DNA of 64,000 nt from Parasaccharibacter apium (lineage in GTDB: Bacteria; Pseudomonadota; Alphaproteobacteria; Acetobacterales; Acetobacteraceae). This document shows positions 1 to 64,000 of the stretch, in pieces. Under the pieces are notes generated by a model. That model saw nothing but the letters and a program-made list of their open reading frames with translations, was not told the DNA's origin and did no database searches. The DNA lies in NCBI RefSeq assembly GCF_002592045.1, contig NZ_MEJG01000002.1, positions 310,001-374,000 of the forward strand, given 5' to 3'. Within the stretch, counting starts at the first letter, position 1. Every line of letters begins with the position of its first letter. A program made the translations under genes and the position numbers.

Positions 1-87
1 GCCATCCTCACACAACTCCGCCATAACAGCCAGAACGCTTCCCGCAGCCTCAAAGAGGTTTTGCCTGCCCTTTTGGATGAACCATAA
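1..87 (+). CDS. C-terminal end of an unidentified protein (5' end outside window)
   Basis: The first frame is open from base 1 to a TAA at 85-87 and encodes the last 28 residues of a protein rich in Leu, Arg and Asn, ending in LLDEP. It is followed four bases later by a perfect 9-bp terminator hairpin, which supports a real gene end here. Too little is present to name the family. The gene would converge on htpG. Confidence 0.5.
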   Translation, partial: AILTQLRHNSQNASRSLKEVLPALLDEP

Positions 88-90
88 AGA

Positions 91-118
91 AAAGGCACGC
101 CCTAAAAGACGTGCCTTT
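91..118. terminator. Bidirectional terminator between the partial gene and htpG
   Basis: A perfect 9-bp inverted repeat, AAAGGCACG (91-99) and CGTGCCTTT (110-118), with a 10-base loop. A-rich and T-rich flanks let it work in both directions between two converging genes. Confidence 0.75.
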
Positions 119-142
119 CTCCGTAACATACGGCCTTAATCG

Positions 143-2017
143 TTAGGCCGTCACAGTCCCAGCGAGCAGGCCTGCGAGTGTGCGGGCGAAGCCGCTGGGG
201 TCAGGGAGGGCCTCACCTTCCTGCACACGAGCGAGGTCCAGCAGAATACGGGCATGTTCTGCAACGCTCTCGCCCTTCTCCGCACGCTCTGCCAGAGCGC
301 GAATGAGAGGATGACGGGGGTTAATCTCCAAGACCGGGGGCAGAGCGGGCATTTCCTGCCCAGAGCGACGCATAAGGCGTTGCATGGCTAAATCCGGCCC
401 GCCTTCGCTAGCCAACACCACCGCACTCCCTGTCAGGCGTACAGTGCTGCGTACCTCCTTCACAGCCTCACCAAGAGCATCCTTCAGAGCGGGGGTTAGT
501 TTTTCAACATTAGCTGCATCCCCTTGCTCCTCCGCCTCTGGAGCGAACTTCTCCAACTCACCATGAGCCTGCGCGACAGAGCGGAAGGTCTTGTCTTTGT
601 AAGAATGGAGGCGGTCTGGCCAGAAGCTATCCACAGCATCAGAGAGCAACAGCACCTCCAACCCACGGGCACGGAAGCCTTCTAGCTGGGCAGAGGCCTT
701 GAGGGCGTTCAGATTATCTCCAACGAGATAATAGATGGTCTCCTGCTCTGGCTTCATCCGGCTGATATAATCATCCAGCGTTGTCAGCTCATCATCATGA
801 GTGGAATGGAAGCGAGCAAACTCTGCAATCTCCTGCCGATGTTCGGAATCCTCCCACAGCCCTTCCTTAATCACGAGGCCGAAATTATTCCAAAAGCCGG
901 TAAAGGCCTCACCACCTTCCTGCGCGCGTTTTTTAACCTCGCTGATAACACGTTTGGTCACCGCCTTGCGGATGCGTGCCAATACAGGGGTGGATTGCAG
1001 CATCTCACGCGAGACATTCAAGGGGAGGTCATCCGTATCAACCACACCTTGGACAAAGCGCAGCCAGTTCGGCACCAAATTGGCCTCATCCGTGATGAAC
1101 ATACGCCTTACATGCAGGTGAATCCGGCTCTCCCGGCTGCTCTGCTCCATAAAATCGAACGGGCGCGCACCGGGGAGGAACAACAGGGAAGCAAACTCCA
1201 CCGTGCCTTCGGCCTTCCAATGCAGGGTCGCATAAGGCTCATCAAAAGCGCGGGCTGTATGGCGATAGAACGCGGTATAATCCTCAGATGTAATCTCGGA
1301 TTTTGGACGCAACCAGAGGGCCTTGCCCTCATTGATGGTTTCTTCCTTCTCCTTACCATCCTCATCCGGCTCATGCAGCACGACTGGCCATGCGATATGG
1401 TCAGCCCATTTACGGATAATGCTGCGCAAACGCCACGGGTCTAAAAACTCCTCCGCATCATCTTTAATATGGAGGGTAATATCTGTCCCCACATGCGCGC
1501 GCTCAGCAGGGCCAAGGCTGTAAGAGCCTTTACCTTCCGACACCCAGCGGGCAGCCACATCCTCCCCCGCCCGGCGGGAAATCACATCCACCTTATCAGC
1601 CACCATAAAGGCCGAATAGAACCCCACGCCAAACTGACCAATCAGATTAGGGCGGTCCTCCGGCTTGGCGTTGCTCAGCTTCTCTCCAAACGCTTTGGTA
1701 CCAGAGCGGGCAATCGTCCCCAGATTTTGGGTCAACTCCTCCGGGCTCATCCCCAATCCGTCATCAGAGAGCGTGATGGTTTTGGCCTTTTTATCCGCCT
1801 TGATATGGATAGACGGGGCCTCTGGCAGGGATAATGCAGGGCTCGTTAAAGCCTCAAAGCGGCGTTTATCCATCGCATCAGCCGCATTCGCCACAAGCTC
1901 ACGCAGGAAGATTTCCCGGTCGGAATATAAAGAATGAACAACCAAATCAAGCAGCTGCCCGACCTCAGCACTAAAGCTATGCTGCTTCATCTCCGCTGCA
2001 TTTTTGCCATCACTCAT
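143..2017 (-). CDS. htpG: Molecular chaperone HtpG (Hsp90 family)
   Basis: Cytosolic ATP-dependent chaperone that helps fold and stabilise client proteins. The N-terminal GHKL ATPase domain is clear: a helix matching the Hsp90 signature ([17 protein letters not shown]), the DDGLGM ATP-binding motif and the [11 protein letters not shown] lid segment. The middle and dimerisation domains follow, giving about 624 residues, normal for bacterial HtpG. The open frame begins at a GTG at 2029, but the GGAGGA sequence abuts that codon, so the ATG at 2017 is the more likely start. A sigma-32-like promoter lies upstream at 2104-2132, consistent with heat-shock control. Very sure of family. Confidence 0.97.
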
Positions 2018-2103
2018 GATGCGTTGCACTCCTCCAAAATGGCAGACTCCAAACAGGCTTCATCTTCGGCGGCCGCCTGCTCTACCGCAAAAAGATGGAG
2101 CAG

Positions 2104-2132
2104 ATATGGGAGAGGCCTCCCCCGCTTTCAAG
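2104..2132 (-). promoter_or_regulatory. Sigma-32 (RpoH) type promoter of htpG
   Basis: Read on the minus strand, CTTGAAA (2126-2132) is followed after 15 bases by CCCATAT (2104-2110). Both boxes fit the known RpoH consensus (CTTGAAA, 11-16 bases, CCCCATNT). The inferred transcript start is near 2096, leaving a leader of about 80 bases before the ATG at 2017. Confidence 0.75.
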
Positions 2133-2187
2133 CATTCTTGGCAGCGTGGGAGGCCTCCAGCCTCATTATGGGGGCAGACCAACCGCC

Positions 2188-2985
2188 TTAGACGAGGCCG
2201 AGAGATGTCCCCTCATCCACCACAATAGCCGAGCCATGCATCGCCACAGCCCCAGGGCCAGCGAGGAACAGCACAACCGCCGCAATATCCTCAGGGGTGG
2301 AGAAAGTCCGCTTACTGGGGTTGGCCTCTGCCACAGCCTGCAACGCCTCTGCCTTTGTGGGGTCGTTTATCAACGCATCATGCATGGAGGTCTTAACCCG
2401 GCCCGGCTCAACGGCATTAATGTTAATACCTAGCGGCCCAAGCTCTAAAGCAAGGCTACGCACAAGGGCGGTAGCCGCGGCCTTACTGGCAGCATAAGCG
2501 GCATAACCGGCAAAGCTGTAAAAGCCACAAATGGAGGAAATCGCCACAATCTTCCCCCCATGAACATGGCCTTTCTTACGCCGAATATAAGGGAGGGAGG
2601 CCTGCACAACATGCCACATGCCGCTGACATTAATGCTCATCATTTTATCAAAGGCTTCAGGTGTTTCATCCGTAATGGGTGTCTCAAAAAACACCCCGGC
2701 GGAATGAACCACGACATCCAACGTCCCTACCTTTGCGGCAATCTCTGCCAATAGGGCTTTTACCGCTGGGAAGTCCGTAATATTCACCCCATGAGCGCAG
2801 ACGCGCACATCATGCCCAGCGGCTTTACCTGCGGCCTCAACAGCTTGTACGGCCTTTGTGTAGTCACGCTCCGGGCTGCTGCCTATCAGGATGAGATGGT
2901 CTCCCTCCTTCGCAAAGGCCTGTGCGATGGCAAGCCCAATGCCGGACGTACCCCCTGTGACTAATACATGTCTCGCATCTGCCAT
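2188..2985 (-). CDS. SDR family NAD(P)-dependent oxidoreductase
   Basis: Classical short-chain dehydrogenase of about 265 residues. The N-terminal Rossmann motif is TGGTSGIG, the NAG-type motif appears as HSAGV, and the catalytic Ser, Tyr and Lys lie in ISSICG and YAAYAASK. The C-terminal end (VDEGTSLGLV) is close to the usual VDGG ending. The substrate cannot be told from sequence; in acetic acid bacteria such enzymes often reduce sugars, ketones or acyl groups. The frame is open to 3024, but GGGAG lies 7 bases before the ATG at 2985, so the protein probably starts MADARHVLVTGG. It sits between htpG and the copper cluster without clear operon links. Confidence 0.9.
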   Translation of the reverse strand: MADARHVLVTGGTSGIGLAIAQAFAKEGDHLILIGSSPERDYTKAVQAVEAAGKAAGHDVRVCAHGVNITDFPAVKALLAEIAAKVGTLDVVVHSAGVFFETPITDETPEAFDKMMSINVSGMWHVVQASLPYIRRKKGHVHGGKIVAISSICGFYSFAGYAAYAASKAAATALVRSLALELGPLGININAVEPGRVKTSMHDALINDPTKAEALQAVAEANPSKRTFSTPEDIAAVVLFLAGPGAVAMHGSAIVVDEGTSLGLV

Positions 2986-3035
2986 CTTCATACTCCCTTT
3001 CCGAACGTGACAACCATGATACAACCTTCCCTACC

Positions 3036-3986
3036 TTAGAACCAACTCCGAATCCCGAATGTAAAGCGCGCCTCACTCGCTTTATCCCCACGGCGGCGGG
3101 CCATATGCCGCCCTTGGGTCAGGGGGGAATCATACGTCACGGCCACATAAGGGGCCATTTTGCGCCATAACTCATAGCGCAGACGCAACCCGGTATCGAT
3201 ATCCGCAAGGCCAGAGCCAATCCGCCGTTGTTTATCCGCTCGGCTATACAAATTTAGCTCCACCTGCGGCTGAAGAATGAGACGATTGGTAAGAAGAATA
3301 TCATAAGAGCCTTCAAACCGCCCAGCCACGCCTCGGTCACTAAAATACCCTGTCGCTTGGACCTCAAACTGATACAAGGCCAGCCCCTCTATCCCAACAG
3401 CTCCCCACGCACGTGTTGGGCCGCTATCAAGGTCTAACCTTACGCCACCTTGAAGGTTGAAATAGGTGGAAATCGCCCGGCTATAAAGAAGCTCTTGGTC
3501 GCCATCGCGCACCCGCCCTTTCGTCATAGTGCCCTCTGTTTTAAGCCAGAGGCGGTTATAATCACCACCATACCAAGCCTCACCATCCCACCGCAAAGAT
3601 GACCGCCCACCCGCTTGATAGCGGCCTTCAAACTCATCCAACACACCATGAAACCACCGCCCTTGATCCATCCCCTGTAGATGATGGCCAATATCCACCA
3701 CCGGCTCACCAGGCGCATCTACCGCTTTATGCACAAGGCGCGGCGTCTTTTTTACAGGCGCAAGCGGAGCGGCTTGCGTCTTATCCTGCTGAGGCCCCTG
3801 TTGAGGCAGTGCTTTTGGGTTCGGCTTCTTAGCGGGCATGGTCATATCCGCCATATCCATGCCAGACATATCCATGCCAGACATATCCATGCCAGACATA
3901 TCCATATCCCCCATATCTTCAGCATGAAGCGGCGTGACAGCGAGGCCTACCACAAGAGCAGCCCCTATCATTGTGATGTGTTTCAT
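3036..3986 (-). CDS. copB: Copper resistance protein B (outer membrane)
   Basis: Outer-membrane beta-barrel that works with CopA in periplasmic copper tolerance. The sequence starts with a signal peptide (about residues 1-22, ending in HAE), followed by a Met/Asp-rich copper-binding segment with three exact MDMSG units. After a Pro/Gln/Lys-rich linker comes the CopB domain (from about residue 95) with many amphipathic beta strands and a C-terminal Phe typical of outer-membrane proteins. Its ATG shares four bases with the stop of the upstream copA gene (ATGA, 3983-3986), so the two are translationally coupled. Confidence 0.93.
   Translation of the reverse strand: MKHITMIGAALVVGLAVTPLHAEDMGDMDMSGMDMSGMDMSGMDMADMTMPAKKPNPKALPQQGPQQDKTQAAPLAPVKKTPRLVHKAVDAPGEPVVDIGHHLQGMDQGRWFHGVLDEFEGRYQAGGRSSLRWDGEAWYGGDYNRLWLKTEGTMTKGRVRDGDQELLYSRAISTYFNLQGGVRLDLDSGPTRAWGAVGIEGLALYQFEVQATGYFSDRGVAGRFEGSYDILLTNRLILQPQVELNLYSRADKQRRIGSGLADIDTGLRLRYELWRKMAPYVAVTYDSPLTQGRHMARRRGDKASEARFTFGIRSWF
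3855..3899 (+). repeat. Three tandem 15-bp repeats inside copB
   Basis: The unit ATCCATGCCAGACAT occurs three times in perfect tandem at 3855, 3870 and 3885. On the minus strand each encodes five residues of the methionine-rich MDMSG copper-binding segment. Exact nucleotide identity suggests recent slippage, so copy number may vary between strains. Confidence 0.9.
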
Positions 3987-5698
3987 GACACCACCACCTC
4001 ACGGAACATCCCCGTCTGCATGTGATACATAAGATGGCAATGATACGCCCAAACCCCACGAATATCCGCCGTTACAAGCACACTCATGCGGGAGCCGGGT
4101 TGGGAAATAACCGTATGTTTGAGCGGGCGATGCTGGTCATCCGCCCCAGTCTCCAACTCGCTCCACAGACCATGAAGATGAAGCGGATGTTCCATCATCG
4201 TATCATTAATGATGGTAAAGCGAACACGCTCCCCATAAGCGAGGTGAATCGGCCCGGATTCGGAATATTTCCGCCCGTTAAAACCCCATATATACCGCTC
4301 CATATTGCCTGTCAGATGTAAGATAATCTCGCGTGAGGGCGGGCGTTGGTCCGGCGGAGGACGCAGGGCGATAAGGTCGCTATAAGCAAGGACGCGGCGG
4401 CCCAGCCCTTCCAACCCATCACCGGGGCTTGTGACGCGCTCTATCGGGTGAGCTGCAACATTTTGATTCTCCACATTCACAGGAGGCGGGCCGGGGTCAT
4501 CAATCTCATCAGCTGGGGCGCGGGCAATGGTGGGGGGCATCGCCATCTTCGCAGCCCCGTTTTTCATAGGCATAGCCATGCCCATATCCACCACACCCCG
4601 CACAGGCCTGGGGTCCATCGCAGGGAGCGGGCCTAAAAGCCCCTCATGCGGTGTTAATGTCCCACGCGCATAGCCAGTACGATCCTCACTTTGGGCAAAG
4701 ATTGTATAGGGCTTACCCTCTTGTGGGGTGAGTAGCACCGCATATGTCTCACCCGGCCCAATGCGGAACTCATCAAGATTAACCGGAACAACCGGATTCC
4801 CATCGGCCTCCACCAGCTGCATGGTAAGGCCGGGGATGCGGACATCAAATAACGTCATCGCCGCAGCGTTAATCACCCGTAAGCAGATGCGCTCGCCGGG
4901 GGTGAATAACCCACTCCACCCCTCCTGCGCGGGCTTGCCATTCATTAAATAACGATACAACACACCACTTACATCGGAGATGTCAGTCGCGCTCATCCGC
5001 ATATGCGACCATTGCAAGCGGCTCTTTAACGCAGCCCCTAATCCCCCAGCAGCACGGCTCTCCTGCGGCAGGGAAGCTATACTCCGTTGGCGGAAATTAT
5101 AATAATCATCCTGCATCTTCAGATTATCAACAATCTGCGCGGCTGAAACATCAGACCAATCAGAGAGGAGAATTGTATAATCACGCTCCGCTTTAGGCAG
5201 GGGAGAGGCCCCCGCAGGCTCGATAATCAATGCCCCGTAAAGCCCTGCGGATTCCTGATGGCCCATATGGCTATGGTACCAATATGTCCCACTCTGCTGA
5301 ACAGGAAAGCGATATGTATAACGCCCCCGCGGTGGAATCCCAGCAAAGCTTAGCCCCGGCACACCATCTTGCGCACTCGGCAGACGGACCCCATGCCAGT
5401 GCAGAGCAGTCGGCTCATCCATATGATTATAAACATGGATGACCACCTCCCGCCCTTCTTGCCAACGCAAAAGCGGGCCGGGCATGTGCCCATTCACGCA
5501 ATAACCCACACCATGCTGCCCTGCGATATGCATCGTCCGGCGCGTGATGTGAAGCTCAAACTCCAACGGTGGTAGCAAAGGCGCAGCTGGGGCAGTTTGC
5601 CGCCCCTTTGCCCGCGCACCTAACGGCGTGACTAGGCCCGACCCAGCCGCACCCAACCCCGCCAAAAACTGACGGCGTGGCACATGATAAGATGACAT
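3983..5698 (-). CDS. copA: Multicopper oxidase CopA (copper resistance system)
   Basis: Periplasmic multicopper oxidase, thought to oxidise Cu(I) to Cu(II) and bind copper. The N-terminus carries a twin-arginine signal (PRRQFLAGLG followed by a short hydrophobic stretch ending ARA). Three cupredoxin domains hold all four copper-ligand motifs: HWHG, HSHMG, HPLHLHG and the C-terminal HCHLMYHMQTGM. A Met-rich stretch (MGMAMPMKNG) occurs near the middle, as in CopA/PcoA. Length 571 is normal. This is the plasmid-type CopA/PcoA oxidase, not the P-type ATPase of the same name. It forms an operon with copB and probably the small gene upstream. Confidence 0.95.
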   Translation of the reverse strand: MSSYHVPRRQFLAGLGAAGSGLVTPLGARAKGRQTAPAAPLLPPLEFELHITRRTMHIAGQHGVGYCVNGHMPGPLLRWQEGREVVIHVYNHMDEPTALHWHGVRLPSAQDGVPGLSFAGIPPRGRYTYRFPVQQSGTYWYHSHMGHQESAGLYGALIIEPAGASPLPKAERDYTILLSDWSDVSAAQIVDNLKMQDDYYNFRQRSIASLPQESRAAGGLGAALKSRLQWSHMRMSATDISDVSGVLYRYLMNGKPAQEGWSGLFTPGERICLRVINAAAMTLFDVRIPGLTMQLVEADGNPVVPVNLDEFRIGPGETYAVLLTPQEGKPYTIFAQSEDRTGYARGTLTPHEGLLGPLPAMDPRPVRGVVDMGMAMPMKNGAAKMAMPPTIARAPADEIDDPGPPPVNVENQNVAAHPIERVTSPGDGLEGLGRRVLAYSDLIALRPPPDQRPPSREIILHLTGNMERYIWGFNGRKYSESGPIHLAYGERVRFTIINDTMMEHPLHLHGLWSELETGADDQHRPLKHTVISQPGSRMSVLVTADIRGVWAYHCHLMYHMQTGMFREVVVS

Positions 5699-5763
5699 TA
5701 TATATTACCTAAAAAGACACATCATGAACGGCTAAGCCTTCCCAGCTTCGCCATAAAACGCAG

Positions 5764-6126
5764 TCAAACAGGTAATAAAGCCGGAGGACGCCACGGCGCG
5801 GCCAATAATGAACGCGCTTTGATACAATCCTGATAAACAAGCAGCCTTGTGCCACTAAAGGACATAGGATGCAGCCCCTGGCCAGCAGGCCATAAGCCTG
5901 CATCACACACGCTATGATGACCCTGACAACAGGCAGGCATAGCCCCTGTCTCCCGCCCTTCATGAGCTAAGACAGGCCCCGCCCTCATCACCGCTGCGCG
6001 CTCCATCCTCATCATAGGCGGCTCCATCCCATCGGCCATTGCAGAGGGCATGATAAAAGCTGGCAGCTGCATCAGCAGACACAACACCACCCCCATCATC
6101 ACCCGCCAAAATGACCACATAGGCAT
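5764..6126 (-). CDS. Small secreted Met/Cys/His-containing protein of the copper cluster
   Basis: A 120-residue protein with an N-terminal hydrophobic segment (about residues 7-31, ending SAMA) that looks like a signal peptide or membrane anchor. It is followed by a Met-rich patch (MEPPMMRMERAAVM) and by CCQGHHSVC, a plausible metal-binding site. The C-terminus is Pro-rich (WRPPALLPV). Small proteins with this layout (DUF2946-like or CopL-like) are common at the head of cop operons, but I cannot assign the family firmly. It lies upstream of copA on the same strand with 65 bases between, so co-transcription is likely. The start has AAGGAG about 12 bases upstream. Confidence 0.6.
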   Translation of the reverse strand: MPMWSFWRVMMGVVLCLLMQLPAFIMPSAMADGMEPPMMRMERAAVMRAGPVLAHEGRETGAMPACCQGHHSVCDAGLWPAGQGLHPMSFSGTRLLVYQDCIKARSLLAAPWRPPALLPV

Positions 6127-6227
6127 GAGACGCCTTTTCTCCTTTTACAGACAACACCAGATTAGAAAGGTTCTTCCTTTTTGGAAAGACATTCCCTTAA
6201 TCGCACTCTAAAAAAGGACCATCCCTC

Positions 6228-6437
6228 ATGACGACTCCTCTAACCATCCCCGTTGCTGGCATGACATGCGAAGGCTGCGTGCGTGCGCTCACCCGCGTGT
6301 TAGAGGCCTCCCCCGCCATCAAACAAGCAACTGTCACGCTAGAGCCGCCACAAGCGCGTATTCTCTTTCAGGCTGCCCCACTCCCACAGGCAGAGATTAA
6401 TGCCCTCATCCGGCAAGCTGGTTTTGAGCCCGCCTAA
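6228..6437 (+). CDS. Heavy-metal-associated (HMA) domain copper chaperone, CopZ-like
   Basis: A 69-residue single-domain protein with the metal-binding motif GMTCEGC at about residues 11-17 and the alternating beta/alpha pattern of HMA domains (VTLEPPQARILF, then the C-terminal IRQAGFEPA). It probably carries Cu(I) in the cytosol. It is divergent from the cop operon across about 100 bases, so the two may share a copper-responsive operator. No P-type ATPase is next to it, which is unusual for CopZ. An AAGGA ribosome site lies upstream. Confidence 0.88.
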   Translation: MTTPLTIPVAGMTCEGCVRALTRVLEASPAIKQATVTLEPPQARILFQAAPLPQAEINALIRQAGFEPA

Positions 6438-6509
6438 CACAACATGCTATAACGTGGCGTATAATTCAGCACTGGCCCTTCTTCTATAAACAAGGCACAA
6501 TAGGCCACG

Positions 6510-7961
6510 ATGCCGCATCATGACCGCCATGCCCCGTCTGCCCCCTCTCCTTCCCCCGTGAAGGACCGCTCGCCCTGCGCAAAAGCGCAGCATCAACGGC
6601 GGCACGCTCGGTTTGTCCATGGCAATATTATGCGCCATGTCATCACCATGGCCGGGACGGGGGCTATTGGGCTGATGGCCGTCTTTTGTGTCGATCTGCT
6701 CAATTTCTTCTATATTTCACATCTGCATGACCCCACCCTCACCGCCGCTATTGCCTTTGCGACCTCACTTGGTTTTGTCCAAGTCGCTGTCTCGCTCGGT
6801 ATGTCCATCGGCCTTGGGGCCAATACGGGGCGGCTCATTGGGGCATGCCGCCATTTCCGTGCGCGGCGTCACGCCTCGGCCTTTCTCGTCCTCATGCTGG
6901 TTGTTACGACCGCCCTAGGGGTCACAACGGCGTTGCTCGCTCACCCCCTCCTCGTCCTCCTTGGGGCCCGTGGGGAGGCCCTAAAACACGCCTCCCACTT
7001 CATGTATATCACCTCCCCTGCTTTACCCCTCGTCTGCTTAGGGATGGCTCTATCCTCCCTTCTCCGCGCTGTTGGGGATGCAGGGCGAGCGATGCGCGTT
7101 ACCCTTACAGGGGCCGCTTGTACGGTGATTATCGATCCCATCTTAATCTTCGGCTTCCATTTAGGCTTAGAAGGGGCTGCTATTAGCACCGTCCTCTCCC
7201 GTTGTGTGATTTCACTAAGCGGGTTCCTCAATCTCCGCGGGCATGACATGCTCGAACGCCCCCGCCTAAAAATTATCCCCCATGCTAGCCGCGATATTGG
7301 CAGCATCGCCCTGCCCGCTATCGGCACGAATATGGCAACACCCATCGGCAATCTCATCGTCACCCATGCAATGTCCCGCTTTGGGTTGGAGGCTGTCTCT
7401 GGCCAAGCGGTGGTGGACCGCATGGTCCCTGTCGCCTTTGCCTTTGTCTTTGCCCTTACAGGCTCAGTTGGCCCCATCATGGCGCAAAATCTGGGGGCGT
7501 GCTTGCCTCAGCGCGTCCAAGAGACCTTCCTCGCCGCCCTCAAACTCACCGCCCTCTGTGTAGGGTTGGATTGGCTCTTCTTCGCGCTCGGGGAGCCGCT
7601 TATTCTCCATCTCTTCCACGTCCAAGGGGATGCAGTCGGGCTTGTAAAGCTTTTCTGCCATTGGGCCGTGGCGAGCTATATGTTTGTCGGGCTGCTTTTT
7701 GTCTCTAACACCGCCTTTAATAATCTAGGCCACCCGCTTTATTCGACCATGTTTAATTGGGCGCGTGCCACAATTGGGACCATTCCCTTTGTCGCGATAG
7801 GCGTCCATTACGGCCCGCGGGGGGTCATGGTCGGCCAAGCCCTTGGCGTAACACTCATCGGCTCTTGCGCGCTCATCACGGCATTAACAGTGATTCGCCG
7901 TCTCCCCCAACGCCCCCAGCGACCAACACGCAAGAGCCATACAAAACGCAAAGCCCATTAG
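6510..7961 (+). CDS. MATE family efflux transporter
   Basis: Inner-membrane multidrug/toxin exporter of 483 residues, driven by a proton or sodium gradient. About twelve hydrophobic segments are visible after a 45-residue polar, basic N-terminal extension, in two similar halves typical of MatE domains (for example ALSSLLRAVGDAGRAM in the first half and SNTAFNNLGHP in the second). The ATG after the extension (MRHVITMAG, about residue 41) is an alternative start. The C-terminus is very basic (RKSHTKRKAH). Its stop overlaps by four bases the stop of the converging S9 peptidase gene. The substrate is unknown. Confidence 0.9.
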   Translation: MPHHDRHAPSAPSPSPVKDRSPCAKAQHQRRHARFVHGNIMRHVITMAGTGAIGLMAVFCVDLLNFFYISHLHDPTLTAAIAFATSLGFVQVAVSLGMSIGLGANTGRLIGACRHFRARRHASAFLVLMLVVTTALGVTTALLAHPLLVLLGARGEALKHASHFMYITSPALPLVCLGMALSSLLRAVGDAGRAMRVTLTGAACTVIIDPILIFGFHLGLEGAAISTVLSRCVISLSGFLNLRGHDMLERPRLKIIPHASRDIGSIALPAIGTNMATPIGNLIVTHAMSRFGLEAVSGQAVVDRMVPVAFAFVFALTGSVGPIMAQNLGACLPQRVQETFLAALKLTALCVGLDWLFFALGEPLILHLFHVQGDAVGLVKLFCHWAVASYMFVGLLFVSNTAFNNLGHPLYSTMFNWARATIGTIPFVAIGVHYGPRGVMVGQALGVTLIGSCALITALTVIRRLPQRPQRPTRKSHTKRKAH

Positions 7962-9928
7962 GCCGCTGCTTGCGCAAAAACATCCCGGTAGAACGCTAAT
8001 TCTCGCTCCAAAGACTCCGCTATAACCTCTGCCGAGCGAAAGCCATGCCCCTCCCCTTGGTAAATATGCAGCGATGAGGCAGAAAGCTGGCTCTGCAACG
8101 CCTCTGCTTGAGAGAGCGGTACGACGCGGTCCGCATCCCCATGGAGGAACAACACCGGCGCGGTGATAGCCTCCGGCCATGAAAGGGGCGAACGCGCCCG
8201 ATAAACCGCCTCGCCCTCTGGCCAAGGGGCGATTAATCCATCTAAATAACAGGCCTCAAAACGGTGCGTCTCTGCCACTAAGCCGCGCAAATCCGTCACG
8301 CCATAAAGCGATGTCCCTGCTACAAAAAGAGATGAATGCGCAAGGGCGGAAAGGACCGTTAGCCCCCCTGCACTACTCCCCCGAATGACACAGCGTTGCG
8401 GGTCCACCCAGCCTTTATCCACCACCCCTTGCACCGCGCGACAACAATCTTGCACATCCAGCACGCCCCAGCGGCCATCTAAAGCCGCACGATAAGCGCG
8501 CCCAAACCCTGTAGAGCCACGATAATTTACATCCAGCACGGCAAAGCCACGGCATGTCCACCATTGCACCTTAAAGGAGAGGTCCGTCCGTGCTTGCCCT
8601 GTTGGCCCGCCATGGACAATCACCACCAGCGGGGGCTTACCCTGTACCGCCTCACAATGTGGCCCTTGGGCAGGGCGGTAAAATTGTGCATAAAGCGGCC
8701 CTGGCCCTTCCTCTACAGGGAAGCTCACCGTCTCTGGCACGGCAATATCAGCCGGGGTTACACCATCAGGCAACGCCCAGGCCTGCCGCACACATATACG
8801 CCCCTCTATCTCACTCTCTAAAGAGCCCATCATCACACAAGGCGGGGCATCTGGAGGGCTATTTAGCCACGCAAAATCTCTCCTCCCCTCCACAGGCACG
8901 GGCACATCATCGGGGACAGCCCCTATCAGCACATCCTTCCAGCCTGTTTGCGGGTGATAAAGCAACGTCACAGGCACACCATGACGCACCCCACGCGCTA
9001 ATAATTGCCCCTCCGGCAACGCAGCGCAACATGATTGCCCAAACACCCATGCTGGCAAGCCTATCTCTGCCGGGGCGGGGGGTAAGGGCTGGGGTTGCCA
9101 GGTCACCTCCTCCCCTGCGGCGTCAGCTTTGGCCTCAAAGGCAATGGGCGTCCAATGCCGGTTATAATCTGCGGCTGCATGCTCTGGCACCCCATCAGAA
9201 AGCGCATAAAGCCGCTCCCCCGCCCAAAACGGGCCCATCACGCTACAGGCCTGCCCCGCCCCACCGGCGAGGCACATTGTCCCTTGCGCGCCAGTGAGGT
9301 CCTGCACATACAGTCCGGTTTCCGTCCACGGCATATGAGGGTTCTGCCACGCGATGAAAGCTAAAAACCGCCCATCTGGCGATAAACGCGGGGCCATGTA
9401 AAAATCCGCCCCGCTTTGCAGGGAACACACCACCCCAGAGGGCATAACCTCCACAAGTTCAGCATGAATCACCCCATCAGGATGTTCCGCCTCCCGCACA
9501 CAGACCAACCGCTCCCCTTGGAGGGCTAGGTCCGCATAAGAATAAGCAATGCCTCTCTCACCATAAGCCGCACATACGGGCTGCGCCTCTCCCCCTTGCA
9601 CGCTGCGCCATAACCCGCCTCGCTTCTTATCGCTAAACACCACATGAATCGCCGTCCCATCATACATAGCGGCCCACGCGCCCCCGCCATAAACATGCAT
9701 CTCCGTCCCCGGCTGGGCGTCTGGTGGGGTGAGGTCATGCAGGCTGCCATCTGGCGCACGCCCGACAATCACGCTACGCCCTTGCTCATCAGGCCGGCTC
9801 TCTTGCCATAAGACCCAGCCTTCTACAGCACGAATCTCGGCAAAATTGCGGGTTTTACGCGTCATCAATGCTGGGGTTACCCATGGATGAACCACGCTAG
9901 ATGAGCCTGAAGAACGCCGCGCTATCAT
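7958..9928 (-). CDS. S9 family (prolyl oligopeptidase-like) peptidase
   Basis: A 656-residue serine peptidase with an N-terminal beta-propeller region (repeats such as LSPDGRFLAFIAW) and a C-terminal alpha/beta-hydrolase domain from about residue 400. The catalytic residues are visible: Ser in GSSAGG, Asp in LHGDADRVVP and His in GEGHGF. The oxyanion region is VIVHGGPTGQ. This layout matches dipeptidyl/acylaminoacyl peptidases of family S9. No signal peptide is seen, so it is probably cytosolic and degrades small peptides. It is monocistronic and converges on the MATE gene. Confidence 0.9.
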   Translation of the reverse strand: MIARRSSGSSSVVHPWVTPALMTRKTRNFAEIRAVEGWVLWQESRPDEQGRSVIVGRAPDGSLHDLTPPDAQPGTEMHVYGGGAWAAMYDGTAIHVVFSDKKRGGLWRSVQGGEAQPVCAAYGERGIAYSYADLALQGERLVCVREAEHPDGVIHAELVEVMPSGVVCSLQSGADFYMAPRLSPDGRFLAFIAWQNPHMPWTETGLYVQDLTGAQGTMCLAGGAGQACSVMGPFWAGERLYALSDGVPEHAAADYNRHWTPIAFEAKADAAGEEVTWQPQPLPPAPAEIGLPAWVFGQSCCAALPEGQLLARGVRHGVPVTLLYHPQTGWKDVLIGAVPDDVPVPVEGRRDFAWLNSPPDAPPCVMMGSLESEIEGRICVRQAWALPDGVTPADIAVPETVSFPVEEGPGPLYAQFYRPAQGPHCEAVQGKPPLVVIVHGGPTGQARTDLSFKVQWWTCRGFAVLDVNYRGSTGFGRAYRAALDGRWGVLDVQDCCRAVQGVVDKGWVDPQRCVIRGSSAGGLTVLSALAHSSLFVAGTSLYGVTDLRGLVAETHRFEACYLDGLIAPWPEGEAVYRARSPLSWPEAITAPVLFLHGDADRVVPLSQAEALQSQLSASSLHIYQGEGHGFRSAEVIAESLERELAFYRDVFAQAAA

Positions 9929-9963
9929 AATATCTCTCCTGCATAAAACGCTCTTGCCTTGCT

Positions 9964-10725
9964 GTGAGCTCCCCCCTTATCGTGCTACCACAAAGCAAAC
10001 GCATATCCCTCTTACAGGAAGCCCTTGCCCTGATACAGCATCTCTCCTCCTTTCTAGAACATCTGCCCCCCCTTTATGCGTATCTAGCACTCGGTGGCAT
10101 TATTTTACTGGAAAGCACGGGCGTCCCCCTCCCGGCGGAGAGCTTGCTCATCTTTGCTTCCCTTTATGCTTCCCATACCCATCACCTCACGCCGGAAAAC
10201 CTCATCATCGCGGCCATTAGCGGGGCTGTTATCGGCGATAATATCGGCTATCTGATTGGCTATCAGCTCGGTTATCGCTTGATGGAAAAGCACGGCCATA
10301 AAGTCGGCCTGCATTATGACCGCATCGTCTTAGGCCGGTATCTCTTTCGCCGTTATGGGGGGATTGGTGTGTTGGTCGGGCGGTTTGTGGCCTTCCTGCG
10401 TATTCTCATTGCCCTTTTAGCAGGGGCCTCACGCATGCCGTGGCATAGCTTTACCTTCTATAACGCCTTGGGGGGCACCCTTTGGGGGGTGTGTTATGTC
10501 CTCATCCCCTATGAGCTTGGTAGCCAGATTGATAGCTTCACCGGCCCGGTCGGACTTGGTTTTGCCGCCTTTATGCTGAGCCTACTTGTCGGCTCCTTCT
10601 TCCTCCTCCGCCATCATGAAAAGACCCTCATCCGCAGGGCTCTTATTGATGAAAAACGCCTCAAGACCAAAAAATCACGCAAACGCCCGCAACGCCCTTC
10701 TTTGCGAAAGGAGTCCACAAAATGA
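9964..10725 (+). CDS. DedA family membrane protein
   Basis: A 253-residue integral membrane protein of the DedA/SNARE-associated family (PF09335). Diagnostic stretches are ESTGVPLPAESLL, the GDNIGYLIGY segment, and the FVAFLRILIALLAGASRM block containing the conserved Arg. DedA proteins act as lipid flippases or scramblases and support envelope homeostasis. The C-terminal 30 residues are strongly basic. The likely start is GTG at 9964, without a strong ribosome site. Its stop shares four bases with the start of the following DUF805 gene, so the two are co-translated. Confidence 0.9.
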   Translation: MSSPLIVLPQSKRISLLQEALALIQHLSSFLEHLPPLYAYLALGGIILLESTGVPLPAESLLIFASLYASHTHHLTPENLIIAAISGAVIGDNIGYLIGYQLGYRLMEKHGHKVGLHYDRIVLGRYLFRRYGGIGVLVGRFVAFLRILIALLAGASRMPWHSFTFYNALGGTLWGVCYVLIPYELGSQIDSFTGPVGLGFAAFMLSLLVGSFFLLRHHEKTLIRRALIDEKRLKTKKSRKRPQRPSLRKESTK

Positions 10726-11147
10726 CAGTGCAATCCCTAGTTTCCCTCTTTAAGAGCAGCCTGAACCATTATTGCACATATCCACTGAATATCCGCAAAC
10801 GGACAACACGTGCTGAATATTGGCCTTGCTTTATAGCAGGCTTCACATTACTTTGTACGTTATTGGTTTTATGTTTTATTTTCTCTCAGCTTTATATCCG
10901 CTATGATAGCGGAATATGCCTTTTATTAGGGCTTATCATTTATTTTGCCCTACTGACTAGCGGGGCTGTCATCACCATCCCCACCATCACCGCCCTCATC
11001 CGCCGCCTGCATGATACAGGCCGCTCCGGCTGGTGGCTGTGCATCAGCTTTACCATCATCGGCTATATCCCGTTAATCATCTTCCTCTGCCAAAAAAGCC
11101 AACCAACCGCTAATCGCTACGGCCCCGTCCCAAAGCAGCGGAAGTAA
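10722..11147 (+). CDS. DUF805 family membrane protein (copy 1)
   Basis: A 141-residue protein of the DUF805 family: an N-terminal RTTRAEYW motif, three to four membrane helices, the conserved IRRLHDTGRSGWW motif, and a C-terminal short polar tail with RYGP. The function of DUF805 proteins is unknown. It overlaps the dedA stop by four bases. A second DUF805 gene lies at 12293, separated by the FRG-domain gene; the two share the motif order but are diverged, so they are not a recent direct repeat. Confidence 0.88.
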   Translation: MTVQSLVSLFKSSLNHYCTYPLNIRKRTTRAEYWPCFIAGFTLLCTLLVLCFIFSQLYIRYDSGICLLLGLIIYFALLTSGAVITIPTITALIRRLHDTGRSGWWLCISFTIIGYIPLIIFLCQKSQPTANRYGPVPKQRK

Positions 11148-11182
11148 AGCACCTTACTGATTATAATGTTACGGAATAACTT

Positions 11183-12184
11183 ATGTCACATACAGACCAA
11201 CCAGAAGATACCTCCAATAACCCAACCGAAGTAAAAGAATATTGGATACAAGAGCTTCTCGATAACGCCGATAAAGCTCCAGAAGATATTCATCTCTCTG
11301 ATTACATGAAGGTATTGGAAGAGTTACCAAAGAGATTTCTCCCCCCTATACCAAATCCTTCTGCCTTTTTCCGTGGGCAGGCTAATAAAAAATGGCAACC
11401 AATCCCCAGTATATTTAGAGACAAAAAAATCTTTTCTGAAGACAAACTTATCAATGAAATTCTTTCTAGCCAAGCGGATGAGTTTCGCTATGATAAAACA
11501 ACTTTTGAAAAACTCGTCCGTATGCAACATTTCGGCATACCCACCCGGTTGCTTGATATTACACGCAATCCTCTAGTAGCCCTTTATTTTGCAGTAAATA
11601 CATCGACAGCCGAGGATTGTGCAATTTTTATGTATTTCGTGCCATCAAAAAATCTTTTTGATCCCCAAAAAGAGTATATCAATTATACTCACAGTATAAA
11701 AACATCTATCCTATCGGAAATAGCTTCTCTATCAGCCGACGACAAGAACCGCTTAGCTTTCTTTTTTGATAGGAGCGATCATAATTTAACATTAATGAAA
11801 CAGCCACAAGAAAATCATCGTAAAGATGATATATTAGAGTATATCTTCAAAAGAATTGGACTCAAAGATAATGTTTCTGACACAGACATACATCAATCAT
11901 TGCTTTGTAAAAATATTATTGTCATTCCTCTAAACACCAATAAAAGACTCATCTCCCAACAAGGAGCGTTCATTTTATTCGGAGGCTTTTCCACAGGAGA
12001 ACACTCTGTCAGTATCCAACAACTAATCCCCCTCGGTATGCAACTCATAAAAATCATCATTCCCGCTAACGCAAAGAAAAATCTTCGTAAAGAACTCGAT
12101 TTTATCGGGATTAACGGCATGACCTTATTCCCCGACCTCGAAAATGCGGCAAGCTATATTAAGGAGAAGTACGACCGCCCCTAA
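11183..12184 (+). CDS. FRG domain-containing protein
   Basis: A 333-residue protein with the FRG domain signature: FFRGQANKKW near residue 61 and MQHFGIPTRLLDITRNPLVALYFA around residues 114-137. No membrane segment or signal peptide is visible. The biochemical role of FRG domains is unsettled; FRG proteins are often found in phage-defence and other accessory loci. Base composition is clearly more AT-rich than the neighbours and codon use differs (many AAA, ATA and TTA), which suggests horizontal transfer. It sits between two DUF805 genes on the same strand. It starts at ATG 11183 with a modest upstream GGA. Confidence 0.85.
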   Translation: MSHTDQPEDTSNNPTEVKEYWIQELLDNADKAPEDIHLSDYMKVLEELPKRFLPPIPNPSAFFRGQANKKWQPIPSIFRDKKIFSEDKLINEILSSQADEFRYDKTTFEKLVRMQHFGIPTRLLDITRNPLVALYFAVNTSTAEDCAIFMYFVPSKNLFDPQKEYINYTHSIKTSILSEIASLSADDKNRLAFFFDRSDHNLTLMKQPQENHRKDDILEYIFKRIGLKDNVSDTDIHQSLLCKNIIVIPLNTNKRLISQQGAFILFGGFSTGEHSVSIQQLIPLGMQLIKIIIPANAKKNLRKELDFIGINGMTLFPDLENAASYIKEKYDRP

Positions 12185-12292
12185 AACACGGCGGCCCCAT
12201 GCCGATAAATAGCCATTGCATCACATTAACACTGTCTTTACAGTTTTGGGCCATTAAAGGGAAGAAGCCCTCTCCCTTGCTCATTTTCGAGG

Positions 12293-12769
12293 ATGATGAT
12301 GACTAATATAGTCAAGAAAAGATCGTTCTTTTCACAAAGTCTGCATAATGTCTTTAGCAACTATGCTAACTTTACAGGACGTGCAACACGTGGGGACTTC
12401 TGGTTTCTATGCCTCTTTACGTTCCTTCTTAAATTATTTTGCGTTTCTATTATGATAATAATTGCACTTCATTTTAATGGAATACTTAAAATCTTATCCA
12501 TCACACAGTCAATAGATGCTAGATTAGGAGCTGATTTTATTATTACACTATCCCTCTATGTGTACTTTGTCTTTCTCTTCTATATTCTCCTCTTCTCCCT
12601 TACGCTTCCTATCGTTACTACAAGCGTAAGGCGGCTGCATGATGTAGGCCGATCTGGTTGGTGGTTGCTGCTGGCCCTTACGGTTGTTGGGGCTATTCCG
12701 CTCTTTATTTTCTTCTGCTTAAAAAGCCAACCCCACGATAATGACTACGGCCCGGCCCCGTTAGCCTAA
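12293..12769 (+). CDS. DUF805 family membrane protein (copy 2)
   Basis: A 158-residue DUF805 protein with FTGRATRGDFWF at the N-terminal side, several hydrophobic helices, VRRLHDVGRSGWW, and the C-terminal DYGPAP. Like the FRG gene its 5' half is AT-rich. Three successive ATG codons (12293, 12296, 12299) make the start ambiguous; the ribosome site CGAGG lies very close to the first, so the third may be used. Function unknown. Confidence 0.87.
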   Translation: MMMTNIVKKRSFFSQSLHNVFSNYANFTGRATRGDFWFLCLFTFLLKLFCVSIMIIIALHFNGILKILSITQSIDARLGADFIITLSLYVYFVFLFYILLFSLTLPIVTTSVRRLHDVGRSGWWLLLALTVVGAIPLFIFFCLKSQPHDNDYGPAPLA

Positions 12770-12775
12770 CAGCAC

Positions 12776-12804
12776 AATAGGGGGAGGCTTCCCTTCCCCC
12801 TATT
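12776..12804. terminator. Stem-loop between converging DUF805 and hemJ genes
   Basis: AATAGGGGG (12776-12784) pairs with CCCCCTATT (12796-12804), and the inner AGG/CCT pairing is extended across one bulged base. It lies between the DUF805 stop and overlaps the hemJ stop codon, so it can end transcription from both sides. Confidence 0.6.
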
Positions 12805-13249
12805 AAGGCCGCACCACAATCATAATCACAATCACAATCATCAAAATGGTGGGGACTTCATTAGCGATGCGGTAAAACCGCTCGCGATGGTGGTTGTGCC
12901 CTTCGGCAAAGCCGCGCCGCCATACCGCACAAGCCCCATGGAAAGCGAACATCCCAAAGAGGCAGACTATCTTCACCCACCACCATAAAGCCGACCAATC
13001 CACCACACCGGGGAGGGAGGCCATCAAGGCCCCGGTAAAAAACGTCACCACCATCGCAGGGGCCATAATCTGACGTTGCAGACGCCGTTCCATCAGGCAA
13101 AAGCGCGCATATTCTTCAGAGTTCGGGGTCATTTGCGTGTGGTAAACAAATAAACGCGGCAAATAAAACAGCCCTGCCATCCATGAGACAAACGCCATAA
13201 TATGCAGTGCGACAAACCAGCTAAGATGTGTCAGTAAAAATAGCTGCAT
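12803..13249 (-). CDS. hemJ: Protoporphyrinogen IX oxidase HemJ
   Basis: Inner-membrane enzyme for the penultimate step of haem synthesis, oxidation of protoporphyrinogen IX to protoporphyrin IX. About 148 residues with four membrane helices. The HemJ signature is clear: conserved His in ALHIMAFVSWMAGLFYLPRLFVYH, and the C-terminal RIANEVPTILMI. It follows a HAD phosphatase gene and hemE on the same strand, so two haem genes are clustered. The frame opens at GTG 13255, but ATG 13249 has a better spaced GGAGGGG ribosome site. Confidence 0.93.
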   Translation of the reverse strand: MQLFLLTHLSWFVALHIMAFVSWMAGLFYLPRLFVYHTQMTPNSEEYARFCLMERRLQRQIMAPAMVVTFFTGALMASLPGVVDWSALWWWVKIVCLFGMFAFHGACAVWRRGFAEGHNHHRERFYRIANEVPTILMIVIVIMIVVRP

Positions 13250-13267
13250 TACCACCCCTCCCCAGCG

Positions 13268-13966
13268 TTATTGTTTTAGTTCTGGAGCCAAAGCTGGCTC
13301 TAAAAGGGGAAGAACCTCATCCAAATGCTCTACCCGCACAAACCCCTCCACTGGCCAAAAGGACGGCAGCGGATGGCTGGCAGGGCGCAGTAAAATGCAC
13401 GACATCCCCGCCCGGCGTGCGGCCTCAGCCCCGGTATCGCTGTCCTCAATCACCACGGTTTGCTCTGGCCTGACACCTTCCTCAGCCGCGCCATGGAGAT
13501 AGACAGCCGGGTCCGGCTTGGGGGCCCCCATATCCGCTGCTGAGTGAATCCGCTCCGGTGCGAGCAGGCGGTCCATCCCTGTATGGCCAAACTTAGCCTC
13601 CATCTCCATCACAGAGGAGTTAGAGCCAACACGCACAGGGATATGGCGTTTCTTTAACGCTTCTAAAAGCGTAATAGCCCCCGCTATGGGCTCAACCCCC
13701 TGCTTCATCAAGGCCACCAAATTCGCATGCATTGTGGCATGTGTATCAGGGGGGAGCGAATGGCCAAGCTCTGCCTCCATCTCCGCAATAACCTGCGGCA
13801 AGGCCTTCCCTGCAAAGCGCGCTATGCCCTCCTCATCCGAAATATCCAGCCCGACCGAGCGCGCAAAACGCGCCGTGCCACGGCAAGCAGGGGCTTCGCT
13901 ATCAATCAGCACGCCATCACAATCGAAAATGACAAGCTTAATGCCCGCTCTTAAGGCGTCCTTCAT
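13268..13966 (-). CDS. HAD-IA family phosphatase (phosphoglycolate phosphatase/beta-phosphoglucomutase-like)
   Basis: A 232-residue HAD hydrolase. Motif I is FDCDGVLIDSE, motif II is the Ser in VGSNSS, motif III is the Lys in GAPKPDPAVY, and motif IV is IEDSDTGAEAA. The helical cap lies between motif I and II, as in subfamily IA. The substrate is a small phosphorylated sugar or similar; it cannot be read from sequence. It lies 3 bases after hemE and 18 bases before hemJ, so it is in the same operon, but a direct part in haem synthesis is not implied. Confidence 0.88.
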   Translation of the reverse strand: MKDALRAGIKLVIFDCDGVLIDSEAPACRGTARFARSVGLDISDEEGIARFAGKALPQVIAEMEAELGHSLPPDTHATMHANLVALMKQGVEPIAGAITLLEALKKRHIPVRVGSNSSVMEMEAKFGHTGMDRLLAPERIHSAADMGAPKPDPAVYLHGAAEEGVRPEQTVVIEDSDTGAEAARRAGMSCILLRPASHPLPSFWPVEGFVRVEHLDEVLPLLEPALAPELKQ

Positions 13967-13969
13967 GTT

Positions 13970-15034
13970 TTAGACGCTCCTTATTGTCTCAACTAATGTA
14001 GCAACATGCTCTGGCGGTGTGGTTTTTATCACCCCATGGCCCAGATTAAACACATGTGGCCGCCCTTTTAGACTATCACGAATACGGCGCGCTTCTTCCT
14101 GCAACGCCTCACCACCATTTAGCAAAATCATGGGGTCGAGATTACCTTGTAAGGTCACACTTGGAGGGACCATCTCCGCCACTTTGGCCATATCGGCCAC
14201 CGTGTCTAACGCTAAGGTGTTAATGCCCGTTTTCTCGGCATATTCCGTAACCATAACACCCCCAAGGCGGGGGAAACCAATCAACGGAACATCGGGATAA
14301 CGTGCGCGAATATGGGCAACAATCTGCTTTGTTGGCTCAATCACATAACGGCGGAAAGCCTCTGGTGGGAGAATCCCCGCCCATGAATCAAACAACATGA
14401 CCGCTTCCGCCCCGGCCTCAATCTGCCCACAGAGCATCTCCGCCGTGCTGCGGGTCAGCATCGCCATAAGCTTATCAAACAAAGCCGGGTTCTGCTGCAT
14501 CATCGCCCGAATATGGGCAAAATCACGAGAGCTACCACCCTCCACCATATAACACGCCACCGTAAAGGGGCTGCCCGCAAAACCGAGCAAGGTTATCTCT
14601 GCTGGCAACTCCACCCGCAAGCGGCGCAACGCCTCCCGCACAGGGGATACAGCCTCCATCACGCGGCCTTCATCCAGCCGAGCGAGGTCAGCTTCATCAC
14701 GGATGGGCGTCATGACGGGGCCGCGCCCTTCCTCAAAGCGGAGGTCCTGCCCCATCGCCCAAGGGAGGATAAGAATATCGGAGAATAAAATCGCCCCATC
14801 CATCCCATAACGGCGGATGGGTTGTATGGTCAGCTCGACAGCAATCTCCGGCGTCATACAGCGTGTGAGAAAATCCGCCTGCTCCCGCATCGCGCGAAAC
14901 TCCGGCAAATATCGCCCCGCTTGGCGCATCAGCCATACAGGCGGGGGCCATACAGCCTCCCCCTTTAACGCGCGCAAAAGCGGTTTGTGGCGTATTGTCT
15001 GCGTCGCTAGGCTTCCACTTTGCTGCTGCGTCAT
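13970..15034 (-). CDS. hemE: Uroporphyrinogen decarboxylase
   Basis: Cytosolic enzyme that removes four carboxyl groups from uroporphyrinogen III to give coproporphyrinogen III. 354 residues, the normal length. Visible signatures are PVWLMRQAGRYLPEFR near the N-terminus (first UROD signature, with the conserved Arg), the catalytic Asp in LFSDIL, GFAGSPFTVACYM (second signature) and the C-terminal NLGHGVIKTTPPE. First gene of a minus-strand operon with the HAD phosphatase and hemJ. An AGGA ribosome site lies 8 bases upstream. In Caulobacter hemE borders the origin; here a better origin candidate lies 21 kb away. Confidence 0.97.
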   Translation of the reverse strand: MTQQQSGSLATQTIRHKPLLRALKGEAVWPPPVWLMRQAGRYLPEFRAMREQADFLTRCMTPEIAVELTIQPIRRYGMDGAILFSDILILPWAMGQDLRFEEGRGPVMTPIRDEADLARLDEGRVMEAVSPVREALRRLRVELPAEITLLGFAGSPFTVACYMVEGGSSRDFAHIRAMMQQNPALFDKLMAMLTRSTAEMLCGQIEAGAEAVMLFDSWAGILPPEAFRRYVIEPTKQIVAHIRARYPDVPLIGFPRLGGVMVTEYAEKTGINTLALDTVADMAKVAEMVPPSVTLQGNLDPMILLNGGEALQEEARRIRDSLKGRPHVFNLGHGVIKTTPPEHVATLVETIRSV

Positions 15035-15187
15035 GCTGCTTATCCTGCTCTCATATCCTAATATGTTGCTTATCCTTGCCTTGGAGAGGCGGCAAGCGTC
15101 AACTCTGGAATAACCGGACTTTCCTTAAAGCAACGCTTATAAGGCTATGATATTATAACCCCACATCCCCCAACCAAAGGTACCTTT

Positions 15188-15778
15188 ATGCTCATCCTTG
15201 CCAGTGGTTCCGCCATACGCCGCCAACTCCTCCAAGAGGCGGGCGTGCCTATAACCACACATCCCGTTGCGGTGGATGAGGACGCCCTACGTCATCACGC
15301 CGAACAGGAAGGGCTTTCCCTCCGCGAGACAGCCCTCACCCTCGCCCGTGCCAAAGCCCGCGCGGCAAGCTCTGCCTTCCCTCATCGCTACATCCTCGCA
15401 GCAGACCAGCTTTTAGACCTAGAGGGCACAGCCTTTGCCAAAGCCCGCACAATGGAGGAAGCCCGCTCCCATCTCCTCACCCTTCGGGGCAAAACCCACG
15501 CCCTCCATACCGCTTTAACCCTATGGAAAGACGGACAAGAATCGTGGGCGCATAGCGAAAGCCCCCGCTTGACCATGCGGTCTTTCTCCCCCGCCTTTTT
15601 GGACGCTTACCTCCATAAAGAAGGCACCGCCTTATTAGCCTGTGTTGGCTGTTATCGGATTGAAGGAATGGGGATTCAGCTCTTTCATCTCATTGAGGGA
15701 GGGCATGATGCCATTGCAGGCTTACCATTACTGCCCCTTCTCCATGCCCTGCGGGAGCGCAGTATCCTGCCCTCATAA
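15188..15778 (+). CDS. maf: Maf family nucleotide pyrophosphatase
   Basis: A 196-residue Maf/YhdE/YceF protein that hydrolyses non-canonical or unmodified NTPs to the monophosphate. It has the N-terminal ASGSAIRRQLL motif, the DEDALRH segment, ILAADQLL with the catalytic Asp, and the central LRGKTHALHTA motif. The C-terminal IEGGHDAIAGLPLLPLL also fits the family. It is divergent from hemE over about 150 bases, an arrangement common near the chromosome origin of alphaproteobacteria. The ribosome site is AAAGG 7 bases upstream. Confidence 0.92.
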   Translation: MLILASGSAIRRQLLQEAGVPITTHPVAVDEDALRHHAEQEGLSLRETALTLARAKARAASSAFPHRYILAADQLLDLEGTAFAKARTMEEARSHLLTLRGKTHALHTALTLWKDGQESWAHSESPRLTMRSFSPAFLDAYLHKEGTALLACVGCYRIEGMGIQLFHLIEGGHDAIAGLPLLPLLHALRERSILPS

Positions 15779-15881
15779 CGCATAAAATTACGGAAAAAAT
15801 AACTTTCCCTCTTGCCTTCCCTCCAACGGGAAGGCTATATCCCTCCCCACGGGCGCATTATGTGCGTTCTGGTATAAATGT

Positions 15882-15957
<76 letters not shown>

Positions 15958-16051
15958 TTTTCCTCTTTTAGATATGTACCCTCCCCTAACGCCTCATCAT
16001 CATAATGATGACGGGCTTGGCTTATGTGCGAGCGTTTCTTTTTGCCAAGAA

Positions 16052-16070
16052 AATGTTATTATATAACATT
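16052..16070 (+). promoter_or_regulatory. Zur box upstream of the zinc uptake operon
   Basis: A perfect 19-bp palindrome, AATGTTAT-TAT-ATAACATT. It matches the known alphaproteobacterial Zur operator (TGTTATANTATAACA). It ends 19 bases before the ATG of znuA at 16090. Zinc-bound Zur would repress the operon. The zur gene itself is not in this window. Confidence 0.85.
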
Positions 16071-16089
16071 ACCTACGGTCTCGGCTTGG

Positions 16090-16998
16090 ATGTCCTGCAT
16101 GTTTGTTCTGCGTCTTTTAGCGCATATACCGCGTTTTTTGCGCCTAACCCTTAGCCTCCTTGCCATCCCCGCCTATGCCCAACAGCCATCAAGCGCCGCC
16201 CCCGCCCTGCAGCTAAGCTGTGTAGAAGCTGTATGGTGTGATATTGCCCAACAAATTGGCGGCTCTACGGTGCAAACGCACGCACTCATCCATAGTGAAG
16301 GGCTAGACCCGCACCATCTACAGCCCTCCCCCCTTATGGCCCAGCAGCTCGCACAAAGTGATGCTATCTTGCTCAATGGGGCTACGTATGATGATTGGGC
16401 CAAGCCGTTACATGCGGCCTCATCCAAGCTTTTTATCGCCGCCGATTATGCTGACTGGCATATAGGTGACGACCCGCATCTCTTTTTCGACCTCCCCACG
16501 GTTCAAAAAACAGCGCAGCGCATTGCGGAGTGGCTCAGCACAAACAGGCCCCAAGCGCGCGCAGACATCAACCAAAATCTTGCTCGTTTTGAGCGTGATG
16601 TGGCTCGCCTCTCCACCCAGCTAGAACGACTTCGCCATGTCGCCCCTAACGCCCCCTTCGCCATGACCGAACCGGCAGGGGAACGCCTCCTTTACGCTGC
16701 GGGGCTGCATATGATTAATGAAGGCTGGGCCAGAGCCTTGATGAACGAATCCGGCCTCTCCCCGCGCGATACAGCCCAGCTTGAAACCGCAATTCAACAC
16801 AAAGAGATTCGCTTCCTTGTACGCAACCCCGCCCTTGAGGCCCCCCAAGCCCACGCGGTGGAAGCCCTCGCCCAACAAGCGCACATCCCCATCATCACGA
16901 TCGGCGAGAGCCTCCCCGCTGGGCTGCATTGGCAGGACTGGCTAGGCCACATCCTCACCACTATAGAAACCACCCTCACCCAACAGGCCACACCATGA
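16090..16998 (+). CDS. znuA: Zinc ABC transporter substrate-binding protein (ZnuA family)
   Basis: Periplasmic metal-binding protein that delivers zinc to the ZnuBC permease. About 302 residues from ATG 16090. The first 30 residues form a signal peptide (basic start, hydrophobic core LRLTLSLLAIPAYA). Metal-ligand regions of the cluster A-I (TroA) family are visible: EGLDPHHLQPSP with the first His, DDPHLFFDLP with the second, and the C-terminal half with NPALEAPQ. The long His-rich loop of E. coli ZnuA is absent. The frame is open to 16024 but that would put the Zur box inside the gene, so the later ATG was chosen. It overlaps znuC by four bases. Confidence 0.87.
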   Translation: MSCMFVLRLLAHIPRFLRLTLSLLAIPAYAQQPSSAAPALQLSCVEAVWCDIAQQIGGSTVQTHALIHSEGLDPHHLQPSPLMAQQLAQSDAILLNGATYDDWAKPLHAASSKLFIAADYADWHIGDDPHLFFDLPTVQKTAQRIAEWLSTNRPQARADINQNLARFERDVARLSTQLERLRHVAPNAPFAMTEPAGERLLYAAGLHMINEGWARALMNESGLSPRDTAQLETAIQHKEIRFLVRNPALEAPQAHAVEALAQQAHIPIITIGESLPAGLHWQDWLGHILTTIETTLTQQATP

Positions 16999-17657
16999 AG
17001 GAGGCTCATCTCTCTGCTCAGGATGTCAGCCTGCGCATAGGCTCCCAGTCTATTCTCAACCACGCTACATTCGCCCTCCCCTTAACGGGCCTAACCATCC
17101 TCCGGGGCCATAATGGAGCGGGGAAAACATGCGTCCTCCGCGCCTTATTAGGCATACTCCCCCACCAAAGCGGCACGCTCCTCCTCCTTGGCCACCCACC
17201 AGACGTTGCACGGCATCAATGTGGTTATATGCCCCAAAAAGCGGACCAAACGGCCCCGATGCTCCCCGTCATCAGCCATGTGATGGCCTGCCTTAACGGC
17301 GCGCGCTGGGGCTTTCCCTTCTCTAGCAAAACCACCCGCCATCACGCCGAGGCCCTCCTAAGAGATGTTAATGCGTTCCCCCTCGCCCATCGCCCGCTAG
17401 GCTGCCTCTCTGGCGGGGAGAGGCAACGCATAGCCCTCGCCCAAGCCCTCGCTAATAACCCTAAACTCCTCATTCTTGATGAGCCTTTCGCCGCTTTGGA
17501 CGCACAAAGCCACCAGGCGTTGCTCCAGCTTTTTGGGCAATTATACCAACAGCGAGGGGTTAATATCCTCATCACCGCTCATGGCCCTTTAGAGACAGCC
17601 TCTCTCCCCCTGCCTGTGCGTGAGGTGACGTTAGCAAGAGGGCACATCCATGGTTGA
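16995..17657 (+). CDS. znuC: Zinc ABC transporter ATP-binding protein
   Basis: ATPase of the zinc importer. About 220 residues from ATG 16995 (ATGA overlap with znuA). Walker A is GHNGAGKT, the Q-loop lies in CGYMPQKAD, the ABC signature is LSGGERQR, Walker B is LLILDEPF, and the H-loop is ITAHGP. The length fits ZnuC/TroB-type ATPases. The stop overlaps the start of znuB by eight bases. The operon order and the upstream Zur box support zinc rather than manganese as substrate. Confidence 0.92.
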   Translation: MKEAHLSAQDVSLRIGSQSILNHATFALPLTGLTILRGHNGAGKTCVLRALLGILPHQSGTLLLLGHPPDVARHQCGYMPQKADQTAPMLPVISHVMACLNGARWGFPFSSKTTRHHAEALLRDVNAFPLAHRPLGCLSGGERQRIALAQALANNPKLLILDEPFAALDAQSHQALLQLFGQLYQQRGVNILITAHGPLETASLPLPVREVTLARGHIHG

Positions 17658-18462
17658 GCCATCCTTTCTCGCCTTCTCCTTTATGCAGCATGCTTTTATT
17701 GGCTGTTTTCTCGTCTCGCTCCTCGCAGGGAGCTTAGGGTGGTGCCTCCTCCTCCGGCGACAAGCTTTTGCAGCCCATGCCCTACCCCATATTGGCTTTA
17801 GCGGGGCCGCGGCGGCTGTGTGGCTCCATATCTCCCCTTTATGGGGAATGATTGCCACCAGCATGTTAGGCGGGGTCTTTATGGGCCATGAGGGACGCAG
17901 CAAACATCATCCCGCCCAGCGCGATATGATGACAGGGCTTATCCTCGCGGCAAGCCTCGGTATAGGGGTGCTATGCTTGCATGAGGCTAACGGGGCCTCC
18001 TCCCAAGCGACCACACTCCTCTTTGGGGATGTTTTAGGCTTGGACCTCCCAAGCTTGGGCATCCTTGCTCTCCTCACCCTTCTCTGCCTTGGGGGGCTGG
18101 CACTCCTCTGGCGACCCTTGCTCTTTATCAGCATGGCCCCCAGCCTAGCGCAGGCACAAGGCCTCTCCGCCTCTCGGCTTGGGCAGCTTTTCCTCCTCCT
18201 CGCCGCCTTAGCCTCTGCCGCCTGTGCTGAAATTGCCGGAGCGTTGCTTTGTTTTAGCCTCATGATCGGCCCGGCAGCGGTGTCCTTAAAGCTGGGACTT
18301 TCCCCCTTTAAGGGGATTCTCTGCTCTATCTTCGGGGCCTTACTCCTCTCTTGGGGAGGGCTGATCCTCTCTTGGTATAGCGATATTCCCCTCCCTTTTT
18401 GGATAAGCCTGGGCGGGGTTGGGCTTTATGCTCTAGCTAGCTTTCTCAAACGCTCGCTTTAA
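17650..18462 (+). CDS. znuB: Zinc ABC transporter permease
   Basis: Inner-membrane permease of the ABC-3 family, 270 residues with about eight hydrophobic helices. Conserved family segments include the RRQAFAAHALPHIGFSGAAAA region near the N-terminus and CAEIAGALLCFSLMIGPAA in the sixth helix. It overlaps znuC by eight bases. It is the last gene of the znuA-znuC-znuB operon; AT-rich intergenic DNA follows. Confidence 0.92.
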   Translation: MVEPSFLAFSFMQHAFIGCFLVSLLAGSLGWCLLLRRQAFAAHALPHIGFSGAAAAVWLHISPLWGMIATSMLGGVFMGHEGRSKHHPAQRDMMTGLILAASLGIGVLCLHEANGASSQATTLLFGDVLGLDLPSLGILALLTLLCLGGLALLWRPLLFISMAPSLAQAQGLSASRLGQLFLLLAALASAACAEIAGALLCFSLMIGPAAVSLKLGLSPFKGILCSIFGALLLSWGGLILSWYSDIPLPFWISLGGVGLYALASFLKRSL

Positions 18463-18641
18463 AAATCTTGCAAACTAATTAATTTCCAATGAAAAACGAT
18501 CAGAAGCATGACAATAACGACATGAAATAAGATCAAACATTTACCATCAAGGACAAAGACCTCATTATCACCTTTAGGCCACAACATACGGGCCAGCTTA
18601 CTTAAATTAGTCAAATTAACAGGCCCCGCTGTGGCTTTCAT
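18459..18641 (-). CDS. Possible small membrane protein (60 residues)
   Basis: An ATG-initiated frame with AAGGA about 9 bases upstream, encoding a polar, basic N-terminal half and one hydrophobic helix (LILFHVVIVMLLIVF). It overlaps the znuB stop by four bases in antisense. No family is recognised. It lies in an AT-rich stretch, where chance open frames and hydrophobic codons are common, so it may not be a gene. Confidence 0.22.
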   Translation of the reverse strand: MKATAGPVNLTNLSKLARMLWPKGDNEVFVLDGKCLILFHVVIVMLLIVFHWKLISLQDF

Positions 18642-18878
18642 CGCTCTTTATCCTTATCTTATCTTCTCTCAGTCCCTTAACAGATTCATCTCATTTTATA
18701 AATCATCCCTAAAGGCAAAAAAGCCTTTCACCCCTTTTTGTCGTATAAAAGTGCTGACAATTACGCAATTTTTGCAACTTCTGCTTGAGGCTTGTTCCGT
18801 TCCCGGCTATGCGCCCTTATCGTAAGGTAGCGATTTACCTGTGGAAGGACCTTCCAACAGGAGGTCGTCATATGTTCA
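18463..18878. other. AT-rich intergenic region upstream of the histidine phosphatase gene
   Basis: About 416 bases more AT-rich than the flanks. Apart from the doubtful 60-residue minus-strand frame, its main feature is a leader hairpin at 18838-18861 and a strong ribosome site AGGAGG at 18859-18864. No tRNA, repeat or terminator with a T-run was found. Confidence 0.6.
18838..18861 (+). promoter_or_regulatory. Leader hairpin abutting the ribosome site
   Basis: CCTGT, GGAAGG, a single A, CCTTCC, A, ACAGG form a near-perfect palindrome with one bulged base. The core GGAAGG-A-CCTTCC spans 18843-18855. As RNA it would fold next to and partly over the AGGAGG at 18859-18864; as DNA it could be an operator. 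The role is inferred. Confidence 0.45.
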
Positions 18879-19592
18879 TTGAGCCATGAGGTTTTTGTGT
18901 CGCAACCTGCCATGCCAGACCCCCAAGAGCATTTTCTGGATGGGCCAGAGCTCCCCGCTGGGGTAACACGCTTCTGGTTGGTCCGCCATGCGATTGTTGA
19001 GGCACATGCCCGCAAGACCATGTATGGCTCGCTTGATGTCCCCTTATGCCCGCATCATCTCAGCAACCAGAAGGCTGCTTACCACGCCTTAGCCCGGCGT
19101 TTACCGCGCAATGCCCTCTGGTTTTCCTCCCCTCTACAGCGGGCTCAACAAACAGGCCATACTATCCAACAAGCCGGGGGATTTTCTACCACTATGACCA
19201 TCGACCCCGCCTTTGCCGAACAATCTATCGGACAATGGAACGGGACCCCACATGCAGACTTCCCTGCCTTGCTCAGCAAGCCCACCGGCCCCTTTTGGTC
19301 TATCGCCGCAGATGAATGCCCCCCAGAGGGCGAAACCATGCTTGATGTCCGCCACCGTATTGGCCATGCTCTTGATAAACTCACCCAACACCATGCGGGG
19401 CAGGATATGGTTATCCTCAGCCATGGAGGGGCTATTCGTATGGCTCTATCGCATTGCCTTGCCATCCCTGCTGAGACGGCCTTGCGCTTTTGCATCCAAA
19501 ATCTTTCTCTCACCATCATCGAGCATATTGCCGGGCAATGGCGTGTTGTTGCGGTCAATGAACTACCAGATTTCGGGACCAACGCAGCATGA
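18879..19592 (+). CDS. Histidine phosphatase family protein (phosphoglycerate-mutase-like)
   Basis: Cytosolic phosphatase fold of about 237 residues. The catalytic LVRHA motif lies near residue 30, the second Arg in SSPLQRAQQT, the acid residue region in PPEGETMLDV, and the second His in LSHGGAIRMAL. Family members act on small phosphorylated metabolites, including sugar phosphates and alpha-ribazole phosphate. The start is unclear: the good AGGAGG serves an ATG at 18872 that encodes only five residues before a stop, whereas this frame begins at TTG 18879, with ATG 18912 as an alternative. The stop overlaps the flippase start by four bases. Confidence 0.82.
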   Translation: MSHEVFVSQPAMPDPQEHFLDGPELPAGVTRFWLVRHAIVEAHARKTMYGSLDVPLCPHHLSNQKAAYHALARRLPRNALWFSSPLQRAQQTGHTIQQAGGFSTTMTIDPAFAEQSIGQWNGTPHADFPALLSKPTGPFWSIAADECPPEGETMLDVRHRIGHALDKLTQHHAGQDMVILSHGGAIRMALSHCLAIPAETALRFCIQNLSLTIIEHIAGQWRVVAVNELPDFGTNAA

Positions 19593-20956
19593 AGGGATTA
19601 TTTAGCGATGATCTTTTTCGCGTTGTTCTGAAAAACGCAGGTAAGCTTGGCTCAACCAAATTAATTGGGGCTCTTATCGGGCTGCTCGCCCTTGTCAGTA
19701 CCGGTCGTACCCTGCGCCCACATGATTTTGGTGTCCTCACCCTCATCGCCTCCTATATTGAGACCATCGCCGCGATTGGGCAATTCCAAAGCTGGCAGAT
19801 TGTGTTGCATTATTCGGCCATCCCTTGGCAAAAGGGAGAACGCACCACCGTACAAAACAGCATCAACCTCGCTGTTGGGTTAGATATATGTGCCGGTTTA
19901 CTCTCCATGGTCCTAGGGGCGTTAGCCTTCCTCTTATTTGGAAAGATGCTTGATGTGCATGACCAGCACACAGCCCTTGTTCTACTTTATTGCACCTTAA
20001 TCCCCGGCCTTGGTAGCACTACCCCCTATGGTATCCTCCGCTTATTTGACCGTATCGACCTCGTCTCCCGCCAACAACTCATCACCCCTGCGGTTCGCGC
20101 GTTAGGTTGCCTCTTAGCGTGGTTAAGTGGCACAAAATTAACGGGCTTTGTCATTGCTTGGTATTGCGCCACATTGGCCGGGCAACTTTACCTTTGGGGG
20201 ACAGCCCTCTTAGAACTTAAACGCCATGACTTGCTCACAAACCTAAAGCCAAGCATCATCAAAGCCTCCCGCCAAATGCCTAAAGGATTATGGGGCTTTG
20301 TCTGGACAGCCAGCATCACCACACTTTTAGAGACCGTGTGGGAGCCCATCAGCAAATTGCTTGTCGGGCGGATTGTCAGCACCTCCGCTGCGGGGCTTTA
20401 TTCCCTCGCGATGGAGTTTTTAGACGCTGTCCAACGCCCAGCCAAACTCCTTGAGAAAAGCTATTACCCTGAAGTCGTGCTGATGGACCCACGCACCCCC
20501 GCCCCATGGAAACTTGCACTCAGGACAAGTGCGCTCTCCGCCATTATGGGCCTTGTGGCAATGCTTGTTGTTTACCTTGGGGGCAAGCCTGTTATCAGCA
20601 TCTTCGGCCATCGTTTTGGCGATGCTGCAACCTTAATGATGTGGATGTCCCCCTCCCTTGTCTTTTTTACCGCAGGGCTGCCGATGGAAGGCGTCCTCTA
20701 TACCGCGGGCCGCTCTCATTACATCATGCTCGCCCAGCTTTGTGCTGTAACGTGCTATATTCCCATGCTTATCTATCTAGGTAACCATTACGGACTTAAT
20801 GGGGCGGGACTCGCCTATGCACTAGGGATGTTCCTCGCTACGCTCATTACATTCGCCATTATGGGGGTTACCTATCTCCGCCGGCATAAAATCATCCTCC
20901 CCCATGAGCGCGAAATCCGGCAGGCCTCCACTGCATCTCCCCCGCCTCACACATAA
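19589..20956 (+). CDS. Oligosaccharide flippase family protein (Wzx-like)
   Basis: A 455-residue integral membrane protein with about twelve to fourteen hydrophobic segments, matching the polysaccharide biosynthesis/MOP flippase superfamily (for example the STGRTLRPHDFGVLTLI region at the N-terminus). It would move lipid-linked sugars across the inner membrane. Translational coupling (ATGA) to the histidine phosphatase and the following unknown gene suggest a glycan-related operon, but no glycosyltransferase is nearby. Confidence 0.83.
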   Translation: MKGLFSDDLFRVVLKNAGKLGSTKLIGALIGLLALVSTGRTLRPHDFGVLTLIASYIETIAAIGQFQSWQIVLHYSAIPWQKGERTTVQNSINLAVGLDICAGLLSMVLGALAFLLFGKMLDVHDQHTALVLLYCTLIPGLGSTTPYGILRLFDRIDLVSRQQLITPAVRALGCLLAWLSGTKLTGFVIAWYCATLAGQLYLWGTALLELKRHDLLTNLKPSIIKASRQMPKGLWGFVWTASITTLLETVWEPISKLLVGRIVSTSAAGLYSLAMEFLDAVQRPAKLLEKSYYPEVVLMDPRTPAPWKLALRTSALSAIMGLVAMLVVYLGGKPVISIFGHRFGDAATLMMWMSPSLVFFTAGLPMEGVLYTAGRSHYIMLAQLCAVTCYIPMLIYLGNHYGLNGAGLAYALGMFLATLITFAIMGVTYLRRHKIILPHEREIRQASTASPPPHT

Positions 20957-20978
20957 CCAACCCCCTAAGGAATTATTT

Positions 20979-21842
20979 GTGCCCTTCTTCCCCTTCTCCC
21001 GTAAGGCTAGCTCGCGCCATTACCCCGCTTTTCCACAAAATATGTTCGATACCGTCTTTGAGCATATCCTCTTAGATGATGTCCCCCATCCTACAACGCC
21101 ACTCCCAAAGGATGTCCTCCCCCTTTGTACAGCACAAGAAGTAACCGAGGGTTATAACCTCTGCTGGCAGTTGCTTGAGGATGGGGTGGACCGTAAAGCC
21201 TTCCGCCGTTTAATCCTCAAGATCGCTTTCTCCGGCCAAGCTGATGAGGAAGAACGCCTCTCTTTCAAATATGAGCGTGCTAAGTTTAAGCATATGCGGT
21301 TTGCATGTGCTAATTTTACACGCAAGCACCGCTATCCCTTATTGCTCCACATCGTCACCATCATTATGGGTGATATGCAGGACGCTTTTAAAAACCACCA
21401 ACGCCGCGCGACCTTAATCCTTGGCCTCATCTTATGGGTTGCGTTATCACCAGCCTATTATTGGCTCATCGCAGCCCCACTCACCTCATGGCGAGAGGAT
21501 AGTGCTGCTGGCATCCAAGCGTATCAAAAACGAGAAAATGCCCGCCTTGCTAAGATGGTTGCAAAATTGGAAGCCACAACGGGTCATGAGTTCCATGTCG
21601 TACGCAAAATCATCAGCCGCCGTGTCGCCTTTAATGATACGCTACGTACCATTCGCCCCTCGCATGAGCTAGACCAACTCTCCGAGTATTTAGCGACAAT
21701 CAACGGCATGATGGGCGACCTGCATGACCATCTCATCGAGAAAAAACTAGACGGTACGCAAAATTATAAGCGCGACCGCTTCCAATCTCCACAAGAGATT
21801 CCCCAGCGCATCCGCGCTTTTCTCAGCCATTCCCCCCAATAA
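20979..21842 (+). CDS. Hypothetical membrane protein downstream of the flippase
   Basis: Not recognised. About 287 residues from the GTG at 20979, which has TAAGGA 7 bases upstream; an ATG at 20904 would overlap the flippase by 53 bases. The first 140 residues are polar with many charged residues, then one clear membrane segment (LILGLILWVALSPAYYWLIAA), then a charged C-terminal domain rich in Lys, Arg, His and Glu that may be helical (residues 190-290). The position suggests a role in export or assembly of a surface glycan, but this is only context. It converges on the kinase gene with 6 bases between stops. Confidence 0.65.
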   Translation: MPFFPFSRKASSRHYPAFPQNMFDTVFEHILLDDVPHPTTPLPKDVLPLCTAQEVTEGYNLCWQLLEDGVDRKAFRRLILKIAFSGQADEEERLSFKYERAKFKHMRFACANFTRKHRYPLLLHIVTIIMGDMQDAFKNHQRRATLILGLILWVALSPAYYWLIAAPLTSWREDSAAGIQAYQKRENARLAKMVAKLEATTGHEFHVVRKIISRRVAFNDTLRTIRPSHELDQLSEYLATINGMMGDLHDHLIEKKLDGTQNYKRDRFQSPQEIPQRIRAFLSHSPQ

Positions 21843-21848
21843 GAGCCT

Positions 21849-23297
21849 TTAAATAAGGTTATGCTTACATAGCAGAGTGACCACTTGCTCCTGCACGGCT
21901 TCGTATGATTGCCGTGCATCAATCACCTCTAGCTGAGCATGATTAAAGGTAATCTGGGGCATCAAGGCCGATTTTGCCTGCATAGCCTCTTTGTCATGGT
22001 CTGGCTTACGCTGGAAGGCCGTCTCCGCATCCACGTCCAGTAAAATCACAAGGTCCGGCTTAAATTGTGCAATTTTGCGATAAAGCCCACGTTCCAACCA
22101 TGCGAGGAGCCGAATAAAGGGATTATGGCTATATGCGGTGGAAAGACCCGGCCCATCACATTGATGGCCGGAAATCTCTGCTTGAGGGTACCGGTCCGTT
22201 ACCACGAAGAACCCAGCTTCCACCGCCCGCTTTACCCGCAAAAACCGCCGATACCGAATCACAGAGAAGGTAAACATCACAATCGCAGTTAGCATACCGG
22301 GGATTTTCTCCCCCTTTGTGCGCGCTTTTTTAGCCTTGCTATTCAGCTTCTTCTCCACAGCAGGGCCAATAAGTGGCAAACGACCAATCCGGCGGCCTAA
22401 ATCCCCAGAGCCTAAACCAAGATAGCCATAGCGCATTGGTTTTTCAGCAGCGAAATGCTCCACCAAATATTCACTAATGCTCGATTTGCCAGAGCCATCA
22501 CACCCTACCAAAGCCACCAATATGCCTGCCCGCTGGCCATTCTTATGACCTGACTTGCTTACTGGTAACGTAGCGGGAGCAGGGTAGAGGGCGAGCACCT
22601 TCCGCACAGTCTCCTTCGCTTGGGTGAGTACCTCTGCCAAAGGGGCGGTGGCATCAATATCCACAATCGGCGCCCCAGCAAACTCAACTTGGCTCACATC
22701 CTCAATCTTACGCGCAAGCTTATAAGGCACATGGTTCGGTTTGCGCTGCAATGCTGTAGCCAAATCCACATTTAAGCGAATCACCACATCAGGGCGAAAA
22801 CGCGCCATACGACTATAAAGCGCGCGCTCTATCTTGCTAAATAAGCGCATCCCCATGCCATCCCGGTTCAATGCCGCGAGGGAAGGGCCATCCATAGGGC
22901 CGGGAACGACATTTTGTGGGTAACGGTCTGTCAAAATCGCCAAGCCACGCTCATGCTTAGCACGCATGGCCATAAAGCGTACAACACGCCGCATAGAGAA
23001 TATAAAACCAGAGATCGCCGCTAACACACCCGCTCGCTTGCCAGAGCGCGTTCTCGCAGTTTCCTTTTTAGATTTACCCCTTATATAAGGCCCAAGAAAG
23101 GGTATAGGCTCCAAAGCACGGCCCAAATTACCAGCTTGTTTGCCTAGATGACAAAAGGCCGTCGGCCGTTCTGCCTTTAGCTGCACCAGCAGAGTCGTCC
23201 CTACTGTGGATTTCCCACTTCCATCACACCCAACCAAGGCTATCACTGGCTGGTGCCGTCCCTCAATTGGCTGGGGCATGAACTCGCTTACACGCAT
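21849..23297 (-). CDS. Tandem thymidylate-kinase-like P-loop protein (two fused domains)
   Basis: About 482 residues from the ATG at 23297 (the frame is open to 23390). Two similar halves each carry the P-loop GCDGSGKS (around residues 23-31 and 265-273), an RSGKRAGVLAAI or TKGEKIPGMLTAI segment, a DRYPQ motif (124-128 and 368-372), and a LALQRKP or TAFQRKP segment with Arg typical of dTMP-kinase-like enzymes. The repeat unit is about 240 residues. A typical Tmk is about 210 residues and single. Proteins of this type occur with polysaccharide genes; the substrate is unknown. The start is uncertain between 23297 and 23279. Confidence 0.82.
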   Translation of the reverse strand: MRVSEFMPQPIEGRHQPVIALVGCDGSGKSTVGTTLLVQLKAERPTAFCHLGKQAGNLGRALEPIPFLGPYIRGKSKKETARTRSGKRAGVLAAISGFIFSMRRVVRFMAMRAKHERGLAILTDRYPQNVVPGPMDGPSLAALNRDGMGMRLFSKIERALYSRMARFRPDVVIRLNVDLATALQRKPNHVPYKLARKIEDVSQVEFAGAPIVDIDATAPLAEVLTQAKETVRKVLALYPAPATLPVSKSGHKNGQRAGILVALVGCDGSGKSSISEYLVEHFAAEKPMRYGYLGLGSGDLGRRIGRLPLIGPAVEKKLNSKAKKARTKGEKIPGMLTAIVMFTFSVIRYRRFLRVKRAVEAGFFVVTDRYPQAEISGHQCDGPGLSTAYSHNPFIRLLAWLERGLYRKIAQFKPDLVILLDVDAETAFQRKPDHDKEAMQAKSALMPQITFNHAQLEVIDARQSYEAVQEQVVTLLCKHNLI

Positions 23298-23514
23298 AGC
23301 ACTCTCATTGCTTTTGATGCTGCTATCATAGCCTGTCTTGCTCCTCCATAACAGGCTTATGATAAATATACCCGCACAAACTGCCCCCAACTACATATAC
23401 AATATATAATAAAGGGTTACACGCTTATAAACTTCACCTTTACTCTAACAGCTCGCCATACACAAAGTTTGAAGGGGCGTTTGGTAAAAGATCACACGCT
23501 CGTTATATCATCGC

Positions 23515-23880
23515 TTATAAAGCCATCCCGTAACGCCGCGCGCACCACACCATGGCTGTATAAAGTACGATGGTCATAACACATCCCACAGCCAAGCTGC
23601 CCCAAAAAGGCCAACCACGCCTCAATAACGCCGGAATAAGCAAAAACATGGGAAGAGACGGTAAAACGTACCAAAAGGTGGCCTCACTATGGGTTTCCAT
23701 CATCGCCCGGTCAGGCTTTTCTACCCACAGAAACATCATCCCCAAAACAGAAACAAGCGGGAGTGAAGCAATCAACGCACCAAAAGCAGGCAGACGCCGC
23801 CCCACCGTAGCGATAGACGCAATTAAAATAGCAGAAAGCCCTGTTTTAAGGAGAAACGGTACCATAAACGTCTCTATCAC
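23515..23880 (-). CDS. DUF3147 family membrane protein
   Basis: A 121-residue protein with four hydrophobic helices. It matches the DUF3147 pattern: GRRLPAFGALIASLPLVSVLGMMFLWVE followed by FWYVLPSLPMFLLIPALLRRG and a final helix. Function is unknown. The frame begins at GTG 23880; an ATG at 23865 is an alternative, and neither has a strong ribosome site. It lies just downstream of the tRNA-Lys gene on the same strand. Confidence 0.78.
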   Translation of the reverse strand: MIETFMVPFLLKTGLSAILIASIATVGRRLPAFGALIASLPLVSVLGMMFLWVEKPDRAMMETHSEATFWYVLPSLPMFLLIPALLRRGWPFWGSLAVGCVMTIVLYTAMVWCARRYGMAL

Positions 23881-23901
23881 ATAGGAGAGAATGGCCGATC
23901 A

Positions 23902-23977
<76 letters not shown>

Positions 23978-24064
23978 ACAATCGCTAACCGATGCCCTTC
24001 CTCTAACAGACCGCCGATGACCGGGCAAGGGCTTTTGCACCAATTCTGACAAAAAGATTACACC

Positions 24065-24958
24065 CTAACGTGTAAGATGCGCCATCAAGGCTTCAAATTG
24101 TTCTAATGAGGAATAATTGATCTTCAAAGAGCCACTTTTGCCATTAAACCGTATTTGCGTTTTCAGGCCAAAGCGGGCCGATAAATCCTCTTCCAACCGT
24201 GTAATCTCTGGGGCGGGGTGCGCTGTTTTAACCTCTGCCGACTCTGCCTTATTCAACCGCGCAACCATAGCTTCCGTCTGACGGACATTCAGCCCCCTAG
24301 ACAGCACCTCCGCCATGCCCGCTACAGGCTCAGGATGGCCTAATAAAGCCCGCGCATGGCCAGCACTTAAAGCCCCTTCGCGTAGTTGAACCAACACAGG
24401 CTCGGGCAAATTAAGCAAGCGCATTGTGTTTGTAATATGCGAGCGAGACTTCCCAATCGCCCCAGCAAGCTCCTCTTGAGTCAGGCTATAATCCTGCAAC
24501 AAACGCTGCAATCCCATAGCTTCTTCCACCGGGTTGAGGTCCGAGCGTTGGAGATTCTCCACCATGGCCGCGGCCATAGCATCGGTATCATCAAGCTGAC
24601 GGATATAAACGGGCACCTCATGCAGCCCCGCCTTTTGTGAGGCCCGCCAACGGCGTTCCCCCGCGATGATTTGATACCGCCCCTTATGCTCTGGGTCTGG
24701 TCGTACCAAAATAGGCTGAATCACCCCGCGTGAGCGAATGGAATCGGCAAGCTCAGCCAAATGCTCCTCATTCATATCCCGCCGCGGCTGAAACGGGCTA
24801 GGGGAGAGAAGGTCCACCCCCAAACTCCCCGGCTGAGATGGCGCGCGGGCCTCTGTTTGCGGGGCCCCCGCACGGGCTAAATTAGGGGCTTCATCCCCCA
24901 GTAATGCAGCAAGCCCGCGCCCTAACTTACGCGACGATGGTAATGCTTTTTTTGCCAT
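24065..24958 (-). CDS. parB: Chromosome partitioning protein ParB
   Basis: Centromere-binding CTPase that loads at parS and spreads to segregate the origin region. 297 residues. An N-terminal KLGRGLAALLG ParA-interaction motif is followed by the nuclease-like ParB/CTP domain (FQPRRDMNEEHLAELADSI, GERRWRASQKAGL), the helix-turn-helix (LTQEELAGAIGKSRSHITNTMRLL) and a C-terminal dimerisation region. It begins 5 bases after parA. Three parS-like sites occur in this window (26303, 44115, 46724). Confidence 0.97.
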   Translation of the reverse strand: MAKKALPSSRKLGRGLAALLGDEAPNLARAGAPQTEARAPSQPGSLGVDLLSPSPFQPRRDMNEEHLAELADSIRSRGVIQPILVRPDPEHKGRYQIIAGERRWRASQKAGLHEVPVYIRQLDDTDAMAAAMVENLQRSDLNPVEEAMGLQRLLQDYSLTQEELAGAIGKSRSHITNTMRLLNLPEPVLVQLREGALSAGHARALLGHPEPVAGMAEVLSRGLNVRQTEAMVARLNKAESAEVKTAHPAPEITRLEEDLSARFGLKTQIRFNGKSGSLKINYSSLEQFEALMAHLTR

Positions 24959-24963
24959 GACGC

Positions 24964-25755
24964 TCAGCCTTTCTTCTTCAACCGTTTTAGCAGCTCAGCT
25001 CCCAAAGCCTCATAAGCCTGCGCCCCGGTAGATGCGCGGGCATAATCCAACACAGGCTGGCCATGGCTTTGCGCCTCGGAAATACGAATATTGCGCGGGA
25101 TGACCGTCTTAAAAACTTGCTCGCCAAAAAAGCCGCGCGCATCTTCTGCCACAAGAGTGGAGAGATTATTACGCGTATCAAACATCGTCAGCACAATCCC
25201 TTCTAAATGAAGGTCCGCATTAAAAGCCAAACGCACACGCTCAATTGAGCGTACAAGCTGACTAATCCCCTCCAAAGCAAAGAACTCACATTGCAAAGGC
25301 ACTAACACACTTTGCGCCACAACAAGGGCGTTTAATGTCAGCAACCCAAGGCTTGGGGGGCAATCAATTAAGATAATATCGTAACGATGTAGTAATGGTT
25401 GTAGTGCATCCCGTAACCGATATTCCCGCCGGTCTTGGTCGATCATCTCCAGCTCGGCCCCAGCAAGGTCGGCATTTGCGGGCATGACATCCAGCTTTGG
25501 CACCACGCTTTTGCGAAGGAGCGTCTCTGCAGGCTCATCCTCCAACAAGGCACCATATGTGCCACGGCCACGCTCATCATACTCCAAACCAAGGCCTGTT
25601 GAGGCATTGCCTTGGGGATCGAGGTCCACCAACAAGACTCGCTTGCGCCGCGCAAGGGCAGCGGCCAAGTTCAGGCTGGTTGTTGTTTTGCCCACGCCAC
25701 CTTTTTGGTTGGCGATGGCGATAATATGCACAGTATGAGAGGAAGGCTTAGACAC
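24964..25755 (-). CDS. parA: Chromosome partitioning ATPase ParA
   Basis: DNA-binding ATPase that pulls ParB-parS complexes apart. The deviant Walker A motif is KGGVGKTT, Walker A' is [11 protein letters not shown], and Walker B is [11 protein letters not shown]. About 263 residues when started at GTG 25755 ([11 protein letters not shown]), which overlaps the rsmG stop by eight bases. An ATG at 25788 would add eleven residues and overlap rsmG more; it lacks a ribosome site. Operon with rsmG and parB. Confidence 0.96.
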
Positions 25756-26326
25756 GTCTAAAATCACTAATCTTGAGGAGGACCCCATCGGGGTCTGTAT
25801 GGCTAGGGAAGCTCTTATATAGCATGTGCCAGTCAGAGCGGGCTTTGGTCAACTCATCTGGCGTTTTTCTTCCCTTTAAAAACAAACAATAGCCATCCTC
25901 TTTTAACAAAGGCCGCGCCCACGTTAAAAGTTGGGGCAGGGGAGCAAGGGCGCGGGCGGTGATAATATCGGCAGGCTCTAGCACAGCTTGCTCGATCCGT
26001 TTTGCCAGCACACTAACACGCGCCCCACATTCCCGCGCGGCCTCGCGTAAAAAGGCGCATTTGCGTTGGTCAGACTCAATTAGCGTAACAGGATTACCCG
26101 TTGCTATAGCGACAATCAAACCGGGAAAGCCCCCGCCTGAGCCAAGGTCAGTTATCCTTACCCCTTCAGGCACATACGGCACAAGTTGGAGGCTATCTTC
26201 AATATGCCGCTGGCGAAGATGGGCAATATCTTTAGGGCTTACGAGGTTAATTTTCTCATTCCAGCGCGTTAAAAGCTGGGTGAAGTGAGCGAGCTTCGCT
26301 TCAGTTTCATGTGAAACATGCTGCAT
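25748..26326 (-). CDS. rsmG: 16S rRNA (guanine(527)-N7)-methyltransferase RsmG
   Basis: Methylates G527 of 16S rRNA using S-adenosylmethionine. 192 residues. Conserved segments: [20 protein letters not shown], the SAM motif [13 protein letters not shown], and [13 protein letters not shown]. The ATG shares one base with the mnmG stop (TAATG). A parS-like sequence is embedded in codons 3-8 (HVSHET). The mnmG-rsmG-parA-parB order is the classic origin-proximal arrangement. Confidence 0.95.
26303..26318. promoter_or_regulatory. parS-like centromere site inside rsmG
   Basis: AGTTTCATGTGAAACA matches 14 of 16 positions of the conserved bacterial parS sequence TGTTTCACGTGAAACA. It lies in the 5' end of rsmG, next to parAB, a common place for parS. 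Confidence 0.72.
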
Positions 26327-28197
26327 TAGGGACGGCTCCTCATATAAGCCAGCAGCGCAATCAAAGCCGCAGGGGTAACACCACGCACACGCCCAGCGGC
26401 TGCAAAATCAGCCGGGCGGGCTGCACTTAATCGCTCTTGCATCTCTTGGCTTAGCCCCCCAATCGCCCCGTAATCCAAATCCTCCGGCAAACGAAGGGAA
26501 GCCTCACTTTTAAGTTGCTGAATCTCCCGCTCTTGCCGGCGCAGATACCCCCCATAGCGGGCCTCTGTTTGCACATGCCGCCCAATGCGCAACGGCAAAG
26601 CCGCAAACCACGGGGCCAGCTGGGCAAGCTGTGCTTCATCAGCTTGTGTGGCTAATACATCCAGCAAGCTGCGCCGCCGCCCATCTTGGGAGACCTCAAT
26701 CCCATGTGCGCGCAAATCTTGGGGCAGAAAAACCGGCTGACGTGCCTGCTCCATCGCCGCCTCAATCTGACATACCGTATCCTTAAACGCAGCCTCACGC
26801 TCTGGCCCAACACAGCCAGCCCCAATCGCCTTCGGGGTGAGACGTAAATCCGCATTATCTGCCCGCAATAACAAACGATATTCCGCCCGTGAGGTGAACA
26901 TCCGATAAGGCTCGCTAATGCCATGGAGGGTGAGGTCATCAATCAACACACCAAGATACGATTCCTCCCGCCCTAATGTGAGCGGCTCTTTCCCCCCTAC
27001 AGCGCGGGCCGCATTCAGCCCAGCGAGCAACCCTTGCGCCCCGGCTTCCTCATACCCTGTTGTCCCGTTAATCTGCCCAGCCAAATACAAACCGGGAAGG
27101 GCGCGTAACTCCAAAGAAGGCCTCAGCTCTCGCGGGTCCACATAATCATACTCCACCGCATAGCCGGGTGTGACGATGCGCGCTTGCTCCAACCCCGGCA
27201 TAGAGGCAATCATCAGCTCTTGGACCTCCGCTGGGAGAGAGGTGCTAATGCCATTAGGATACACTAAATCCCCACCCGGATTGCCCGGTAGGGCCTCTGG
27301 CTCCAAAAAGATTTGATGACTATCACGCCCAGCAAAACGAACAATTTTATCCTCAATAGACGGGCAATAACGCGGCCCCCGCCCGGTAATCTCCCCCCCA
27401 TACATGGCAGAGAGATGGAGATTCTCCTCAATAATCTTATGGGTTTGTGGCGTTGTTTGGGTAATACGGCACGAAATCTGCTTATTCGGCAAAGAGGTGG
27501 TGAGCGTACTAAATGCCTCTGGCTGTACGTCTCCCTCATCGGCAGGCAGGGCCTCCCAGTCGATACTCTCGCGGGCAAGGCGCGGGGGAGTGCCCGTTTT
27601 TAACCGCCCCATCTTCAACCCCAGAGCCTCCAACCGCTCACCGAGCATCGTCGCAGGGGCATCCCCAATACGCCCCGCTGGTCGGCTCACCCGCCCTGTA
27701 TGAATCACCCCCCGCAGGAAGGTCCCGCTCGTCAACACGACAGCCCCCGCCATAAAGCGGCGGCCATCCTCACACACCACACCGCGCACATGACCTTGCT
27801 CGACAATCACATCCCCCACAGCCCCGGCAAGTATGGTCAGATGAGGGGTTTGGGCCAAAAGCCCCTGAATCGCCGCCCGGTATAAGGACCGATCCGCCTG
27901 CGCACGCGGGCCATGCACTGCCGGCCCTTTGGAGCGATTAAGCAGCTTAAAATGAATCCCCGCTTGGTCCGCTGCTTTGCCCATCAGGCCATCAAAGGCA
28001 TCAATCTCCCGCACGAGATGGCCTTTACCAATGCCCCCAATCGCTGGGTTGCACGACATGCTGCCTATCGTGTCCAGCTTATGGGTTAAAAGCAATGTGT
28101 CTGCCCCAAAACGGGCCGCGGCGGCGGCGGCTTCCGTCCCTGCATGGCCGCCCCCCACGACGATAACATCATAGCGTTGCGTATGTGATGTACTCAT
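26326..28197 (-). CDS. mnmG: tRNA uridine 5-carboxymethylaminomethyl modification enzyme MnmG (GidA)
   Basis: FAD-dependent partner of MnmE in making cmnm5U at the wobble position of certain tRNAs. 623 residues, normal. The FAD motif is [17 protein letters not shown], followed by [30 protein letters not shown]-like ([11 protein letters not shown]), and the [16 protein letters not shown]-like segment ([16 protein letters not shown]). The C-terminal MnmE-interaction helices are present. It begins just downstream of mnmE with nine bases between, forming one block with mnmE, rsmG, parA and parB. Confidence 0.97.
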
Positions 28198-28206
28198 GCC
28201 GTAATG

Positions 28207-29511
28207 TTACTTTCCTATACAAAACTGGCCGAAAATTGTATCGAGCAGGGCCTCTACATCCACATGGCCTGTCAGCCGCCCTATAGCCTGCATTGCTAAG
28301 CGCAACTCCTCCCCGCGTACCTCCGGCCATGAGGCCTCCAACGCATGGGTAAGATGCTGCTGCGCCTCCTGCAACCCTGCACGATGGCGCGCCCGCGTTA
28401 AAGGCGGTGTGCCACGTTGTGCCATAAGCGTGGCAAGATGTGCTTTTAGCCACTCACGCAAGGGGGCTAAACCGGCCTCATCCTGCGTATGCACCCCAAG
28501 TTCACCTCCCTGAGTCGGCGTCAAGTCTGTTTTGGTGCGTAATTTTACAGCATGAGGGGCGAGCAAAGGCGTCTCATCCCCCGGCCCGACGAGATGAAAC
28601 AATACATCCGCCTTCTCCACATGCTGCATGGTCCGGCGGATGCCTTCAGCCTCAATCTCATCCTCTGTCTCGCGTAGCCCTGCTGTATCAATCAAGCGAA
28701 CCCGAATCCCCTCAATCATCCACTCAACACTTATCGCATCCCGCGTTGTGCCAGCTTTTTGCGTCACGATGGCTGCATCCTGCCCACTAAGAGCATTAAG
28801 CAAACTCGACTTCCCGACATTTGGGGCCCCAGCGAGAACAATCTTCAACCCGTCCCGCACAATCTCGCCCCGCTCATCAGCAAGATGAGCCTGCATCTCC
28901 TGCGCTAAAGCCCGACACTCTTCTATAAGGGCACCCTCCACCTCTGGGGGAAGCTCCTCATCGGGGAAGTCAATCAACGCTTCCTGTTGGGCTAAAATCT
29001 GCCGCAATCGCGCTGCCCATCCTGTATAAAGCTGGCTTAATGCCCCATCAGCTTGCCGCAAGGCTTGATGACGCTGCGCTTGTGTTTCCGCCTCAATTAA
29101 ATCCGCAATCGCTTCCGCTTGGAGAATATCCATCCGCCCCGCTTGGACAGCCCTGCGGGTAAACTCCCCCGGCTCAGCAGGGCGGCCACCAAGATGCACA
29201 AGAGCCTGCGCTACGGCCTCTATAATCGCCGGGCCAGCATGGAGGTGCAGCTCAAAACTATCTTCCCCTGTATAAGAGCGCGGCCCCGGCAACCATAAAA
29301 TAAGGGCGTGATCTAACACATCCCCCTCATATGTTAAGGCCCGCACGCTAGCGTGACGCGGCGGCGGTAAAGCCCCGCATAATGCCTTTAAAATCTTACC
29401 ACTCTCCGGCCCGCTTACCCGCATAACCGCAATTGCCCCCTGCACGGAGCCTGTCGCTATAGCAAAAATTGTATGAGTGGATGCGCCAGATATGTTCATG
29501 CCGCCTTTCAT
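28207..29511 (-). CDS. mnmE: tRNA modification GTPase MnmE (TrmE)
   Basis: GTPase that works with MnmG on wobble uridine of tRNA. About 434 residues from ATG 29511 (AGGAG 7 bases upstream; the frame is open to 29565). The N-terminal folate-binding domain starts TIFAIATG, the G domain has [14 protein letters not shown] (P-loop), DTAGLRE (G3) and TKTDL-like (LRTKTDL) (G4), and the protein ends with the diagnostic FCIGK containing the key Cys. A 76-base divergent region separates it from ogt. Confidence 0.96.
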
Positions 29512-29587
29512 ACAGCACTCCTGCCAGAAAAGCAGCGTTTTGTAGAAAGAATTGACGCTCATCACTAAAACAGGCAGCTTAGAGCTT

Positions 29588-30049
29588 ATGCCACAGCTTT
29601 CTTTTCATTCCCCCCTTGGTGCCCTCACTCTTAGCGAAGAAGACGGGCGCATCGTCTCCCTTGATGAAGGCTGGGGACGCGACCAGAGTGAGACCCCACT
29701 CCTGCTTCAGGTACGAGACATGATGCAGGATTATTTTGATGGCAAAGTGGTGGATTTCCAATCCATCCCGCTCATGCTGTGTGGCACAGCCTATCAAGAG
29801 CGCGTATGGGCTGCCTTACGCACAATTCCCCATGGCCAAACCCGCAGCTATGCCGAGCTAGCCCGCAGCATCGGCGGTAGCCCGCAATCCATCGGCCAAG
29901 CCGTAGCGCGCAACCCGTTGCTTATCCTCATCCCCTGCCATCGCGTATTACCCTCTCATGGCAAAAACTACGGCGATTATAGCGGTTTTGAAGGAGCCGA
30001 GAGCAAAGCCTTCCTGCTCGACTTAGAGCGTGAGATGCTCACCCCGTAA
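29588..30049 (+). CDS. ogt: Methylated-DNA--protein-cysteine S-methyltransferase (Ogt/MGMT)
   Basis: Suicide DNA-repair protein that removes O6-alkyl groups from guanine. About 153 residues from ATG 29588 (the frame is open to TTG 29552). The active-site motif is IPCHRV, preceded by the helix-turn-helix region [24 protein letters not shown]-terminal [14 protein letters not shown] also fits. The N-terminal domain is short but present. Confidence 0.92.
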
Positions 30050-30275
30050 AAACGGACTGTTATAAAACATACCCTATAAACTCCATAAAAAATTGTAATA
30101 ATAGCTTTTCCATACCTGCCTCATCTGCCAAAAACGGGCATTTAACAAGTACCAATACCCATTACGTAAACAATACCTATCACAGAAAAAATAAAACCAA
30201 TTTTATAATGTCTCATAAGTCCAATAACGAAAAACTATGGAGTCTTCCTAATTTAACGGAAAGGAACGATTATTT

Positions 30276-31691
30276 ATGGTTACCGACCATAATATACCCC
30301 TGATAATCGCACGAATACAATTTGCACTTACCGTTGGCGTACATATAATATTTCCTGCATTTTCAATCGGACTATCTGTTTTTCTCACATTTCTTGAAGG
30401 GATGTGGTTAAGAACGACTGATAATCGTTATTTAAATCTCTTTAAATATTGGTTGAAGGTCTTTTCAATCGTCTTTGGGATGGGTGTCGTCTCCGGGATC
30501 GTTATGGCTTACGAATTCGGCACAAACTGGGCTAGATTCTCTGCCAAAGCAGGACCGATTACCGGTGTTCTACTCTCCTATGAGGTTATGACAGCCTTCT
30601 TCATGGAGGCAGGCTTCCTTGGTGTTATGCTTTTCGGACTAAACCGAGTTGGGCGCAAAATGCACTTCTTTGCCACTTGTGCTGTCACCACAGGAACGCT
30701 CATCTCCATGACATGGATCCTTGCGTCAAACTCATGGATGCAAACCCCGCAAGGCTATATCATCGACCCTAAAACCGGCCATTTTTTACCAAAAGATTGG
30801 CTGGCCATTATTTTTAATCCGTCATTCCCTTATCGGATCATCCATATGGGACTAGCTGCTATGCTCTCTGTCGCCTTTACTGTAGCGGCGGCTGGAGCGT
30901 GGCATCTGCTCAAAGCGAAAAAGAACAAAATACAGGCTGATAGTACAGTCCGCCTTATGTTCTCCCTCTCCCTTTGGATGATTGTCGCCACAGCCCCGCT
31001 CCAAATCTTGGCAGGTGATATGCACGGGCTAAATACCCTGAAATATCAACCCGCTAAGATTGCAGCGATAGAAGGAGACTGGATAAGTGAGAGACGGGCT
31101 CCCGAACTGCTCTTTGGCATCCCGAACATGAAGACCGAGCATACAGATTATGCCATAAGTGTCCCACTACTTGGCTCTCTCATCCTTACCCATGACATTA
31201 ATGGCAAGGTCCCCGGGTTAAAAGATTATCCAGCAGACCAACGGGCCCCCTCGCCAATTGTATTCTTCTCCTTCCGCATCATGGTTGCCTTGGGAGGGAT
31301 TATGCTGCTCTGTGGTTTATGGTCACTCTGGCTACGCCATAGGGGACGGTTTTTTACACATCCACTCTTCTTGCGGGTAATGCTCATCATGGCCCCGGCC
31401 GGCTTTGTTGCATTGCTCTGCGGCTGGGTCACCACCGAGGTAGGCCGCCAACCATGGACTGTGTACGGCTTACTCCGCACAGAAGACAGTGCCTCACCCC
31501 TTGCTCTCTCTAGCCTGTCTTTCTCCATGCTCTTTTTTGTCGTGATTTATGTTTTTGTCTTTGGCTCTGGCCTTCTCATGCTCATTCGTCTGCTCAGAAC
31601 CGCCCCAGAAGCCACCGATAACACTCATGATGACACCATGATTCTAGGTAGTCATCACCATACGGTCTCTCATAACAAAGAGGTGCCCTGA
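30276..31691 (+). CDS. cydA: Cytochrome bd-type quinol oxidase subunit I (CioA/CydA)
   Basis: Quinol-binding haem subunit of a cyanide-tolerant terminal oxidase that reduces oxygen to water. 471 residues, nine or so membrane helices. Likely haem ligands His23 (VGVHIIFPAFSIGL) and His190 (YRIIHMGLAAML), and the Glu103/Glu111 pair (SYEVMTAFFMEAGF), are present. The Q-loop is short, as in CioA. The ribosome site GGAAAGGAA precedes the ATG. Transcribed with cydB (one base apart). Its 226-base upstream region is AT-rich and holds the promoter; no FNR box was recognised. Confidence 0.95.
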   Translation: MVTDHNIPLIIARIQFALTVGVHIIFPAFSIGLSVFLTFLEGMWLRTTDNRYLNLFKYWLKVFSIVFGMGVVSGIVMAYEFGTNWARFSAKAGPITGVLLSYEVMTAFFMEAGFLGVMLFGLNRVGRKMHFFATCAVTTGTLISMTWILASNSWMQTPQGYIIDPKTGHFLPKDWLAIIFNPSFPYRIIHMGLAAMLSVAFTVAAAGAWHLLKAKKNKIQADSTVRLMFSLSLWMIVATAPLQILAGDMHGLNTLKYQPAKIAAIEGDWISERRAPELLFGIPNMKTEHTDYAISVPLLGSLILTHDINGKVPGLKDYPADQRAPSPIVFFSFRIMVALGGIMLLCGLWSLWLRHRGRFFTHPLFLRVMLIMAPAGFVALLCGWVTTEVGRQPWTVYGLLRTEDSASPLALSSLSFSMLFFVVIYVFVFGSGLLMLIRLLRTAPEATDNTHDDTMILGSHHHTVSHNKEVP

Positions 31692-31692
31692 C

Positions 31693-32712
31693 ATGTCCGG
31701 TCTTGCTTATTATTTGCCCTTCATCTGGGCTTTCATCGTCATTCTAGCCATCTCTATCTATGTCATTCTGGATGGTTTTGACTTAGGCATTGGTATGCTC
31801 TTTGCTTTTGAGAAAAAGCCAGAGCACCGCGATGTTATGATCAACACCATTGCCCCTGTCTGGGATGGTAATGAGACATGGATGGTTTTAGGGGGTGCTA
31901 CATTATTTGGTGTTTTCCCCGGTGCTTACAGTACATTACTACCCGCTTTTTATATTCCCATCATCATCATGCTGGGTGCCCTAATCTTCCGTGGTGTTGC
32001 CTTTGAGTTCCGCATCATGGCGCACTCCCCCGGTTACCGGACATTCTGGAACAAGGGCTTCATGGCAGGCTCCATGCTCGCATCCTTTTGCCAAGGATGT
32101 ATTCTTGGGGGCTATGTCCAAGGAATCCACACTCATGACGGTGCTTTTGCCGGTGGCCCAATGGATTGGCTAACACCCTTTAGTGTTCTCTGTGGCCTCT
32201 CTGTCATCATCGGCTATGCCCTTTTAGGCACAACATGGTTGGTCTGGCGCACATCCGATGAGCTAGAAGCACAATGCCGCCGTTGGTCTAAACGGCTATC
32301 CATCCTAATGCTTCTTTGCATCATTGTCGTTAGCTGTTGGACGCCTTTCCTCCATGCGCCCTATCTTCATCACTGGCTTGCTTTCCCGAACATTCTATTC
32401 GGCCTGCCTGTCCCGCTACTCGTAGCCCTATTTGGGTTTATGATGTGGCACAGTTTGGATAAAGACCACACTATTACACCTTTCCTCTGCACTATAGGAT
32501 GGTTCCTACTAAGTTTGGTGGGGCTAGCCATCACCATCTGGCCCTACGCTGTTCCCCCAACATTAACCCTGTGGGATGTAGCATCACCTGTTCCCAGCCA
32601 GCTCTTCCAACTTGTTGGGACCGTTATCTTGCTCCCTATCATCACAGGATACTCAATTTATTCTTACTATCTCTTCCGTGGAAAGGTCACCAAAGCCGAT
32701 GGATATCACTAA
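31693..32712 (+). CDS. cydB: Cytochrome bd-type quinol oxidase subunit II (CioB/CydB)
   Basis: Second structural subunit of the bd oxidase, 339 residues with eight to nine helices. Conserved CydB features: DGFDLGIGMLFAFEKKPEHRDVMINTIAPVWDGNETW region near residue 30 and FRGVAFEFR near residue 97. It begins one base after cydA, and its last codons overlap the small third gene at 32699. Confidence 0.95.
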   Translation: MSGLAYYLPFIWAFIVILAISIYVILDGFDLGIGMLFAFEKKPEHRDVMINTIAPVWDGNETWMVLGGATLFGVFPGAYSTLLPAFYIPIIIMLGALIFRGVAFEFRIMAHSPGYRTFWNKGFMAGSMLASFCQGCILGGYVQGIHTHDGAFAGGPMDWLTPFSVLCGLSVIIGYALLGTTWLVWRTSDELEAQCRRWSKRLSILMLLCIIVVSCWTPFLHAPYLHHWLAFPNILFGLPVPLLVALFGFMMWHSLDKDHTITPFLCTIGWFLLSLVGLAITIWPYAVPPTLTLWDVASPVPSQLFQLVGTVILLPIITGYSIYSYYLFRGKVTKADGYH

Positions 32713-32848
32713 ATTCATCACATATGATGCAAAGAAGGTTCCCACTTCTTTTTGTAAGCGTCTAGGCTGGTTCCTCAGCCTCTGGATAGCGGGCACGGTC
32801 ACCATTATTCTGGTGGCCAGCCTGCTCCACATGTTGATCCCTCATTGA
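32699..32848 (+). CDS. Small bd-oxidase-associated protein, DUF2474 family
   Basis: A 49-residue single-helix membrane protein: polar N-terminus, then KRLGWFLSLWIAGTVTIILV and a short tail LLHMLIPH. The order (aromatic-rich start of the helix, final basic/His tail) and position right after cydAB match DUF2474, a family of small proteins encoded with CioAB-type oxidases, comparable to CydX. The ATG at 32699 overlaps cydB by 14 bases, with GGAAAGG upstream inside cydB. It is easy to miss because of its length. It is followed by a strong terminator. Confidence 0.78.
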   Translation: MDITKFITYDAKKVPTSFCKRLGWFLSLWIAGTVTIILVASLLHMLIPH

Positions 32849-32877
32849 GGGACAACCCACTAACATAAACCCGTTAT

Positions 32878-32915
32878 AAAAAAGGCAGGCTCCCTAATGA
32901 GGACCTGCCTTTTTT
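32878..32915. terminator. Bidirectional terminator between the cyd operon and rho
   Basis: AAAAAAGGCAGG (32878-32889) and CCTGCCTTTTTT (32904-32915) form a 12-bp stem with A and T runs, so it can end the cyd operon on the plus strand and rho on the minus strand. Confidence 0.85.
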
Positions 32916-32940
32916 GCAGCAACTTACTAACTATAATAAT

Positions 32941-34251
32941 CTAGTTATTCATCGCATCGAAGAAATCCTGATTCGTCTTGCTATAGCGCAGCTTATCAAG
33001 CAGGAAGTCCATAGCATCCATCGTGCCCATAGGAGCCAAAATACGGCGAAGGACCCACATTTTGGAGAGGGAGGCACGGTCCACCAATAGCTCCTCCTTA
33101 CGCGTGCCGGACTTGGTGATGTCGATAGCGGGGAAGGTCCGCTTATCAGCCAATTTACGATCCAACATCAGCTCGGAGTTACCTGTACCCTTAAACTCTT
33201 CGAAGATGACCTCATCCATACGGGAGCCTGTATCAATCAAGGCTGTAGCGATAATGGTAAGGGAACCGCCTTCCTCAATATTACGCGCCGCACCGAAGAA
33301 GCGTTTAGGCCGCTGGAGGGCATTAGCATCCACACCACCGGTCAACACCTTACCAGATGACGGCACAACCGTGTTATAGGCACGCGCAAGACGTGTGATG
33401 GAATCTAACAAGATGACCACATCGCGCTTATGCTCAACAAGACGTTTGGCTTTCTCCAACACCATTTCCGTCACCTGCACATGACGATGAGCGGGTTCAT
33501 CAAAGGTGGAGGACACAACCTCACCACGCACAGAGCGGGCCATGTCTGTCACTTCCTCAGGTCGCTCATCAATAAGCAGAACAATGAGGAACACATCAGG
33601 ATGATTTGCCGAGATAGAGGCCGCAATGCTTTGCAGCATGACCGTCTTACCCGTCCGCGGGGGGGCGACAATCAACGCACGCTGGCCCATCCCAATAGGA
33701 GCGACAAGGTCAATCACGCGGGAGGTATAATCTTTTTGGTCTTTACGGTCCCGTCCCTTACTTTTTGCTGGGGCAGGGGCGGCATTAACAGCATCTTGCT
33801 GCTCTGTCTCCATCCGCAAAGGACGCTCAGGAAAGAGCGGTGTTAGGTTATCAAAATTAATCCGCGTGCGGACTTGCTCCGGAGCTTCAAAATTGATCGT
33901 ATTGACATTTTGCAGGGCAAAATAACGCTCGCCATCCCGTGGGGCGCGGATTTCCCCTTCCACCGTATCGCCCGGCCGCAGGGCAAAACGCCGCACTTGC
34001 GCGGGGGAGACGTAAATATCATCAGGGCCGGGAAGGTAGTTTGCCTCTGGGCTACGAAGGAAGCCAAAACCATCCGGCAAAATCTCAAGAGTGCCCTCGC
34101 CGTAAATAGCCTGTTCACGCTCGGCAAGAGTTTTGAGAATAGCGAACATCATATCCTGCTTCCGCAGGGATGAGGCATTCTCAACCTCCAATTCTTCAGC
34201 AAAAGCCAATAGATCAGCGGGAGATTTCTTCTTCAATTCGGCGAGATGCAT
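32941..34251 (-). CDS. rho: Transcription termination factor Rho
   Basis: Hexameric RNA-dependent ATPase that ends transcription. 436 residues. The N-terminal helical domain is followed by an RNA-binding OSB domain ([29 protein letters not shown]), the Walker A APPRTGKT, Walker [16 protein letters not shown], and the C-terminal FFDAMNN. An acidic/Ala-rich insertion (residues about 150-170) is typical of alphaproteobacterial Rho. A candidate promoter lies at 34472-34500. Confidence 0.97.
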
Positions 34252-34471
34252 GAAATGATGCGCCTTGGTAAGCCCCTCTCACGAAGGGTGAAAATAGGAA
34301 AGAAAACGGAAGTCCAGACTAAGGGCCGATAAAGGCCCCCAAATACTACCAATCAATAGAGACAAGCAAAATGACGTTTCTCTAAAGAAAGACTGGCAAA
34401 ACTGCCTTCCGGTGCGAAGGGAATGACCCGGCAGGCTAGGCAGGACGCCGCCTCCATAAGGTCCGACCCCT

Positions 34472-34500
34472 CATTAAGTGAAAGGGGCCGATACTGTCAA
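34472..34500 (-). promoter_or_regulatory. Candidate sigma-70 promoter for rho
   Basis: On the minus strand TTGACA (34495-34500) is followed after 17 bases by TTAATG (34472-34477). The -35 is perfect, the -10 weak. It would give a 5' leader of about 210 bases for rho, which could hold an autoregulatory Rho site. Confidence 0.5.
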
Positions 34501-34530
34501 GACGCCCCCTCTCACTTAACATCATCATAC

Positions 34531-36075
34531 TTACACAACCTTTAGCAGCGCATCCGCTGTTCGTAAGGAAAGTGCCATAATGGTCAAAGCAGGATTAGCC
34601 GCCCCAGAGCTAGGGAAGGTAGAGTGATCGCTTATCCATAGATTCTCAATATCAAAACTACGGCCATAGGGATTAACCACCGCAGAGCCTGCATCTTTAC
34701 CCATACGGCATGTGCCAATCATATGGGCAGCACGGCTAATAACCCGTATATCCTTCGCCCCGATCGACTCCCACATCTTCACCATCAGACGGGTAGCATG
34801 GCGGTGCATGGCCTCCTCATTAGGGCCATAACTATAATCAATGCGCGGTTTTGGCAGGCCAAAAGCGTCTTTCTCCTCCGAGAGGGTTACGCGGTTTTCC
34901 TCCCGTGGGAGGCTCTCCCCGTGCATCCCAATACCGGCACTATAATTATAGGCGGCCAAAGTTTGGCTTAAAGCTTCACCACGCCGCCCATCAGCACGCA
35001 CAAGATTTGCCGCCCATGTCAGAGGCATCATACCGAGGGATTGTAGCAAATAGCCCCCCGCAAAATCCGCATCCTTAGGCCGGAGCATATCCTCAGTAAT
35101 CGTAAGGGATGGGTATCCTTTATTCGGCCGGATTTCCTCATCAAACACGCCCCACACTTGGGTGGAGACATGTGTCATGTAATTCCGCCCCACTTGGCCG
35201 GAGCTATTGGCCAGACCATTATGCAGTAATAAGCGAGCCGTCTCCACCGCCCCAGCGGCAAGAACAACAGCCTTACATTTTTGCCGTTCTTCTCGCCCAT
35301 CTTTTACATAAATGACAGCCGTAATCCGCCCCTGACTATCACGCTCAAAAGCTGTTGCCATACAGCCAGGACGCAACTCCGCCCCATGAGCGCAAGCTAG
35401 TGGCAGATAGGTATTATCAACACCTGATTTCGCCCCATTGCGGCAACCTTGATGGCAGGCCCCGCAATTAACACACCCTTCACGATGACCAAAATGAGGC
35501 TGCTCACGCCCTTGCGAAATCACAGCCACAGGCCCATCCGCATGGCGTAACCCTACATTATCGCACGCTTTCCGCATTTTAAGGGCTGCTGCATTAGGGG
35601 CCAAAGGAGGATAGGCATAATGGCGGCTTTCATCCCACGGATAATGCGCTGGGCCGCTGACCCCGATAAAACGTTCAACCTCCTCTATATAAGGTTGAAT
35701 CTCCTCAGCACCGAAGGGCCAATCAACCCCTTGGCCGGTCTCACTATGGAGATGAAACTCCCGCTTATCCATTCGTGGTAAAAATGCCCCGTAATGAAGC
35801 AAAGAGCCCCCAAGGCCCGTCCCGCTATTATTGCCACCAAAGGCTTGTGGGGTTTTCCCACCGGAGAGCCGCTCATGCAGCCAATAAAGCTCCTGCGCGG
35901 TTGGCTCATCAGGCGTATGGGACCGCGCTTGAAAAGCCGGTCCTGCTTCCAACGCTACGACCTTTCGCCCTGCTTGGGCCAGCCGCGCTATAAGAGGGGC
36001 ACCACCGGCCCCTGTACCGATAACAACAACATCAGCAATTTGTTGTGAAACATCATTCATCATGTTCTGCGTCAT
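34531..36075 (-). CDS. GMC family oxidoreductase, gluconate 2-dehydrogenase-like FAD subunit
   Basis: A 514-residue FAD enzyme (ATG 36075). The FAD motif VVVIGTGAGGAPLIARLAQAG is near the N-terminus, the GMC C-terminal domain contains HMIGTCRMG and SGAANPALTIMALSLR. Cys202, Cys205, Cys208 and Cys212 in CVNCGACHQGC resemble the iron-sulphur site of membrane sugar dehydrogenases. The substrate is probably a sugar acid or polyol. The matching small subunit gene is upstream at 36495 on the same strand, but 416 bases of origin-like DNA intervene. No cytochrome c subunit follows. No signal peptide is seen here; in this family the small subunit may carry the export signal. Confidence 0.85.
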   Translation of the reverse strand: MTQNMMNDVSQQIADVVVIGTGAGGAPLIARLAQAGRKVVALEAGPAFQARSHTPDEPTAQELYWLHERLSGGKTPQAFGGNNSGTGLGGSLLHYGAFLPRMDKREFHLHSETGQGVDWPFGAEEIQPYIEEVERFIGVSGPAHYPWDESRHYAYPPLAPNAAALKMRKACDNVGLRHADGPVAVISQGREQPHFGHREGCVNCGACHQGCRNGAKSGVDNTYLPLACAHGAELRPGCMATAFERDSQGRITAVIYVKDGREERQKCKAVVLAAGAVETARLLLHNGLANSSGQVGRNYMTHVSTQVWGVFDEEIRPNKGYPSLTITEDMLRPKDADFAGGYLLQSLGMMPLTWAANLVRADGRRGEALSQTLAAYNYSAGIGMHGESLPREENRVTLSEEKDAFGLPKPRIDYSYGPNEEAMHRHATRLMVKMWESIGAKDIRVISRAAHMIGTCRMGKDAGSAVVNPYGRSFDIENLWISDHSTFPSSGAANPALTIMALSLRTADALLKVV

Positions 36076-36094
36076 CAAACTATGTCCATCACCT

Positions 36095-36374
36095 TATGGA
36101 TAAAGTGGTTTAGGTTGGGGTACATGGGGATTGTACGGGCTTTTATGAGAGCGGTACCGAGTACTGGGGACGGTACTGTACCCCCTTATAAAAAGGGGAT
36201 TGTACACAGGCCCATTGTGGAAAAAGAAGGATAACATCCTAGAGGCCTTGAGTCTTCTTGCTCAGTGAAGTTGTACACAGTGTGAGTAAGCTGGGGTACA
36301 TTTTTAGAAAGCCGGGTACCCCAGTTTTCACAGGGTTTAACCACATCATCAATTTATAATTTTATAAATTAAAA
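36095..36374. other. Probable chromosomal replication origin (oriC)
   Basis: The whole gap 36076-36494 lacks genes. DnaA-box-like 9-mers: TATGGATAA (36095-36103), TGTGGAAAA (36216-36224, an exact TTWTNCACA on the minus strand), GTTTTCACA (36324-36332), TTAACCACA (36337-36345), and two copies of TTGTACACA (36200-36208, 36271-36279). Right beside them lies a perfect 20-bp all-AT palindrome (36351-36370) inside an AT-rich stretch, a likely unwinding element. Ten GTAC tetramers lie in 36120-36319. Gene orientation and plus-strand C/G richness change here. ParAB and three parS-like sites lie within 12 kb. No experiment is available, so this is inference from structure. Confidence 0.72.
36351..36370. 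repeat. 20-bp all-AT palindrome in the origin region
   Basis: AATTTATAA-TT-TTATAAATT is a perfect inverted repeat with no G or C. It lies six bases after the last DnaA-box-like sequence, as expected for a DNA unwinding element. Confidence 0.85.
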
Positions 36375-36494
36375 TGTTGTGTTGTCGGTCTTTCTTCTCA
36401 CGCACGCTATGATTTCACGTCATTTTCGCTTTAAAGATAAACCCTCTACAGATGGAACTTTTCTCTCACATATAGCCCTTTATCCCACCATGTT

Positions 36495-37127
36495 TTATGG
36501 ATGATTCCGATTCAAAAAACGGCGTTCATTTTCAGGTTCAAACGCTTCTTTTTGCTCTAAGCTATGAGCCGAAAATCCTTGTATTTCCTTATCTCCACCG
36601 GTCATATTGGCAGAAATACCAAGCTTATCTTGCGCTATAGGATGCGCCAGAAAAGACGATACAATCGCCGTGCGCATATCCCCACTCCACAAAGCCATCT
36701 GGGCAGGGGAAAAAGCAGCGGAAGAGCAAGCTGGTAATGTGCCTGCAAAAGCATCATCAAGCAGAGAACCACGATCTTCAGCCTTTAAGGCTGTATAAGA
36801 GGTGCTAAAAAGATGCTGAGCGTAATCATTAAGAGAGGCTAGGCCCATCTCCCAAGCTTTTAAGTCAGTTGGGAGGTCGGCAAAACGCCACCCATCACCC
36901 GGCCCGGCGAGGGTTTTATCAATCATAACAGCAAGGTTAAGACGAACATCACCAAGCAGAGAGCTTTGTGGCAAAATATCATCGCAAACTTGCTCTAAAC
37001 AATGAAAAGACGATGCAGAGAGATGCTCTCTCTTGCCTTGTTCATCCTCCATACGTTGTAACAGCGCAGAGCGCGTGCGGGCTGATATATGGTCTGATTG
37101 AAGGAAATCAGGGGGTGTGCGTGGCAT
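36495..37127 (-). CDS. Gluconate 2-dehydrogenase subunit 3 family protein
   Basis: A 210-residue protein. The segment LEQVCDDILPQSSLLGDVRLNLAVMIDKTLAG, followed by a helical region with LNDYAQHLFSTSYTALKAEDRGSLLDDAFAG, fits the Gluconate_2-dh3 family (small subunit of membrane GMC dehydrogenases). The usual N-terminal twin-arginine signal is not evident, and the C-terminal 50 residues (MTGGDKEIQGFSA onward) are polar and unusual. The expected partner is the GMC gene at 34531. An AGGA ribosome site lies 8 bases before the ATG. Confidence 0.68.
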   Translation of the reverse strand: MPRTPPDFLQSDHISARTRSALLQRMEDEQGKREHLSASSFHCLEQVCDDILPQSSLLGDVRLNLAVMIDKTLAGPGDGWRFADLPTDLKAWEMGLASLNDYAQHLFSTSYTALKAEDRGSLLDDAFAGTLPACSSAAFSPAQMALWSGDMRTAIVSSFLAHPIAQDKLGISANMTGGDKEIQGFSAHSLEQKEAFEPENERRFLNRNHP

Positions 37128-37278
37128 GGTCTTTTCCTATAAGAAAGATGAAAAAAGTAAGAGAAGGCTTTACCCTATTGTCTCATCAGGAGATATAAGG
37201 GAATGAAATGCGAGGCCTTTTCTGGCAAGTGGGGGGTAAAACCCGTTTTTCAAGTTCTAAAAAAGCAGGAGACATAAG

Positions 37279-38388
37279 GTGACGGTTGAAATTAAGGTCC
37301 CTGTGCTTGGGGAGAGCCTAAATCAGGCAACCGTGGCACGTTGGCTCAAGCAGTCTGGTACATATGTACAGGCTGGGGAAACGATTTTAGAGCTAGAGAC
37401 GGATAAAGTGACCCTAGATGTCCCCGCACCAGCGGCAGGGCAATTAACATATGACCTTGCCGAGGGCATTGATGTTGATGTCGGGCAGGTTGTTGCTCTT
37501 ATTGATGAGACAGCACCACCACCGCGCGTTGCTCCAAAAGAGACGGTGGATGAACACGCCCCAGAGCCTGCGCTTGCGGTGGTTGATGATGCCCCACCGG
37601 CCTCTCCCGCCCCTCAAGAGGCTGTATCTGTGAAAGATGATAGGCAAGAGAAAGAACCTTTCATAGAGCATGTGGCTGAGGGGAATGAAGGAGAACGGCG
37701 CGTACCGATGAGCCGCCTTCGCCAAACCATCGCCCGTAATTTAAAGGCGGCGCAAAATAACGCGGCTATTCTTACAACCTTTAATGAGGTTGATATGAGC
37801 GCGGTGAAGGAATTGCGCGCTCAATATCGGGATTTGTTTGAGAAAAAGCATGAAGGTGCCCGATTGGGCTTTATGTCCTTTTTTGCTCGCGCTGTTATAG
37901 GGGCTTTAAAGGATTATCCTATCCTAAATGCACAGATTGACGGCCAAGAGATTGTCTATCGGGATCATGTTAATCTTGGCATTGCTGTGGGAACAGAGCG
38001 CGGCTTGGTGGTGCCTGTTCTGCGTCATGCAGAGACGTTGAGCTTTGCGGAGCTAGAGAAACGCATTGCCGATTATGGGAAACGGGCCCGTAAAGGTGGC
38101 CTTGCTCTTAAAGAGTTAGAAGGGGGGAGCTTTACCATCACGAATGGTGGAATCTTTGGTTCGTTGCTCTCCACGCCCATTCTTAATGCCCCGCAATCTG
38201 GGGTGTTGGGTATGCATGCAATTCAGGAGCGGCCTGTTGCCCGCAATGGGCAGGTGGTCATCCGGCCTATGATGTATGTGGCCCTCTCTTACGATCATCG
38301 GCTTGTTGATGGACGTGAGGCCGTAAGCTTCCTCGTGCGGTTAAAAGAGTTGATTGAAGACCCACGCCGTTTGCTTTTGGATATTTGA
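37279..38388 (+). CDS. sucB: Dihydrolipoyllysine-residue succinyltransferase, E2 of 2-oxoglutarate dehydrogenase
   Basis: E2 component that transfers the succinyl group to CoA. 369 residues, short for SucB (about 400 or more). The lipoyl domain (1-77) has the lipoylated Lys43 in ETDKVTL. A Pro/Ala/Asp/Glu-rich linker (78-140) follows, and the catalytic domain begins at [13 protein letters not shown] with the active-site His340 and Asp344 in [10 protein letters not shown] see no peripheral subunit-binding domain in the linker. The start is GTG 37279 with AGGAG upstream. No sucA or lpd is adjacent. A terminator follows. Confidence 0.92.
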
Positions 38389-38408
38389 CCCTAAGCTAAT
38401 TGGTACAG

Positions 38409-38445
38409 AAAACCCCCTCTATTCTGATTGGATAGAGGGGGTTTT
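38409..38445. terminator. Terminator after sucB
   Basis: A perfect 14-bp stem, AAAACCCCCTCTAT (38409-38422) and ATAGAGGGGGTTTT (38432-38445), with a 9-base loop. It serves both sucB and the converging DUF3597 gene. Confidence 0.88.
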
Positions 38446-38480
38446 GTTAGAGAGGTAAGGTTATAAGGGGGTGTTGGCTA

Positions 38481-38846
38481 TCAATGGCCCCAACCAGCGG
38501 GGATTTTGCCACCATTGTTAGCAAGCTCGGTGTAAACTTGCTTAATGAGCCATACATTCATCGTGGCGGTATCGTTTTTATCGCCTGTATAATGCAGCTC
38601 ATCAGCTAGGGACTGACGAGCCTGTAAGGAGCTGTCGAGCCCTAGGAGCTTGAGAAGATCAACAATCGATTCTTTATAATTTAAAGGTTGTCCTGCCTTA
38701 GCAGCCAGCTCTTTTAGAACAGCATCTACATCGACTTGCGCAACAGAAGGCGTGGCAGATGGTGCAGCAGCTTCCGCAGGGGACGTGCCAAGCAGGCTTT
38801 TGGCAAAGTGCGAGACTTTGGAGACGATGTCGTTAAAAAGACCCAT
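38481..38846 (-). CDS. DUF3597 domain-containing protein
   Basis: A 121-residue protein with an N-terminal amphipathic segment (MGLFNDIVSKVSHFAKSLLG), an Ala/Pro/Ser linker, and the DUF3597 core (LNYKESIVDLLKLLGLDSSLQAR, then LADELHYTGDKNDTATMNVWL). Function unknown; it is widespread in alpha- and gammaproteobacteria and probably cytosolic. Monocistronic, with AAGGA about 6 bases before the ATG. Confidence 0.85.
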   Translation of the reverse strand: MGLFNDIVSKVSHFAKSLLGTSPAEAAAPSATPSVAQVDVDAVLKELAAKAGQPLNYKESIVDLLKLLGLDSSLQARQSLADELHYTGDKNDTATMNVWLIKQVYTELANNGGKIPAGWGH

Positions 38847-38943
38847 GATGTAGTCCTTCCTTCAAATAGGCGTGAAAAGATTTTATCACGCCCCCTGCTT
38901 TCATATGAGATGAAGGCAGAGAGAGCATGATAAATGGCAGTGA

Positions 38944-40242
38944 TTAATACCGGTACAGGTCGTGCTTAAACGGCCCTGTTGGGGAAACACCGATATAATC
39001 AGCTTGCGCTTGTGTCATCTTAGAGAGAGTGGCTCCGACCTTTGCGAGATGCAAGGCAGCGACTTTTTCATCAAGAATCTTTGGCAATGTGTACACTTTC
39101 CCCGCCTTATATTGGCCGGGTTTAGCGTTCCAAAGTTCAATCTGTGCAAGGGTTTGATTGGTAAAGGAGGCAGACATCACAAAAGAGGGATGACCTGTTG
39201 CATTACCAAGATTCACCAAACGCCCTTCAGAGAGGAGGATTAAGCGGCGGTTAGGGGCAAGCTCAATCTCATCAACCTGTGGTTTAATATTGGTCCATTT
39301 ATGGTTGCGCAGAGCAGAGACCTGAATCTCACTATCAAAATGTCCGATATTGCAGACAATGGCCCGGTCTTTCATCTCACGCATATGCTCAATGGTGATG
39401 ATGTCCTCATTACCGGTGCAGGTGACGAAAATATCCCCACGCGGAGCGGCATTTTCCATCGTGACGACTTCATACCCTTCCATAGCAGCTTGAAGGGCGC
39501 AGATTGGATCCACCTCTGTGACAAGCACACGGCAGCCAGCACTTCGCAGAGAGGCGGCAGAGCCTTTACCCACATCACCATAACCAGCCACGACAGCGAC
39601 TTTGCCAGCCATCATAACATCAGTCCCGCGGCGGATGGCATCAACCAAGCTCTCGCGGCACCCATAAAGGTTATCGAACTTCGATTTCGTCACGCTATCA
39701 TTAACATTGATAGCAGGGACTTTCAGCAGCCCTTTGCGTTCCATCTCCCAAAGGCGATGCACGCCTGTTGTGGTTTCTTCAGAGATACCGCGAACCTCTT
39801 TGAGAAGGTCGGGGTATTTTTCGTGCATGAGGGTTGTAAGGTCTCCCCCATCATCAAGGATCATATTAGGTGTCCAGCCATCAGGGCCTTTGATGGTCTG
39901 CTCAATACACCAAATGAACTCCTCCTCATTCATCCCCTTCCACGCGAAAACGGGGATATTTGCTGCAGCAATGGCTGCGGCGGCTTGGTCTTGTGTGGAG
40001 AAGACATTGCAAGAGGACCAACGGACCGTTGCCCCAAGGGCGATGAGTGTCTCAATAAGGACAGCGGTTTGAATGGTCATATGCAGGCAGCCAGCAATCC
40101 GCGCGCCTTTAAGCGGCTGGCTTTTGCCATATTCGGCACGCAGAGCCATCAGGCCCGGCATTTCCCCTTCTGCGATGGAGATTTCCTTACGGCCCCAATC
40201 GGCAAGGGACATATCGCGGACTTTGTAATCCTGTTTACTCAT
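38944..40242 (-). CDS. ahcY: Adenosylhomocysteinase
   Basis: NAD-dependent hydrolase that splits S-adenosylhomocysteine into adenosine and homocysteine, clearing the by-product of methylation. 432 residues. Conserved features: [38 protein letters not shown], the NAD motif [16 protein letters not shown], and the C-terminal PFKHDLYRY with the conserved Lys-Tyr pair. The ribosome site AGGAAC is 6 bases upstream. I looked for an SAH riboswitch in the leader and did not recognise one. Confidence 0.97.
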
Positions 40243-40481
40243 TTATTGTTCCTCAGCTTTTTGCTGTTTTTGGACCTCATAACTTATAGAGTGTTGCACA
40301 AGCGGTGGGAAGGAGAGGTTACTAAGAGTTTCTGTTAGAAAATAAGCCTCCCTATATTGCGTCCTATTTAGCAACGTGTCAGAGAACAGGGCACGCTTTT
40401 CTTTGGCGTGGTTTTATTCCTCCTCTAGGAGGGGAGGTCCGTTGGCTTTGGTCCAGGTTAAAAACTGTAATGGGGGTGGTT

Positions 40482-41570
40482 ATGCCCGACAATACTGTTC
40501 CAAATTTTTCCTTTACAGTGCTGGACCCTGCTTTAAAGGAAGCTCATTCCGTCCCACGCATTAAGGGGCTTGTTTGGGCGATTGAGGCTGTGCCGGGGAA
40601 GGGCATCACCCCGTTGGAGGCTGATGAGGTCCAACGTATTTTGCAATCTCCCGGTGTGGGAGACCCAGAAAATGATGTGTTGTTAGAGGCTAACTCATGG
40701 TGTTGGCTGCATTTTGATACGGTTCATCGCTCTGCACGCAGCCATGTGGGGCGTTTGCCTGGTATGCCAGAAGATGTTGGCATGATGTTAGCAGAGACGG
40801 ATTACGGCATTGCGTTGGAAGCCGCGGATGATACGGTTTGGGGGGCCTTACCGGCTTTTGATGATGCGTTAGCGGAGGAAGACCGTGAGATTTGTGCATG
40901 GCGGTTTGCGATGCGGCAAAATTTGCTCATCACCACACGCCGTACGCCTATCCCTGTTTTAGGCTCGGCTTATCGGTCCTTGCAGACACAAGGTGTCCCA
41001 CGTAATCCCGCTGGGGTTATAGACCGTGTTTTGAGGGATTTTACTGGGACGGTACGCCGCCAACTGGGCCAGCTTGATGATGAATTAGACCGCGCGGAAG
41101 ATGTCCTCTTAGCTATTGAGCATGGCTCCGACCTTGGGCATCTCGGTGGGATTGTAGGTAAAGTGCGCCGCCGTGCGACAGAGCTGCGGCGCGTTGTCAT
41201 GCCGATTGACCGTGTATTGCGTGATGAAGATCTCGACCTCCCCGATTGGGCAGAGGATGATTTGCGCGACCGTGCCGAGCGGCAGATTCATGCTGCGTTG
41301 GATGACCTCATCGCTTTGCAAGACCGCGCGCGCTCGCTGCAAGATGAGCTTGCCTCTAGTCAAGCTGAAGAAACAAACCGCCGCCTGTGCATCGTCTCTA
41401 TTGTGACGACCCTTATGCTCCCTGCTACATTAGTAACGGGCTTCTTTGGGATGAATACTGGCGGTATGTTTTTAGCCTCTGGTGGGTTAGGCACCATCTT
41501 TGCTGGTGGGCTATGTGTGGCTGCTATGGCCGTGACCTTTATTTTTATGAAAATTGCTCGGTTATTTTAA
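40482..41570 (+). CDS. CorA family divalent cation transporter (ZntB-like)
   Basis: A 362-residue transporter of magnesium, zinc or similar cations. A long cytosolic N-terminal domain with an extended helix (RRQLGQLDDELDRAEDVLLAIE) is followed by two C-terminal membrane helices. The first is preceded by MLPATLVTGFFGMNTGGM with the GMN selectivity signature. The domain style (WCWLHFD, RRTPIPVLGS) is closer to ZntB than CorA. ATG 40482 is preferred over 40470 because GGGGG lies 5 bases upstream. Divergent from ahcY. Confidence 0.88.
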   Translation: MPDNTVPNFSFTVLDPALKEAHSVPRIKGLVWAIEAVPGKGITPLEADEVQRILQSPGVGDPENDVLLEANSWCWLHFDTVHRSARSHVGRLPGMPEDVGMMLAETDYGIALEAADDTVWGALPAFDDALAEEDREICAWRFAMRQNLLITTRRTPIPVLGSAYRSLQTQGVPRNPAGVIDRVLRDFTGTVRRQLGQLDDELDRAEDVLLAIEHGSDLGHLGGIVGKVRRRATELRRVVMPIDRVLRDEDLDLPDWAEDDLRDRAERQIHAALDDLIALQDRARSLQDELASSQAEETNRRLCIVSIVTTLMLPATLVTGFFGMNTGGMFLASGGLGTIFAGGLCVAAMAVTFIFMKIARLF

Positions 41571-41595
41571 AAAACATAGAAACAGCCTATGTTTT
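41571..41595 (+). terminator. Terminator after the CorA-like gene
   Basis: AAAACATAG (41571-41579) pairs with CTATGTTTT (41587-41595) around a 7-base loop directly after the stop codon. Confidence 0.65.
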
Positions 41596-41642
41596 GGGAA
41601 TAGTTTGATATATTTTTATTATAATTGAAATAACGATAGGAT

Positions 41643-41661
41643 GTTATTGAAAATCATTCTC
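41643..41661 (+). promoter_or_regulatory. Fur-box-like site upstream of katA
   Basis: The 19-mer GTTATTGAAAATCATTCTC matches the E. coli Fur consensus GATAATGATAATCATTATC at 15 of 19 positions. It lies about 230 bases before the katA ATG. A Fur-family regulator (Fur or PerR-like) could link iron or peroxide to catalase. The distance is large, so it may instead act on an upstream start. Confidence 0.45.
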
Positions 41662-41892
41662 ATAAGAAAAGCTGATTATCTTACATAAGAGATAGTTATG
41701 AAACGATATTGTGTCTTTTTTTAAAGAAAAAGGGGATAGACAGTATCCTCAAACTTGCTTAGCCTCTTTAACCAAGGGTTGGTACCGGGGTAAATTGGGA
41801 CTGTTTATTAGAGAAACAGGATTAATCATTTTCCTTTTTCCGTAGGTACTACCTATTTTCTGACATCAGATAGTAAGGAAGGAGTCCTTTAA

Positions 41893-43335
41893 ATGTCTGA
41901 TAAAAACATCATTCGCACAACAGCTGGTGCCCCTTGGGTAAGCAATCAGGACAGTAAATCTGCTGGTCCTCGTGGTCCGTTGCTGCTGGAAAATTATCAG
42001 CTAATTGAAAAGCTGGCTCATCAGAACCGTGAGCGTATCCCAGAGCGTACCGTCCATGCCAAGGGTGTTGGTGCTCATGGGACATTGACTGTCACAAAGG
42101 ACATCACGAAATACACATGTGCGTCTCTTTTCTCCAAGGTTGGGAAAAAGACGGAGATGTTCTTGCGGGCTTCCACCGTTGCTGGTGAGCGCGGGGCTGC
42201 TGATGCCGAGCGTGACGTACGCGGTTGGGCGCTGAAGTTCTATACCGATGACGGTAACTGGGATTTGGTGGGTAATAACACGCCGGTCTTCTTCATCCGT
42301 GATCCGATCAAGTTCCCGGACTTCATCCATACGCAAAAGCGTCATCCACGCACCAATCTGCGCTCTGCTACAGCGATGTGGGACTTCTGGTCTCTTAGCC
42401 CAGAGAGCTTGCATCAGGTCACTATCCTGATGTCTGATCGTGGTATCCCTAAAGGCATCCGTAACATGAACGGGTATGGCAGCCATACCTATTCCATGTG
42501 GAATGCGAAAGGTGAGCGCTTCTGGGTGAAGTTCCACTTCAAGACCCAGCAAGGTCATGAGTTCTACACAACTGAGGAAGCGGCCGAGGTTGTTGCTAAG
42601 ACCCGTGAATCCACACAAGAAGACCTGTATGAGAACATCGAGAAGGGGAACTTCCCCAAATGGACGTTCTATATCCAGGTGATGGAAGAAGAAGAGGCCG
42701 AGCGCGTCAACTTTAATCCGTTTGATGTAACCAAGGTTTGGTCTCATAAGGATTATCCGTTGATTGAGGTTGGTGAGCTAGAGCTTAACCGCAACCCAGA
42801 GAATTACTTCGCTGAGGTTGAGCAGGCTTCGTTCTCTCCATCCAATATTGTGCCGGGTATTGGTTTCTCTCCTGATCGTATGTTGCAGGGGCGTATCTTC
42901 GCCTATGCAGATGCGCATCGCTACCGTGTTGGGACGCATTATGAGGCATTGCCGATTAACCGTCCTAAAATCAAGGTGAAGAATTATCATCTTGATGGGC
43001 CGATGCTTCATGATGTGCCAAAGCGTGGCGATGGCGATTATTATGAGCCAAACTCCTTTGGTGGCCCGGTAGAGGATTTAGCAGCGATGGAGCCGCCGTT
43101 GCGTGTTAGTGGGGATGCCACCTATTACGAGCATCGTAAGGATGGTGACGACTTCGCTCAGCCGCGTGCTTTGTTCCATCTGTTTGATGCGGGGCAGAAG
43201 CAGCGTCTGTTCAACAATATCGCAGGGGCTATGGCTGGTGTGCCGCAAAATATCATCGACCGTCAGCTTGCTCTGTTTGAGAAGGTTGACCCTGCCTATG
43301 CCGAAGGGGTCCGTAAGGCTCTAAAAGGCTGCTAA
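41893..43335 (+). CDS. katA: Catalase (monofunctional, haem, small-subunit type)
   Basis: Breaks hydrogen peroxide into water and oxygen. 480 residues, as in clade-3 catalases. Catalytic His55 lies in [12 protein letters not shown], the active-site Asn in [15 protein letters not shown] region, and the haem-ligating Tyr in [14 protein letters not shown]. No signal peptide, so cytosolic. Its codon use is noticeably more biased than most neighbours (CGT, GGT, ATC), suggesting high expression. A GC-rich terminator follows at 43371. Confidence 0.97.
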
Positions 43336-43370
43336 GCTGGTTTAAGCGCCTACGCTAAACTAGGGAAAAG

Positions 43371-43403
43371 CCCTCTGCGTATATAACGCAGGGGGTTTTT
43401 TTT
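43371..43403 (+). terminator. Terminator after katA
   Basis: CCCTCTGCGT (43371-43380) pairs with ACGCAGGGGG (43386-43395, one G-T pair) followed by eight T (43396-43403). It abuts the stop of the converging gene. Confidence 0.88.
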
Positions 43404-44079
43404 ATGTGTGGATATGGATGATGAAGGTAGAGGCAAGGGAGGGATCATCACCTTGTTGTAAGGTGATGACATCTTGTTGTCCGGCGGGGAGTTGCCCAAG
43501 GCGTGTTAATTCAGCAAGATTTTTAGGAAGGGGAATGTCAATCTCTCCAATATGGAGATGGAAGGGCACCTCTGATGAAAAATGAGCTGCACCAACAGCA
43601 TGTTGATTTAATGCGCGTATCTCGGCTTGGTTTTGGTCGATGAGGCGTGCAAGCCCTTTATAGCTCTCTATCGTTAAGGGGAGAAAAGGATATGCTTCTT
43701 CTTGACGATTTACCGTAAAATCAAGCGTATTCGCTTTATCTGTAAGGGTAAGCCAATGGTGGTTTGTTTCGGTATTACGGAGGGTTATTACACCATGATC
43801 CGTAGGTGTAAGCTCACTCTCTGGTAGTGGAAAGGGCAGAGAGATGCGTTTGTGAAACCGCGCTTTAAGAGCATCTGCCGTCTCATATGATAAGACCGGG
43901 GCTGAAAGCGTCTCATTAAGACGCATCATAAGCCCTGGAAGTTGATGCACATTAAAAGGTTGAAGGATAATCTCATCAGCGAGGCTATCATGCCCCATTA
44001 TCTGACCTGTTGCGCCAAGGAGATAGAGATTATGTGTAATCATTGGTGCAGCTTTGTCAGATATAGGGTCATGAAGCAT
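43402..44079 (-). CDS. Hypothetical protein
   Basis: Not recognised. A 225-residue soluble protein with no signal or membrane segment. The composition is rich in His, Leu and Thr; the central part has HWLTLTDKANTLDFTVNRQ and the C-terminal part alternates strands (FHLHIGEIDIPLPKN, QQDVITLQQGDD, TFIIHIHT), suggesting a beta-rich fold. An internal Met at residue 13 (MITHNLYLLGATG) is an alternative start. It stands alone between katA and the pirin gene. Confidence 0.6.
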   Translation of the reverse strand: MLHDPISDKAAPMITHNLYLLGATGQIMGHDSLADEIILQPFNVHQLPGLMMRLNETLSAPVLSYETADALKARFHKRISLPFPLPESELTPTDHGVITLRNTETNHHWLTLTDKANTLDFTVNRQEEAYPFLPLTIESYKGLARLIDQNQAEIRALNQHAVGAAHFSSEVPFHLHIGEIDIPLPKNLAELTRLGQLPAGQQDVITLQQGDDPSLASTFIIHIHT

Positions 44080-44114
44080 AAATTAATCCTGTTGCAACGC
44101 ACTATAGGCTTATA

Positions 44115-44130
44115 GGTTTCACGGGAAACA
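44115..44130. promoter_or_regulatory. parS-like site between the hypothetical gene and pirin
   Basis: GGTTTCACGGGAAACA matches 14 of 16 bases of TGTTTCACGTGAAACA, with one mismatch in the central part. It is intergenic, about 8 kb right of the origin candidate. Confidence 0.55.
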
Positions 44131-44174
44131 TTCTAGATGAAACCATAAAATCGTCTCATGTGGTAGGTTTGGGA

Positions 44175-44876
44175 TTAGGCGATTGTATCGACTAAAATCA
44201 CTTCTGTATCCTCTAAGGCTTTTATCGTTATAGCATCTTGTTGGGCGATGGCGGCTCCAGCGCGGGATGTGATGCTTTGCCCATTAAGGAGAAGGCTGCC
44301 CTTAGCGGGGACGAGATAGCCCAGCCGGTCTTTCCCTAATTGATAGCGGATATCGTGACCTTTTTGTAAATTGAAGCCAACCACACGGGCATCTGCGTGG
44401 ATAGGTAAAGCCCCCTCGTCCTCAGTATAGCCGGAGGCGAGGATGCTCATTTGGCTTGTTTGGTCATTTTTGGGAAAATGACGCGTCCCCCAGGAGGGCG
44501 CATGACCTTTGGATGTGGGGATGATCCATATTTGGAATATTTTGGTAGGGATGGCCTCAAGATTATATTCACTATGGAATATCCCTGTCCCAGCAGACAT
44601 CACTTGTACATCACCAGCTTCCGTCCGGCCGCTATTGCCGAGGCTATCTTTATGGGTAATAGCCCCTTCACGCACATAGGTGATGATCTCCATATCCCGA
44701 TGAGGGTGGGTGTCAAACCCGGTACCAGGGGCGATAACATCATCATTCCATACGCGGAGATGACCCCAATTCATACGCTTAGGGTCCATATATTGAGCAA
44801 AGGAAAAATGATGATGGGCGTCTAACCACCCGTGATCGGCATGACCTAATGTTGCAAAAGGACGATTCTCAATCAT
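44175..44876 (-). CDS. Pirin family protein (bicupin)
   Basis: A 233-residue bicupin like E. coli YhaK/YhhW. The N-terminal cupin has the metal site GFDTHPHRDMEIITYV and the conserved GDVQVMSAGTGIFHSEYN. The C-terminal cupin is shorter. Such pirins can oxidise quercetin-like flavonoids or respond to redox state; a specific role here is not known. It is divergent from the LysR gene over 150 bases, suggesting that LysR controls it. The ribosome site is GGGAG. Confidence 0.92.
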   Translation of the reverse strand: MIENRPFATLGHADHGWLDAHHHFSFAQYMDPKRMNWGHLRVWNDDVIAPGTGFDTHPHRDMEIITYVREGAITHKDSLGNSGRTEAGDVQVMSAGTGIFHSEYNLEAIPTKIFQIWIIPTSKGHAPSWGTRHFPKNDQTSQMSILASGYTEDEGALPIHADARVVGFNLQKGHDIRYQLGKDRLGYLVPAKGSLLLNGQSITSRAGAAIAQQDAITIKALEDTEVILVDTIA

Positions 44877-45026
44877 GATGTTGATACTCCCTCATTAATA
44901 GATGGAGGGACTGTAGGATGTGGTAAAGATGCTTTATATAGAAAGAAATGAAAGATTTCGTTTCCATAAAAGATAGCTTTTTAGTTTTGCTTTTGGTTGT
45001 GCTTAATATGAAGGATATAAGAGATT

Positions 45027-45956
45027 ATGAAATTACCAGACTTTGAAGCATGGGCTATTTTTGCCAAAGTGGCTGAATATGGCTCTTTTTCGCAGGCAGC
45101 GAAGGAACTGCAACTCTCCCCGCCGACTATCTCTAAAGCGGTGAGTCGCTTAGAGCAGTCTTTAGGTGTGTCGTTATTTAACCGCAATTCTCGGCATATA
45201 TCTATCACACAAGCTGGGCATATGGTGTTGGAGCGGGCAAATCGCATCTTTTTAGAAGCGGAGTTGGCAGAGGCTGAAGCGCGTGGGGGGAAGGTTCAGC
45301 CTTCTGGTCTTATTAAAATAGCAGCTCCTACGATTTTCGGCATTCGGCATATTTCCCCTATTCTCCCTTCATTTTTGAAAGAATATCCAGAAATTGACCT
45401 TATGGTTAATTTTAGTGATTCTTTTGTGGATCTGATTGCCGAAGGTTATGACCTTGCAATTCGTATTACGCGGCTAGCTGATTCCGCGCTAACTGCGCGG
45501 AAGTTGTGTACCGTGCGGCGGTTGCTTGTTGCAGCCCCTTCCTATGCGGCCTCTTTAGGGGGGATAACACACCCACGGGATTTAGAAGGCCAAAAGAGCT
45601 TTATTTATAGCAATGGTGTGGCACCGGGGATGATTCGCCTTATGGGGGAGGGGGCGCATAAAGGGGAGGTTTATATGCTCTCCCAAAAGGCGCGCCTTCA
45701 ATCAGATAATGTAGAGGGTTTTCGCCCGGCTTTAGAAGCAGGGTTAGGCTTTAGTCTTTTACCAGAGTTTTTAGTAAGTGACGCGTTGAAGGCAGGGCGA
45801 TTGGTGGGGCTTCTCCCCGGTTGGCATGTGGAGGATGTAGGGTTGTATCTTGTCACAACGGGGCGGGCTTTGCGCCCACAACGCGTTACGTTGTTGATGG
45901 AGCATCTCATACGCCATTTTGAAGCTCCTTCATGGCGGAATAATAGGGAAAGCTGA
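45027..45956 (+). CDS. LysR family transcriptional regulator
   Basis: A 309-residue regulator. The N-terminal winged helix-turn-helix is clear (FAKVAEYGSFSQAAKELQLSPPTISKAVSRLEQSLGVSLFNR), followed by the LysR substrate-binding domain (DLMVNFSDSFVDLIAEGYDLAIRI). It is divergent from the pirin gene, the usual LysR-target layout, and is followed by wrbA. The inducer is unknown; a quinone or oxidative signal is plausible from the neighbours. Confidence 0.93.
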   Translation: MKLPDFEAWAIFAKVAEYGSFSQAAKELQLSPPTISKAVSRLEQSLGVSLFNRNSRHISITQAGHMVLERANRIFLEAELAEAEARGGKVQPSGLIKIAAPTIFGIRHISPILPSFLKEYPEIDLMVNFSDSFVDLIAEGYDLAIRITRLADSALTARKLCTVRRLLVAAPSYAASLGGITHPRDLEGQKSFIYSNGVAPGMIRLMGEGAHKGEVYMLSQKARLQSDNVEGFRPALEAGLGFSLLPEFLVSDALKAGRLVGLLPGWHVEDVGLYLVTTGRALRPQRVTLLMEHLIRHFEAPSWRNNRES

Positions 45957-46060
45957 AAAGCTTCCTTTCCGTTTTTGTTCTATGCGCGTTAAGGGCTGTG
46001 CGTTAGTGTGCGGGGTGAGATGCCTTCTAATGGAGAAGGCCACGCGGGAGGTGGCATAAT

Positions 46061-46657
46061 ATGTCGAAGATTCTTGTTCTTTATTATTCTTCTTATGGTC
46101 ATGTAGAGACAATGGCCTATAGTATTGCAGAGGGTGTGCGCAAAGCTGGGCTAGAGGTAGATGTAAAACGTGTGCCGGAATTAGTGCCCGAAGAGGCGGC
46201 GAAGGCGCATCATTTTAAAGTGGATCAAAAAGCCCCAATCGCCTCGCCTGATGATTTGGTTCATTATGATGGTATTATTGTTGGGGCACCTACGCGCTTT
46301 GGGCGTTTACCAGCGCAGATGGCCAATTTTTGGGACCAAACGGGTGGTCTTTGGGCAAAAGGGGCATTGATTGGTAAGGTCGGTGCTGTTTTTACTTCCA
46401 CAGCGACCCAGCATGGTGGGCAGGAGACAACGCTTTATTCTTTGATGTCTAACTTGTTGCATCATGGCTTAGTGATTAGTGGGCTGCCTTATAGCTTCCA
46501 AGGGCAGATGCGTAATGATGAGATTACCGGTGGTGCACCTTATGGGGCGACGACAATTGCCTCGGGTGATGGCTCTCGTCAGCCAAGTGAGACAGAGCTA
46601 GAGGGTGCGCGCTTCCTCGGGCAGCATGTGGCAGGGCTGGTAAAGAAGCTTGCCTAA
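46061..46657 (+). CDS. wrbA: NAD(P)H:quinone oxidoreductase, WrbA type
   Basis: A 198-residue FMN flavoprotein that reduces quinones by two electrons. The flavodoxin-like start is [15 protein letters not shown], the WrbA motif [24 protein letters not shown] binds the flavin, and [12 protein letters not shown] is the second flavin-contact region. It lies 104 bases after the LysR gene on the same strand with GGGAGG as ribosome site. A terminator follows. Confidence 0.95.
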
Positions 46658-46684
46658 TTTTGCTGGCATGTGACCTTATGAGGG

Positions 46685-46715
46685 AAGGGAGGCTGGGGTC
46701 TAGCCTCCCTTTTTA
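46685..46715. terminator. Terminator after wrbA
   Basis: AAGGGAGGCT (46685-46694) and AGCCTCCCTT (46702-46711) form a 10-bp stem with a 7-base loop followed by T residues. Confidence 0.85.
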
Positions 46716-46723
46716 TGTCTCTA

Positions 46724-46739
46724 TGTTTCATGTGAAACA
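46724..46739. promoter_or_regulatory. parS-like site between wrbA and mutY
   Basis: TGTTTCATGTGAAACA matches 15 of 16 bases of the conserved parS sequence TGTTTCACGTGAAACA. It is in the short intergenic space after the wrbA terminator and ends three bases from the mutY stop. Best of the three candidates. Confidence 0.8.
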
Positions 46740-46741
46740 AT

Positions 46742-47827
46742 TTAGCGCATAACAGGTTTATGCTGTGTCCCGATGAGGAGGCACTTCCTCATCACGCTAG
46801 AGAGAATGGCCTCTTTAAAGGGGAGAAAACGACCATAAGAGGCAGGGATAGGGTAGTTGCTCTTAGCCGGTAAGGTGCAACCATAAATATGGACCATTAA
46901 GGTGAAATGGCTGAAAATATGCTTCACCTCCCCGCAATGCTCCCATTGGGTGGGGAAGGGCGCATCATGTGTAAAAGCTGTTTTTTTAAGCTGTGTAAGG
47001 GAGGGGGTTATTTTGTCATCCGCCCATGGCGTGCCGGGGAGTTCATCTGTGCCCCCTAATAAGCCTGATGGAGGACGGGGGCGGAGTAAGACACGGCCTT
47101 GGGCATCAATGATGCGAAAAAGAATGGCATGGCGCGTGGGGCGTGGTTTTTTCTTCTCCCGTGCAGGGAGCAGGGGGGCTAGATTGCGTATTCGGGCGAG
47201 GCACTCTTCATGCCATGGGCAGGTTAAGCAGGAGGGCGAACGGGGAGAGCATAGGCTAGCCCCGAGGTCGAACAAAGCTTGTGCAAAATCGGAAGGGCGC
47301 GCTTGTGCGGCGGGGTCATCATTTAGATGGCTGGCAAGCTGAGCTAAAAGCGGGCGCGAGGCGGGTAAAGGTTCCTCCACAGCATTGAGCCGTGCTGTGA
47401 TGCGCTCCACATTGCCATCAACAGGCACGGTGGGAATATTAAAAGCAATGGCCGCAATTGCACGGGAGGTATAAGCCCCAATGCCGGGGAGTTTTTGTAG
47501 GGCTTCAATTGTAGAGGGAAATCCTCCTATCTCGTGAACCGCTTTGGCACATGCATGTAAGTTACGGGCCCGTGCATAATAACCAAGCCCCGCCCAAAGT
47601 TGGAGGACTGTCTCTAAGGGGGCAGCGGCGAGAGCATCAATTGTGGGGAAATGCTCTAAAAAACGCTCATAATAAGGAACGACTGTTTGCGCGACAGTCT
47701 GCTGGAGCATGATTTCACTGAGCCAGACATGGTAAGGCTCTGCTTGCTGGCCGGGGGCTGCACGCCATGGGAGGTTACGGCGGTGGCGGTCATACCATTG
47801 GAGAAGTTGGGCGGAATTAGGTGTCAC
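46742..47827 (-). CDS. mutY: A/G-specific adenine glycosylase MutY
   Basis: DNA-repair enzyme that removes adenine opposite 8-oxoguanine. 361 residues. The helix-hairpin-helix region is LQKLPGIGAYTSRAIAAIAF with catalytic Asp in PVDGNVERI, the 4Fe-4S cluster Cys residues are in CSPRSPSCLTCPWHEEC, and the C-terminal NUDIX-like domain recognises 8-oxoG. E39-like catalytic Glu is in WLSEIMLQQT. It is divergent from dciA. Confidence 0.95.
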   Translation of the reverse strand: MTPNSAQLLQWYDRHRRNLPWRAAPGQQAEPYHVWLSEIMLQQTVAQTVVPYYERFLEHFPTIDALAAAPLETVLQLWAGLGYYARARNLHACAKAVHEIGGFPSTIEALQKLPGIGAYTSRAIAAIAFNIPTVPVDGNVERITARLNAVEEPLPASRPLLAQLASHLNDDPAAQARPSDFAQALFDLGASLCSPRSPSCLTCPWHEECLARIRNLAPLLPAREKKKPRPTRHAILFRIIDAQGRVLLRPRPPSGLLGGTDELPGTPWADDKITPSLTQLKKTAFTHDAPFPTQWEHCGEVKHIFSHFTLMVHIYGCTLPAKSNYPIPASYGRFLPFKEAILSSVMRKCLLIGTQHKPVMR

Positions 47828-47872
47828 GATGGGCTTAGTACGCTATGATGAGGGGGAATAACGGGGCAGTAT

Positions 47873-48391
47873 ATGACGGAAGATTCATCGGAAAAAAAGC
47901 CAAAGAAAGCGGATAAGACAGAGTATCGTCGGGTTGGGGGGCGGATGATAGGTGCGCTTTTACCACGATTAACCCAGCCAATCTTCCGTAAAAAATCGCC
48001 CCTTTATGTGCGTCTGCTTATGGAGTGGGAGACGCTTGTAGGGACAGCCTTGGCAGAGGTGAGCGAGCCATGCCGTTTGCGGCCGGGTGTATTGACGATA
48101 CGATGTTGTGGCCCTGCAGCGGTGGAGATGCAATATGCAGCCCCGCGTATTTTGGCCAATATTAATACAGCTTGTGGTTTATCGGGGGCAGATGCTCTAA
48201 CGCAGATTAAATTATTGCAGGATCGCCCGGTCCAACCAAAGAGAAAATCCTCCCCTCGCCCTAAGCAACGCAATGGGGCGTCTGTCGCAGTGGAGGGTAT
48301 AGATGATGAATCACTTAAAGAAGTGTTGGAGCGTCTAGGCAGCCATGTTTTGGCAAAAAAACAAGGTGTGAAACGCGAGAGGCGTTTTTAG
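47873..48391 (+). CDS. dciA: DciA family protein (DUF721), DnaB helicase loader
   Basis: A 172-residue protein with the DUF721/DciA domain (LLMEWETLVGTALAEVSEPCRLRPGVLTIRCCGPAAVEMQY...), flanked by basic, disordered ends. DciA loads the replicative helicase DnaB in bacteria lacking DnaC. This fits the origin-proximal position and the mutY neighbour, which is common in alphaproteobacteria. A short hairpin with T-run is embedded in its last codons. Confidence 0.85.
   Translation: MTEDSSEKKPKKADKTEYRRVGGRMIGALLPRLTQPIFRKKSPLYVRLLMEWETLVGTALAEVSEPCRLRPGVLTIRCCGPAAVEMQYAAPRILANINTACGLSGADALTQIKLLQDRPVQPKRKSSPRPKQRNGASVAVEGIDDESLKEVLERLGSHVLAKKQGVKRERRF
48371..48389 (+). terminator. Terminator hairpin inside the 3' end of dciA
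   Basis: AAACGC (48371-48376), loop GAGAG, GCGTTT (48382-48387), then TT. It overlaps the last codons (ERRF) and stop of dciA. Confidence 0.5.
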
Positions 48392-48481
48392 GTTTGCCTA
48401 AAATATAAGATGCATAAGGAGAGGCCCTAGACCCCGGCTCTCCGTTATGGAGATGCCGAAGGCATAGGGGTGAGGGGAAGG

Positions 48482-49378
48482 TTACTCCCCGCCGACAATG
48501 TCGGAGGCTTTATAGCCTTGGGCAAAGAGATGCGTCCGCATCCCTGTGAAGTTGACTTGTTGCTCCACCACTTGGCGGACATTTGGCTTTGCATGATAGG
48601 CAATGCCAAGCCCCGCGGCTTGGAGCATGGGGATGTCATTAGCCCCATCACCAGTTGTGATGCTGGCAGAGAGCTGAACACCACGCTCGGCACAAATTTG
48701 CTCAAGATGTTTCTTCTTAGCATCCGGGCCGAGAATATCGCCAATGAGCTGACCTGTGATGATTCCGTCTTTAATCTCAAGGAGATTGCCGTAATGCTCA
48801 TCAAAGCCGAGCTTTTTAGCCGCACGCTCGGTGAACCAATCAAACCCACCGGAGATGAGAGCCGTGCGTGCGCCATTGGCCTTCATGGTCTGGACAAGCT
48901 CTTTAATCCCATCGGTGAAGGGGAGCTTCTCTAGCACGTCCTTTAGCAAGGATTCAGGATGGCCTTTTAGCCCGATGGTCCGTTTGCGGAGGGATTCATC
49001 AAACTCCATCTCGCCATTCATCGCGCGTTTGGTAATCTCGGCGACATAGTCACCTGTGCCGGTGGCTTTGGCAAGGTCATCCAGCGTTTCGCCATCAAAG
49101 ATGGTGCTATCCATATCGGAGACGAGGACAGCCTTACGGCGGCCACGCGTCTTGGTGAGGATAGCATCGACCTTATAAGGGGCAAGGGCGGCACGGATTG
49201 TTGCAGGCGTGGCATCACCGGGGCCGGGAGGCGGGCAAAAAATATCAACGGCTTCACCCTCGGACAGCACGACCGGCGGTTCACCTTTGACAAGATTGCG
49301 GGCAATGTCGATCGCCTCTTTGGGAAGGGTCCCATTGCGGCGATTGGCAACAAGAGTCAGAACACAAGGTAGGGACAT
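48482..49378 (-). CDS. serB: Phosphoserine phosphatase SerB
   Basis: Last step of serine synthesis, removing phosphate from 3-phosphoserine. 298 residues with an N-terminal ACT-like regulatory part and a HAD domain. Motif I is VSDMDSTIFDGE, motif II ALISGGFDWFTE, motif III the Lys in DAKKKHLE, motif IV TTGDGANDIPML. Cytosolic. It is divergent from miaA over 44 bases. Confidence 0.95.
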   Translation of the reverse strand: MSLPCVLTLVANRRNGTLPKEAIDIARNLVKGEPPVVLSEGEAVDIFCPPPGPGDATPATIRAALAPYKVDAILTKTRGRRKAVLVSDMDSTIFDGETLDDLAKATGTGDYVAEITKRAMNGEMEFDESLRKRTIGLKGHPESLLKDVLEKLPFTDGIKELVQTMKANGARTALISGGFDWFTERAAKKLGFDEHYGNLLEIKDGIITGQLIGDILGPDAKKKHLEQICAERGVQLSASITTGDGANDIPMLQAAGLGIAYHAKPNVRQVVEQQVNFTGMRTHLFAQGYKASDIVGGE

Positions 49379-49422
49379 GACATCTCTCGCTAAAACATCA
49401 GAAGATATGGCAGAATAAGTGT

Positions 49423-50406
49423 ATGAGCTCTTCTGAAAACGCCCTTATTGTGGCCGGACCAACCTGTTCGGGCAAGTCAGCTTTGGCCTTTCATTTGGCA
49501 GACCTGTATTGTGGTACGGTCATTAATGCGGATTCTATGCAGGTTTACCGGGAGTTACGCATCCTTACTGCCCGCCCAAGTGAGGCGGAGGAGGAGGCGA
49601 TTCCGCATCGTTTATATGGGGTTTTGCCTGCGGCTACAGCAGGTAGTGTCGCATGGTGGCGTAAGCAGGCCCTCGCTATAATGGCAGAATGCCGCGCCGC
49701 AGGGCGGTTGCCTATCCTCTGCGGGGGGACGGGTATGTATCTACGCGCCTTGACCGATGGCCTTGTGGAAGTCCCCGACCCCGGGGCAGAGGCACGCCAA
49801 CAAGCCCGCGCCCTGCTTATGGAGATTGGGCCTGAAGCGTTACACGAAAAATTGATGAAGGCAGACCCTCAAACAGCCTCTCATCTTCACCCACAAGATT
49901 CTCAACGTGTGAGTCGGGCTTGGGAAGTGCTGATGGGAACAGGCCGGGGTTTAGCCTCATGGAGGGCGGCGGAGGGCCTACCGGCAGCACCTTACCGGTT
50001 TATATCCCTCATGCTGGACCCTCCGCGTGATGAGTTACGTTCTGCCATTGCTCAACGCTTTGATGCCATGCTGGAGGCTGGGGCGATGGAGGAAGTCGCC
50101 GCGCTACGACGGCAGAACCTCCCTGAGGGCCTCCCTGCTATGCGGGCGCATGGTGTGCCAGAGTTAGGACAAGTGCTAGAGGGACAATGGAGCCTTGATG
50201 AAGCTCGCCTACAAGCGACCCGCGCCATTGGCCGTTATACGCGCCGCCAAGCGACATGGTTCCGCCATCATGCTCTTAGCAAAGATGGAGATGGCGAAAT
50301 AATATTTCACAGAACGAGCGGAAAAGAGTTCTTTTCGAGTAAAAAAATGCGCGAAATTGAATATTTTATATCATCTAGAATTGACGGAGCCGGTTTAGAG
50401 CGATAG
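49423..50406 (+). CDS. miaA: tRNA dimethylallyltransferase MiaA
   Basis: Adds a dimethylallyl group to A37 of tRNAs reading U-starting codons. 327 residues. The P-loop is GPTCSGKSALA, then the substrate-binding DSMQVYRELRILTARPS segment, CGGTGMYLRAL, and the C-terminal TRAIGRYTRRQATWFRHH. The last 40 residues are AT-rich and unusual compared with the family. It runs in the same direction as ilvB, with 39 bases between. Confidence 0.95.
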   Translation: MSSSENALIVAGPTCSGKSALAFHLADLYCGTVINADSMQVYRELRILTARPSEAEEEAIPHRLYGVLPAATAGSVAWWRKQALAIMAECRAAGRLPILCGGTGMYLRALTDGLVEVPDPGAEARQQARALLMEIGPEALHEKLMKADPQTASHLHPQDSQRVSRAWEVLMGTGRGLASWRAAEGLPAAPYRFISLMLDPPRDELRSAIAQRFDAMLEAGAMEEVAALRRQNLPEGLPAMRAHGVPELGQVLEGQWSLDEARLQATRAIGRYTRRQATWFRHHALSKDGDGEIIFHRTSGKEFFSSKKMREIEYFISSRIDGAGLER

Positions 50407-50445
50407 AGCAGAAGCGTTGCGTTAACCGGCGAGAGGATATACGCC

Positions 50446-52224
50446 ATGCCTGCCAGCGAGACAGCTCCGATGATGGCAACAGGTGCTGAGGTCATTTTAC
50501 GCGTTCTTGAAGAAGAAGGCGTGGATGTCATTTTCGGCTATCCTGGTGGTGCGGTCCTCCCTATTTATGATGCGCTTTTTAAGCAAAAGGCGATCCGTCA
50601 TATTCTCGTCCGGCATGAGCAAGCGGCAACTCATGCGGCGGAAGCTTATGCACGCTCCACAGGTAAAGTGGGTGTGGTGTTGGTGACATCCGGCCCCGGT
50701 GCAACCAATGCCGTAACAGGCCTGATGGATGCGAAGATGGATTCCATCCCGCTTGTTTGTTTGGCTGGGCAGGTGCCTGTTCCTTTAATCGGGAAGGATG
50801 CCTTCCAAGAGGCGGATATGGTGAGCATTACGCGCCCCGCTACGAAGCAGAGCGTCCAAGTGCGTGAGGCTGCGGCTTTAGCCCCTACGATTCGCGAGGC
50901 TTTTGCCGTAGCGCGTTCTGGCAGGCCCGGCCCGGTTTTGGTCGATTTACCTAAGAATATCACAGTCTCGGAAGCCCCCTTGCCGCCGCGCCCGGCACAA
51001 CCTGCTTGTAAAGAGGCGGGTCCATCTCTGGAGGGGCATGCGGTAAAGCGTGCGATTGAGGCGATGAAGAACGCCCGTAAGCCGCTGCTTTATGTGGGGG
51101 GTGGCGTTATTAATGCCGGGCCGGAAGCCGCAAAATTGCTACGTCAGTTAGCGGAGAAAACGGGCTTCCCCGTGACCTCTACTCTGATGGGCTTAGGGGC
51201 GTATCCGTCCTCTAGTGAGCCGTTTTTAGGCATGTTGGGGATGCATGGGGCGGTTGAAGCGAATATGGCCGCGCATGATTGTGACGTGCTGGTAGCCCTT
51301 GGGGCACGGTTTGATGACCGGGTAACGGGCCGTGTGGATGGGTTCTCCCCTCATTCCTTCAAGATTCAGGCGGATATTGACCCGCGTGAGTTTGGTAAGA
51401 TTGTAAAGGTTGATGTCGCTTTGCAGGGGGACCTCAAGGCGACTTTAAAGGCCTTGCTGGCAGAATGGGGGGATACGCAAGCAGCGGACCTTTCCAGCTG
51501 GTGGCAGGAGATTGCCCAATGGCGCGCTGTTGAGGGCTTTGGCTTTGAGCAAGATAAAGCCGATACAGCCATTATTAAGCCGCAATATGCGTTAAGCCGC
51601 TTGTATGAAAAGGTGAAGGCTAGCGGGCGGGACTGTTTTGTTACGACCGAGGTTGGGCAGCATCAAATGTGGGCGGCGCAATATTTCGGTTTTGATGAGC
51701 CTAACCATTGGTTGACCTCCGGTGGGCTAGGTACAATGGGCTATGGCCTGCCAGCAGCAGAAGGCGCGCAGATTGCTCATCCTGATGCTTTAGTGATTGA
51801 TATTGCCGGTGAGGCCTCTACCCTGATGAATATTCAGGAGTTAGGAACAATCGCCCAATATCGCCTGCCGGTGAAAATCTTCATCCTTAATAATCATTAT
51901 ATGGGGATGGTACGCCAATGGCAGGAGCTAGTGCATGAATCCCGCTATTCTCAGTCTTACAGTGCGGCCTTGCCGGATTTTGTGAAGCTGGCGGAGTCGT
52001 TTGGTATCCGTGGGTTGCGGGTTGAGACGCTGGGCGGGTTGGATGAGGCCATTACCACTATGTTGGCGCATGATGGGCCGGTGTTGGTGGATGTCCATGT
52101 AGCGCAAGAGGAATGTTGCTTCCCCATGATTCCCTCTGGGGCCAGCCATGACCAGATGCTCCTAGGGCCGGGGCGTGTGTTTGGCGGGGCGAAGCTGACA
52201 GAAGAAGGCAAACGCCTCGTTTGA
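50446..52224 (+). CDS. ilvB: Acetolactate synthase large subunit
   Basis: Thiamine-diphosphate enzyme that condenses two pyruvates, or pyruvate with 2-oxobutyrate, in branched-chain amino acid synthesis. 592 residues. Features: the ThDP Glu in [34 protein letters not shown] region [16 protein letters not shown], and the ThDP/Mg motif region [32 protein letters not shown]. In this motif the usual GDGSF reads GEAST, an unusual variant of the metal-binding motif. The next gene is ilvC; the regulatory subunit ilvN is not between them. Confidence 0.93.
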
Positions 52225-52249
52225 GAGATGGGTTTTACGGGCTGCCTAA

Positions 52250-53314
<1,065 letters not shown>

Positions 53315-53357
53315 TAAAAGCCTGCGATTTTTATAATCACAGTGATGTTATGGTTTA

Positions 53358-53385
53358 ATGGGGAGGATTTTCCTCCCCATTTTTA
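53358..53385 (+). terminator. Terminator after ilvC
   Basis: ATGGGGAGGA (53358-53367) and TCCTCCCCAT (53371-53380) form a 10-bp stem with a 3-base loop, followed by T residues. Confidence 0.88.
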
Positions 53386-53518
53386 TGGAGTATTATCGTC
53401 GTTTTTCATTAGAAATTTAAAAAACAGTTGCGTTTAGCGTTATATTTTCTTAGAAAACGGGTTCGACACTCCTTCATTCGGGAAGGGGGGCGATAATCTG
53501 CTGGTTCAGGAGTACGTT

Positions 53519-53998
53519 ATGGACGCACTTGCTCGACTGGGGATGGAATCGGACCTTCCGAGAGATATCCAGAACACTGAGGCAATTCACGCAGTCGAAG
53601 ACTGTAAGGACTTTTTTATCAAGCAAGGTGGTGAGACCTATGCAGGTAATCATCTGCTTGTTGATTTCTGGAATGCCAGAAATCTGGACGACCCCGAACA
53701 AATAGACGCTACGTTAAGGCGGGCTGCAAAGGCAGCAGGGGCAACGATTCTTCATGGCCATTTCCATCATTTTACGCCAAATGGTGGGGTTTCTGGCGTG
53801 ATTGTTTTGGCTGAGAGCCATATTTCCATCCATACATGGCCGGAGCGTCACTTCGCAGCGGTGGATATCTTCATGTGTGGTGTGTGCGACCCTAACCGGT
53901 CGGTCCCTGTTATGCAGGAGCTTTTTCAAGCTGGCCGTGTGGAGATAGATGCGTTCAAGCGCGGGCGTGTCAGTGCGACAAGGCACACAGGGCGGTAA
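53519..53998 (+). CDS. speD: S-adenosylmethionine decarboxylase proenzyme
   Basis: Makes decarboxylated AdoMet, the aminopropyl donor for spermidine. 159 residues. The self-cleavage site is Glu99-Ser100 in LAESHISIHTWPE, which leaves a pyruvoyl cofactor on the alpha chain; the catalytic Cys lies in MCGVCDP. AGGAG precedes the ATG. speE follows, so spermidine is made from putrescine. The 130-base leader upstream is AT-rich with a small CCTTC/GAAGG hairpin. Confidence 0.94.
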   Translation: MDALARLGMESDLPRDIQNTEAIHAVEDCKDFFIKQGGETYAGNHLLVDFWNARNLDDPEQIDATLRRAAKAAGATILHGHFHHFTPNGGVSGVIVLAESHISIHTWPERHFAAVDIFMCGVCDPNRSVPVMQELFQAGRVEIDAFKRGRVSATRHTGR

Positions 53999-54094
53999 GC
54001 CGAGCGGGGAAGGGGTTTAGGCGTCTTCCCAATTTCCCTACAATAAAAGGTTATAGGCCCCTGCATTTTGTAAGGCAGCGGGGCATAGCTGGCT

Positions 54095-55039
54095 ATGAGC
54101 GTGCTTATTTTGGGCACGCATCCATGGCTAGGTGATGACATGATGAAAGGATGGGCCGTGTCTTCTGGCATATCTTCCGAGGCGTGGTTTAATGAGGCTT
54201 TGTATCCCGATTGGGGCCAACGCTTTAAAGTGGTGAAAGAGCTTGTGCATAAACGCTCGCCTTTCCAAGATATTCGTATCTTTGAGAGCAGCAGCCACGG
54301 CCGTGTTTTGGTGTTGGATGGCATCATCCAAATTACCGAGCGTGATGAGTTTATTTATCAAGAAATGCTGGCTCATGTGCCACTTTTCATGCATCCGCAC
54401 CCTAAGCGCGTTTTAATCATCGGCGCAGGTGATGGCGGGGTGTTGCGCCGTGTCCTCCAACATAAAACGGTGGAAAAAGCCGTCATGGTGGAGATTGATG
54501 GCGATGTGATCGAACTTTCCAAACAACACCTGCCGATGTTCGGCAAGGATGCGTGGGATGACCCGCGGGCTGATGTCATCGTGGGGGATGGGATTGATTA
54601 CGTTAAAAAAGCTGATGATGGGGCGTTTGATGTCATCATCGTTGATAGTACAGACCCTATTGGCGTGGGTGATGTACTCTTTACGGATGATTTTTATAAG
54701 AATTGCGCGCGCATCCTCTCAGATGAAGGGATTATCGTGAATCAATGCGGTGTGCCCTTCCAACAAGCGGATGAGCTGCGGGAGACCACAGCACGGCGGG
54801 CGAAGTTCTTCCCGCATGTGACGGCCTATCTTGCGGCAGTGCCGACTTATGTTGGTGGTTTTATGACCCTTGGGATGGCGAAAAAGGGCACCGCACCGCA
54901 TAAGTTAGAGCTAGCGACGTTACAAAAAAGAGCGCAAGAAAGCGGGATTGCGGAAAGCTGCCAGTATTGGACGCCAGAGGTGCATATTGCCTCTTTCAGC
55001 CTTCCGCCTTATATCGCCCAAAACCTCCCACGCTCATAA
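54095..55039 (+). CDS. speE: Polyamine aminopropyltransferase (spermidine synthase)
   Basis: Transfers the aminopropyl group from decarboxylated AdoMet to putrescine. 314 residues in the open frame; the conserved part starts near residue 30 (WFNEALYPDWGQRF). Motifs: the SAM-like RVLIIGAGDGGVLRRVLQH, the catalytic Asp in DSTDPIGVGDVLF, and YVGGFMTLGMA. The first 15 residues have no counterpart in the family, and ATG 54140 or 54143 is a likely start. Co-directional with speD and panB. Confidence 0.94.
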   Translation: MSVLILGTHPWLGDDMMKGWAVSSGISSEAWFNEALYPDWGQRFKVVKELVHKRSPFQDIRIFESSSHGRVLVLDGIIQITERDEFIYQEMLAHVPLFMHPHPKRVLIIGAGDGGVLRRVLQHKTVEKAVMVEIDGDVIELSKQHLPMFGKDAWDDPRADVIVGDGIDYVKKADDGAFDVIIVDSTDPIGVGDVLFTDDFYKNCARILSDEGIIVNQCGVPFQQADELRETTARRAKFFPHVTAYLAAVPTYVGGFMTLGMAKKGTAPHKLELATLQKRAQESGIAESCQYWTPEVHIASFSLPPYIAQNLPRS

Positions 55040-55062
55040 TGGTATAGAGAAGGACCCCTACC

Positions 55063-55893
55063 ATGCGCCGGATGACACTTGCGGACTTCCAGAAGATGAA
55101 GGATGAAGGCCGGCCCATCGCCATGGTGACGGCCTATGATTACGCCTCGGCTTTAATTGCGGAGCAAGCGGGCGTGCCGGCTATTTTGGTAGGGGATTCC
55201 CTCGGCATGGTTATGCAGGGGCAGGATACAACCTTACCTGTGCGTGTAGAGGATATGATCTACCATGCCCGCATGGTCATGCGCGGAAGCCGTAAGGCCC
55301 TTGTGGTGGTGGATTTGCCTTTTCTGTCCTATGCGACAGAGCAAGATGCGGTGGATGCAGCACGGCGCGTTATGCAAGAGGGGGGCGGCCAAGCCCTTAA
55401 ATTGGAGGGCGGGCGTGAGATTGTCCCGATAGTGCAGCGTTTAACAGCAATGGGCGTGCCGGTGATGGGTCATTTGGGGCTTACGCCACAAGCGCAACAT
55501 CAAATCGGCTTGCGCGCTCAGGCAAAAGAGGTGCAGGCGGCGCGTAAGTTACTTGATGATGCGCGTGCGTTAGAGGAGGCTGGTGCTTTTGGGATTGTGC
55601 TAGAGGTTATCCCGGCAGATTTAGCGGCTTTGGTCTCTAAAGAGGTGCGTATTCCCATAATCGGCATTGGGGCTGGTGCGGGGTGCGATGGGCAGGTCCA
55701 AGTCTGGCATGATGTGCTAGGGCTGTTTGAGGGGAAATCGCCTCGTCATGCGCATCGTTTTGCAGAAATTGGGGCGCAGATGGTTGGGGCCTTGTCTCAT
55801 TATGTAAAGCAGGTGGAGGAAGGTTCTTTCCCCACAATGGCGCAGAGTGTCAGTATGGCCCCCGATATTTTGGCCGCTCTTACAGCGGAGTGA
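55063..55893 (+). CDS. panB: 3-methyl-2-oxobutanoate hydroxymethyltransferase
   Basis: First committed step of pantothenate synthesis, using methylene-tetrahydrofolate. 276 residues. Signatures: MVTAYDYASALIAEQAGVPAILVGDSLGMV with the metal-binding Asp, DLPFLSY, and the GIGAGAGCDGQVQVWHDVLG motif. An AAGGA ribosome site lies about 9 bases upstream. Follows speE by 23 bases. Confidence 0.96.
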   Translation: MRRMTLADFQKMKDEGRPIAMVTAYDYASALIAEQAGVPAILVGDSLGMVMQGQDTTLPVRVEDMIYHARMVMRGSRKALVVVDLPFLSYATEQDAVDAARRVMQEGGGQALKLEGGREIVPIVQRLTAMGVPVMGHLGLTPQAQHQIGLRAQAKEVQAARKLLDDARALEEAGAFGIVLEVIPADLAALVSKEVRIPIIGIGAGAGCDGQVQVWHDVLGLFEGKSPRHAHRFAEIGAQMVGALSHYVKQVEEGSFPTMAQSVSMAPDILAALTAE

Positions 55894-55960
55894 GATTGTC
55901 AGAGAGGGGGGAAGCTGGCAAAGTGCCGTTTTTCCCTGTCTTGCAGGAATAAAGATAGAC

Positions 55961-57103
55961 ATGATGGATGAGACAATACAGCCTAGCCCCCTTCGGGCAC
56001 TCCATGAGGAGCTTAAAGCTCAGATGGATGGGTTTGATGGGTACGAATTGCCAGCACAATATCCCTCCGGGGCTGAGGTAGAGCATCTTCATACGCGCAA
56101 ACAGGCTGGTTTGTTTGATATCTCCTTTTTAGGCCAAGTGCGGGTGCGCTCTAAGGAGGGGAATCTTGCCATCGTGGCTGAGGCCTTAGAACAGCTTTTG
56201 CCAACCAATGTTATAGGGTTGGAAAAAAACCGAATGCTTTATGGTCTCCTCACAACAGATCAAGGCGGCATCCGTGATGACCTCGTCATCTCCCGGCAAG
56301 AAGAAGATTTTTTATTGATCCTCAACGGGCGTAATCGCGAAAGCAATGCGGATTATATTGAGAATGCCCTTGGTGAGGATTGCAAAGTAAGCCGTGAGTT
56401 CGACCGGGCGATGGTGAGCCTACAAGGCCCCGAGGCTGCCGATGTTTTGGGGCGCGTCCTAGGGGTAAATGCTATTAGTGAGATGCGTTATCGTGATTGT
56501 CACGATATGCCGTGGGAGAATGGAACCATCACGGTTGCGCGCTTTGGCTATACGGGGATGGATGGGTTTGATATTTGCCTGCCAGCAAATCTCGCAGAGG
56601 TTTTTGCACGCCGCCTTTTGGAGCATCCAGAGGTGGAGCCAGCGGGTATGCTCGCGCGTAATACGTTACGTTTGGAGGCGGGGTTATGCCTTTATGGGAC
56701 GGATATTGATAAAACGACCTCCCCGGTAGAGGCCGCACTTGCCAATAATATTGCACAATGCCGCAGACCCGGTGGTGAGCGCGCGGGAGGCTACCCCGGT
56801 GCGGAGACCATTGCAGGGCAATTAGAGCATGGGATTTATCGCCAGCGTGTAGGGCTGAAGCCGCGTGATGAAACATCCCTCCCCAATGGGGCGGAGATTT
56901 TCTCTGATGCTGAAGGGCAGGACCGTATTGGCCGTGTTACCTCAAGCTGTTTAAGCCCGACATTGCGGGTTATGATTGGCATGGGCTATGTCACACCCGC
57001 TCATGCGGAGGTGGATAGTCAGATTTTTGCCAAGATGGATGATGGTACTATGCAGCCTATCACGGTGGCGGCTCTGCCTTTTGTCCCCTTTGCAGAGCGT
57101 TGA
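55961..57103 (+). CDS. gcvT: Aminomethyltransferase (glycine cleavage system T protein)
   Basis: Transfers the aminomethyl carbon to tetrahydrofolate, releasing ammonia. About 380 residues from ATG 55961, the normal length; the frame is open upstream into panB but that part is not conserved. Features: the N-terminal HTRKQAGLFDISFLGQV, the folate-binding Asp region, GYTGMDGFDICLP, LRLEAGLCLYGTDID, and the C-terminal barrel with IGMGYVTPAHAEV. gcvH and gcvP are not adjacent. It shares one-carbon folate use with panB. Confidence 0.92.
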   Translation: MMDETIQPSPLRALHEELKAQMDGFDGYELPAQYPSGAEVEHLHTRKQAGLFDISFLGQVRVRSKEGNLAIVAEALEQLLPTNVIGLEKNRMLYGLLTTDQGGIRDDLVISRQEEDFLLILNGRNRESNADYIENALGEDCKVSREFDRAMVSLQGPEAADVLGRVLGVNAISEMRYRDCHDMPWENGTITVARFGYTGMDGFDICLPANLAEVFARRLLEHPEVEPAGMLARNTLRLEAGLCLYGTDIDKTTSPVEAALANNIAQCRRPGGERAGGYPGAETIAGQLEHGIYRQRVGLKPRDETSLPNGAEIFSDAEGQDRIGRVTSSCLSPTLRVMIGMGYVTPAHAEVDSQIFAKMDDGTMQPITVAALPFVPFAER

Positions 57104-57185
57104 TTGGCTCGGCCTATTAAACATAGCCGCTCTTCCTTAATAGGGCTTTACGGAACGTCTTTTTTGAGTGAGGCTTTGTAGGTAG

Positions 57186-57207
57186 CCCTACATAGTGAGG
57201 TGTAGGG
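57186..57207. repeat. Inverted repeat upstream of the monooxygenase gene
   Basis: CCCTACA (57186-57192) and TGTAGGG (57201-57207) form 7-bp arms with an 8-base centre, about 30 bases before the ATG at 57233. It could be an operator or leader hairpin. Confidence 0.5.
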
Positions 57208-57232
57208 TGTAAGACGTTTGAGGAGGGTTGTG

Positions 57233-57535
57233 ATGAGCGAGGCTGTTCATATTCTAGCCTTAGCGACAATTGCTAAGGGCAAAGCGGCAGAGTTGGAAAA
57301 AGTCGTGCAGGAATGTGCGAAGCACTCCCTGCAAGAGAAAGCTTGCAAGCGTTACGAAATTTCGCGTGATGCTGAGAATGAAGGCCGCTTTACTGTGAGC
57401 GAGATTTGGGCCAGCCAAGAGGGCTTTGAGGCACATCTTGCGACTGATCATTTTGGCGCATTAGCGGATTTTGCCAAGGAACATGGTGCAGAGCTGGAAG
57501 TTATTCGCCAGGTGCCACTGCATCCCGCCTCGTAA
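57233..57535 (+). CDS. Antibiotic biosynthesis monooxygenase (ABM) family / putative quinol monooxygenase
   Basis: A 100-residue ABM-fold protein: LALATIAKGKAAELEKVV, a Cys-containing helix, YEISRDAENEGRFTVSEIWASQEGFEAHLATDHFGALADF. This core matches YgiN-type quinol monooxygenases, which act on quinols or small aromatics as dimers. ATG 57233 has AGGAGG 6 bases upstream. It is 26 bases before the ROK kinase gene. Confidence 0.82.
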   Translation: MSEAVHILALATIAKGKAAELEKVVQECAKHSLQEKACKRYEISRDAENEGRFTVSEIWASQEGFEAHLATDHFGALADFAKEHGAELEVIRQVPLHPAS

Positions 57536-57560
57536 GCGGTAGAATAAGGAGTGTAACTCA

Positions 57561-58514
57561 ATGGCTGATTATCGTTTAGGCATTGATTTTGGTGGAACAA
57601 AAATCGAGATCATGGCGTTGGACCGCAAGGGGCAGGAGGTATTGCGCGAGCGTATCCCTAATCCTGGTGTCTATGATAAGGCCATTGAGGCCATCCGGGA
57701 TTTAGTTCGTAAAGCGGATGAGCAGATTGGTTGTGTTCCTGCTCATCGTATTACGGGGACGCAACTAACCTCCACGTTGGGCATTGGTATCCCCGGCTCT
57801 ATGTCCCCAGAGACAGGGCTTGTACGGAACTCCAACGCAACATGGCTGAACAACCATCCCTTTAAGCGGGATGTGGAGGAAAGCCTTGGCCGCCCTGTGC
57901 GGGTGGAAAATGATGCGAATTGTTTTGCCCTTTCCGAAGCGGCCGATGGCGCGGGGGAAGGCTATGCCACGGTGTTGGGTGTTATTATCGGCACCGGCAT
58001 GGGTGGAGGCATTGTTGCTAATGGCCGTATTCTCCCCGGGCGGCATCATATTGCTGGGGAATGGGGCCATATTCCTCTGCCATGGGCTAAGCAAGAAGAT
58101 TTCCCGATGCGGAAATGTTTCTGCGGGAATGAGGGATGTCAGGAGCGTTATCTCTGTGGCCCGGTCCTTGGGGCGGAGTGGAAAGGCGAAGGCAATCGCT
58201 CCCCTAATGGGATTGAGGAAGCCGCGCGTAATGGTGATGAGGCCGCGATTCGCGCATTAGACCTTTATATGGATCGTTTTGCGCGGGCCTGCGCACAGGC
58301 TGTGAACTTCCTAGACCCAGATGTGATTGTGTTGGGTGGTGGGGTGTCTAACTTAGCCTGCATTTATGAGCGTGTGCCGAAATTGCTGCCACGTCATGTT
58401 ATCACGTCACCTTGCACAACCCCGATTGTGCAGAACCGCCATGGCGATAGCTCTGGCGTGCGTGGTGCGGCATGGCTGTGGGATGTGAGTGAGAGCGGCG
58501 TGACGCATACATAG
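57561..58514 (+). CDS. ROK family sugar kinase (fructokinase-like)
   Basis: A 317-residue kinase of the ROK family. The ATP site is GIDFGGTKIEIMAL, the catalytic Asp is in ENDANCFALSEA, the ROK zinc motif is CFCGNEGCQERYL, and the second phosphate loop is VLGVIIGTGMGGGIV. The closest well-known enzymes are Mak fructokinase and NagK; fructose is plausible given the lifestyle of acetic acid bacteria. AAGGAG precedes the ATG. Confidence 0.9.
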   Translation: MADYRLGIDFGGTKIEIMALDRKGQEVLRERIPNPGVYDKAIEAIRDLVRKADEQIGCVPAHRITGTQLTSTLGIGIPGSMSPETGLVRNSNATWLNNHPFKRDVEESLGRPVRVENDANCFALSEAADGAGEGYATVLGVIIGTGMGGGIVANGRILPGRHHIAGEWGHIPLPWAKQEDFPMRKCFCGNEGCQERYLCGPVLGAEWKGEGNRSPNGIEEAARNGDEAAIRALDLYMDRFARACAQAVNFLDPDVIVLGGGVSNLACIYERVPKLLPRHVITSPCTTPIVQNRHGDSSGVRGAAWLWDVSESGVTHT

Positions 58515-58547
58515 TAAGTCGGATTAAACGTACCAGCGTCATTTTAT

Positions 58548-58586
58548 AAAAAACCGCCCGTTCTGTTATAGAGCGGGCGGTTTTTT
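58548..58586. terminator. Bidirectional terminator between ROK kinase and glnA
   Basis: AAAAAACCGCCCG (58548-58560) and CGGGCGGTTTTTT (58574-58586) form a 13-bp stem with a 13-base loop and A/T ends. Confidence 0.9.
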
Positions 58587-58631
58587 ATGAGCTTGCTCTG
58601 CCAGGGGTGGCAGAGCAGTGCGTCCGTTATA

Positions 58632-60092
58632 TTAGACGGAGTAATACATCTCAAATTCAACAGGGTGAGGTGTATGCTCAAAGCGATACACATCCTGCAT
58701 CTTGAGGGTGATGTAGCTCTCAATCTGATCCTTGGTAAAGACATCCCCTTCCAGCAAGAAGGCATGATCGGTTTTTAAGGCTTCTAAAGCTTCACGCAGG
58801 GAGCCGCAGACCGTTGGGATCATGTTCAGCTCCTCAGGGGGAAGCTCGTAGAGGTCTTTATCCATCGCTTCACCCGGATGGATTTTATTGCGGATACCAT
58901 CCAAGCCTGCCATCAGCATGGCACTAAAGGCGAGGTAAGGATTCGCTGTTGGGTCGGGGAAGCGAACTTCCACACGTTTTGCTTTGGGGCTCGTTGCATG
59001 GGGGATACGACAAGAAGCCGAACGGTTAGCAGAGGAATAAGCCAGCAGCACAGGGGCCTCAAAGCCCGGGATCAGACGCTTGTAAGAGTTGGTGGAAGGG
59101 TTGGTAAAGGCATTAAGAGCCTTTGCGTGTTTAATAATCCCACCGATGTAATATAAAGCTTCATCAGAGAGGTCAGCATAGCCTTTGCCAGCAAAAAGCG
59201 GCTTGCCATCCTTCCAAACGGATTGATGAACATGCATCCCTGTGCCGTTATCACCATAGATAGGCTTTGGCATAAAGGTTGCTGTTTTGCCGTAGGAATG
59301 AGCCACATTATGCACGCAATATTTGTAAATCTGCATAAAGTCAGCAGATTTAACAAGTGTTGCAAAAGCCGTGCCTAATTCATGCTGGCTGCGGGCGACT
59401 TCGTGATGGTGTTTTTCAATCGGCAAGCCCATTTCACCCATTGTGGCGAGCATTTCGGCGCGTAGGTCGCTTTCACTATCAACCGGTGGGACGGGGAAAT
59501 AACCGCCTTTACGGGCAGGGCGATGGCCCATATTCCCTTCAGGATAATCTTTCATGGAAGCTTCTGGCCCCTCGATGCTGTCGAGGTGGTAGGAGCCGTA
59601 ATTCTCCCCCGTACCAAAGCGGACACTATCAAAGATGAAGAACTCTGCCTCTGGGCCAAAGAAGGCGGTATCCCCAAGGCCACTTTTTTTGAGGTATTCT
59701 TCCGCTTGTTTGGCTGTAGCGCGTGGGTCGCGGTTGTAATAGCCGTTGGTTTTTGGGTCGATAATATCGCAGATGAGGATGAGCTGAGGGCGGGCGGAGA
59801 AAGGGTCCACCACAGCGGTTTCAGGGTCGGGGAGGAGGACCATGTCGGATTCATTGATGGCTCTCCACCCTTGGATGGAGGATCCATCAAACATGAAGCC
59901 GTCTGTAAAACTATCTTCCTCAATCGTGCGGACAGTCTGTGTGGTATGCTGCCATTTGCCTTTTGTGTCGGTAAAGCGGAGGTCGACAAACTCAATGCCA
60001 TGCTCTTCAATCAGCTCAAAAACACGCTTGATGGCGGCTTTTTGAGGGGAAGGGCGTTGTGTGGAAGGAGTGGATGCTGGTTTTTTCGCCAT
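58632..60092 (-). CDS. glnA: Glutamine synthetase type I
   Basis: Makes glutamine from glutamate, ammonia and ATP; the main route of ammonia assimilation. About 486 residues from ATG 60092; the frame is open to 60191 but the first 33 codons look like leader. Features: the DGSSIQGW motif, metal ligand segment [12 protein letters not shown], the ATP motif [24 protein letters not shown], and the adenylylation Tyr in DLYELPPEE. So GlnE control is expected. The usual upstream glnB is absent. Conserved C-terminal end YSV. Confidence 0.95.
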
Positions 60093-60250
60093 GGCTGCAT
60101 GCCTCGCATATTTTGGACTGATACCAAAACGATTACGGGACAAAGAGCCTTCTGTCGAGTGTTTGCGTATAAACTTCCTTTTATGAGACAATTTCGCTCC
60201 TACTTTTTATAATATTTGCAATTCTAGGCTAAAAGGCCCATTTGGTGGTC

Positions 60251-61738
60251 ATGTCTAACGCCTCACCCCTACAAATATCCGATGCCCTCTTTTTTCATGA
60301 TGGTTTTTCATGGAATCACGATGACGTGAACAAACAACTCACCCATAGTCTTGCTGGCATGGATGATGGGGAATTGTTCCTCGAATATCGTGAGGATGAA
60401 ACGCTTGGGCTGGAGAATGGCCTATTGCGGAATGTTGGCTTTACGCAATCTTCTGGTTTTGGGTTGCGTGGCGTTGTGGGGAGTCAGACCCTCTTTTCCC
60501 ATTCGGACCTTTTGGGGATGGACTCGTTACAACGCGCGGCAGAAGGGTTCCGTCATATAGAGGTTGCGGCGTTACCACCCACCAACTCTGCCCCGCAAGG
60601 TACTGTATCAGGGGTGGATAGACGGCATGAAATAGCCTTGTATAGCGGGACGCATCCGCTAGAGGGGAGCCGCTTTGCCCAGCGGGCGGATTTATTGCGC
60701 GAGATTGACGCGTATGGCCGTGGGCTAGATGGCCGGGTCGTGCAAGTAAATGCCACATTGAACACGCAATGGCAGGTCGTACGGATTCTTCGCCCTGAGG
60801 CTTTGTGCCGTGGGGAGACTGGCCCGCTGGTGGATATTCGCCCGCTTGTGCGGTTGGATATTTCCGTGATGGTGGAGCAAGGGGGGCGGCGAGAAAGTGG
60901 GCGTATGGGCCAAGGGGGCCGTTATGCGCTGGCCCGTTTGATGGCACCATCTTGTTGGCAGGCGATGACGCAAGAAGCCTTGCGGGAGGCTTTGGTGAAT
61001 CTGGAGGCCGTTGCAGCCCCAGCGGGGGAGATGCCCGTGGTGCTAGGGGCTGGCTGGCCTGGTATTTTGTTGCATGAGGCCGTAGGTCATGGGTTGGAAG
61101 GGGATTTCAACCGGAAAGGGACATCCGTTTTCTCCGGCTGTGTGGGCCAGCGCATTGCCGCGCCGGGCGTTACGGTGTTGGATGATGGGACATTGCCAGA
61201 ACGCCGGGGGTCGTTAATGATGGATGATGAAGGCACCCCGACAAGACGCACTATGTTGATTGAGGATGGCATTCTGCAAGGCTATATGCAGGACCGGCTC
61301 AATGCTCGTTTGACGGGTGTTGCCCCTACGGGCAATGGGCGGCGTCAATCTTATGCGCATGCGCCTATGCCGCGTATGACCAATACCATCATGGCAGGCG
61401 GTCAGGCCTCGGAGGAGGAGATGATTCGCTCCACCAAAAGAGGGCTTTATGCGCGTAATTTTGGCGGTGGGCAGGTTGATATTACCTCCGGCAAGTTCGT
61501 CTTTGCGGCGTCAGAGGCTTATATGATTGAGGAGGGACGCATTACAGCCCCTGTGCGTGGTGCTACTTTGATTGGTAGTGGCTCTGATGTCATGCAGCAA
61601 ATCAGCATGATTGGGCCAGAGATGGCATTAGACCCCGGTATAGGGACATGCGGTAAGGCGGGGCAGGGTGTGCCTGTTGGTGTGGGGCAGCCGATGATAA
61701 AAGTGAGCGGGCTGACCATCGGCGGGACGGCCACTTAG
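60251..61738 (+). CDS. tldD: Metalloprotease TldD
   Basis: Zinc-dependent protease that works with TldE/PmbA. 495 residues. The metal motif is HEAVGHGLEGD (HExxxH), preceded by GWPGILL. Other conserved parts: GTPTRRTMLIEDGILQGYMQDRLNARL and SGKFVFAASEAYMIEEGRITAPVRGATLIGSG. The start is ATG 60251 (the frame opens at TTG 60242). TldE is not in this window. Divergent from glnA over about 160 bases. Confidence 0.95.
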   Translation: MSNASPLQISDALFFHDGFSWNHDDVNKQLTHSLAGMDDGELFLEYREDETLGLENGLLRNVGFTQSSGFGLRGVVGSQTLFSHSDLLGMDSLQRAAEGFRHIEVAALPPTNSAPQGTVSGVDRRHEIALYSGTHPLEGSRFAQRADLLREIDAYGRGLDGRVVQVNATLNTQWQVVRILRPEALCRGETGPLVDIRPLVRLDISVMVEQGGRRESGRMGQGGRYALARLMAPSCWQAMTQEALREALVNLEAVAAPAGEMPVVLGAGWPGILLHEAVGHGLEGDFNRKGTSVFSGCVGQRIAAPGVTVLDDGTLPERRGSLMMDDEGTPTRRTMLIEDGILQGYMQDRLNARLTGVAPTGNGRRQSYAHAPMPRMTNTIMAGGQASEEEMIRSTKRGLYARNFGGGQVDITSGKFVFAASEAYMIEEGRITAPVRGATLIGSGSDVMQQISMIGPEMALDPGIGTCGKAGQGVPVGVGQPMIKVSGLTIGGTAT

Positions 61739-61915
61739 AATCTTTTAAAAACAGTATATTACGGTGTGTTATTCTGTGTGTTCTTCTTTTTAAGAGGGCA
61801 TAGATAAAACAAATGGAATATGTTTCAGATATAAATATTTCTCATTACACTATTGCAAAGTATCTTTTTGCTGTCGTAATGTTTTTGCATCAACAATTTT
61901 TGATGGTGCATCGCT

Positions 61916-63043
61916 ATGAAGAAGTCCGTGCGTTACGCAGCCCTTCTCTCCAGCCTCGTTGCAGGCACGTATAGTGTCTCTGCACAACTTTATGCTGCAG
62001 ATGTAGCAGGGGCTACTAGCGTTGGCACCATGGCTGATGAAAAGACGAAGTCTGCTAAAAAAGCAGACAAAACAGCGTCAACATCAACGTCTGCAGTGGC
62101 GACACAGGCCGCAACGCCCAAGCCGCCCGTTGTGCAGGTTGCTGAAAAACCAGCCTCTAAACCATTGCCAGAGCAGTGGTATACGGGCTCGCTTTACTCC
62201 CCTTCTCCTGCTTTGCCTGTCCCGGGGATGATTGCGGTGGAGCCGTATGTAGCAGCTGGTTTACCTGCTGGTGCGTTTGACTCCAATGGTCACTTAAATA
62301 CCCGCAAAGGGGCGGGGGGACAGCACTCTATTAGTCAGTTCTCCTTGGCAAAATATGGGATTACCGACCATCTGTCGATCTATCTATTGCCGACGTATAG
62401 CTATAGCTGGGGGGACCACCAGAAACATTCCGGTTTGAAGTTTAATGACCTGCCGGTGGAGTTTCAGTATCGTTTAACGCCACATTATACGCCATCCATT
62501 ACGCTTTATTTTGGTGTGAATACCCCAACAGGGGATTATAAAAACCTCTCCAATGCATCAGAGGGTGTGGGGCAAGGTGTTTGGGCGCTGCGTTATGGTG
62601 TGCATAGCCAGTTTGCGCTGCCCTTCTTTAAGCATGCGATGCGTGTGCGTCTTTGGGCGCAGGTGCGTCACCCTGTGGCTAGTACAAAACTGCGGAACAT
62701 TACTAGCTATGGGACAGAAAAAGGCTTCACAGGCCGCGGCCATGCTGGCCCATATGGGAATGAAGGTGGTTCTGTAGAGCTAGGGATTACAAAAAAATGG
62801 GTCTTTGCTTTAGACCTGTACCATGTTTGGTCCACGTCTAATTCGGTAAATGGATATAACCGTTATACGAATAAAAATATCCATTATCGGACAGGTTGGT
62901 CTGGTGCGTTTAACGTAGGCCCGGGGATTGAATATAACTGGACGTCAAGCATTGGGGGAATCGTTGGTGTGATTTTACCGGTGGCAGGGCATAATACGTC
63001 TCGTTCTATTTCCCCACAGGTTGCGGTGTTCGCTGTGTTTTAA
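61916..63043 (+). CDS. Outer-membrane protein, phenol-degradation MetA-like family
   Basis: A 375-residue exported protein. Residues 1-24 form a signal peptide (KKSVRYAALLSSLVAGTYSVSAQ). A Lys/Thr/Ala/Pro-rich linker (about 35-85) follows, then a beta-rich domain from GSLYSPSPALPVPGMIAVEPYV, with alternating aromatic strands ending in VAVFAVF with a terminal Phe, as in outer-membrane barrels. It resembles the family of MetA-pathway-of-phenol-degradation proteins (channels), so a transport role is a guess. A 6-bp hairpin (CATCAA/TTGATG, 61888-61905) lies in its 5' leader. The ATG has a weak ribosome site. Confidence 0.7.
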   Translation: MKKSVRYAALLSSLVAGTYSVSAQLYAADVAGATSVGTMADEKTKSAKKADKTASTSTSAVATQAATPKPPVVQVAEKPASKPLPEQWYTGSLYSPSPALPVPGMIAVEPYVAAGLPAGAFDSNGHLNTRKGAGGQHSISQFSLAKYGITDHLSIYLLPTYSYSWGDHQKHSGLKFNDLPVEFQYRLTPHYTPSITLYFGVNTPTGDYKNLSNASEGVGQGVWALRYGVHSQFALPFFKHAMRVRLWAQVRHPVASTKLRNITSYGTEKGFTGRGHAGPYGNEGGSVELGITKKWVFALDLYHVWSTSNSVNGYNRYTNKNIHYRTGWSGAFNVGPGIEYNWTSSIGGIVGVILPVAGHNTSRSISPQVAVFAVF

Positions 63044-63066
63044 TGACATGGTAATATTGGTGAAAG

Positions 63067-63102
63067 CCCCCCCCCCGTTTAACATAAAACGAGGGGGTTT
63101 TT
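63067..63102 (+). terminator. Terminator after the outer-membrane protein gene, with a 10-C run
   Basis: Ten C (63067-63076) plus GTTT form a stem with AAACGAGGGGG, with a T-run after it. It lies between this gene and the converging yggT-type gene. Confidence 0.7.
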
Positions 63103-63105
63103 GTA

Positions 63106-63429
63106 TTAGGCATGTGTTAAGAAGACTAATTTGAAGACAATTTTAAAGATAAAAGGGATCCCATATTGGATAGCGAGTAATAAAATCAGAGGTGAAAAAT
63201 CCATCATCCCGGTAGAAGGTAGGATATTACGAATGGGCTGCAATACAGGCTCTACTAACCGAGCTAGCATCTCAACAAGGCCCTGTATAAAACTGTTAGA
63301 GCGGATATCAATGACACCAAAGCCAACTGCCATGGTGGCTAAGCAATAAGCAAGGATGATCCATGTATAAATATCCAGCACCATCAAAATAAGATTGACG
63401 ATAAACATATAAAGATTAGCGGCAGTCAT
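63106..63429 (-). CDS. YggT family membrane protein
   Basis: A 107-residue protein with a YggT domain: helix one LILMVLDIYTWIILAYCLATM, the central VEMLARLVEPVLQPIRNILPSTGMMDFSPLILLLAIQYGI, and a C-terminal helix. It is an integral inner-membrane protein of unclear role (linked to osmotic or cell-division functions in some bacteria). AGGA lies upstream of the ATG. Monocistronic. Confidence 0.9.
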   Translation of the reverse strand: MTAANLYMFIVNLILMVLDIYTWIILAYCLATMAVGFGVIDIRSNSFIQGLVEMLARLVEPVLQPIRNILPSTGMMDFSPLILLLAIQYGIPFIFKIVFKLVFLTHA

Positions 63430-63565
63430 AAAGGGGTGTGTTCCTGATTTTACAAGCTAAGTGTCTCTCACCTAGCAGATTTCCTCAAAGCTGGCGATGT
63501 GGCTATTTAGCCTCTTTTACCTTGACAGGTAAGAGCCTACATGGTGTTTAGAGGGCAGACATCAT

Positions 63566-63641
63566 GGGGCTATAGCTCAGTTGGGAGAGCGCCTCGTTCG
63601 CAATGAGGAGGCCAGGGGTTCGAATCCCCTTAGCTCCACCA
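63566..63641 (+). tRNA. tRNA-Ala (anticodon CGC)
   Basis: 76 bases. The acceptor stem GGGGCTA pairs with TAGCTCC, the D-arm is TAGCTCAG..., the anticodon arm CCTCG-TTCGCAA-TGAGG gives CGC, the T-arm has GGTTCGAATCC, and CCA is encoded (63639-63641). It reads GCG. Confidence 0.96.
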
Positions 63642-63741
63642 TGATTTTCCTTTTTGATAAATGGTCTGTTTTGGTAAGGGTGGGCGACTACACGCCATCG
63701 CCCTCCTCCTTTTTGTGCAGGAGAAGGACGATCGAGGGTTG

Positions 63742-64000
63742 TTATGGTATTGTTGGGATAGAGCGGGAAATGTGATCCGCCAGTTGCACGACAAGGTTGC
63801 GCATAAGGGCTGCGACATCCGCATCTGTTTTCGCTGGCCCCTCTGTAGAGAGATGAACAATATTTTGTTCAATGGGTTTTGCTGCATCACGCGGGACAAC
63901 AGCCCAATGAGCATTCAATACAGCATGGCCATTTATATCAATATCAAACTCTGAAATTGCGATAATCACACGCATATTTGCTGCTTTGACCAAAGGTTGA
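63742..64000 (-). CDS. C-terminal end of a PqiC-like ABC transport auxiliary lipoprotein (5' end outside window)
   Basis: The minus-strand frame is open from the window edge to the stop at 63742, about 85 residues. The segment MRVIIAISEFDIDINGHAVLNAHWAVV, then the C-terminal amphipathic helix ALMRNLVVQLADHISRSI, fits the ABC_trans_aux (PqiC/DUF330) family, periplasmic lipoproteins working with MlaD/MCE-domain transporters. A TTG at 63993 is only an internal codon. The remainder lies outside the window. Confidence 0.6.
   Translation of the reverse strand, partial: QPLVKAANMRVIIAISEFDIDINGHAVLNAHWAVVPRDAAKPIEQNIVHLSTEGPAKTDADVAALMRNLVVQLADHISRSIPTIP

Follow-up and report, generated by a model that had tools for sequence, protein, structure and literature searches.

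Where does replication of this chromosome begin, and how would an origin come to lie 21 kb from hemE, the usual neighbour of an alphaproteobacterial origin? The stretch of DNA analysed here (the window, 64 kb) is part of contig C2 of a 1.85 Mb genome in 13 contigs (G000), and we treat this genome as that of a Bombella, a bee-associated acetic acid bacterium; its sucB protein is 99% identical to those of the nearest named loci, Bombella sp. ESL0385 and Bombella saccharophila. A sequence-only reading of the window had proposed a gene-free gap as a candidate chromosomal origin, and a GC-skew switch, a cluster of DnaA boxes and the conservation of non-coding DNA coincide there and support the proposal. 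On the strength of the skew change-point, a profile match and the counts of DnaA boxes and GTAC, the gap (36079-36494, plus strand) is very probably the chromosomal oriC. Sequence comparison further indicates that it carries a module which is normally beside hemE and has moved here, something that the sequence-only reading could not see. We propose with high confidence that the gap is the origin of the host chromosome and that its module was copied from the hemE side and took over, after which the old copy decayed.

The GMC-GDH3 gap and its surroundings

The gap measures 416 bp and is gene-free as claimed, its flanking genes being separated by no ORF that reaches 100 aa. To its left is a gene for a GMC oxidoreductase (34531-36078, minus strand; Pfam PF05199 and PF00732) and to its right a gene for a gluconate 2-dehydrogenase subunit 3-like protein (GDH3; 36495-37127, also on the minus strand; Pfam PF13618), followed on the right by sucB. 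The core of the conserved module described below, about 280 bp of non-coding DNA (approximately 36102-36378), lies inside this gap. The hemE gene (13970-15034, minus strand; PF01208) is in the neighbourhood as the sequence-only reading had it, about 21 kb from the gap, so that adjacency to hemE of the Caulobacter type is lacking. Between hemE and maf (15188-15778, plus strand; PF02545) there is a space of 153 bp (15035-15187) that we presume to be the vacated ancestral site of the origin.

The other neighbours named at the outset are present with some qualification. For parAB, parB (24065-24958, minus strand) matches TIGR00180 above its cut-off and stands, but its partner (24964-25788, minus strand) can be called parA-like only, as every match to ParA-type families falls below the curated cut-off. 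Three parS-like 16-mers are found, at 26303, 44115 and 46724, with 2, 2 and 1 mismatches respectively to the parS consensus. The strand bias of the genes is present but weak, with 18 of 32 genes on the minus strand to the left and 16 of 24 on the plus strand to the right in a list compiled by hand. Elsewhere in the window, GC content falls to 0.42-0.45 within 10001-13000, around a gene for an FRG-domain protein (11183-12184), and this low-GC segment may have been acquired. The 513-aa protein encoded at 21849-23390 has a thymidylate kinase match confined to its C-terminal end and weak AAA-type matches closer to the N-terminus.

A two-segment likelihood fit over the 64 kb places the change-point of the GC skew at 36699 (95% support 36080-37078; log-likelihood gain 323), in agreement within the window with the switch predicted at about 36.2 kb. 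The skew is -0.153 to the left of hemE-maf, -0.137 from hemE-maf to the gap and +0.133 to the right of the gap, so the description of the plus strand as C-rich on the left and G-rich on the right is borne out. The minus-to-plus switch at the gap is also seen on the same contig outside the window, where 15 sampled stretches of 5 kb are negative on the left (13 of 13) and positive on the right (two of two); the skew of the 13-contig host genome is read from the window together with about 125 kb of sampled sequence.

The gap is not adjacent to dnaA, the best Bac_DnaA match being on contig C5. Three stretches sampled along that contig (G000:C5:1-148083) have skews of +0.116, -0.020 and -0.120, with dnaA in the near-zero stretch. 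This order, from plus to minus, is the terminus-like sense and opposite to that of an origin, and an origin at dnaA is rejected.

Within the gap, six nine-mers lie within one mismatch of the DnaA-box consensus TTATNCACA, starting at 36095 (minus), 36200 (plus), 36216 (minus), 36271 (plus), 36281 (minus) and 36337 (plus). Every other 416-bp stretch of the window that was scanned has fewer (10-bp steps; mean 0.43), and none of 500 dinucleotide shuffles of the gap reaches it (shuffle mean 0.56), which confirms the earlier count of at least six boxes and marks the gap as an intergenic DnaA-box cluster; the one exact TTWTNCACA is at 36216 on the minus strand, again as first reported. Box 1 (36200-36208, plus strand) reads TTGTACACA and is invariant in an 18-sequence alignment of modules, and box 2 (36271-36279, plus strand), with the same sequence, follows 71 bp after it. 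The box scan gives TTTTCCACA at 36216-36224 on the minus strand, and both the scan and the alignment give the box-like TTACTCACA at 36281-36289, likewise on the minus strand and one base after box 2. The last conserved box position (36324-36332, plus strand), at which the window reads GTTTTCACA, has an invariant CACA in the alignment.

After this last box, the 40 bp at 36336-36375 are 87.5% AT, in line with the AT-rich stretch noticed earlier, and form a candidate unwinding element. The 20-bp all-AT palindrome noticed earlier is present at 36351-36370 as an inverted repeat, but it is not a perfect one because its arms are 9 bp long with a 2-nt centre. At this position two further Bombella loci (L040 and L185) have perfect 22-bp all-AT inverted repeats with other letters, and weaker ones (arms of 5-6 bp) are found there in five more. 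Such a repeat was not found beside the last box in the three loci of the Saccharibacter genus, and none with arms longer than 5 bp occurs in 16 hemE-site loci, three of which have 5-bp arms. The repeat may have been added to the unwinding region in Bombella. By analogy with known DnaA origins, DnaA would load on the two TTGTACACA boxes and on the inverted partner of each, the filament would grow toward the last CACA box and open the AT-rich stretch, and replication forks would depart both ways.

The module in the family and its change of place

The DNA of the gap has clear matches in relatives within the family, and a sequence profile matches 140 of 299 family genomes at E <=0.01. Strong matches (at least 84 bits) are found in 73 of the 299, the next best scoring 41.9 bits. 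The suggested comparison with related acetic acid bacteria is informative here, as the strong module lies beside hemE in 62 of the 73 and between GMC and GDH3 in the remaining 11, namely eight Bombella and three members of genus g101, which we call Saccharibacter since the match coordinates of G166 are those of G066, Saccharibacter sp. EH611. Positions come from the genome's own locus in 71 cases, from identical coordinates in locus L174 for G262 and from match coordinates only for G227, where the module is 80 bp from hemE; at four loci (L196, L229, L239 and L240) the motif pattern missed the module and the profile coordinates were used instead.

The hemE-site genomes include Gluconobacter aidae, Acetobacter thailandicus, A. 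cerevisiae, Komagataeibacter xylinus, K. melaceti and K. melomenusus. In most of them maf lies on the far side of the module; it was not found near the module in the groups G054/G139/G188 and G040/G130/G181/G222/G254/G284. Five more distant family members have weak matches in the order hemE, match, a space of about 1.2 kb and maf, which resembles the Caulobacter order. Two small genomes of genus g30, G029 and G124, have hemE and are not among the profile matches; upstream of hemE they carry two and four box-like nine-mers and one and no GTAC, respectively.

The 18-sequence alignment contains three motifs (A, B and C), the two TGTACAC boxes, a GGAT and the last CACA box. Motif A, TTGGGGTACATGGGGA (36115-36130, plus strand), has largely invariant columns and is followed by a further GTAC at 36133, and motif B, GGTACCGAGTACTGGGGA (36153-36170, plus strand), is mostly invariant or nearly so. 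In the conserved GGATAAC (36229-36235, plus strand) the GGA is invariant and the next T and A almost so. Motif C (36293-36322, plus strand) consists of GGGGTAC and then GGGTACCCC. When the 73 distinct modules are compared, both boxes and motif A are matched by pattern in 63, and among these box 2 follows box 1 at a spacing of 70-71 bp in 61, and motif C follows box 2 at 24 bp in all 63.

Local skew at the module in relatives is mixed. A minus-to-plus switch lies near the module in seven of 14 genomes tested (G032, which is a Bombella, G054, G022 with a weak signal, G040, G030, G013 and G009), and the expected local switch is absent in the other seven. Among the latter, G048 (L136) has a switch with a strong gain (50.7) 11 kb from its high-scoring module, possibly because of a further move or an error in the assembly; G025 has one about 1 kb from the module with the sign unchanged, and G037 one 7 kb away in the other sense. 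The local signal is weak in G042, G046 and G008, and G056 changes at the module, weakly and in the opposite sense. For G046, 20 stretches taken round the chromosome put the switch between 1.76 and 1.90 Mb, with the module at 1.836 Mb. A fifteenth genome, G058, without the motif pattern, switches about 3 kb from hemE.

From this comparison, the ancestral position of the module would be beside hemE. In a common ancestor of Bombella and Saccharibacter, a copy would have entered the space between two same-strand genes, GMC and GDH3, and taken over initiation, and the old copy would have decayed, leaving a remnant in Saccharibacter and nothing detectable in Bombella. The target is seen empty in Gluconobacter aidae, where rho, GMC, GDH3 and sucB have the same order as in the host, the space between GMC and GDH3 (about 57 bp between the matches) has no profile match, and the single module of the genome is beside hemE.

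What appears to be the decaying copy is found in all three g101 genomes, whose hemE-maf gaps each give the profile a further, weak match. Searched genome-wide, these matches have E values of 6.9e-5 (G166), 1.8e-6 (G109) and 1.2e-3 (G209), and in a search of 11 chosen loci the same matches score 22.0 bits (E 1.5e-6), 27.0 bits (4e-8) and 18.1 bits (2e-5) respectively. None of the three matched spans contains a GTAC, against four in the comparable span of the window and five in that of the new-site copy of one g101 genome. Each of these hemE-maf gaps has one GTAC, outside the matched span, and none has an exact TTGTACACA (the count for G209 covers the 350 bp beside hemE). In the 60 kb around both sites, all three genomes have their skew switch at the new site, with best points at distances of 0.14, 0.14 and 0.29 kb from the point taken for the module. 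Compared with the best point, the likelihood is lower by 4 to 6 log units at the module point itself and by 118-124 log units at the old site. Two Bombella genomes have a second weak match away from hemE-maf, G032 at its own module but on the opposite strand and G251 on another contig.

A remnant in Bombella is rejected, as the profile has no match in the hemE-maf gaps of seven other Bombella and blastn finds nothing better than chance in these or in the window's own; by profile search the window's genome has one module only. As the 21 kb between the old and the new site already have left-arm skew (-0.137), the move is not recent.

These data bear directly on the alternative that the origin is still at hemE-maf and that the gap is a decoy, for example a DnaA-titrating or regulatory sequence. 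Two papers speak in its favour, with hemE and gidA among the origin-neighbour genes listed by Ori-Finder (PMC2275245) and replication starting from near hemE in Hyphomonas neptunium by marker frequency (PMC6650430), as does the position of the module in the majority of relatives. However, the host has its single module elsewhere, its hemE-maf gap is only 153 bp and lies 21 kb inside the left, negative-skew arm, and in the Saccharibacter genus the old copy has decayed and loses by about 120 log units in three of three genomes. An origin at hemE-maf is rejected on this ground, and we consider that the decoy explanation can hardly be right.

If the gap is the origin, the module could have arrived by routes other than the copying that we favour. 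It is inverted relative to hemE and maf when compared with hemE-site genomes, which is what two nested inversions sharing an end would give; such inversions predict no second copy, yet the Saccharibacter genus has both the new and a decayed old copy, and no intermediate gene order is seen among the loci examined, so that we regard this route as unlikely. Horizontal transfer of the new-site copy from another acetic acid bacterium, rather than copying of the host lineage's own origin, seems to us slightly less likely again. A module of about 280 bp could well travel by recombination, but the new-site modules form one branch, whose neighbours are hemE-site modules from g61 and g70, with Gluconobacter close by (FastTree, about 250 columns, midpoint-rooted, read by branch order), and these are genera near by hemE identity, as descent within the lineage would predict, as far as so short an alignment can place them. 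Copying from the lineage's own hemE side remains our preferred reading.

The GTAC cluster and a possible modifying enzyme

The gap contains ten GTAC, a cluster that the sequence-only reading missed and whose members mostly occupy conserved positions. About 0.5 would be expected from the sampled genome density, dinucleotide shuffles of the gap have a mean of 1.9 and a maximum of 8 (n=2000), and the densest 416-bp stretch of the window outside the gap has three. General avoidance of this word is rejected as an explanation; GTAC has an observed/expected ratio of 0.81 in the host genome, which is not extreme, and avoidance therefore does not account for the cluster. Modules have 6 to 13 GTAC (median 11), counts that are somewhat biased because the selecting pattern itself requires two. 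A GTAC near the last CACA box is also found in 18 of 46 hemE-upstream regions of distant family members, and that part therefore looks old, with the multiplication of GTAC belonging to the acetic acid bacteria.

GATC is under-represented in the window and 20 sampled stretches of the host genome (observed/expected 0.32; at least 0.77 in the other genomes sampled). GANTC, the CcrM site, is crowded in the 300 bp to the left of hemE-site modules (1-5 against 0.2-0.7 expected at each of 12 loci, L134-L145), and the Bombella gap has only one.

We suggest that, in addition to DnaA, another origin factor either binds the conserved GTACs or modifies them. They could instead be no more than parts of strong and weak DnaA sites, with no second factor needed, and we give this simpler account a real, if minority, chance: two of the ten GTACs fall inside TTGTACACA boxes, and weak classes of DnaA site are described for Caulobacter Cori in PMC4468827. 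Against it, the flanks of the GTACs in motifs A, B and C are unlike a DnaA box, and the GTAC near the last box persists in the distant hemE-upstream regions mentioned above.

A candidate for a factor acting on GTAC is found among the methyltransferases. All ten Bombella genomes searched have at least two N6/N4 methyltransferase family matches, which fall into two score levels, and G251 has three in addition. Of those in the window's genome, the first is CcrM-like but scores below the NCBIfam cut-off for Caulobacter CcrM, and the second, located beside mltA-like and Smr-like genes by ORF reading, is an orphan enzyme with an SPPY motif (G000:C1:140073-140894) that is apparently vertically inherited. 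It is present in 73 of 73 strong-module genomes against 57 of 226 others, a contrast confounded by ancestry. Those relatives of the enzyme whose structures have been solved methylate cytosine-N4 or adenine, and CcrM is one of them. M.RsaI of Rhodobacter blasticus places m4C in GTAC, according to PMC6256690, and an alphaproteobacterial GTAC enzyme therefore exists.

The enzyme can be compared with GTAC in the 46 hemE-upstream regions from family members lacking a strong module, a non-random set of 40 picked among the hemE matches listed, partly for both classes, and six earlier loci. A GTAC followed within 4-14 bases by a T[TC]CACA box is found in 12 of 20 regions with the enzyme and 6 of 26 without it (p 0.016, kinship ignored), and the mean number of GTAC per 500 bp is 2.1 and 0.88 respectively (p 0.0006, again ignoring kinship). 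The association is weak, and the tie of the second methyltransferase gene to GTAC is one of co-occurrence in related genomes only.

A bolder proposal is that acetic acid bacteria use the cluster as a mark for origin control, in which the orphan enzyme would modify GTAC and the half-modified new origin would be held from re-firing, as a separately evolved analogue of GATC, Dam and SeqA; the moved origin would have carried the mark along and the abandoned copy would have lost it. The clustering of GTAC in the origin (ten in 416 bp) is what has been observed, from sequence, and we consider the proposal as a whole a long shot.

Meaning of the move and comparison with known origins

The way in which a bacterial origin changes its address can seldom be seen. 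In this case related genera show the old site, the empty target, the working copy and the decaying remnant, so that the change can be located on a tree and put to the test. From the remnant one also gets a hint of the bases that are retained only as long as an origin works, as both TTGTACACA boxes and nearly all GTACs have gone from it, and the loss of GTAC suggests that acetic acid bacteria may have a factor that reads GTAC. The profile, moreover, finds candidate origins across a family that is used industrially.

The origin of Escherichia coli has GATC sites, a palindromic tetramer. The module resembles it in that a palindromic tetramer is enriched at conserved positions inside the origin, and differs in that the tetramer is GTAC.

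Among the matches listed from the open-access literature, in which a search for hemE also retrieves heme, none maps the origin of Bombella or Saccharibacter or describes GTAC as an origin motif, and passages of PMC4806288 and PMC4686929 hold nothing on origin structure or methylated motifs. For Acetobacter pasteurianus 386B, an oriC predicted from skew is placed near dnaA in PMC3751514. Our candidate is likewise a skew-based origin in an acetic acid bacterium, but both named Acetobacter genomes, which are other strains than 386B, have the module beside hemE.

A close parallel is Cori of Caulobacter crescentus, a hemE-adjacent alphaproteobacterial origin, which the relatives of our host match in having the neighbourhood of hemE, module and maf. 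No CtrA site (TTAA-N7-TTAA) occurs in the gap within one mismatch. Whereas Cori has G-boxes, W-boxes and five CtrA sites according to PMC4468827, the module of our host lies 21 kb from hemE and is rich in GTAC.
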